Assembly (NCBI GenBank): GCA_021811805.1
Contig: JAKAQA010000006.1
Span: 1-33,528 of the forward strand
Direction of reading: 5' to 3'
Length of the DNA: 33,528 nucleotides
Origin: a bacterium
GTDB lineage: Bacteria > SZUA-79 > Acidulodesulfobacterales > Acidulodesulfobacteraceae
In this document: positions 1 through 33,528 of the stretch, piece by piece
Numbering within the stretch: position 1 is the first letter of the stretch
Layout: each line of letters opens with the position of its first letter
Made by a program: the position numbers and the translations under genes
Notes under the pieces: model-generated
Seen by the model: only the letters and a program-made list of their open reading frames with translations
The model's database searches: none
What the model was told of the DNA's origin: nothing

Positions 1-867
1 ATTTAACTTTAAACCCGAAACCCCTAATCCTCCGAAAAGAGATTTTAAGCCCATATTATCTTGGGAATTCATAAGTTCCAGATTATATTCCGGCACAAAA
101 ACGGGTCTTTTCTGCTTTATAGAAAAATTGCACGTTTTCATAGTTCCGCTTTTTATCGGCGAAGACACCGCAAACGTTCCAAGTCCCGAACCGCTTTGCA
201 GTCTGTCTCTCGCGACTAAATTTTTAGAAGATATTTTTTCATGCAAAGGCAGTTCCGAAACTACAGCCCCGCCGTTTAATATAATTTCGCTATAAAGGTC
301 TCTGTTTTCCGGCGGATACGGAGGCGAAAGCAAACCGGAGCCTATATAAGCAACGGTATACCCGTTATTTTTTAACGCAGTTTTGTGCGCCGCCGCGTCT
401 ATTCCCGCCGCAAGTCCGCTTATTACGGAATAACCGTACGAACATAACTTTACAGTAATATTTTTTGCAAGTTCCAACGCATAATCCGGCGGCTTCCTCT
501 GTCCGACGACCGCCGCCGCAAATCTTAAGTTTTCCTTCAGTATTCCTTTATAGTATAAAATAGGAGGTTTTGTTTTTATAAGCCTTAAATTGGAAGGATA
601 TAAAACGGAATTAAAAGTAATAATTTTAATACCGTTTTTAGAAGCTTCTTCTATTTCTTTAATGGCATCGAAGAACGCGGTCCTTATTATTCTTGAATTT
701 GTTAAAATTTTTATATATTCGGCTTTTAATCCCGCTCTCATAAAATCGGACTTTTCCGCGCTAAAAATTTCGCATGGATTTTTAAACGCCTTCAATAAAA
801 AAAATATATGCCGATTCTGAAGACCTTTTATCTTCTTCAGCGCAAGAGTGCATATTAAATCATCCAT
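1..867 (-). CDS. dprA: DNA processing protein DprA/Smf (3' end beyond window)
   Basis: My own reverse-strand translation, starting at ATG 867 (MDDLICTLALKKIKGLQNRHIFF...), runs open to the window edge. It contains AVVGQRKPPDYALELA, YSVISGLAAGIDAAAHKTAL and LLSPPYPPENRDLYSEII, matching the DprA Rossmann-fold signatures (GxRxxSxYG, SGxAxGID, YPxxNxxL). Absent from the ORF track because it is cut by the edge. Confidence 0.88.
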   Translation of the reverse strand, partial: MDDLICTLALKKIKGLQNRHIFFLLKAFKNPCEIFSAEKSDFMRAGLKAEYIKILTNSRIIRTAFFDAIKEIEEASKNGIKIITFNSVLYPSNLRLIKTKPPILYYKGILKENLRFAAAVVGQRKPPDYALELAKNITVKLCSYGYSVISGLAAGIDAAAHKTALKNNGYTVAYIGSGLLSPPYPPENRDLYSEIILNGGAVVSELPLHEKISSKNLVARDRLQSGSGLGTFAVSSPIKSGTMKTCNFSIKQKRPVFVPEYNLELMNSQDNMGLKSLFGGLGVSGLKLN

Positions 868-1447
868 TAATATCCTCTACTCCGAAACCGCGGGCAGAAC
901 ATGTTTTTCCGAGAAACAACCCCGTAACGGTATTTGCGCCTTTTTTTAACAAAGCATACTTTATACGGGCGAATGTCTTTCCTGTAGTCAAAATATCGTC
1001 CAGAATTATTATGTTTCTATCTTCAAAGTTGTATCTATCCGCGACCGAAATATGCGCTAAATCCTTTTTTTTAGACTCGATATCTCCGATATGCCCGGGT
1101 TTATGTCCCCTATCGCACACTATCGCCCCTTCAAGAGTGTTGACGGTTCCCGACGCCGAAATATATGAACAGACAAGCGCATTCGAATAAACATCTAAAT
1201 AGGAATTGCTTGGAGGAACCGGAAGAATCAAATCGTAAAAATAAAAATAATTATATATAATATTATTTAAAATTTTGGCGAAATAAGCCGTTATCCCGGG
1301 GTCTCCTTTTTTGTATTTTAATATATACTCGGAATGTTTAGCGGCATCTTTATCCGGCTGCGCTTTTTTATTTTTGGGAATATAGTCCTTAAGATAAAAA
1401 TATTCCCCGTTTCTATCGGCATAGATATTATTATATTTTACGGCCAT
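860..1447 (-). CDS. comF: ComF family / phosphoribosyltransferase-like protein
   Basis: Contains the PRPP-binding motif IIILDDILTTGKTFARIKYALLKKGA near the C-terminus. Adjacent to dprA and overlapping its start by 8 nt. No N-terminal Cys zinc finger is visible. Confidence 0.7.
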   Translation of the reverse strand: MAVKYNNIYADRNGEYFYLKDYIPKNKKAQPDKDAAKHSEYILKYKKGDPGITAYFAKILNNIIYNYFYFYDLILPVPPSNSYLDVYSNALVCSYISASGTVNTLEGAIVCDRGHKPGHIGDIESKKKDLAHISVADRYNFEDRNIIILDDILTTGKTFARIKYALLKKGANTVTGLFLGKTCSARGFGVEDING

Positions 1448-1495
1448 TATTTAAATATCGGATTTTAAAGAAATTAAAATAATTTAATCTATAAT

Positions 1496-3586
1496 ATGAT
1501 AAATCTTTATTTTAAAAATTTCAATTTTAATCTGTCCTGCTATATAGGAACTATGATTTATTCCGAACCGGATAAAGAAGATTTTATAAAAATGGCCGCT
1601 GAATTTAAAAATGATTATAAATTATATTCTTTTAAAGCCTTAAAAGCTCATTTTAATTTTAACGGCGGAATAGCATCTCCGCTAAGCTTTCCTTTTAAAG
1701 ATATTGCAGGGTTTTTATCCGCAAAGTTCGTCATACTTGAGGACGTAGAAATAAAATGCCTGTCGGATGCCGTGTTATTAAATGCCGTTTGCGATTTTGT
1801 TTTAAACAGCCCTGTTGTTTTCTGCTTAAAAACCGATAAAGGTTACGGCATCGACGATGTTTTTTCTTTATATTTAAATTACGCTAAAAATTCCCCCGAA
1901 TATATGATTTTGGATGTTTACAAAACTCGCTTAACATTTCTGGCGGAAACCAGAATGATATATAGCGGAAAATATGCGGGCTATACATCTTCCATGGCTA
2001 ACTTTATACTTAAAATTAACGCTTTAGGGTTTTATATTAAAAAAGCTCCTTCGGAAAATTACGGCATACCGTATCTGTTTTTTTCCGACGATAAAAAATT
2101 CGAAATTAAAATAGCGGCTGTTCCTTTTAGAACAAATACAGCTTTAAACGGCGAATTTATTTCAAAAAAGGCTGTATCTATAAATACTGCTTTAACGGAT
2201 ATTTATTTTTATCCGGATGAATTAATTAACAAAATTAAAATATTTCTCGGAACTGCCCGCAATATGCGAAAATCCATTAATTGCAGATACAATAAAACCT
2301 CGGCAGATAAAACGGCTTTCGACAAAATAAGCGTTATTCAGGATATATCTGTAAAAGAAATATTCTCGCCTCAACTCATTATTGCGGGAGCGGGTTCCGG
2401 AAAGACTAAAATTATCGTGAATAAATTTTTATACCTTTTAAATTTTATTCCTTCGGATTCTATAATAATTTTAACATTTACGAATAATGCCGCTGCCGAG
2501 ATAAAAAATAGAATTGCATCCTGCCTGCGGTTAAAAGGGATTAAAAATAATTTTATAGCCGGTAATGCTTTAAATATTTCGACATATCACAGTTTCTTTT
2601 ATTCCATAGTAAAAGAATTTTATAAAGAACTGGGATTAAAATCCCCGCCTTTAATTAACGAAAACAGCGGTAATTTCGGCGAAACCGCCGACGGAGCTTT
2701 TATATCTTACGGCGAAATTATTTTATGCGTTATAGAACTTTTCAGAAATAACGATATCGTATTAGAAATCGCTTCGCGTTTCAAATATATACTTATAGAC
2801 GAATATCAGGATTTAGATTTTTTGAGCGACTATATCATTAAAAAAATCGATTTTGCAAGGGGCGCAGTCATGTATGCCGGCGACGACGACCAGGCAATAT
2901 ACGGATTTAACGGCGGAGATTCTTTTAACATATTATTCTTCGACCTATTTTTCCCTTCCGGAAAAGTCTTTGTCCTGCAAAGCAATTTCAGGTCGCATTA
3001 TAAAATCGTCGATTTCTGCAATTCGATAATAAATAAGATTGCTTTCAGGTATCCTAAAATATTAACTGCTAAAACGGGAAACGCCGAACCTGCTGCGCGT
3101 GCGAGTAAAAGTAACCCCGTTAATGTTTTAAGATTTAAAAATAAAAATGCGGAAGAGGAATTTATTAAAAAAATGTTTAATAAACTTATTTCGCAAGGAA
3201 AATCCGCCGCTATTTTGGCAAGGACGCAAAGGGAAGCCGAGCATTTTGAAACTATTATCGGGGGAATTTATCCCGATAATAATAGTTCTTCTCGTAACGG
3301 CGGCGGATTTATAGGAACTATACACCGGAGCAAAGGGCTTGAATTCGACGCAGTGTTTATAGCAAACGTAACTCAGGGTAATATACCGCATTTAAAAAGC
3401 GTATCGACGGCAAATAGGTCGCGGGATGTTTTAAGGCATCCTTTCATCGAATTTTTAGGGAGGCATGCCGAACTTAAAACCGGCCGAAACGATGAAGCTA
3501 AACTATTTTATGTTGCGGCTTCGAGAGCAAAAGAAATAATTTTTATTACTTATTCGGGAGAAATGTCGGAATTTTTGAAAGATTAA
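1496..3586 (+). CDS. UvrD/Rep-like superfamily 1 DNA helicase with ~280 aa N-terminal extension
   Basis: Walker A AGAGSGKT, ILTFTNNAAAEI, Walker B LIDEYQDLD, AGDDDQAIYGFNGG, QSNFRS, GTIHRSKGLEFDAVFI and LFYVAASRAK are SF1A helicase motifs. Start uncertain (TATAAT abuts the listed ATG; alternative ATG near 1553). Confidence 0.88.
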   Translation: MINLYFKNFNFNLSCYIGTMIYSEPDKEDFIKMAAEFKNDYKLYSFKALKAHFNFNGGIASPLSFPFKDIAGFLSAKFVILEDVEIKCLSDAVLLNAVCDFVLNSPVVFCLKTDKGYGIDDVFSLYLNYAKNSPEYMILDVYKTRLTFLAETRMIYSGKYAGYTSSMANFILKINALGFYIKKAPSENYGIPYLFFSDDKKFEIKIAAVPFRTNTALNGEFISKKAVSINTALTDIYFYPDELINKIKIFLGTARNMRKSINCRYNKTSADKTAFDKISVIQDISVKEIFSPQLIIAGAGSGKTKIIVNKFLYLLNFIPSDSIIILTFTNNAAAEIKNRIASCLRLKGIKNNFIAGNALNISTYHSFFYSIVKEFYKELGLKSPPLINENSGNFGETADGAFISYGEIILCVIELFRNNDIVLEIASRFKYILIDEYQDLDFLSDYIIKKIDFARGAVMYAGDDDQAIYGFNGGDSFNILFFDLFFPSGKVFVLQSNFRSHYKIVDFCNSIINKIAFRYPKILTAKTGNAEPAARASKSNPVNVLRFKNKNAEEEFIKKMFNKLISQGKSAAILARTQREAEHFETIIGGIYPDNNSSSRNGGGFIGTIHRSKGLEFDAVFIANVTQGNIPHLKSVSTANRSRDVLRHPFIEFLGRHAELKTGRNDEAKLFYVAASRAKEIIFITYSGEMSEFLKD

Positions 3587-3591
3587 AACCG

Positions 3592-4626
3592 TTAAAACTG
3601 TTTAAGGATATCTAAGTTTCCCTGATAAAGCAGCCTGAGGTCGTTAATATTATATTTCAGCATAACGATTCTGTCGAATCCCATTCCGAATGCAAAACCT
3701 TTATACTCTTTGGGATCGATATCTGCATATTTAAAAACGTTAGGGTGAACCATTCCGCATGGAATCACTTCTATCCATCCCGTATTCTTACATACTCCGC
3801 AACCCTTTCCTCCGCAAAATACGCACTCTATATCTAAATCTAATCCCGGTTCTACAAAAGGATAAAAAGCCGGCCTGAAGCGGGTTTTCCTTGCGCCGAT
3901 AAGATGCCGCACCGTTTCTTCCAGTATGCCTTTTAAATCGGAAAGTTTTACGTTTTTATCGACAAAAAGCCCTTCCATTTGATTAAACATAAAAAGGTGG
4001 GTCGCATCTACCGCTTCATACCTGTAACATCTGCCGGGCGCAATTACCCTCAGGGGAAGTTGTTTTTTTTCAAGGGTTCTTGCCTGAACGCTTGAAGTAT
4101 GTGTTCTCGGAACCATTCCGTTAATAAGATAAAAAGTATCCCAGACGTCTCTTGCGGGATGGTCAGCCGGTATATTAAGGGCATCAAAATTATAATAGGC
4201 AGTTTCAATTTCAGGGCCTTCGACTATCTCGAAACCCATCGAAGTAAAAAAATCGGATGCTTCTTCTAAAACTGCGGTTATAGGATGCTTATGCCTTATT
4301 TCTATATAATTTCCCGGAATAGTCAAATCGATACCGCGTCCGCTTAAAAACTTGCCGCGTTCGGCAATTGAAAGTTCATCTTTTTTACTGTTGTAAATGT
4401 TCTCTATCCGGTTTTTGACTTCGTTGGATTTAGAGCCTATAATTTTCTTTTCTTCCGGCGAGTATAGATGAATATTGTGCAATATAGCGGCGATTTTACT
4501 TTTTTTGCCGGCAAAATCACGGAACCGATTCTCTAACTCGTCTAAATTTTTTGAAGAATTAAGAAGCTTTTCGGCATCTTCCGAAATTTTATTTATTTCG
4601 CTTATAATTTCAGGTTCACTATTCAT
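3592..4626 (-). CDS. pheS: Phenylalanine--tRNA ligase alpha subunit
   Basis: Class II aaRS motifs: HPARDVWDTFYL, RTHTSSVQARTLE, GRCYRYEAVDATHLFMFNQMEGLFVD, GFAFGMGFDRIVMLKY. C-terminal CxxC...CxxC insertion. Confidence 0.95.
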   Translation of the reverse strand: MNSEPEIISEINKISEDAEKLLNSSKNLDELENRFRDFAGKKSKIAAILHNIHLYSPEEKKIIGSKSNEVKNRIENIYNSKKDELSIAERGKFLSGRGIDLTIPGNYIEIRHKHPITAVLEEASDFFTSMGFEIVEGPEIETAYYNFDALNIPADHPARDVWDTFYLINGMVPRTHTSSVQARTLEKKQLPLRVIAPGRCYRYEAVDATHLFMFNQMEGLFVDKNVKLSDLKGILEETVRHLIGARKTRFRPAFYPFVEPGLDLDIECVFCGGKGCGVCKNTGWIEVIPCGMVHPNVFKYADIDPKEYKGFAFGMGFDRIVMLKYNINDLRLLYQGNLDILKQF

Positions 4627-4688
4627 ATCGATATATTATTAATCTTTTTATATAAATTTTCAAGCGTGAATTTGCCTTATCTATAAAA

Positions 4689-4722
4689 AACCCGTAATTT
4701 AAAATATTTTAAATTACGGGTT
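4689..4722 (-). terminator. Rho-independent terminator of the SBP-doxDA-dsrE-like operon
   Basis: Perfect 34-nt palindrome AACCCGTAATTTAAAATATTTTAAATTACGGGTT followed on the minus strand by a T-rich tract (GGGTTTTTTATAG), ~40 nt after the stop of the 4764-5336 gene. Confidence 0.85.
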
Positions 4723-4763
4723 AATATATCGGCAAACCGTTTTTCTGTTTTTAAATGGAATAA

Positions 4764-5336
4764 TCAGGGTTTTAAAAAGGCATATCCTTCGGATTCCCTT
4801 AAAATTATTTCACCCTGCGCGGACGGAACTATCTTTACAAACGGATAAAGTTTGGAAACGGGAATATGCAGCTCATAGAGGCTGTTTGCGCACTGAGCAA
4901 GCTCTACGCCCATTTTTTTTAATTTCAATAAGGCTTTTTCACGGCCGTTTCCTTTGAAATAAATATGGGTTCCGGCGCTGAATGCCATAAGTTCAATTTT
5001 AATATGGCCTTTAAGCCTCGGGTCGTTTAATGCGTTAGTAATATTATCTATAATTTTGTTCATCCTGACTTTACTGTTTGCGTCTATTACGTAAATTGCA
5101 TGATAAATTTTTCCGGGAACAGCGTGGGCGCCCATAGTATATTTTGGCGCTGTAGTTGAATTAGGATAATATTTTCTTACTCCCTTAACGTTATGCCAAC
5201 CGTACCATCCTGAAGGGTGAACGCCGGGCGCAACCCCTCTCCATCCTGCAAATGCATTGGAAGCTAACGAAAATACTATCGCCGAAAACACTAAAACAGA
5301 AATGCTTAAAAGCAGTTTAATACTTTTGTTTTTCAT
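4764..5336 (-). CDS. Exported DsrE-family protein
   Basis: N-terminal signal peptide (MKNKSIKLLLSISVLVFSAIVFSLASNAFAG). Mature part resembles the DsrE/COG1416 fold: KIYHAIYVID...KIDNITNALNDP...IKIELMAFSAGTHIYF...GVELAQCANSL...VKIVPSAQGEIILRESEGYAFLKP, with conserved-type Cys. SD AGGAG upstream of ATG. Confidence 0.75.
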   Translation of the reverse strand: MKNKSIKLLLSISVLVFSAIVFSLASNAFAGWRGVAPGVHPSGWYGWHNVKGVRKYYPNSTTAPKYTMGAHAVPGKIYHAIYVIDANSKVRMNKIIDNITNALNDPRLKGHIKIELMAFSAGTHIYFKGNGREKALLKLKKMGVELAQCANSLYELHIPVSKLYPFVKIVPSAQGEIILRESEGYAFLKP

Positions 5337-5395
5337 TTCTCTTTTCTCCTTTTAAATTTAAATTAAATTTAGTCTATTAAACTTAAACTTTAGAA

Positions 5396-6448
5396 CTATT
5401 TTTTATAAGTAAAATTTTCGGTAAACTCTTGCCCGCTTACGTCTGTAAGTATAAGTTTATAATTTCCGGGCTTTAAAGCTCCGGCAGTTTTTTTATTAAT
5501 GGGCAGGCTTATATCCGCTTTTGCTCCAAGCTGCATTACCATACTGTATTTATTTATGAAAGCCCTGTTTACATATCTGTTATGTATAACCGCCATCGGC
5601 AGTTTTTCGATAGCTTTTTGATTCCATATATAAACCGGTTTTCCGGCGGAATCGTTAATCCGGGCTTTTATAATATAAGCGAAAGCGGCTCCGCTGCCGC
5701 CCGTTCTATAAACTACAAAATTCAGATTGCCGTTCGCAATTTTGGCGCCTGAAACAGACACCGCTAATTTCTTCCCGAAATTATGAAGATTTCCCCAAAC
5801 TCCGCCCTGAAACAGCTGGTTGGTACCCATAGTTACCGCAATCGCAAATATGGCAAATACCGCATTCCATGCTTTAAAACCTTTTCCCCATAACGGGCCG
5901 TTTCCTATTAATCTATAAATAAATGAGTTTGCGGTTTTCGGCCAGATATTTCTTACTATATCGTCGAAAGACCACGTGCTGCCCGCAAAAAGTATTAACA
6001 AGCCGACGGTCATTTCTACCGAGCCGACCTGCCATTCGTCGAGGCAGGTAGCGCCTAGCCAACCTGAGCCGAATAAAATTCCGAAAGCGAGCGCAACCGC
6101 GCCTAATCCGCCGAGCCTTGAAAAAAGGCCGAATATTAATGACAATCCGACGAGAAATTCTATTACGGTAAACACGTTGAGGAATACTGCCAGTGCCTGC
6201 GGATGCAGGATTAAAAGATGGATTAAGCTTCCTACGCCCATGAAATTGCTGGCATGAGGCAGAAATGTATTAAACTTGTGGCCTACCCATAAAGGCGAAT
6301 TCGGCTGAAGCTTTCCGCTTGCAAGAACTACCCTCCTCCATGCGGCCGAAAAGAACATCCAGCCTAAAACTAATCTTAACGGGATGGCCGCATAACCGAG
6401 AGAGCGGTATATCGAACTGTCTTCGATTTTATTTGGGTTTTTAGACAT
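5396..6448 (-). CDS. doxDA: Thiosulfate:quinone oxidoreductase, fused DoxD (DoxX-like membrane) and DoxA domains
   Basis: N-terminal multi-TM DoxD/DoxX region (LRLVLGWMFFSAAWRRVVL...EFLVGLSLIFGLFSRLGGLGAVAL...) followed by a soluble DoxA-like domain (FVVYRTGGSGAAFAYIIKARINDSAGKPVYIWN...PGNYKLILTDVSG). Confidence 0.8.
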   Translation of the reverse strand: MSKNPNKIEDSSIYRSLGYAAIPLRLVLGWMFFSAAWRRVVLASGKLQPNSPLWVGHKFNTFLPHASNFMGVGSLIHLLILHPQALAVFLNVFTVIEFLVGLSLIFGLFSRLGGLGAVALAFGILFGSGWLGATCLDEWQVGSVEMTVGLLILFAGSTWSFDDIVRNIWPKTANSFIYRLIGNGPLWGKGFKAWNAVFAIFAIAVTMGTNQLFQGGVWGNLHNFGKKLAVSVSGAKIANGNLNFVVYRTGGSGAAFAYIIKARINDSAGKPVYIWNQKAIEKLPMAVIHNRYVNRAFINKYSMVMQLGAKADISLPINKKTAGALKPGNYKLILTDVSGQEFTENFTYKK

Positions 6449-6492
6449 ATATATTGCCCCCTATTATAAAATATAATTTATTATTAAATTAA

Positions 6493-6531
6493 GGCGCCGG
6501 GCAAATAAATTTTAGCGTCTTGCCCGACGCC
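6493..6531 (-). promoter_or_regulatory. Intercistronic stem-loop between SBP gene and doxDA
   Basis: Arms GGCGCCGGGCAA (6493-6504) and TTGCCCGACGCC (6520-6531) pair over 12 positions with one mismatch, 15-nt loop, and no strong T-tract on the minus strand. Confidence 0.55.
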
Positions 6532-6554
6532 TGTTATTATAAATTTATTTATAA

Positions 6555-7541
6555 TTAAGGAGCGGTGAATCCGAAACGCTCGAATATTTTTAAACATTCT
6601 TTGCTTTTCAAGAAACTCAGCCATTCCTGGGCGGCTTTAGTATTGGGAGCGCCTTTAACCATGGCGCCGCCGTATAAAGCAACCGTATTTTCTTTAGCGG
6701 GAATATTGATTTCGGTAATAGGATTTCCTATCATTTCCTGAAATTTAGCCTCAGACTGCCATGTTACGCCGGCATCCGATTTCTTCTGCATAATCCTCAT
6801 AGGGGTTTGGCGATGATGTATATGGGTTAAATAAACTCTGCCAGACTTTACTCCATAATTATAGACGGACTGCTCCAATTTTCTTCCGCCCGCTTTAACA
6901 AGCGAAGCCTTAATCTGGTGGGCTATGCCTTCAAATGCGGGATTAGGCATAGACAGTTTTAATTTAGGATTGCCGAGGCTTTTTAATCCGGTAATATGAT
7001 ACGGATTCCCTTTATACGTCATAATAGCAAGGTCGTTTTTTCCGTAGGTGACTATCTTTCCGGTCGTCATCCCTATTTTATCGGTAAAATGAAGTTTTTT
7101 TGCACCGGCCATATAGATATCCGGCGAAAAATGCATGGTCAGATTTCCGAGGGTAACGGCGTTATTGTGCTTCCAGACTCTTACCAGCATGCCCGGAGGA
7201 ATCGTTATATAAAATACATGCTTAACATTTGGATATTTTTTCATAAATGCTTTTACGACATGGGGCAGCACGAAAAATATATTGCCTCCGATAAATATCA
7301 CTAAACTTGACTTGGGATGCAAAGTAACGGCAGTAACGTTTCCGTGAAAATCCGGATTGTTATCGACCGTCATAGGACTGAAATGATACCCTTGATTTAC
7401 CGACGGGTCTCCGTTTTTGCACCATGGCGGATATACGCCTTTAATACCAAGAGCAAAAGAAGTTTCGGACATAGAAGCGGTTAAAACAAAAACTAATGCA
7501 AAGCTTAGCGCCAGCATTCTAAACAAGCGAAATGAACGCAT
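6555..7541 (-). CDS. Periplasmic substrate-binding protein (type 2 PBP, ModA-like)
   Basis: Signal peptide MRSFRLFRMLALSFALVFVLTASMSETSFA. Type-2 PBP-like pattern: VVKAFMKKYPNVKHVFYITIPPGML, PNPAFEGIAHQIKASLVKAGG, VTWQSEAKFQEMI, KGAPNTKAAQEWLSFLKSKECLKIFERFGFTAP. SD GGAGG upstream. No ABC permease or ATPase adjacent. Confidence 0.7.
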   Translation of the reverse strand: MRSFRLFRMLALSFALVFVLTASMSETSFALGIKGVYPPWCKNGDPSVNQGYHFSPMTVDNNPDFHGNVTAVTLHPKSSLVIFIGGNIFFVLPHVVKAFMKKYPNVKHVFYITIPPGMLVRVWKHNNAVTLGNLTMHFSPDIYMAGAKKLHFTDKIGMTTGKIVTYGKNDLAIMTYKGNPYHITGLKSLGNPKLKLSMPNPAFEGIAHQIKASLVKAGGRKLEQSVYNYGVKSGRVYLTHIHHRQTPMRIMQKKSDAGVTWQSEAKFQEMIGNPITEINIPAKENTVALYGGAMVKGAPNTKAAQEWLSFLKSKECLKIFERFGFTAP

Positions 7542-7683
7542 AATTCTTTAACCTCCAATTTTAATTTTTTGATTGATTTGAGTTTAGCCGATAATAATGT
7601 AAAAATGCCGAAGATTTAATTATCGCATTTAAAATATACTGCTTATAAAATATAAAAAGTTAATATCGAATAACAGCTTTAAT

Positions 7684-7771
7684 TGGTGCCGAGGGCCGGA
7701 ATCGAACCGGCACGGAACTAAGTTCCGAGGGATTTTAAGTCCCTTGCGTCTACCACTTCCGCCACCCCGGC
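7684..7771 (-). tRNA. tRNA-Leu (anticodon TAA), CCA encoded
   Basis: Reverse complement GCCGGGGTGGCGGAAGTGGTAGACGCAAGGGACTTAAAATCCCTCGGAACTTAGTTCCGTGCCGGTTCGATTCCGGCCCTCGGCACCA: acceptor stem, long variable arm, T-loop GGTTCGATTCC, anticodon loop CTTAAAA. Confidence 0.95.
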
Positions 7772-7858
7772 AATTTATCAAATGCAAGGCGTACAAAAAT
7801 AATAAGGATAACTTATCTTATAAATATATAATTTTACCGAATTAAGCTAAAAGATATA

Positions 7859-9331
<1,473 letters not shown>

Positions 9332-9363
9332 TTACCGTATTATATAAAATTAATTAAGTAGGG

Positions 9364-10203
9364 TTATAATTTATGGTGCTCTTTAATATGGCACTCGTAA
9401 GAAGCTTTTTCTTCTTCTTTATAAAATTTGAGCCTGTTCATAAGATTATCGAAATCGACGAGATGCCCGTCAAAATCTGGACCGTCGACGCAGGCGAATT
9501 TCGTTTTTTTATCTACAAGAACCCTGCATGCGCCGCACATTCCGGTTCCGTCTATCATGATGGGATTTAAACTTACCGTCGTTTTAATAGATTTTTCTCT
9601 TGTAAGGTCGCTGACCGCTTTCATCATAATCACCGGCCCTATCGCAATAACCCTTTCTATCTGTATTTTCTTATCGTAAATAAGCTCTCTCAAAACATCG
9701 GTAACTATTCCTTTCGAGCCGTAACTTCCGTCGTTTGTGGCTACAAGAACTTCGTTGCTCGCCGACCTCATCTCGTCTTCCATTAAAAGCAGTCCTTTGC
9801 TTCTCGCTCCTATTATCGAAATAACATTATTTCCGGCTGATTTCATAGCTTTGGCTATAGGATATATTGCGGCGATACCGAAACCTCCCCCTACGCATAC
9901 GACGGTTCCGAATTTTTCTATTTCCGTAGGAACGCCGAGCGGACCCACCACGTCGGCTAAGCTGTCTCCCACGTTCAGTTCGCTGAGCAAATGCGTTGTT
10001 TTTCCGAGCGTTTGAACCAGTATTGTAACCGTTTTATCGTTTTTGTCGGAATTTGCTATAGTAATGGGAACCCTTTCTCCGTTTTTATTAACCCTTAAAA
10101 TTATAAACTGGCCGGGCAGGGCTTTTAACGCAACATCAGGAGCGGATATATTATATAAATTTATTCCTTCCCCCAGATTTTTTTTACCGACGATTTCATA
10201 CAT
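9364..10203 (-). CDS. nfnA: Sulfide dehydrogenase / dihydroorotate dehydrogenase-like FAD/NAD-binding subunit, NfnA (NfnS, SudB-like)
   Basis: Ferredoxin-NADP reductase-like fold (ERVPITIANSDK; VVCVGGGFGIAAIYPIAKAM), C-terminal [2Fe-2S] cysteine set GTGMCGACRV...KFACVDGPDFDGHLVDF. 279 aa, immediately upstream of nfnB. Confidence 0.85.
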   Translation of the reverse strand: MYEIVGKKNLGEGINLYNISAPDVALKALPGQFIILRVNKNGERVPITIANSDKNDKTVTILVQTLGKTTHLLSELNVGDSLADVVGPLGVPTEIEKFGTVVCVGGGFGIAAIYPIAKAMKSAGNNVISIIGARSKGLLLMEDEMRSASNEVLVATNDGSYGSKGIVTDVLRELIYDKKIQIERVIAIGPVIMMKAVSDLTREKSIKTTVSLNPIMIDGTGMCGACRVLVDKKTKFACVDGPDFDGHLVDFDNLMNRLKFYKEEEKASYECHIKEHHKL

Positions 10204-10253
10204 ATTATTTAGTACCTCTCAAAATATAAAAATAAATTTAGACATATTGATGA

Positions 10254-10328
10254 TGGAGGCGGCACTCGGAATTGAACCGAGGTATAGAGGTTTTGCAGAC
10301 CTCTGCCTTACCGCTTGGCTATGCCGCC
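10254..10328 (-). tRNA. tRNA-Cys (anticodon GCA), CCA encoded
   Basis: Reverse complement GGCGGCATAGCCAAGCGGTAAGGCAGAGGTCTGCAAAACCTCTATACCTCGGTTCAATTCCGAGTGCCGCCTCCA folds as a cloverleaf; anticodon loop CTGCAAA. Confidence 0.95.
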
Positions 10329-10359
10329 TTAAATATTACGGATTAATTATTTATTATAA

Positions 10360-10391
10360 TACTTTTTTATTTTTTTTAAAATAAAAAAGTA
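10360..10391. terminator. AT-only hairpin between the Ig-like repeat gene and tRNA-Cys (weak or bidirectional terminator candidate)
   Basis: TACTTTTTTATTTT-TTTT-AAAATAAAAAAGTA: perfect 14-bp inverted repeat with 4-nt loop. Confidence 0.4.
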
Positions 10392-10405
10392 CTTGCCGGT
10401 TTTTA

Positions 10406-11503
10406 TTACTTATAGAGCAGAAGGCTCTTAGCCCTTATTTTCCGGTCAACCTCAGGCAAGCGCGCTTTAAGTTTTTTGAAATTTATTCCTTCGGGCTTCG
10501 CATAAATAGAAAATGTACCGACTCTGTTAAATACGGTTTTTACTAAAGCTATGCCATTATTAAAAGATTTAAAGCTGAAAAGGCTGCTTCTTTCTATCCC
10601 GTTTTCGGAAATTAAAACCAATTTAACCTTTCCTTTTATTTTATTTATGTCGTTTATCACGTTTCCGTATTTATCTACGGAAACAATTTTAATTATAAAA
10701 GGTTTTCCTGCCGGAACTTTCGCGATATTCGTAGATATAAGGAATTTATTAAAATAGGATGGATAAATATCGATATTTTTACTGATAAAAACATGGGTTC
10801 TTCCGTCGTAATCCACTTCGAAATTAAGCCGGCTCGAACCTGCCCTGTCGGAAATAAAACTGAATTTGCCCGAACCGTTTTTGATATAATTTGCAGATAT
10901 AATTCTCGGACGGACTTTAAAATTATCTCCGGTAAGATAAACTTTTATGTTTCCGTTTGTTTTAGGCATAAAACGTATAGGATTGCCGTACTGGTCCACT
11001 GCATAAACTTTAACGCCGAAAGGTTCGCCCGCCGTTGCTTTTAAGGGAGCCGATATTTCTAAATTATGAAAGGGGCCTGCGGCGACGTATATAGGAGAAC
11101 TGATATTTTGAACGCCTTCGAAAGAAGCGGAAACAGAAATATTTCCGGCCTTTTTATACGATAAATCAAAATTGACCGCTCCGTTTTTAAATTCCGATGC
11201 GGGAATATCAAGCTGTTCCGTAGCGTTATTATTTCCTATGCTTACGCCTATATTCAGCCCTTCGTATTTATTTGCAAAATCGGTAATAACATTTCCGTAA
11301 TCGTCCAACGCAACTAATTTAACAGTAAATTTGCCCCCTGCTGGCACCGTACCGGGAACGTTTATTCTGAAATTATTCAGCTTCCCGGGAAGAATAGTTA
11401 TAGTTGTAAATGCATTTGCCCCGGCGGCAGCCGATAAAATAGAAATAAAAAATAAAAACAGGGCAATACGGTAAATTACTGCTTTTCTTGCATTCAAATT
11501 CAT
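10406..11503 (-). CDS. Exported protein with three tandem Ig-like (invasin/Big-type) repeats
   Basis: N-terminal hydrophobic signal, then three ~100-110 aa repeats: FRINVPGTVPAGGKFTVKLVALDDYGNVITDF / LEISAPLKATAGEPFGVKVYAVDQYGNPIRF / FLISTNIAKVPAGKPFIIKIVSVDKYGNVINDI. Confidence 0.7.
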   Translation of the reverse strand: MNLNARKAVIYRIALFLFFISILSAAAGANAFTTITILPGKLNNFRINVPGTVPAGGKFTVKLVALDDYGNVITDFANKYEGLNIGVSIGNNNATEQLDIPASEFKNGAVNFDLSYKKAGNISVSASFEGVQNISSPIYVAAGPFHNLEISAPLKATAGEPFGVKVYAVDQYGNPIRFMPKTNGNIKVYLTGDNFKVRPRIISANYIKNGSGKFSFISDRAGSSRLNFEVDYDGRTHVFISKNIDIYPSYFNKFLISTNIAKVPAGKPFIIKIVSVDKYGNVINDINKIKGKVKLVLISENGIERSSLFSFKSFNNGIALVKTVFNRVGTFSIYAKPEGINFKKLKARLPEVDRKIRAKSLLLYK

Positions 11504-11553
11504 AATTGGGTTCCCTCTATATGATAATTATGCGGTAATATTTTATTACATAT

Positions 11554-12600
11554 TTATCGTCTATTTTTTGAAATATTTAAATAATATTTAATTCGTCCGC
11601 TTAAAGGATTTAATTTTAAAGCTTCTTTAAAGTTATACTCGGCTTCGGAAAAATTTTTACTGCGCAGATATGACAGTCCTAAAATAAAATTAATCTGCCA
11701 CATCCTCCTCTTGCTTAGCGCTTTTTTCGCATAGAATATAGATTCTTTATAATTTTTAGTCTCGTAACTGTCGAGAGCTGCGTTCGATAAAGCCATATAG
11801 TTGTCCGGATTCAGCATCGCCGCTTTTTTAAACATTTCCAACGCTTTGGCAAGATTATTTTTCTCAAAATAAAAAACCCCTTCTTTATTGTAAAAATCGG
11901 ATTTTTTTACGTTGGATTCATTGGATAGTTTTTTATAAACGTTTTCTGCTATTTTTATTTTTTTTGCCGGTTTCATTTCTGTTTTTTCGACCGCTTCTTT
12001 TTTTTCGGGAGAATTAACGAACGGGTCTATCTTGCCGAAATTACCGGGCGGCAAAAGTCCGGCCTTTAATTTTGCGGCGGCGGATAATACCTCGTGCTTG
12101 TTTATTACGCATGCCGCCAAAATGGAAGAAAAAGAAACATCTTTTGCTTCATTAAAATTTTTGCTTATATAAAATTTTTTTAATTCTATTTTATAATTAT
12201 ATTCCAGCGTTTTAATAAGCGAATAAATATCCGCGGGCTTTCCCCGACCGGATACTTTAAATAAATAAACGGCCGTATTTTTATTTTTATTTATATGAAT
12301 TAATTTGGCATAACGCAATTTTATGCCGTATTTTTTAGAAGCGTTTGCTATTTCGGAAATAAAATAGCCGTCGTTTTCGTTATAAGAATAACCGTATCTT
12401 AGAATCGGAAGTTCGATATTTTTAATGCTCTTAATGTTTTCGGCTATACGCTCCTGAATGCTCTTAAGATTAGCGAGCCTTATATTTATTTCCGAATCTA
12501 TTTTTTTTTCTTTTGCGGTAAGAGTTCCGTATATCAAAAAAACTCCCGACGCGGAAGCTATAAAAACTAAAATAGCGATATAATAGATATTCTTTTTCAC
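11554..12600 (-). CDS. Membrane-anchored protein with PilO/GspM-like N-terminus and C-terminal TPR repeats
   Basis: N-terminal TM helix, coiled coil (EKKIDSEINIRLANLKSIQERIAENIKSIKNI), PilO-like alpha/beta segment (ISEIANASKKYGIKLRYAKL...VYLFKVSGRGKPADIYSLIKTLEYNYKIELKKF). C-terminal TPRs (FYNKEGVFYFEKNNLAKALEMFKKAAMLNPDNYMALSNAALDSYETKNYKESIFYAKKAL...). Confidence 0.6.
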   Translation of the reverse strand: MKKNIYYIAILVFIASASGVFLIYGTLTAKEKKIDSEINIRLANLKSIQERIAENIKSIKNIELPILRYGYSYNENDGYFISEIANASKKYGIKLRYAKLIHINKNKNTAVYLFKVSGRGKPADIYSLIKTLEYNYKIELKKFYISKNFNEAKDVSFSSILAACVINKHEVLSAAAKLKAGLLPPGNFGKIDPFVNSPEKKEAVEKTEMKPAKKIKIAENVYKKLSNESNVKKSDFYNKEGVFYFEKNNLAKALEMFKKAAMLNPDNYMALSNAALDSYETKNYKESIFYAKKALSKRRMWQINFILGLSYLRSKNFSEAEYNFKEALKLNPLSGRIKYYLNISKNRR

Positions 12601-12678
12601 AAAAATAATATTCGCCGTAATTTAATAAGTTAATTTAAACCGCTTTAATATATTTAATACATTATTAATGAACTTTAG

Positions 12679-13062
12679 TCAATCAATTTTATAATAAGAA
12701 GCCATGGAAAAGTCCGTTTCGTAAACATCTACTCTTTTAACGGCTATATTAAATATTTTATTTATTTTTATTTTTTTTTCAAATTCTTCATATATATATC
12801 GGGCAATGTTTTCGGCGGAAGGATTCATTTCTTTAAAAAACCCGGATTCGTTAATAAATTTATGGTCGAGGGTTTCCACGACTTCGTTAAGGTATTTTTT
12901 AAGGAGTTTAAAATCTATAACCAGACCGATTTCATTTAATACGTCGGACGATACTACGAGTTCGACGCGCCAGTTATGGCCGTGAATGTTTTCGCATTTT
13001 CCGTTATAGCCCCTAAGCGCGTGAGCCGATGAAAAACCGGATAGGACTTTTAAATCATACAT
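12679..13062 (-). CDS. queD: 6-carboxy-5,6,7,8-tetrahydropterin synthase QueD / PTPS family
   Basis: FSSAHAL, CENIHGHNWRVEL, GLVIDFKLLKKYLNEVVETLDHKFIN, PSAENIARYIYEEF, VDVYETDFSMASYY: QueD/PTPS zinc His and Cys motifs. Confidence 0.88.
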   Translation of the reverse strand: MYDLKVLSGFSSAHALRGYNGKCENIHGHNWRVELVVSSDVLNEIGLVIDFKLLKKYLNEVVETLDHKFINESGFFKEMNPSAENIARYIYEEFEKKIKINKIFNIAVKRVDVYETDFSMASYYKID

Positions 13063-13702
13063 GTTTGTTAGGTTGATTAAAATCGTCGTTTATTTCGATT
13101 TCGGAACGCTTCCTAAGGTTAAGCAGCAGTCTTTTTAATTTAAGCGACAATTCTTTACCGTATTTCTTTTTTACGCTCTGCGTAATTTTTCCACTGTTTT
13201 CTATAGAAAACAAAAAGAAACGGAACCGTTCGCCGATAAAAATTTTTTCGCTCAGAATATTTTTTGCAAAAACTTTAAAATCCGTTTTATTTAATCCGAA
13301 TTTCGCCAGAAATGAATTAAATGAGGTTTTTTTATGCAGCATTTTAAATTTTTTTTTAAAACCCGCCGTTAATTCGTCGATACTGCTTTCGGTTACCTTT
13401 AATCCTCCGGTTTTTTCTTCCTGCTTTAAAATCAGCATCCTGTTTATATAAAAACTTAAAATGCGCTTTAATTTTGCTTCAGATACCGTTTTATTAAAAT
13501 TTCTGTATTTTAAATTATTTATAGCATTGAAATTATATAAAAAATACAATTCGTTTAACGTTATCGGCGTATTATTTACGGAAGCGGCAATTTCATCCGC
13601 TAAAAAACCGTAAGAACTTGCGGCGGAAAACGATAGAATCATAAGGCATAGAAATGAAATTCCTAAAGCATTATTTTTTTTATTTATTATTTTTCTTTCC
13701 AT
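13055..13702 (-). CDS. SurA N-terminal-domain-like exported protein without PPIase domain
   Basis: Signal-like N-terminus, then LADEIAASVNNTPITLNELYFLYNF...LKRILSFYINRMLILKQEE, typical of SurA/PpiC-type chaperone N-termini. No rotamase domain in 215 aa. Overlaps queD start by 8 nt. Confidence 0.5.
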   Translation of the reverse strand: MERKIINKKNNALGISFLCLMILSFSAASSYGFLADEIAASVNNTPITLNELYFLYNFNAINNLKYRNFNKTVSEAKLKRILSFYINRMLILKQEEKTGGLKVTESSIDELTAGFKKKFKMLHKKTSFNSFLAKFGLNKTDFKVFAKNILSEKIFIGERFRFFLFSIENSGKITQSVKKKYGKELSLKLKRLLLNLRKRSEIEINDDFNQPNKHV

Positions 13703-13741
13703 TAATTTTAATAGAAATTATTTGCGATATATTATAAAATT

Positions 13742-15001
13742 TTGACTATGAACTATCCTTTTTCTGCTATATTCTATATTTTAATCTTATCATTATTTTT
13801 ATTCTTTTTGTATATCTTTTTATATAAAAATATACAAACATTATTTGTTAAAAATAAATTCAGGGAATACCGAGATAAAATAGAAAATTATTTATATATA
13901 TTAAACAATATAATGGACGGATTGGCAATTATAGACGCGGATAAAAATATTTTATTCGTCAACGGAGCTTTCAATAAAAATATCAGGTCGGCAAGAAATC
14001 AATTGAATATCGTTGAATTCGATGCTTTGACAAGAAATTTGGAGCTCAATTCTTTAATCGACAGTGCCGTTTCCGACATAAATTTTAAATATATCGAAAA
14101 AAAACTTTCCTATTACGACAGGGCGGAAGAAAAAATAATTAACTGCATTATATTAAAAATAGAATCTTCCGGCGAATACGCAGTTATCGTCAGAGACATA
14201 ACATACATTCAAAAAATTGAAAATGCGCGCACGGCGTTTATCCAAAATATATCCCATGAATTAAAAACTCCGATAACCGCGATAACGGGTTTTGCCGAAA
14301 CGTTAAAGAACGGGGCCATCGACAATCCCGGCGTCAGAATCAAGTTTATAGATATAATATATCATCATGCAAAACGCCTTAATTATTTAATCGACGATTT
14401 GATTACGCTGACTAATATAGAAACCGAAAAATCCCGCATAAAATACGAAAAAATTTATATTAAATCCGGCATAAAAGATTTATTGGTTCTATTCGAAAAA
14501 GAAATAAAAGAAAAAAAACTAACGGTAATCGATAATATATCCGATATTTCCTTCGTTTCCGACCCCGTAAAAATTAACCAAATTATAACAAACTTAATTC
14601 AGAACGCCGTTAAATATACCGATAACGGCGGAACGATTAAGCTCGAAGGATGTGTTGCGGACGCTAAAGCCGCCGCAGATTTTATTTCAAATATAGGAGA
14701 TGCGTCCGTTTTATGGGATAATCTTCAGTTCAAAGAAAATTCGGACGAATTCTTTTTCTTTTCGATAGAAGACGACGGCAAAGGCGTAAACTACGCTAAT
14801 CTTCTCAGGCTCGGCGAGAGATTTTTCAGGGTGGACAGTTCGCATGACGATATAAATAAAGGAACCGGATTGGGTCTTGCTATAGTAAAACACACGCTAA
14901 GGCTTCTTAGAGGCAGTGCGGTAATTAAAAGCAGTCTGGGGAACGGTTTTATATTTTCTTTTATAATACCGTGGGCAGAAAGCGATTTTAAACAAAATTA
15001 A
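13742..15001 (+). CDS. PhoR-like PAS sensor histidine kinase
   Basis: N-terminal TM, PAS-like segment, H-box FIQNISHELKTPITAITGFAETL, N-box IITNLIQNAVKYTDNGG, G-boxes DDGKGV and GTGLGLAIVKH. Listed start is TTG; ATG two codons later is equally possible. Confidence 0.88.
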   Translation: MTMNYPFSAIFYILILSLFLFFLYIFLYKNIQTLFVKNKFREYRDKIENYLYILNNIMDGLAIIDADKNILFVNGAFNKNIRSARNQLNIVEFDALTRNLELNSLIDSAVSDINFKYIEKKLSYYDRAEEKIINCIILKIESSGEYAVIVRDITYIQKIENARTAFIQNISHELKTPITAITGFAETLKNGAIDNPGVRIKFIDIIYHHAKRLNYLIDDLITLTNIETEKSRIKYEKIYIKSGIKDLLVLFEKEIKEKKLTVIDNISDISFVSDPVKINQIITNLIQNAVKYTDNGGTIKLEGCVADAKAAADFISNIGDASVLWDNLQFKENSDEFFFFSIEDDGKGVNYANLLRLGERFFRVDSSHDDINKGTGLGLAIVKHTLRLLRGSAVIKSSLGNGFIFSFIIPWAESDFKQN

Positions 15002-15872
15002 CTTTTGGAACGGAAGATATTAGCTTGTTTTTATATAACAATTCCGAGTAGAGATTGAATCCTCTAATTTCGTTTTTTCCGAGGTCGAAGCTTAAACATT
15101 CCGTCCAGTAGTCGATGAGTTCTTCGTAAGATATAAACTTATATTCGTCTGATTTCGATATAGATATAGCGGCTTCTCTAAACCTTGAAACAGCCGTTCT
15201 TTTTGATTCGATAAGAAACGCGTATAGGATTTCGAACTCATTCTTGTTTTTATCGTAAGCCTCTTTGTTTATTATAAAAAGGGCAAAAACAAAAGGATAT
15301 CCCGTATATCTGTACCATAAATCAGCCAAATCATAAGCAAAATAACCTTCGGGAATATGTTTTGCCAGCTTTAAAGCATTATTTCCTATATGCAGAAAAA
15401 TTCCTCCTTTTATTGCCTCGCCGCCTGCAACCGGTCCGAGTTTCAGTTCTAATTTATCATCCGGCTTTAAAGTAGTAAATTTTATTTTGTTTAAATCCAT
15501 TTTATATATCTCGGCGAGTAAAACTTTCAGAAGATTTATAGATGTAAGCGTTTCTGGAGTAACGCATATCGTTTCGTTTTCGTTAAAATCTTCAATAGGC
15601 TTCGGGGAAAAAAGATAAATGCTTTTTACTTTTTTTTTGGAACTTATGGAAAGGTCGGGAAATATGTAGGAACGTTTATAATTTAAAATATAATAAAAAG
15701 AGGATGAGGGGCTGATATCTATATTTCCGGCTTCCAGTTCCCCGTTTAAAAAAGCGGGGCTCCCGGAAACAAAATTCATAAAATTTATTTTATTATCGTT
15801 TTTAAGCGCTTTTTTTAAATAATAATATATCGGATATACGTTAAGATAATTTATTTCCCCGATACGGATCAT
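14988..15872 (-). CDS. mqnA: Chorismate dehydratase MqnA (futalosine menaquinone pathway)
   Basis: MIRIGEINYLNVYPIYYYL, GSPAFLNGELEAGNIDISPSSSFYYILNY, GKIGDEA-like LHIGNNALKLA, YDLADLWYRYTGYPFVFALFI: typical MqnA motifs. Confidence 0.85.
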   Translation of the reverse strand: MIRIGEINYLNVYPIYYYLKKALKNDNKINFMNFVSGSPAFLNGELEAGNIDISPSSSFYYILNYKRSYIFPDLSISSKKKVKSIYLFSPKPIEDFNENETICVTPETLTSINLLKVLLAEIYKMDLNKIKFTTLKPDDKLELKLGPVAGGEAIKGGIFLHIGNNALKLAKHIPEGYFAYDLADLWYRYTGYPFVFALFIINKEAYDKNKNEFEILYAFLIESKRTAVSRFREAAISISKSDEYKFISYEELIDYWTECLSFDLGKNEIRGFNLYSELLYKNKLISSVPKVNFV

Positions 15873-16528
15873 CTGCCGGCTCCGGTATTATCGTTCGGGC
15901 TTAACTCCGATATTGCGGCAAACAGGTAGTCCGGGTTGTATGTTTTTAATTCTTCAAAGGTATGGTTGCCTGAAGCCACGCTGCAAATATGGATACCGGC
16001 ATTTTTCGCGGCCTTTATGTCTATCGGAGAATCGCCTATTAATATCGTAGAAGTTTTAGGAACGGCTGTTTTCTCGACAATCTTATTTATCATTTCGGGA
16101 GAAGGCTTCCCTTCGAGTCCGTCGAATACTCCGTAAACATAATCGAAAAAACCGTCTATTTCCAAATGTTCCAGCAATTTTCTGGATATCGAACCTGTTT
16201 TATTCGTAGCTACGCTTAAAGATTTTTTTTCTTCTTTAAGGTATAAAAGAAGTTCTCTAACCCCTTTAATTAATGATGTTTTTTCAAAACATACTTCTTT
16301 ATATCTGTTTCTGAAAAGAGCTATTGCTTCCTCTTCATTCTCTTTCCCGAAAAGCCGGCCGAGAAGGCCTTCTAACGGGACGCCCACATAAGAATTAGAC
16401 TCCTCGAAAGTTATATTTCTGCTTTGAAATCTTGAGAATACGGCATCGAAAGCATCGTTAATGGCCTCGAAAGAATCTATCAGCGTTCCGTCTAAATCGA
16501 AAATTATGGAATCATATCGTTTTAAAAT
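15869..16528 (-). CDS. HAD-family phosphatase (phosphoglycolate phosphatase/PpaX-like), proposed AUU start
   Basis: ORF track begins at GTG 16387, but the same frame continues upstream through KILKRYDSIIFDLDGTLIDSFEAINDAFDAVFSRF, which carries HAD motif I (DLDGT). Later motifs SVATNKTGS and ILIGDSPIDIKAAKNAGI are in the ORF. There is no ATG/GTG/TTG upstream in frame; ATT at 16528 with AGAGG 9 nt upstream is the best candidate. Confidence 0.75.
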   Translation of the reverse strand: MLKRYDSIIFDLDGTLIDSFEAINDAFDAVFSRFQSRNITFEESNSYVGVPLEGLLGRLFGKENEEEAIALFRNRYKEVCFEKTSLIKGVRELLLYLKEEKKSLSVATNKTGSISRKLLEHLEIDGFFDYVYGVFDGLEGKPSPEMINKIVEKTAVPKTSTILIGDSPIDIKAAKNAGIHICSVASGNHTFEELKTYNPDYLFAAISELSPNDNTGAGR

Positions 16529-17607
16529 TTTAAAAAACCTCTCATAAATTCGGCGGTCTCTTCTGGAATAGCGGTATTTATCGACATGCCTGTTCCTATC
16601 TCGAAACCTGCCTTCATAGTTAATCTTGGGATAATCCTCAGACTCCAGTGATAATAATCCTCTTTTTCATCGGCTATCGGCGGATTGTTAAATACGAAAT
16701 TATAATCCGGGTCGTTCAATGCATCATGCATGCCCTTAAGGATTTTTTTTACTATGACTGCTAAATCTTTGGTTTTATCTACGGACATATTCGAAAAGCA
16801 CGGTTCGTGCGATAAAGGCATTATCCAAGTTTCGAACGGGCTCGCAGAAGCAAAAGGGTGAAAAACTATAAAATCGCCGGTTTGCAGTATGATTCTCCTT
16901 CCGTCCACGATTTCAGCCTGTATCATATCGCAGAATATGCATCTGCCGACCTCGTCGTAATAAAATCTTGCTTGGGATATATTGTTTCTTAAAGAAAGGG
17001 GGATTACAGGGGTGGCAATGATTTGCGAATGCGAATGAACTATAGATGTCCCTGCATTGGCGCCGCTGTTTTTAAATATTATGATATATTTAAACTTAGG
17101 GTTTACGCGTAAATTCAAGTATCTTTCCCTGTACATTAAAAAAAGCTCCTGTATCTGCTTGTCGGAAAAAAACGGCAGTTGTTCATTGTGTTTAGGAGTG
17201 TCTATTACGACTTCGTGCGCGCCTATTCCGGGTTTCGTTCTGAAAACTTCCGTAGCTCTCGGGAAAAAGTATCCCGAAAAATCCGGATTAACTGCCCTCA
17301 TCTCCTCATATACTCTGGCATTTTCTTCGAAATTAAGGGAGAGTGCGGCAAACTTATTAGGAATAACCCTGACCCACCATCCCTTAGAGTTAGGATTTGT
17401 ACCTAGGGTTCTATACGATGCCGTCTCTTGAGGCGAAAGATATTCGTTTCCGGAACAAAACGGACAGTCCTTGGAATATTCCTGAAGATTTGCCTCATTA
17501 TCTTTTTTAGGCGAGAAACCGCCGCCGAACTCGTGAGGCCTTCTTCTTCTCTCGGTAGCAATTATGACCCATTCCCTTGTTGTTGGGTCCTGTCTTAATT
17601 CGGACAT
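16522..17607 (-). CDS. galT: Galactose-1-phosphate uridylyltransferase
   Basis: SELRQDPTTREWVIIATERRRRPHEF, CPFCSGNE, KNSGANAGTSIVHSHSQIIATPVIP, HWSLRIIPRLTMKAGFEIGTGMSIN. Confidence 0.92.
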   Translation of the reverse strand: MSELRQDPTTREWVIIATERRRRPHEFGGGFSPKKDNEANLQEYSKDCPFCSGNEYLSPQETASYRTLGTNPNSKGWWVRVIPNKFAALSLNFEENARVYEEMRAVNPDFSGYFFPRATEVFRTKPGIGAHEVVIDTPKHNEQLPFFSDKQIQELFLMYRERYLNLRVNPKFKYIIIFKNSGANAGTSIVHSHSQIIATPVIPLSLRNNISQARFYYDEVGRCIFCDMIQAEIVDGRRIILQTGDFIVFHPFASASPFETWIMPLSHEPCFSNMSVDKTKDLAVIVKKILKGMHDALNDPDYNFVFNNPPIADEKEDYYHWSLRIIPRLTMKAGFEIGTGMSINTAIPEETAEFMRGFLKF

Positions 17608-17646
17608 ATATTATGAATTTATACTGTTTCTATTAAAAATGAAAAA

Positions 17647-19332
17647 TCAGCCTACATAATTATTATACAAAAATTCGTAAATTTTACAAGAATTATTAAC
17701 CGCTCCGAAATCGAAACGGGTATTTTTATTCCAAACGGCGAAAGGCTCGTTTTGCTCTCCGCCTATGCCGCCGTGGGCGCCCATCTGGTTTTCGAAATTA
17801 ATTACGTTTCTGCCGTCGTATTCCCCGAATAATATTAAATCTCCGGAATTTTTGAATTTAGAAAATTTTTCTAAAGATAAAAAAGCGGCGTCTCTTTCAT
17901 TAACATTTTTGCAGCCTTCCGCAATATATTTTATAGTAGGGGGCATATTTTTACCGTTTCGGTTATTCAAGTAATATGAATATTCATAAAATTTTTTATC
18001 TGCATTATCGTAAATAACGGTTTCTCCGGCGTTATTAACTCCCGCGATAAATCCTATGCCCTTTATGCAGGATAGCATTGCAGTCAATCCGCCGAATTTT
18101 TTTTCCACCCCTTCTACGGACATTCTTTGCGTATTGCCCGAAAAGTATATATTAGCCATCGGTCCCGAATCCATAATATAAATTATTTTGTCGGTTGTTC
18201 TCCAGTCTATTTTTTCATCGTACTCATTTTCTTTTTGCAATCCAATCCTGCCGGTAAATTTATCAAAAATTTTACTGCAGGTTCCTTTTTTAAAAAAATC
18301 GCCGATATATAAAAACAATCTTTTAAAGACGGCGTTATAACCGGTATCGAATTCATAAATTTTGAAATCGCCGCCGGTATAATCCTGAATCACGTTTTTC
18401 AGCATTTTACCGCCGTTTAATCCGGAGAAGGGTATAGACGGCGTGTGCCCGTGGTCCGATATAATAAAAAAATCGTATTTTCTTTCCGCTTTTAGTATGG
18501 CTTTATAAATATGGAAGAGCTTTCTGTCTATAGCCTTTAAAGTTCTTAGAGCGCTGTATGAATAAGGCCCCCTGTGGTGCGAAAGCTCGTCGTAACCTAT
18601 ATAATCGAGATATATCGAAGGAACTCCTCTCGATATATCCATAATGGCCCCGAACGTTTCTATTTCTTTAAATATAACATTAGACATTGCTCTCGCAAAA
18701 GGAAAAAAACCTTCCGGCCGCACGCGCCTGTTCTTAAGTATATCAGTTATTCTTTCGCCTATTTCAAATACCGCCTCAAAAAAAACATAAAAAAAGGTTT
18801 TTAGGAAAGTAAAAATATGAAAAACGAAAACTATGAAAATATCGAAATTCCTTACCCTTTTTTTAAACAAATATCTTATCGAAAAAGTAGAAAGAGTAAA
18901 TGTTGAGCGTGACGCCCCGCCCGAAAATAAATTAACATAACTTGAACCGCCCGTTAAAAGACCGCGGCTGTTTTTTGCAAGGAGCTCCTCGATGCGCCCT
19001 GCGCTTTCGGGCTTTTTGAATATAATTTCTTCGCCCGTTTCTCTTTCTATCCATCTGAATCCCGGAATATTATCGTTATCCCCGTATAAAAGCCCTGCCT
19101 GAAAAAAAGGGGTGTCGCTCGGAACTCCGGTAAAATACTTTTTGAAAAAATATTCGTCCGACCCGATAATCTTTTCCAAGTGCGGCATTAAATTGAGCGA
19201 TAACGCCTTTCTTAAGGCCTCGTAGGAAAGGCCGTCTATCTGAAATATTATAAAACCTTTTTTTTCTAAAGGCTTTTTTACTTTTATTTTCCTTATAGAT
19301 TTTTTAAATATATTTAAAAAATTTATTCTCAT
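17647..19332 (-). CDS. Alkaline phosphatase superfamily / type I phosphodiesterase-nucleotide pyrophosphatase-like protein
   Basis: FIIFQIDGLSYEALRKAL, GVPSDTPFFQAGLLYG, DYIGYDELSHHRGP, FFIISDHGHTPSIPF, QMGAHGGIGGEQNEP: metal-binding motifs of the superfamily. A hydrophobic stretch (FDIFIVFVFHIFTFLKTFFYVFFEAVFEIG) lies mid-protein. Confidence 0.72.
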   Translation of the reverse strand: MRINFLNIFKKSIRKIKVKKPLEKKGFIIFQIDGLSYEALRKALSLNLMPHLEKIIGSDEYFFKKYFTGVPSDTPFFQAGLLYGDNDNIPGFRWIERETGEEIIFKKPESAGRIEELLAKNSRGLLTGGSSYVNLFSGGASRSTFTLSTFSIRYLFKKRVRNFDIFIVFVFHIFTFLKTFFYVFFEAVFEIGERITDILKNRRVRPEGFFPFARAMSNVIFKEIETFGAIMDISRGVPSIYLDYIGYDELSHHRGPYSYSALRTLKAIDRKLFHIYKAILKAERKYDFFIISDHGHTPSIPFSGLNGGKMLKNVIQDYTGGDFKIYEFDTGYNAVFKRLFLYIGDFFKKGTCSKIFDKFTGRIGLQKENEYDEKIDWRTTDKIIYIMDSGPMANIYFSGNTQRMSVEGVEKKFGGLTAMLSCIKGIGFIAGVNNAGETVIYDNADKKFYEYSYYLNNRNGKNMPPTIKYIAEGCKNVNERDAAFLSLEKFSKFKNSGDLILFGEYDGRNVINFENQMGAHGGIGGEQNEPFAVWNKNTRFDFGAVNNSCKIYEFLYNNYVG

Positions 19333-19336
19333 AATT

Positions 19337-20110
19337 TTAATTATCTTCTCTTTCGAAAAAATAGTTGGAAAGAAAAATCATTAAAACCAAAAATAATAAA
19401 ATAAAAATAAAATCCCATACTGCGGGAGTTTCAGGTATAAATAAATTTATCTTTTTATTGTAAAAAAAGATATACTTCAGTAAATCTACCGAATAAGTAA
19501 CCGGATTAATATATGCAAGTATTTTTAAAAAATCGGGGAACCTTTTTATGGGATAAAGAGCTCCGCTCACAAAAAACATCGGCTGCACTATCAGATTTAT
19601 AATTGAATTGAATCCCTCGAAAGAAGTCATTTTTGAAGCTATAACTATACCGAATGCCGTTATTGCCGATGAAATCAAAAAAAGGGATACGACGGCCGAT
19701 ACTAATACGGTTAAGCTCAGTTTGATGCCGATAAGCGGCGCGAATGCAAGCATTATAACAGCCTGAGCGGTGCTGACTATGCCGCCTGACGTAATTTTAG
19801 CAAGTACGAAGGTCTTTCTTGAAACTGGGGAAACGAGTATTTCTTTCAAAACGCCGAATTCCCTGTCCCAAATTATTGATATCGAGGAAAAAATAGACCT
19901 GAAAAGAACCGTCATTACGAGTATGCCGGGAAATATAAACTGCATATAAGAACCGCTTTTAATTTTAACCATGGTAGAAATGCCGTAACCTACGAATAAA
20001 AGCCATATTACAGGCCTTGAAAGGTCGGTAATAAGCCTCGATTTCTGCCTTATAAATTTCAAGATTTCCCTGTTGTTTATCGCGATAAAAGCTCGGAATT
20101 CCGTTTTCAT
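19337..20110 (-). CDS. ABC-2 type transporter permease
   Basis: Around six hydrophobic segments; SRPVIWLLFVGYGIS, FIFPGILVMTVLFRSIFSSISIIWDREFGVLKEILVSPVSRKTFVLAKI is the characteristic ABC-2 (DrrB/NodJ) signature region. Confidence 0.85.
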   Translation of the reverse strand: MKTEFRAFIAINNREILKFIRQKSRLITDLSRPVIWLLFVGYGISTMVKIKSGSYMQFIFPGILVMTVLFRSIFSSISIIWDREFGVLKEILVSPVSRKTFVLAKITSGGIVSTAQAVIMLAFAPLIGIKLSLTVLVSAVVSLFLISSAITAFGIVIASKMTSFEGFNSIINLIVQPMFFVSGALYPIKRFPDFLKILAYINPVTYSVDLLKYIFFYNKKINLFIPETPAVWDFIFILLFLVLMIFLSNYFFEREDN

Positions 20111-20114
20111 AATA

Positions 20115-20954
20115 TTATTTTTTACAAGTAATTAAAAATTCGGTTTTGGAAATAAGTAAATCGTCTTTTAAATTTAAAAATTTAAAATAATCGTTTAAAC
20201 CTTTATGAAATTCTATGGAAGCGATTAATTTTCTGCTTAAAATATCGTTTTTTACAATCTCCAATTCATTTTGAACTAATAAAAAAGCGTTTTTTAACGC
20301 CTCGGGGCTGGAGCTCCCCTCGCTGCCCTTAAAAAATACAAACGTGAAAGGTATTATCTTTATATCCTTAAAACCGCACGATAACAGAAAAGCGGGCAAT
20401 TTTTTCGAAATCAATCTGTCTCCCCCTTTTAATTTTTGATATTCGGAATAAATTCGAAATAATTTTTTGGAACTTTCGGGAAGGTCCGGATAAAATATAT
20501 TCATATCGTCTTCGATATCGGCTATAATTAATAGTCCGCCGTCCTTAATTATTCTTTTAATTTCGGAAAGAAAAATATCCGACAGGCTGACATGCTGAAA
20601 AACGTATCTTACGAAAACTGCATCGAAAACGGAATCTTTAACGGGTATATTCCTGCCGTCGGCATTTATATATGCGGTGTTTTCGGCATTGTTTAAATAA
20701 CGGGCGGCCTTTAAAAAATCTTGAGCTAAATCTATGCCTATAATCTTCGAAAGATTCCTTTCTTTTAATAAATACGGCAATATTCCTACGCCCGTTCCGA
20801 TATCCGCGACGCTCTTGCCGTCAAACGGGTAGTCTAAACTGTTTATCTGATGTAAAAGGTGTGGGGCGGTTAAATATGACTGATAAGCCATATATCGAAC
20901 ATCCGGGGAAAAATCTTGCGACAAAGCCGTATTAAAAAATTGTCTGCAATTCAA
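20115..20954 (-). CDS. Class I SAM-dependent methyltransferase
   Basis: VADIGTGVGILPYLLKERNLSKIIGIDLAQDFLKAARYL, VFDAVFVRYVFQHVSL, EIKRIIKDGGLLIIADIE. Listed start is TTG. Confidence 0.82.
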   Translation of the reverse strand: MNCRQFFNTALSQDFSPDVRYMAYQSYLTAPHLLHQINSLDYPFDGKSVADIGTGVGILPYLLKERNLSKIIGIDLAQDFLKAARYLNNAENTAYINADGRNIPVKDSVFDAVFVRYVFQHVSLSDIFLSEIKRIIKDGGLLIIADIEDDMNIFYPDLPESSKKLFRIYSEYQKLKGGDRLISKKLPAFLLSCGFKDIKIIPFTFVFFKGSEGSSSPEALKNAFLLVQNELEIVKNDILSRKLIASIEFHKGLNDYFKFLNLKDDLLISKTEFLITCKK

Positions 20955-20963
20955 GCAACCTTC

Positions 20964-22256
20964 CTAAAAAATATTTTTTAAATTTATAGTCTGCATCCTT
21001 TCTTTGCCGACGGACAGCATGTTTATGCGCAAACCGGTAAGGTCTTCTATTCTCAGAATATATTTCTGGGAATTTACGGGCAAGTCTTTAAACGATTTTA
21101 TACGGGATATATCGCCGCTCCACCCTTCCATTTCTTCATAAACGGGGATTGCCTTATCGTAATCCGCGGAAGAAAAAGGCAGATGGTTTATAATAGAACC
21201 GTTCAGTATATAACCTGTGCATATATTTATTTTCCCTAATCCGGATAAAACATCGAGTTTTGTCACGACCGTTCCCGTAACGCCGTTTAAACGTCCGGCT
21301 TCTTTAATTAAGTTCACGTCGAACCAGCCGCATCTTCTAGGCCTTCCCGTAACGGATCCGAACTCCTCCCCCTTATCTCTTATTATCCTGCCTTCCTCGC
21401 CTTTAAGTTCCGTCGGAAAATAACCTTCTCCCACTCTCGTCGTATACGCCTTAGTGATGCCGATTACCTCGTCTATTTTCGTAGGGCCTAGGCCTATTCC
21501 CGAAAGAGCGGAACCGCCGACGGTGTTAGACGAAGTGACATACGGATATGTGCCGTGGTCGACGTCTAAAAATGTTCCCTGCGCCCCTTCAAGCATAACG
21601 TTGTAACCTTTATCCAGCCTCTCGTTGATAAATATCGAAGAATCTATTAAGAATTCCTGGATTTTCTCGCCGTAATTCAAATATTCCTCTATCAAATCGT
21701 CGGGATTGAATATATCCTCTCCGAGAACGTTTTTAAATAGATAATTCTTTTCTTTAAGGCTTAAAACAATCTTTTTATATAGAATATCTCTGTTGAGCAG
21801 ATCTACGGCCCGAATACCCAGCCTTGCAACCTTGTCTTCATATGCGGGGCCTATTCCTCTGCCGGTAGTCCCTATCATGCCTGCGCCCCTCAATCTTTCC
21901 CTCGCTATATCTAACCTCTTATGGTAAGGCATTATAATATGAGATTTATATGAAATAAAAAATCTGTCTTTGATGTTTATTCCCATGGACTTTAAATCTT
22001 CAAGCTCTTGCAGAAGCACTACAGGGTCTATAACGACCCCGTTGCCTAAGATGCAAATTTTTTCTTCGTTTAATATTCCTGAAGGAACTAGCCTGAAAAC
22101 AAGGCTTAAATCTCCGCTTACGACGGTATGCCCTGCGTTATTCCCCCCCTGGTAGCGCGCTATTATATCGGCATCTTTTGCCAACAAATCTACTATTTTC
22201 CCCTTTCCTTCGTCTCCCCATTGAAGACCGACGACAATAATATTTTTTTTTCTCAT
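20964..22256 (-). CDS. purA: Adenylosuccinate synthetase
   Basis: VVGLQWGDEGKGKIVDLLA, RYQGGNNAGHTVV, GTTGRGIGPAYEDK, LEGAQGTFLDVDHGTYPYVTSSN, TGRPRRCGWFD. Confidence 0.97.
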   Translation of the reverse strand: MRKKNIIVVGLQWGDEGKGKIVDLLAKDADIIARYQGGNNAGHTVVSGDLSLVFRLVPSGILNEEKICILGNGVVIDPVVLLQELEDLKSMGINIKDRFFISYKSHIIMPYHKRLDIARERLRGAGMIGTTGRGIGPAYEDKVARLGIRAVDLLNRDILYKKIVLSLKEKNYLFKNVLGEDIFNPDDLIEEYLNYGEKIQEFLIDSSIFINERLDKGYNVMLEGAQGTFLDVDHGTYPYVTSSNTVGGSALSGIGLGPTKIDEVIGITKAYTTRVGEGYFPTELKGEEGRIIRDKGEEFGSVTGRPRRCGWFDVNLIKEAGRLNGVTGTVVTKLDVLSGLGKINICTGYILNGSIINHLPFSSADYDKAIPVYEEMEGWSGDISRIKSFKDLPVNSQKYILRIEDLTGLRINMLSVGKERMQTINLKNIF

Positions 22257-22287
22257 AAACGATATAGATATTTAATTTAAATTTAGA

Positions 22288-23550
22288 TTAATTATTTTCT
22301 AAGTATTTTTTAAGAACCGAAACGGTTTTAAAATTTTTTTCTTTACCGGTATAAATATTTTTTAACAAGATTTTTTTTCCGTTCATATATATAATGTTTT
22401 TAATATTATTTTCTTTCATATATTTTACGGCATCCCGATATGCGTAATCCATAAAATTGGATTCGGCGGTAAAGCCTTTTTTCCGTAAAAAAACGATGAG
22501 CCCCGCTTCCGATTTTTTATCCATAGTCTTATTGAAAACAAGGTAATCTTTCTCTTTATAACCGCAAGCCGTAAAATCGGCATATTTGCATAAAATATCT
22601 AAATTTACCGCAAATCCGGCTCCTGCGCAATTCTCCCCGAACCTGCCTATTAAATTATTATATCTGCCTCCTCCGAAAATTTCATAACCTACATTGGGCG
22701 CAAAACATTCGAAAATCGTTCCCGTATAATAGTTGAGACCCCTTATCTCGCCTAAGTCTATAGTAATATATTTTTCAAGCTTATACGATTTTATATAAGA
22801 AACAACCCGCTCTAAATTCTCTAAAGCATTTTTTGACGCTTCGTTGCATGCCATTTTCCATGCTTTTTTAATAACCGATTTTTCCCCGAATATAAAAGGG
22901 AGCTCGCTTATCGCTTCTTTTTTGCCGGAAGGCAAAGATATGCCGCCTAGAAAATCATGCAAACCGGAAGAATCTTTCCTTAATATAAATTCTTCTATTC
23001 TTTTTTTGTACGGCGCTTCTATGTCCGAAACTATCCCTCTAAAAAATTCGACGTTGCCTATATCTACGCTAAAATCTTTTATATTGAGGCGCTTAAGCGA
23101 TTCGATGCCCATAATTATAAGTTCGGCATCGCTCTCTGGACTTTCCGGTCCGACTAATTCCGCTCCGACTTGCCATATTTCCCTGGGCTTGCCGAGAACC
23201 GGGTCGAAATTTCTCAGAACGGGGCCGCTGTAAGAGAACTTATAGGGCAGAACGATAGAATTTTTTAAAGCGGAACTGAGTCTTCCTATCTGAGGCGTAA
23301 AATCGCTCCTGAAAGACAGCATTTCTCCGGTGCTTGTATCTGCAGCCTTAAACAGTTCGGCAGATTCCGAACTCATTAAAAACACGTCTAAAAAATCTAT
23401 GCTTGGAGTTATAACCTTGCTGTATCCCCATTTTGAAAATTCTTCCAGCAATATATCTGCGGTTTCATTTATTAATTCCGTTTCTCCCGGAAGAAAATCC
23501 CTTGTTCCCTGGGGCGGCTGGGAAGGAATTATCGGATTTTTTCTATTCAC
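22288..23550 (-). CDS. hisZ: ATP phosphoribosyltransferase regulatory subunit (HisS-like)
   Basis: PPQGTRDFLPGE, class II core LSFRSDFTPQIGRLSSAL, REIWQVGAELVGPESPESDAELI, GLNYYTGTIFECFAP, GGGRYNNLIGRFGEN. Lacks the anticodon-binding context of a full HisRS; sits next to serA and purA. Confidence 0.85.
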   Translation of the reverse strand: MNRKNPIIPSQPPQGTRDFLPGETELINETADILLEEFSKWGYSKVITPSIDFLDVFLMSSESAELFKAADTSTGEMLSFRSDFTPQIGRLSSALKNSIVLPYKFSYSGPVLRNFDPVLGKPREIWQVGAELVGPESPESDAELIIMGIESLKRLNIKDFSVDIGNVEFFRGIVSDIEAPYKKRIEEFILRKDSSGLHDFLGGISLPSGKKEAISELPFIFGEKSVIKKAWKMACNEASKNALENLERVVSYIKSYKLEKYITIDLGEIRGLNYYTGTIFECFAPNVGYEIFGGGRYNNLIGRFGENCAGAGFAVNLDILCKYADFTACGYKEKDYLVFNKTMDKKSEAGLIVFLRKKGFTAESNFMDYAYRDAVKYMKENNIKNIIYMNGKKILLKNIYTGKEKNFKTVSVLKKYLENN

Positions 23551-25127
23551 TATAATTCTAAATATTTAGCTTCGGTTATATTCGGTTCGGCTTTTAATTC
23601 ATTAATTACGGCATTATCGACCGCGGAATCTAATTGCAATATCGAGATAGCCTTATCCAGATGCCTTCCGAGATGCATTCTTGCAATATTTATTTTATTC
23701 TTGCCGAGAACCTTTCCTATCGAAGCTATAACGCCTGGCATGTCAAGATTGAATATGACCAATATATGCCCTTCGGGAATAGCCTCTATAGAATAATCGT
23801 CTATTTTAACTATCCATGGATTTTTTTTGCCGAATATAGCGCCGGATATGCTGAAAGTTTTAACATCCGTAGTCGCGGCAATAGATATCGAGCTTGTGTA
23901 ATCGAATGCCTGGTCCGATTTCGATTCGATAACCGATATGCCTCTTTTTTTTGCGACTTCGTTTGCATTGACGTAATTTATATCCTCTCCCAACAGCGGA
24001 TAAAGAATCCCCTTCACGACGTTAGGAGTTATAGCTCCGGTATTATGCGCTGAAACGGCGCCGTTATAGTCTATTTTGATATTTGTAATTCCGCCCGTTA
24101 TAATGCTTCCCAACAGCCTGCCTATTTTTTCCCCTAGATTCAAATAGGGTCCTATAATTTCCGCATCTTCTTTAGTCACCGAAGGAACGTTGACGGCATT
24201 TTTTATCGTGCCGTTTATAAGATAATCGGCGATTTGATGGCATATAGCCACTGCCACGTTAGTCTGGGCTTCCTCGGTAGATGCTCCAAGATGCGGGGTA
24301 GCGATAAGATTGTCTAAAGTTAAAAGAGGATTATTAACGGGCGGCTCTATTTCGAATACGTCCAATGCGCATGCGGAAACCTTGCCTGATTTAAGAGCCT
24401 CGTATAAATCGGCCTCGTTGATTATGCCTCCTCTTGCTATATTAAGGAGTTTCACGCCGTCTTTCATTTTAGATATGGTTTCTTTATTTATCATTCCTTT
24501 AGTTTCTTTTACCAAAGGAGTATGAACGCTTATATAATCCGATTTTGCATATATTTCTTCTAAACCGACAAGATTTATTTCCAGTTCTTTGGCTTTTTCT
24601 TTTGATAAAAGCGGGTCGTATCCTATCGGATTCATTCCGAAACACTTTGCCCTGTTATAAAGAACCTGCCCTATATTGCCCATTCCTATTATTCCGAGAG
24701 TTTTTCCGTAAACTTCCGTACCTTGAAATCTGCTCTTTTCCCACTTGCCTTCTTTAATCGAAAGGAAAGACTGGGGTATATGCCTCGACATGGCAAGAAG
24801 CATCGCAAATGTCAGTTCCGCCGTAGTTACCGTATTTCCTCCGGGCGTATTCATAACTACTATGCCGGCGGCGGTTGCCGCCGCTTTATCGACGTTGTCT
24901 AAACCGCTGCCCGCCCTTCCTATGACCTTAAGATTTTTTGCCGCTTCTATAATATCCTGAGTAAGCTTGGTGGCGCTTCTGATAACGATGCCGTCGTATT
25001 CGTGGATTATCTGCTTCAGTTCGTCGGGTTTCAGCCCCGTTTTAACATCCACCCGAATCTTGCCCGTATTAGCTAATATATCTATGCCTTCTTTGGAAAG
25101 TTTATCGCTTACGATAACCTTAAACAT
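23550..25127 (-). CDS. serA: D-3-phosphoglycerate dehydrogenase
   Basis: VIGRAGSGLDNVDKAAATAAGIVVMNTPGGN, LGIIGMGNIGQVLYNRA, HTPLVKETKGMI, LNIARGGIINEADL, TPHLGASTEEAQTNVA; C-terminal ACT-like domain. Confidence 0.96.
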   Translation of the reverse strand: MFKVIVSDKLSKEGIDILANTGKIRVDVKTGLKPDELKQIIHEYDGIVIRSATKLTQDIIEAAKNLKVIGRAGSGLDNVDKAAATAAGIVVMNTPGGNTVTTAELTFAMLLAMSRHIPQSFLSIKEGKWEKSRFQGTEVYGKTLGIIGMGNIGQVLYNRAKCFGMNPIGYDPLLSKEKAKELEINLVGLEEIYAKSDYISVHTPLVKETKGMINKETISKMKDGVKLLNIARGGIINEADLYEALKSGKVSACALDVFEIEPPVNNPLLTLDNLIATPHLGASTEEAQTNVAVAICHQIADYLINGTIKNAVNVPSVTKEDAEIIGPYLNLGEKIGRLLGSIITGGITNIKIDYNGAVSAHNTGAITPNVVKGILYPLLGEDINYVNANEVAKKRGISVIESKSDQAFDYTSSISIAATTDVKTFSISGAIFGKKNPWIVKIDDYSIEAIPEGHILVIFNLDMPGVIASIGKVLGKNKINIARMHLGRHLDKAISILQLDSAVDNAVINELKAEPNITEAKYLEL

Positions 25128-25184
25128 CGCTTATCTCCCGTATTATACGTAATTAATTAATGGTAAATGGTTAATCCGCAAAAT

Positions 25185-26327
25185 TTATTCGCCGAAAAGA
25201 GCTTTCTGGGCGGCTTTAAGTCCGCTGCCCGTTTCAAATTTATAACCGAGTTCTTTTAATACCGCCTCTAATGCAGAAATAGCGGTTATGACGTCGAAAC
25301 ATCCCGCATAGCCGAGATGGGCTATCCTGAATATCTTGCCTTTAGCGGCATCCTGGCCGCCCGCTATCGTAATTCCGTATTTTTCTCTTATAAGTTTTGT
25401 TATTTTACCGGCATCTATGCCTTCCGGCGCCCAAACCGCCGTAAGAGCATTCGACGGTTCGCCTGCCGTATAAAGTTTTAATCCCATCGCCTGCACTGCG
25501 GTTCTTAACGCATTAGCAAGATTTGCATGTCTTTTAAAAACTTTTTCAAGCCCTTCTTCCTTAATTTCCCTTAATACTTCCCTTAAACCGACTATAAGCT
25601 GAACGTTAGGAGTATAGGCATTCTGATTTTTTTCGAGAGATTTTTTTTCTTTTTTAAAATTAAAATAATATTTCGGAAGCGTAGATTTCTCTACGAAACC
25701 CCATGCCTTTTCGCTCAAGGAAGCAAACGCAAGTCCCGGAGGAAGCATAAGCGCCTTTTGCGAACCGGTTACCACAACGTCTATGCCCCATTCGTCCTGA
25801 GGAACGTTTGTTACGCCGAGAGCAGTAATTGCATCTACTACAAGTATGGTATTCGGCTTTTTTTTAATTATATCGGCAATTTCTTTTACGGGATGATAAA
25901 CGCCCGTGGACGTTTCGGACGCCTGTATGTAAACGGCTTTTATTTCGGGGTCTTCGTTTAACGCATTTTCGATTGACTTTGGAGAAACGGTATGTCCCCA
26001 CTCCACGTCTATAGCTTTTACGTTAACCGAATATGCTTTGCAAATATCGAACCATCTTTCTCCGAATTTCCCCCCTCTGACGGCAAGCGCATGGTCTCCC
26101 GCCGAAAGAAGATTAGACACGCAGCCCTCCATCGCTCCGGTACCGCTTGAAGTGAATATTAAAACCTCCTGCTTCGTCTGAAAAAGATATTTCAAATTAT
26201 CCCTTACTTCCTGAAGTATAACCGAATATTCCGGTGCGCGGTGATGAACTATAGGAAGCGCCATATCGGCTAAAGCGCGTTCCGGCACGGGAGTCGGTCC
26301 GGGCGCCAATAAATACTTTTTCTGCAT
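25185..26327 (-). CDS. Class V aminotransferase (alanine/serine-glyoxylate aminotransferase-like)
   Basis: LLAPGPTPVPERALADMALPIVHHRAPEYS, SGTGAMEGCVSNLLSAGDHALAVRGGKFGERW, VDAITALGVTNVPQDEWGIDVVVTGSQKALMLPPGLAF (PLP Lys). Confidence 0.88.
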   Translation of the reverse strand: MQKKYLLAPGPTPVPERALADMALPIVHHRAPEYSVILQEVRDNLKYLFQTKQEVLIFTSSGTGAMEGCVSNLLSAGDHALAVRGGKFGERWFDICKAYSVNVKAIDVEWGHTVSPKSIENALNEDPEIKAVYIQASETSTGVYHPVKEIADIIKKKPNTILVVDAITALGVTNVPQDEWGIDVVVTGSQKALMLPPGLAFASLSEKAWGFVEKSTLPKYYFNFKKEKKSLEKNQNAYTPNVQLIVGLREVLREIKEEGLEKVFKRHANLANALRTAVQAMGLKLYTAGEPSNALTAVWAPEGIDAGKITKLIREKYGITIAGGQDAAKGKIFRIAHLGYAGCFDVITAISALEAVLKELGYKFETGSGLKAAQKALFGE

Positions 26328-26405
26328 TTTTAACCCCTTAATAAAATTATTAAATTATACAAATTTACAAAATAAACTTATTATGTTATATTTAAACCAT
26401 TTAAT

Positions 26406-26434
26406 ACTTAACCAAATTTAAGAAAAATTGTCAA
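26406..26434 (-). promoter_or_regulatory. Candidate promoter for the aminotransferase-serA gene train
   Basis: Minus strand has an exact TTGACA (26434-26429) followed 17 nt later by TTAAGT, a weak -10; located ~75 nt upstream of the aminotransferase ATG. Confidence 0.35.
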
Positions 26435-26471
26435 GAATTTATAAAAAATTTATAAAATTTCTTTGATAAAT

Positions 26472-26500
26472 TTGACATTTACGCTAATCGGCATTATAAT
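26472..26500 (+). promoter_or_regulatory. Perfect-consensus sigma70-type promoter (TTGACA-17-TATAAT)
   Basis: TTGACA at 26472-26477, TATAAT at 26495-26500, spacer TTTACGCTAATCGGCAT exactly 17 nt; ~79 nt upstream of the 26579 ATG. Confidence 0.85.
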
Positions 26501-26578
26501 CATTAATGTCTAATATTTTAATTGCTTGAATTGCTTAAGCATTTAAACATAAATGAACAAATTATATACTAACGAATA

Positions 26579-28399
26579 ATGAGAAAAATTAATCTGCTTT
26601 ATATTTTTTTTACCGCAATATTTACCGTCTTTTTAATTTCCGATTGCTATGGTTCGAATCTAAACGGCGATGCTAATTTCGTAAAAATAAAATTCAAAAC
26701 CACTTACAATAAAAATAAAAAACCTGACAACGACGGTTCCGCTAAAGTAACGGTAATATCGTCTTCCCCCATAGCGTCCGGCAATAATACTATAGATATT
26801 AATAAAATCAATAAAAACCGAACATCGGACTATCGGACTACAGTAGCGGCGGCAGGAAACGTCCAAACCGACCCTGCAAATTATAAAAATGAAAGCGTGA
26901 AAGCCGGCTCCGGTAAAATTCCCGCAAATTCTTCTAATCTTACGGATTCGGGTCTTTTAGCAAAAAAAGGGGATTTTAATAATTATCAATATCAAAAAAA
27001 TTTGTCCCATATATTTCCGATGATAATAAACAAAGAAATAATACATTATATACATTTTTATCAAACCTCGGGAAGAAAGTTTTTTAAATACGCGCTTTCA
27101 AGGTCGGAAAGATATATCCCTATGATTAAAAAAGTTTTCAAAAAACTAGGACTGCCTAACGATCTGGCTTATCTAGCGATGGTTGAAAGCGGTTTTTCCC
27201 CCACCGCATATTCTTATGCCGGAGCGAGCGGCATGTGGCAGTTTATACCGTCAACCGGAAGAATATTCGGCTTGACTATAAACTGGTGGGTCGACGAGAG
27301 AAGAAATCCTGTGGAATCTACATATGCGGCCGGCGAATATTTAAAAGACCTTTTTAACAAATTCGGCTCCTGGTATCTTGCCGCAGCCGCTTATAATTCC
27401 GGAGAATTAACTATAGAAAGAGCTTTGTCGTTATATCCGGGAGGGGATTTCTGGACGATATCGCAAAACAGGCCGTATCTTTTACCCGGACAGACACGAA
27501 GATACGTTCCGAAAATTATTGCGGCCGCAATAATTGCAAAAGACCCTCAAAATTTCGGATTTCATAATATAGATTATAAAAAACCGATTAAGTTTAAACA
27601 GGTAAACGTTCCTTATTCGGCAAGCCTGTACAATTTAGCCAAATGCATAGGCATATCCGAATACATGCTTCATAAAATGAATCCCGAACTGTTAAGAAAC
27701 GCGACCCCTCCCGACGACCCGGGATTTATGCTGAATATACCGGCGAAAGATTACGGCAGGTTTATAAAAAACTTTAAATACGTTAAAAAATATGCTGTTA
27801 AACAGCCGAGAATCGTCTATACGGCTTATTCCAGACCTAAGAATAATACCGTTTATACCGTCGAACCGGGAGATACCCTTCTGGGGATAGCTTCTAAATA
27901 CGGCGTGCCGCTTGGGACTATCGAAAGATACAACGGGCTTAATAATTATTCCATACTTAAAGTAGGCGAAAGAATTACTATTCCTGGGACGGCAGGCTCC
28001 CGTATATCTTATGCCGGCACCGGAAAAAATTACGGCAATGCGGGCTTGACTTACATTATAGTAAAACCCGGCATGACTTTATGGAGCATATCCCAAAAAT
28101 TTCACGTATCCTTGAATTTTATTAAAAACATAAATCATATCAGGGGAAACGATATCCGTTTAGGCGAAAAAATATTTTTAAAAGGCGGCGGCAATCCGAA
28201 TATTAAATATTCGTATATCGGTAACGGCGGCCCTAAAAAAACGGAAGCCGGATTATTGCATTACAGGGTAAAATTCGGCGATTCTCTTTATGCTATTTCG
28301 TCAAAATTTCACGAAAACGTTAAAAATATCATGGCCGCGAATAATATAAAAAATCCTAATTCTATTTATCCCGGCGAAGTCCTTAAGATAGCCAGATAA
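26579..28399 (+). CDS. mltD: MltD-like lytic transglycosylase with three C-terminal LysM domains
   Basis: SLT core LAYLAMVESGFSPTAYSYAGASGMWQFIPSTGRIFGL...YLAAAAYNSGE. LysM repeats VYTVEPGDTLLGIASKYGV, TYIIVKPGMTLWSISQKFHV, HYRVKFGDSLYAISSKFHE. Confidence 0.9.
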   Translation: MRKINLLYIFFTAIFTVFLISDCYGSNLNGDANFVKIKFKTTYNKNKKPDNDGSAKVTVISSSPIASGNNTIDINKINKNRTSDYRTTVAAAGNVQTDPANYKNESVKAGSGKIPANSSNLTDSGLLAKKGDFNNYQYQKNLSHIFPMIINKEIIHYIHFYQTSGRKFFKYALSRSERYIPMIKKVFKKLGLPNDLAYLAMVESGFSPTAYSYAGASGMWQFIPSTGRIFGLTINWWVDERRNPVESTYAAGEYLKDLFNKFGSWYLAAAAYNSGELTIERALSLYPGGDFWTISQNRPYLLPGQTRRYVPKIIAAAIIAKDPQNFGFHNIDYKKPIKFKQVNVPYSASLYNLAKCIGISEYMLHKMNPELLRNATPPDDPGFMLNIPAKDYGRFIKNFKYVKKYAVKQPRIVYTAYSRPKNNTVYTVEPGDTLLGIASKYGVPLGTIERYNGLNNYSILKVGERITIPGTAGSRISYAGTGKNYGNAGLTYIIVKPGMTLWSISQKFHVSLNFIKNINHIRGNDIRLGEKIFLKGGGNPNIKYSYIGNGGPKKTEAGLLHYRVKFGDSLYAISSKFHENVKNIMAANNIKNPNSIYPGEVLKIAR

Positions 28400-28401
28400 A
28401 A

Positions 28402-29607
28402 ATGATATCGTTCGATGAAGCGTATAATATAATCAATTCCGCGGCTATATATTTAAAACCGGAAAACATACCCCTGCTGGATTCGTTAGGCAGAGTTTCT
28501 TATTCAGATGTCGTATCCAAGGTCGATTATCCGGCCGAAAACAACTCGGCAATGGATGGATACGCCGTAAATTCAAACCTCGTTTCAAAAATAAATAACG
28601 CCGGTTTAAAATTAGAAATAGATAAAAAAGTTATATATGCAGGAAGCGGATTGAAAACCCCTGTAAAACACGATTCGGCAGTGCGCATAATGACGGGAGG
28701 ATACCTTCCCGAAATGCTTGACGCCGTGATTCCGGTTGAAGATGCCGCAGTCGAAGACGGCCGCCTGATTATAGAGTCCCCAATAAAGCCTGATAAAAAT
28801 GTCAGGAAAAAAGGCGAGGATATAAAAAACGGAGGCTTAATCTTAAATAAAAACACAAGATTAACCCCTGAAAACATATCGTTGCTTGCATCGTGCAATA
28901 TTAAAAAAATAAGGGTGTATGAAAAAATACCCGTATCGATTATTTCTACCGGCAACGAAATAATCGATTTTAACCGTAAGCCTAAATACGGCAAAATCTA
29001 TAATTCTAACGGGATACTGGCTGAAAACTTTTTACTGCAAAACGGATGCGCCGTTTTAAATAACGCCGTATGCAAAGACGATTTAAAAGAAATAAAAGAA
29101 ACTTTATCGCATGCGGCAAAAATTAGCAAAATAATAATAACTTCCGCCGGCGCTTCTTTCGGCGACAAAGATTTTACCGAAAAAGCACTCGAATCCGTCG
29201 GATTCAAAATTAAATTCAGGCAGGTCGCTATAAAACCGGCAAAACCGTTCTCATTCGGGTTGATTAATAAAAAAATACCGGTTTTTATGCTCCCGGGAAA
29301 TCCGCTAGCCTTTTATACGTGCTTAGCGGTGTTCGTTAAGCCTTTTATTAACCGCCATATTAAAATAAACAGCCGCATGCGGGTAATTAAATCTAAATCC
29401 GCATTCGAGTATATTAAGAGCAATAAAAGAAGAGAGTTTATACCCGCGCGTACTTTTTATAAAGACGGCGCCGTATATTCGGAAATCTATAAAAAATCCG
29501 GACCTGCGATGGTCAGTTCTCTCGGCTATATGAATTCCATAATATCGGTTCCGGAAAATGTTTCTAAGGTAGTTAAGGAAGATTTACTTGATACCTACCA
29601 GATATAA
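28402..29607 (+). CDS. moeA: Molybdopterin molybdenumtransferase MoeA
   Basis: NNSAMDGYAV, VRIMTGGYLPEMLDAVIPVED, VSIISTGNEII, YNSNGILAENFLLQNG, ITSAGASFGDKDFT, KPAKPFSFGLI, VFMLPGNPLAFYTCLAVFVKPFI. Confidence 0.93.
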   Translation: MISFDEAYNIINSAAIYLKPENIPLLDSLGRVSYSDVVSKVDYPAENNSAMDGYAVNSNLVSKINNAGLKLEIDKKVIYAGSGLKTPVKHDSAVRIMTGGYLPEMLDAVIPVEDAAVEDGRLIIESPIKPDKNVRKKGEDIKNGGLILNKNTRLTPENISLLASCNIKKIRVYEKIPVSIISTGNEIIDFNRKPKYGKIYNSNGILAENFLLQNGCAVLNNAVCKDDLKEIKETLSHAAKISKIIITSAGASFGDKDFTEKALESVGFKIKFRQVAIKPAKPFSFGLINKKIPVFMLPGNPLAFYTCLAVFVKPFINRHIKINSRMRVIKSKSAFEYIKSNKRREFIPARTFYKDGAVYSEIYKKSGPAMVSSLGYMNSIISVPENVSKVVKEDLLDTYQI

Positions 29608-29612
29608 TAAAT

Positions 29613-31073
29613 ATGCCTGATATGAAAAAACATAAAATCTTAATCGTCGATGACGAGCAAAGCTTGGTTTACGTATTAAAAAAACTTCTGGAGGACGAAT
29701 TTATTATCGATACCGCTTCGGACGGTGAGGAAGCGGTATCGCATATAGAGCGTAATAATTATTTTGCGATATTTTTGGATATAAGGATTCCAAAAATTAA
29801 CGGCATGGAAGTATTGGCTTATACAAGAAAATTAGACGACAAGCCCAACGTTATAATTATGACCGCCCAGAATACTATGGTAAACGCTATAGACGCTATG
29901 AAACAGGGCGCGTACGATTATATAACGAAACCTTTTGAATTGGAAGAAATTCTGGGCATAATAGAAAAAATAAAAAAGAACGATAATTTAACGGATAAAA
30001 AATCAGAAAAGTCTGAAGATTTTCTCGATACCCTGCTTGTAGGCAAATCCAAAACTATGCAGGAAGTCTTCAAAACTATAGGTAAATTGTCGCATAACAA
30101 CGTCACCGTATTGATTCTGGGAGAATCGGGAACCGGCAAAGAGCTCGTAGCCAGAGCCATACATTTAAACAGCGTAAGAAGCGATAAGCCGTTTATTGTA
30201 GTCGATACTCCGTCCGTTCCTTCGGAACTGCTCGAATCAGAACTATTCGGACACGAGAAAGGTTCTTATACCGGCGCAAACGAAAAAAAAGAAGGAAAAT
30301 TCATTAGCGCGAACGGCGGAACTATCTTTTTAGACGAAATAGGGGATATGCCTTTAAATCTTCAGGCAAAACTCCTGCGCGTAATTCAGGAAAAAGAGGT
30401 TGAATCGGTTGGCTCCAATAAACCGGTCAAAATAGACGTCAGAATTATCGCCGCTACTAATAAAAACCTTAAGTCAATGATTAAAAACGCAAAATTCAGG
30501 GAAGACCTATACTACCGCCTTAATGTTATAGAAATTACTCTGCCGCCTTTGAGAGAACGAAAATCGGATATACCTATTTTAGCCGACTTCTTTATAAAAA
30601 AATTTTCTAAAGAACTTAATATCCCGGAAAAACAGTTAAGCGGCGATGCCCTTTCGTTCCTTCAGTCGTATAATTTCCCCGGAAATATCAGGGAACTGGA
30701 AAACGCCGTAAGAAGATGCATGGTTATGTCGCCTTCGTCTATATTGAATTACGAAGACTTCATGGAAATATTGAGCAACGACGAAAATAATTTAAGTATC
30801 GAAAAAAACTCAAAAGATAAGAAAACGGAAATCAATCCTTTTGAAGACATTATAAGGCATAAGATAAAAAATTACGCCGAAAAAGTCAAAGATGCTGAAA
30901 TTAACGACGTTTATAAATCCATAATGAGTCTGACCGAAAAAATAATTATAGAAGAAATCCTGAATTTATACGATTTTAACCAGTTGAAAGTTTCCAAACT
31001 TTTAGGAATAAACAGAAATACTCTGCGAAAAAGAATAAACGAATACAAAATAGATTTAAAAAAAACAAATTAA
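29613..31073 (+). CDS. Sigma-54-dependent NtrC-family response regulator
   Basis: Receiver (ILIVDDEQ, FLDIRIPKINGMEVL, YITKPFE); AAA+ GESGTGKELVARAIH, ESELFGHEKGSYTGA, GGTIFLDEIGDMPLNLQAKLLRVIQE; C-terminal Fis-type HTH VSKLLGINRNTLRKRI. Confidence 0.95.
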   Translation: MPDMKKHKILIVDDEQSLVYVLKKLLEDEFIIDTASDGEEAVSHIERNNYFAIFLDIRIPKINGMEVLAYTRKLDDKPNVIIMTAQNTMVNAIDAMKQGAYDYITKPFELEEILGIIEKIKKNDNLTDKKSEKSEDFLDTLLVGKSKTMQEVFKTIGKLSHNNVTVLILGESGTGKELVARAIHLNSVRSDKPFIVVDTPSVPSELLESELFGHEKGSYTGANEKKEGKFISANGGTIFLDEIGDMPLNLQAKLLRVIQEKEVESVGSNKPVKIDVRIIAATNKNLKSMIKNAKFREDLYYRLNVIEITLPPLRERKSDIPILADFFIKKFSKELNIPEKQLSGDALSFLQSYNFPGNIRELENAVRRCMVMSPSSILNYEDFMEILSNDENNLSIEKNSKDKKTEINPFEDIIRHKIKNYAEKVKDAEINDVYKSIMSLTEKIIIEEILNLYDFNQLKVSKLLGINRNTLRKRINEYKIDLKKTN

Positions 31074-33013
31074 TACCCTTCTTCCTTCCACATATCTTTA
31101 GTAAACCTCACGACTTTATTTCTTCCGTTCTCTTTTGCTTCGTAAAGAGCAACATCCGAAAATTTAACCGCCTGCCAGAACTTGTCCGAATCCGTCGGAT
31201 ATTCGCAGACCCCTATACTTATGGTCTTCTTAAGAACTACTCCGCCCGGAATTTCCAGCGGCGACGATTCGATGGCTTTCCTGATTTTTTCGGCGATAGC
31301 GACGCCTTCTCCTTCTTTTATGTCGATTAACAAGGCAAGAAATTCCTCGCCGCCGAATCTAACTGCAATATCGGAGATTCTTATGCTTTTTCTTATCTGC
31401 TTGGCGACATTCCTCAGGACTACGTCGCCGTTGTCATGACCGTATCTATCGTTAACCTCCTTAAAGTGGTCCACGTCCAACATTAAAATTCCCAAATTGG
31501 TGCCGCGGCGTTTTATACCCGAAACTATATTTTCGGAAGAGTCGTCTAAATACCTCCTGTTGTATAAACCGGTAAGCTGGTCCATTATCGACTGCTCTTT
31601 TAAGAGTTCCATTAATTTTCTAGATTCGATGACCGGAGACGCTTCCGCAAGATAACCTTTAATATACGGTATCATCCAGTGGACGAAATCAGCCACGTCG
31701 TTATCGAATATAAGCTGTAAAATCATTCCGACTTTACCTCCGATATATATCGGGATACAGTAGTAATTATACTTTTCGTCGCAAGCATTAACCGCTTCGC
31801 CTTCATTTTCTTCCGAAACGTTAAACTTAAAATTAGGACAGATACAAGTAAAATTTAAAGAATCGACGTCTCCGCCTGTTCTTTTTGCTCTGCAGATATC
31901 GGCGTCTTCTAAAAACGACCTGCCGCACCACATATCGTTTTTACCTAAATTAATTTTAGAGCCTACGGCAAGAAGATTCATTTTATTATTATCGCCTACT
32001 TCATATATCGCATAATTTTCGAAACACATATAGTCCCTGATTATAGACTCTACTCTTTTTATTATATCTTTTTTAGTCCTGTCGTTTTCTATTACTTTTT
32101 TGAAATTATAAATCCTGACTAATTCGTTTATAATTTTTATCGTATCTTTAAGGTAATTATCGGTTTTTATGACCGTATATCCTATTAGAGTAGAAACTTT
32201 TGAATCGATGTCGGATAGTATGCCTTTAAGGCTCCTGGAAGTTTCTTGAAGCGTTTTTGCAACCTTGCCGGCTTCATCCTCTGGAAGACCCTCTTCGTCT
32301 ATAAACGCTCCGTCCATCTCTCCTTCTTTAAGGTTTTCCAGACCCTTTTCGATTTTTTGAAACAAAGAAATATACGGGCTTAAAAATCTGAAAAATAAAA
32401 GCACCAGTATAATCAGGAATATAAAAAAGATTGCGGAAGTCTGCGCGATAGTCCTGAACGTCATCGCCCTTACGGAAGAAAGGTTCATAGTCAGGCTGAT
32501 GGCTCCTAAAACTGCGCCGGATTTAGCCTTATGACACATAAGGCAATCCACCGCGCCTCTGCTTGTAACCTTATAAGGAATTATTACGCGGTATTTTACG
32601 GAATTAAACGTTTCGTCTAATTTTTCTATTTTTTTTCCGGTTGCGAGCACGTATTTCTCGTCTGCGGTTGTCGGCTCTTCGCTTTTAAACCCCGGACCGA
32701 ACTGCTTATCGACGGGATTACCCCTTATAATGGATATATTCCGGATATCCACCTTCTCAGAAGCTTGTTTAAGCCTCCGGACAAATATCTTTCTGTTCTG
32801 TATGACGCCCATCACCATCAAAGAAGTAAGGCTGTCCCTAACGATAGTTGCGATAGTTTTTGAACGTATTTTCGCTTCGTTTATGGATTCCTGCCTGAAA
32901 TTTAAGGCAAAAATAGTGTCTATGATAATGAACAGCATTACAAGGAGAATAACCATCCTTGAAATTATTTTAGTCTTAAGGGATTTATTTGTTTTTTTTA
33001 TTTTTTTGACCAT
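31070..33013 (-). CDS. Membrane diguanylate cyclase with c-type-heme (CxxCH) extracytoplasmic sensor, HAMP-like linker, Cys-rich GAF-like region and GGDEF (GGEEF) domain
   Basis: Two TM helices flank an extracytoplasmic region ending in VDCLMCHKAKSGAVLGAISL. Cytoplasmic segment has cysteines MWCGRSFLEDADICRAKRTGG...FTCICPNF...NACDEKYNYYCIPIYIGG. Then DQLTGLYNRRYLDD...LGILMLDVDHFKEVNDRYGHDNGDVVL...VRFGGEEFLALL. Confidence 0.88.
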   Translation of the reverse strand: MVKKIKKTNKSLKTKIISRMVILLVMLFIIIDTIFALNFRQESINEAKIRSKTIATIVRDSLTSLMVMGVIQNRKIFVRRLKQASEKVDIRNISIIRGNPVDKQFGPGFKSEEPTTADEKYVLATGKKIEKLDETFNSVKYRVIIPYKVTSRGAVDCLMCHKAKSGAVLGAISLTMNLSSVRAMTFRTIAQTSAIFFIFLIILVLLFFRFLSPYISLFQKIEKGLENLKEGEMDGAFIDEEGLPEDEAGKVAKTLQETSRSLKGILSDIDSKVSTLIGYTVIKTDNYLKDTIKIINELVRIYNFKKVIENDRTKKDIIKRVESIIRDYMCFENYAIYEVGDNNKMNLLAVGSKINLGKNDMWCGRSFLEDADICRAKRTGGDVDSLNFTCICPNFKFNVSEENEGEAVNACDEKYNYYCIPIYIGGKVGMILQLIFDNDVADFVHWMIPYIKGYLAEASPVIESRKLMELLKEQSIMDQLTGLYNRRYLDDSSENIVSGIKRRGTNLGILMLDVDHFKEVNDRYGHDNGDVVLRNVAKQIRKSIRISDIAVRFGGEEFLALLIDIKEGEGVAIAEKIRKAIESSPLEIPGGVVLKKTISIGVCEYPTDSDKFWQAVKFSDVALYEAKENGRNKVVRFTKDMWKEEGY

Positions 33014-33148
33014 ATTTAAATACTTATATCATAAAATTAAAAATGCATGCAAACTATTTTTATTTTGTTAATAACTTCTAAGGGGGAGTATCTCGTGATT
33101 TCCGATAAAATATCGAATATCGTTTGAAATTTTTCCTCTCCTACGGCG

Positions 33149-33528
33149 TCAATTTTCAAAAGGATTAATATGCACCATAACGTCGTTTATATAAATATTC
33201 GACGACATAAGACTGCTTTTTACGCTTTCGGCAATATCGTGGGACATTTTAACCGTCATATTTTGATTGATTTCTATTTCTACGTCTATATAAAAATAAG
33301 GACCGGATTTTCTTACTTTTATATCCGTAATTCTTTCGACCCCCTTTACGGAAGTAATTATATTTTTTATCTTATCGACGACAAAACCCGGGGGGCTTTC
33401 ATCCATAAGATTGCCGATAGACTCCTTTATAAGTTTTACGGCAAGCCGGAATATAAAAAAACTGACGACTATTCCGGCTATGGGGTCCATATAGTAATAT
33501 CCTTTTATGGCAAAAAGAATCCCTATTA
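33149..33528 (-). CDS. Cation diffusion facilitator (CDF) family transporter, C-terminal part (5' end beyond window)
   Basis: In-frame extension to the window edge reads IGILFAIKGYYYMDPIAGIVVSFFIFRLAVKLIKESIGNLMDESPP, then a ferredoxin-like cytoplasmic domain: CDF TM6 plus C-terminal domain. Confidence 0.82.
   Translation of the reverse strand, partial: IGILFAIKGYYYMDPIAGIVVSFFIFRLAVKLIKESIGNLMDESPPGFVVDKIKNIITSVKGVERITDIKVRKSGPYFYIDVEIEINQNMTVKMSHDIAESVKSSLMSSNIYINDVMVHINPFEN

Follow-up and report, generated by a model that had tools for sequence, protein, structure and literature searches.

Which reaction could be shared by an exported binding protein, a fused thiosulfate:quinone oxidoreductase and an exported DsrE-like protein whose genes stand together with no ABC transporter gene beside them? 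The question is raised by three genes on contig C18 of the genome of an uncultivated acid-mine bacterium of the Ca. Acidulodesulfobacterales type (G000; 1.6 Mb, 84% complete), analyzed here over a stretch of 33,528 nucleotides that we call the window. From comparisons of sequences and gene neighborhoods, we propose, with a probability of roughly 60%, that the trio encodes a periplasmic thiosulfate-oxidizing unit in which DoxDA would be the quinone outlet.

The locus and its three proteins

The initial annotation had described three same-strand genes closed by one strong terminator, and this arrangement was borne out (Table 1). Each gene is preceded by a Shine-Dalgarno-like sequence. The stem-loop between sbp and doxDA has a z of -3.1 in the window; in the corresponding gaps of loci L039 to L046, its position is kept in most relatives with largely different sequences, z ranging from -3.1 to -5.6 in five genomes, reaching -3.3 in L046 and being weaker in L043 and L044 (-1.7 and -1.8). 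The three genes therefore need not be equally expressed, and the stem-loop may set a high SBP-to-DoxDA ratio. Upstream of the trio lies a tRNA-Leu (taa) gene (7684-7771, minus), and the window also carries a tRNA-Cys (gca) gene (10254-10328, minus) and a gene for a flavoprotein resembling GltA-type NADPH-dependent glutamate synthase (7859-10203, minus; 605 bits), which adjoins a gene judged by eye to be ferredoxin-NADP reductase-like; the two could be an Nfn/Sud-type pair.

Table 1. Features of the trio, with positions in the window
Feature	Position	Strand	Description
sbp	6555..7541	minus	328 aa, exported orphan type 2 periplasmic binding protein
Stem-loop between sbp and doxDA	6493..6532	minus	Possible RNA processing or attenuation element
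doxDA	5396..6448	minus	350 aa, fused thiosulfate:quinone oxidoreductase, DoxD membrane part plus DoxA
dsrE-like	4764..5336	minus	190 aa, exported DsrE-like protein, Cys149 in AQCANSL
Intrinsic terminator-like hairpin after the dsrE-like gene	4689..4722	minus	15 pairs, then a T-rich tail

The fusion of DoxD and DoxA called in the initial annotation is likewise real, both domains exceeding their Pfam gathering scores within one chain (DoxD, 140.8 bits against 22.7, E 5e-41; DoxA, 93.5 bits against 27, E 1e-26). Against the NCBIfam equivalog models, which describe separate DoxD and DoxA subunits, the protein scores 108.7 and 18.5 bits, with a cut-off of 300.

The binding protein (SBP) matches Pfam SBP_bac_11 (E 2.5e-33) and reaches only 25 bits against the ModA model TIGR01256, under the cut-off of 62.5. 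No ABC transporter gene adjoins sbp at the locus, and the description of SBP as an orphan stood. G000 encodes just two SBP_bac_11 proteins, and the second, of the ModA type, lies on contig C162 beside a ModB-like permease; the window SBP is therefore not the receptor of the mod system, and we rejected its reading as a molybdate receptor. The motifs PPW, GGNxF, PPG, NPxxEG and IHHRQ are invariant in the family across phyla, and the IHHRQ signature could plausibly hold an oxyanion at low pH. The family lacks both a conserved cysteine and an evident redox cofactor, which counts against a thiosulfate-oxidizing unit. The AlphaFold models of SBP and of the DsrE-like protein are poor (pLDDT 33 and 40, respectively).

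The DsrE-like protein scores 14.7 bits against Pfam DsrE (PF02635), under the gathering score of 22.7, another point against the unit that we propose. The family call is right, albeit weak in Pfam, since the protein matches MTH1491 among PDB sequences (1l1s; E 8e-9) and relatives lie over the Pfam cut-off, such as a 42%-identical Hymenobacter protein (28.7 bits). Moreover, Cys149 is invariant in 18 aligned DsrE proteins.

Export signals were judged by hydropathy, charge and an A-x-A-like site. Both SBP and the DsrE-like protein begin with a classical signal sequence (ending in ...SFA/LG and ...AFA/GW, respectively) that lacks a lipobox cysteine and is kept in nine relatives; by inspection, the signal of the DsrE-like protein is retained in all relatives. 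The export of a DsrE protein, presented in the initial annotation as unusual, thus stood, while its unusualness did not: exported DsrE proteins recur beside this SBP family and in sox clusters.

A conserved trio and a widespread pair

Every one of the 13 genomes found to have this DoxDA has the complete trio; these genomes represent two genera of the Ca. Acidulodesulfobacterales type and comprise nine of the first 41 genomes and four more from the second genus. Among the first 41, the nine with SBP are also the nine with DoxDA, dsrE is adjacent in each of them (9/9), and the trio is intact in G005 (L043) and G021 (L045) despite a largely different order of flanking genes. In a species-level genome collection, 11 of the 12 loci found have the trio; the relatives include Candidatus Acididesulfobacter diazotrophicus AP1 (L067), whose genome comes from acid mine drainage and belongs to the order Ca. 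Acidulodesulfobacterales (PMC6776010). At the 12th locus (L069), sbp and dsrE are directly adjacent in the absence of doxDA, and a SoxA/TsdA-type cytochrome c gene is divergently transcribed.

Relatives of SBP extend to Alpha-, Beta- and Gammaproteobacteria and Bacteroidota, at 37 to 59% identity. A plasmid search retrieved relatives of 37 to 49% identity in Gluconobacter, Acetobacter, Komagataeibacter, Bradyrhizobium, Bosea, Methylobacterium, Paraburkholderia, Burkholderia, Hymenobacter and Spirosoma, and at each of the 15 plasmid loci that were examined (about 12 once near-identical ones were removed), the direct neighbor is a DsrE-family or a Tat-exported protein. Two of the Tat-exported neighbors were compared with NF052225, the model of thiosulfate dehydrogenase (TSD), and both passed (371 and 395 bits; cut-off 300). 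SBP also stands beside TSD or an exported DsrE in G173, G715 and G503, and in the G425 family, an exported DsrE gene lies directly upstream of sbp at 9/9 loci. At control ModA-type loci, DsrE or TSD occurs within 1.5 kb in 0 of 19 cases. The association of SBP with TSD or an exported DsrE is thus near-obligate. Two loci count against the proposed unit: at L158 (SBP 39% identical), no DsrE was found within 1.5 kb, and at L157, the adjoining DsrE and SBP have no visible signal sequences and are seemingly not exported.

The third partner is exchangeable: where it is not DoxDA, it is a cytochrome c, either of the SoxA/TsdA type or multihaem. Directly downstream of sbp in the G425 family are DoxDA (4/9) or a cytochrome with four CxxCH motifs (4/9; L203 to L206), no outlet being identified within 1.5 kb at L199. 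Cytochromes beside the pair score over the cut-off of PF21342 (SoxA/TsdA) at L069, L090, L091, L093, L095, L096, L098 and L099. The order dsrE-sbp-doxDA forms one set in G425, G715, G503 and relatives, and the class of G173 includes three genomes with dsrE-sbp-doxDA and one with tsd-sbp-doxDA. This distribution suggests that SBP and an exported sulfur protein form a widespread core fitting different electron outlets.

Several other observations concern this family. Another binding protein, shorter at about 256 aa and likewise without an ABC transporter beside it, is encoded beside or near the first at L091, L093, L097, L099, L101 and L108. A distant SBP clade (L159 to L182; 33 to 37%) mostly lacks IHHR, having HHRE in the three proteins read, and DsrE lies nearby at some of its loci (L169 and L175). 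The small plasmid pLAtc2 of A. caldus SM-1 (L107) encodes, near a porin gene, a DsrE-family protein that begins with a signal-like stretch.

TSD, DsrE and a candidate thiosulfate reaction

A tsd-sbp-doxDA cluster, induced by sulfur, has been published for Acidithiobacillus ferrooxidans (PMC2754497, PMC2621215, PMC6335251). The species has two tsd-sbp-doxDA(-rhd) sets (AFE_0042-0046 and AFE_0047-0050), and a similar organization was noted in Gluconobacter (PMC2621215, PMC2754497, PMC6335251); one of the sets was found to be expressed more strongly on sulfur than on iron (PMC2754497). We also find the tsd-sbp-doxDA order in Gluconobacter, Acetobacter and G173, the orthology to AFE_0042-0044 resting on these papers, the NF052225 model and gene order. 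In the window, SBP is adjacent to DoxDA together with an exported DsrE in place of TSD, and the trio is thus a DsrE-bearing variant of this cluster type. NF052225 matches neither the window DsrE-like protein nor anything else in G000.

The TSD profile aligns with that of DsrE across the conserved cysteine and the C terminus (hhalign probability 95.0%, P 3.6e-8), compared with at most 1.7% in 120 column shuffles and less than 1% for unrelated profiles against TSD. A bridging protein of 215 aa with a twin-arginine start (L111) matches both profiles. The similarity spans only about 55 columns, which counts against the proposed unit; the proteobacterial DsrE subfamily alone (A8) reaches 33% against TSD, and the TSD profile has no match in the PDB. 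We consider this good, but not structural, evidence that TSD and DsrE have in common a C-terminal, cysteine-bearing part.

TSD of A. ferrooxidans (AFE_0042) forms tetrathionate, works best at pH 2.5 and does not reduce ubiquinone or cytochrome c from horse (PMC6335251). In Metallosphaera, DsrE3A and TusA are reported to react with tetrathionate to give Cys-S-thiosulfonates (PMC4175335). In the thiosulfate-oxidizing unit that we propose, thiosulfate would be held by SBP and/or would react at Cys149 of the DsrE-like protein to give a protein S-thiosulfonate. Tetrathionate would then be released by a second thiosulfate, or the sulfur would be passed on, and two electrons would reach the quinone pool through the membrane protein DoxDA. 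The substrate, the product, the role of the cysteine, the physical contact between the proteins and the direction of electron flow are those that we infer for this unit, the comparison pointing to thiosulfate and tetrathionate as ligands rather than to sulfite or molybdate. The extracytoplasmic sulfur relay envisaged in the initial annotation is right in outline and partly supported. Of the three findings that the annotation named as contradicting it, two were looked for and did not turn up, the trio being conserved and SBP being separate from the mod system, and the third, a missing export signal in the DsrE-like protein, was not seen on inspection either; the relay's ligand and its use of sulfane sulfur have to be inferred as well.

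Alternatives and known systems

It is also conceivable, if unlikely, that DoxDA is a complete thiosulfate:quinone oxidoreductase for which SBP merely concentrates thiosulfate at the membrane, the DsrE-like protein protecting against, or recycling, polysulfide or tetrathionate. Indeed, DoxDA proteins 39 to 42% identical to that of the window are encoded without SBP or DsrE beside them (L071 to L073), which also counts against our reading, and the Acidianus enzyme was described with its DoxD and DoxA subunits only (PMC6335251). However, SBP and DsrE or TSD persist where a cytochrome replaces DoxDA (L069, L203 to L206 and many plasmid loci), and since the two occur together without DoxDA, they seem to be the core and not an accessory. 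TSD without the SBP, as seen at L102 to L106, speaks against the proposed unit.

Still less likely, we believe, is a thiosulfate or sulfane-sulfur sensor or delivery relay of the sort raised in the initial annotation. The cysteine of the DsrE-like protein would then carry sulfane sulfur to another acceptor, or report it, with no role in oxidation. Classical DsrE proteins are sulfur carriers, and exported DsrE paralogues occur in Sox clusters, where SoxY is a sulfur carrier; yet the trio encodes no receptor or downstream sulfur acceptor, and the partners in relatives are electron carriers. That SBP serves as receptor for an ABC importer of molybdate, tungstate or sulfate with genes at another locus, its proximity to doxDA being incidental, is very improbable: it would suit the SBP_bac_11 fold and the weak ModA similarity, but not the dedicated Mod-type SBP and permease of G000, the persistence of the trio and of the cross-phylum SBP-DsrE/TSD pairing, or a score far under the ModA cut-off combined with a distinct IHHRQ signature.

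The A. ferrooxidans papers offer no explanation for the acceptor of the heme-free TSD or for the role of the sulfur-induced SBP. The comparison provides a testable answer, namely, that SBP is the partner of the exported DsrE or TSD protein and that the outlet is either DoxDA or a cytochrome, and it hints at a function of DsrE proteins beyond the cytoplasm. More tentatively, and with the odds somewhat against it, these systems might represent a third kind of periplasmic thiosulfate oxidase beside Sox and TsdA, built from a DsrE-fold cysteine protein and a binding-protein-fold subunit, with TSD as one branch and interchangeable outlets (DoxDA or cytochromes c), which would have joined DoxDA more than once. 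We found no description of an exported DsrE/SBP pair in the open-access literature; what is new here is the DsrE version of the cluster together with its surprising parts, the TSD-DsrE link and the exchangeable outlet.

Like the A. ferrooxidans cluster, the window has an exported orphan binding protein directly beside a fused DoxDA, and an exported sulfur protein. Unlike it, the window has neither TSD nor rhodanese and carries the exported DsrE-like protein after doxDA instead. The window DoxDA is only 27 to 30% identical to the SBP-linked proteobacterial DoxDA proteins examined and groups with the SBP-less ones, split from the proteobacterial proteins with 100/100 support in the DoxDA tree. 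The window DsrE falls with the SBP-linked DsrE of Bacteroidota and with exported DsrE encoded in sox clusters, separate from the proteobacterial ones. Taken with the different gene order, these two tree positions make it likely that the trio was assembled with DoxDA independently of the proteobacterial clusters; one gain plus a loss is possible, as the DoxDA tree is unrooted. Compared with the Acidianus thiosulfate:quinone oxidoreductase, the window protein has the same two domains over their Pfam cut-offs, but in a single chain that falls under the cut-offs of the separate-subunit models. Similarly, the DsrE-like protein shares the C-terminal domain and the family cysteine with the DsrE/DsrF family and MTH1491, but it is exported, has an extra N-terminal stretch, scores under the Pfam gathering score and lacks a DsrF or DsrH partner.

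Another known system is the partial Sox system of Ca. Acidulodesulfobacterales (PMC6776010), which concerns periplasmic thiosulfate oxidation in the same order and has exported DsrE paralogues within its gene cluster; that study reports partial sox genes, and its main text mentions neither doxD nor TQO. In sister genomes, exported DsrE paralogues lie within sox clusters (SoxB 630 bits, SoxA 140 bits). Three to four stand among soxA and soxB in each cluster at L047, L049, L050 and L053, the last having soxY- and soxZ-like genes as well, and some of these clusters encode YeeE/YedE and an exported rhodanese-like protein. At L194, from another class, exported DsrE-like genes (2368-6067 and 9137-9586) adjoin soxZ-, soxA- and soxB-like genes. 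No SoxB was found in the trio carriers G000, G003, G004, G005 and G007, and within genus g1, whose genomes are incomplete, the trio and SoxB are nearly exclusive, both occurring only in G009; this exclusion is not significant (Fisher p 0.12). For the Ca. Acidulodesulfobacterales genomes in which soxB was not detected, the trio is a likely route of thiosulfate oxidation in acid mine drainage.

Follow-up and report, generated by a model that had tools for sequence, protein, structure and literature searches.

A HAD phosphatase gene proposed to start at an AUU codon within the end of galT throughout a genus of Candidatus Acidulodesulfobacterales

The galT–HAD–mqnA locus and the genomes compared

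The window (the whole stretch of 33,528 nucleotides analysed here) carries on its minus strand galT, encoding galactose-1-phosphate uridylyltransferase (16522..17607, with its stop TAA at 16524-16522), a HAD phosphatase gene (15869..16528, 219 codons counted from an ATT codon, then TGA), and an mqnA-like gene of menaquinone biosynthesis (14988..15872, PF02621). The stop of the HAD gene and the ATG of the mqnA-like gene share the bases ATGA (15869-15872), so that each of the three genes galT, HAD and mqnA overlaps the next. The HAD protein belongs to HAD_2 (PF13419, E 1.5e-44) and possesses the DxDGT motif (approximately 16498-16484, minus strand). The NCBIfam models nearest to it are those of phosphoglycolate phosphatase/PpaX, yet it falls under their equivalog cut-offs.

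The minus strand at the end of galT reads ATG AGA GGT TTT TTA AAA TTT TAA, and in the -1 frame with respect to galT the HAD gene reads AAA ATT TTA AAA CGA TAT GAT TCC ATA ATT TTC GAT TTA GAC GGA ACG. The ATT proposed as its start (16526..16528, minus strand) is separated by one nucleotide from the galT stop (AUU-U-UAA). Two other features of the same strand matter below: a Shine-Dalgarno-like element, GAGGT (16537..16541), within the galT codons for M-R-G, and a pair of overlapping slippery heptamers in the galT frame, U_UUU_UUA_AAA (16528..16537).

The locus was compared within the order Candidatus Acidulodesulfobacterales, an order of acid mine drainage (PMC6776010) represented here by 30 genomes. 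Sixteen of these belong to the genus of the window (g1), and the gene is present in 14 of them. The relatives, which include SZUA-79 and Candidatus Acididesulfobacter diazotrophicus, are MAGs, as is every sequence compared, and the HAD copies of the five other genera of the order (g2-g6) served as the outgroup. On the galT tree the members of g1 cluster together, the closest lineage being G017 (g3). The two remaining g1 genomes, G008 and G015, have none of galT, HAD and mqnA, which indicates loss of the region or an assembly gap, and they are therefore uninformative on the HAD start.

Where the HAD gene begins

The mechanical ORF caller picked GTG (16385..16387, minus strand), which lies 3' of the DxDGT motif. 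The sequence-only reading had objected that such a start discards the motif, and had placed the start instead at the non-canonical ATT overlapping galT. Both points are borne out: the GTG is codon 47 (counting the ATT as 0), none of the 14 g1 genomes possesses a canonical start, and the boundary of selection falls at the ATT. Its further statement, that no ATG, GTG or TTG precedes the ATT in frame, is also correct, for 46 codons upstream are free of stops and the sole candidate among them is a CTG 40 codons away. That CTG was rejected as a start, since some species lack it and it is cut off by stops in L008, L009, L010, L012 and L013. An out-of-frame ATG at 16514 (ATG ATT CCA TAA) was also discarded; it opens an ORF of just three codons and is lost in most relatives (GAT to AAT).

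The comparison with homologues that the same reading called for gave a uniform answer. In none of the 13 other g1 genomes does a canonical start occur at the site or 5' of it (12 have ATT and one ATA), and in all 14 HAD frames of the genus there is no usable ATG, GTG or TTG ahead of DxDGT. The codon at the proposed start is thus ATT in 13 of the 14 and ATA in G006. Error in sequencing or assembly is excluded as the source of the missing start by the identical state of 14 separate assemblies. Two loci are especially restrictive, L008 and L012, where an in-frame TGA lies upstream of the site by eight and five codons, respectively. Initiation there is consequently confined to a few codons around the ATT or ATA, and among these the ATT/ATA at the site is the best-placed near-cognate.

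L012, the locus of G006, differs from the others by one base in a way that removes two galT residues and alters the galT frame relative to HAD. The indel could be real or could be an assembly error. As it stands, the galT stop comes earlier and the site is thereby freed from galT; the ATA closely follows the shifted stop, and the codon is still not ATG.

It might be supposed that translation proceeds solely from a downstream GTG or TTG, these being the first canonical codons, or that the gene is a decaying pseudogene. The first canonical codon, however, is not conserved: it is codon 29, 47, 121 or 137 depending on the species (again counting the ATT as 0), and to begin there forfeits DxDGT. 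Furthermore, conservation of the gene is highest towards its N-terminal end, with a pN/pS of 0.024 over codons 10-29, and 14 genomes keep the frame uninterrupted. I consider the chance of either a downstream start or a pseudogene to be close to negligible.

The pattern of substitution also locates the beginning of the coding region. In the 12 codons preceding the ATT, pN exceeds pS when the DNA is read in the HAD frame (0.091 and 0.044), while the same DNA read in the galT frame gives a pN of 0 and a pS of 0.35. After the ATT, HAD codons 2-29 show a pN/pS of 0.054 with a pS of 0.46. Purifying selection changes over at the ATT: upstream the galT frame alone is constrained and downstream the HAD frame is. 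The letters of the ATT are themselves partly held by galT (xxA TTx, the third base of a Lys codon and then Phe), and for this reason the argument rests on the missing canonical start and the selection boundary taken together.

A start somewhat further in, at a conserved ATA or ATT just before FDLDGT, would give a protein beginning MIFDLDGT, and within g1 the ATA codon in the SIIFDLDGT stretch indeed never varies. No purine-rich Shine-Dalgarno sequence lies at a fitting spacing from it, however, and the resulting protein would have a truncated first strand of the HAD fold. Codons 2-9, which such a protein would omit, are somewhat constrained (pN/pS 0.21, from small counts), and their Leu and Ser are common to the relatives that start with ATG. 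The inner start is accordingly very improbable.

Initiation at the ATT itself has a plausible ribosome binding site. The sequence-only reading had named AGAGG, and that sequence does end 9 nt ahead of the ATT; the best match to a Shine-Dalgarno sequence is instead GAGGT (16541-16537), complementary to ACCTC in GGATCACCTCCTTT, the canonical 3' end of 16S rRNA that the order possesses. GAGG ends 9 nt ahead of the ATT in 13 g1 genomes, and in G006 GGGGG precedes the ATA. Folding of the RNA around the HAD start and downstream of it revealed no structure more stable than those of shuffled sequences (z 1.25, 0.60, -0.91, -0.86).

The reading in favor of the AUU, though supported, had overlooked a rival: -1 frameshifting on U_UUU_UUA_AAA near the end of galT, which would yield a GalT-HAD fusion protein. 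Two overlapping heptamers stand in the correct phase just before the galT stop, HAD lies in the -1 frame, an SD-like element is located upstream, and a usable heptamer occurs in 12 of the 14 g1 genomes (both heptamers in ten, the second alone in two). The two exceptions, however, are telling. L008 has A_UUU_CUA_AAA, which is neither heptamer and should not permit a slip, and in L012 HAD is in a different relative frame, galT ends GGG TTT TAA, and the HAD frame contains a TGA. The bases TTT TTA AA are moreover Phe-Leu-Lys codons, found as well in sister genera whose HAD gene has its own ATG, and the downstream region has no stimulatory structure distinguishable from shuffles. With the heptamer missing in one genome and out of phase in another, no downstream structure, and a coding reason for the sequence, frameshifting is improbable. 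The two readings predict different proteins: an N-terminus of the type M-LKQYNSIIFDLDGTLIDSFEAINDAFDAVFSK from the AUU, and a fusion containing a sequence of the type ...GFLKILK.

Origin of the start and its companions in the order

All HAD copies of the outgroup (g2-g6) have an in-frame ATG three codons upstream of the site, or four in one case. At the corresponding position G019 (L015) reads TTTTTAAA, GGAGTAAAAAACTATATGATTAAA and ATTTTA in succession, where g1 reads TTTTTTAAA and then ATTTTA, an exact in-frame loss of 24 nt between AAA repeats; measured against G017 (g3), the loss would be 15 nt. A short in-frame deletion in the ancestor of g1 took out the original ATG of HAD and, if that ancestor resembled G019 (24 nt), the old galT stop and Shine-Dalgarno sequence as well. 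It set an ATT from within the old coding sequence at a suitable spacing behind a pre-existing purine stretch, after which the gene stayed under strong purifying selection with its apparent non-canonical start retained ever since. All 14 g1 genomes that carry the gene keep it intact. A single T-to-G change would restore ATG at the site, but it would also turn the last galT residue from Phe to Cys.

In order to see how unusual such a gene is, I set 1.13 Mb of G014 (g1) against 1.20 Mb of G019 (g5), which gave 541 gene pairs, and sought conserved N-termini that extend upstream of any canonical start. The hits were prfB, selD and a thioredoxin-like ORF, some genes broken by frameshifts, noise from upstream sequence, rsfS of G019, and the HAD gene itself, which is one of two clear cases among the 541 pairs that have no start and no known recoding or frameshift to explain it. 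prfB (G014:C9, G019:C1), which has no N-terminal start in its main frame, I take to be the known, typical case of a +1 frameshift gene. selD (G014:C4, G019:C5) opens immediately behind a stop codon that stands ahead of GCKIGPEDL, a context that suggests the use of selenocysteine in this order; the hits to selD and the thioredoxin-like ORF are probably due to selenocysteine UGA.

infC lay outside the portion of G014 that was screened. It is without ATG, GTG or TTG at its conserved start in L053-L061, L063, L068-L075, L079 and L080, where GGAGA(G/A) is followed by ATA CAG/CAA AA in at least three genera; L063 and L074 also have in-frame ATGs at a greater distance upstream. The sequences point to a conserved AUA start of infC in these genera. 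rsfS (ribosome silencing factor) has no canonical start in several g1 genomes, g3 and g5 (L232-L235, L237, L238 and L240; in g5, L241, L242, L243 and L245), while it starts with ATG in the subclade of G014 and with GTG in g2. In several g1 genomes and g3 the context is AAGG.....ATC GAT/GAA AC, and the start there is most likely AUC. An in-frame TTG is also present a few codons later in L235. In g5 the site (AUA/AUU/ACA) is uncertain. AUN starts thus appear to be used repeatedly but rarely in this order.

Putting these considerations together, I favor the view, with a probability of roughly 85%, that the HAD gene is translated by initiation at AUU, possibly coupled to galT and with an output expected to be low and IF3-sensitive, its ATG having been lost by an ancestral deletion. 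Initiation at the AUU itself is strongly indicated by the missing canonical start and the change in selection: the initiator tRNA would decode AUU 16528 as fMet, with ribosomes positioned by GAGGT in the end of galT and/or arriving from galT termination. Coupling to that termination is plausible from the geometry, since termination-reinitiation requires an overlap or a very short distance (PMC10666635), and here 1 nt separates the HAD AUU and the galT stop. Other AUU starts, together with the AUA with which infC begins in these genomes, would lead one to expect sensitivity to IF3; an excess of IF3 in E. coli reduces both re-initiation without a Shine-Dalgarno sequence and initiation at non-canonical codons (PMC2268962). 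Output should be low, given that in poor medium AUU and AUA reporters in S. aureus are expressed at about 10% of the AUG level (PMC13009471), and that rsbW of L. monocytogenes mutated from ATG to ATT or ATA is still detectably translated, ATT more weakly than ATA (PMC13068326).

Both IF3 and RsfS counteract the association of ribosomal subunits. One may speculate, though I think it rather unlikely, that the level of IF3 sets the outputs of infC (AUA), rsfS (AUC) and HAD (AUU) together. If so, the control of subunit joining by IF3 and RsfS would be linked to a metabolic phosphatase.

Comparison with known non-canonical starts

Few AUU starts are known to have become fixed naturally outside infC. 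In this instance the event that would have created one, the in-frame deletion of an ATG, can be read from the alignment, and the sister genera with ATG together with 13 ATT and one ATA offer a ready comparison. The HAD/galT pair is a test case for why a weak start persists in an overlapping, possibly coupled pair of genes. It carries a practical lesson as well: gene calling restricted to ATG, GTG and TTG cuts a conserved enzyme short of its catalytic motif, and does so throughout the genus. Beyond what the sequence-only reading had proposed, the comparison adds the origin by deletion, the fixation throughout the genus, and the companion starts of infC and, probably, rsfS.

The most familiar precedents are the conserved AUN starts of infC: AUU in E. 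coli, AUA in S. aureus, ATT in Listeria and ATC in Streptomyces (PMC5472188, PMC13009471, PMC13068326). Like them, HAD has a conserved non-canonical AUN start on an otherwise ordinary gene. It differs in that infC encodes IF3 and is autoregulated, whereas HAD is a phosphatase gene of metabolic type whose AUU overlaps the end of the upstream gene and arose through deletion of an ATG. L. monocytogenes provides a parallel in geometry, where infC and the overlapping rsbW function from AUU/AUA starts (PMC13068326). The ATT/ATA start of rsbW lies within the 3' end of the upstream gene (17-bp overlap), as does that of HAD, but the rsbW starts are laboratory-selected point mutations and the HAD state is fixed genus-wide.

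Other genes outside infC resemble HAD in their start codon. According to later papers that cite Binns and Masters (2002), E. coli pcnB has an AUU start that limits its translation, in a different gene and context. In S. aureus, cvfC1 (AUU) and ccpN (AUA), besides infC, have functional AUU/AUA starts, that of cvfC1 being conserved among staphylococci (PMC13009471), and it is this conservation that HAD shares. The limit on expression was measured for pcnB, and the S. aureus starts combine a very strong, extended Shine-Dalgarno sequence with ribosome profiling; the HAD start, in contrast, has only a 5-nt match. Finally, sigR of S. coelicolor starts at GTC, is repressed by IF3 and is misannotated by ORF callers (PMC5472188). 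Its non-canonical start is kept through its genus and misleads ORF callers, as in HAD, but the codon is GTC/GTT, the gene encodes a regulator, the ribosome binding site is strong and the start has been proven experimentally, where that of HAD is deduced from comparison of genomes. The HAD start is well supported as a new member of a small known class, rather than as a new kind of system.
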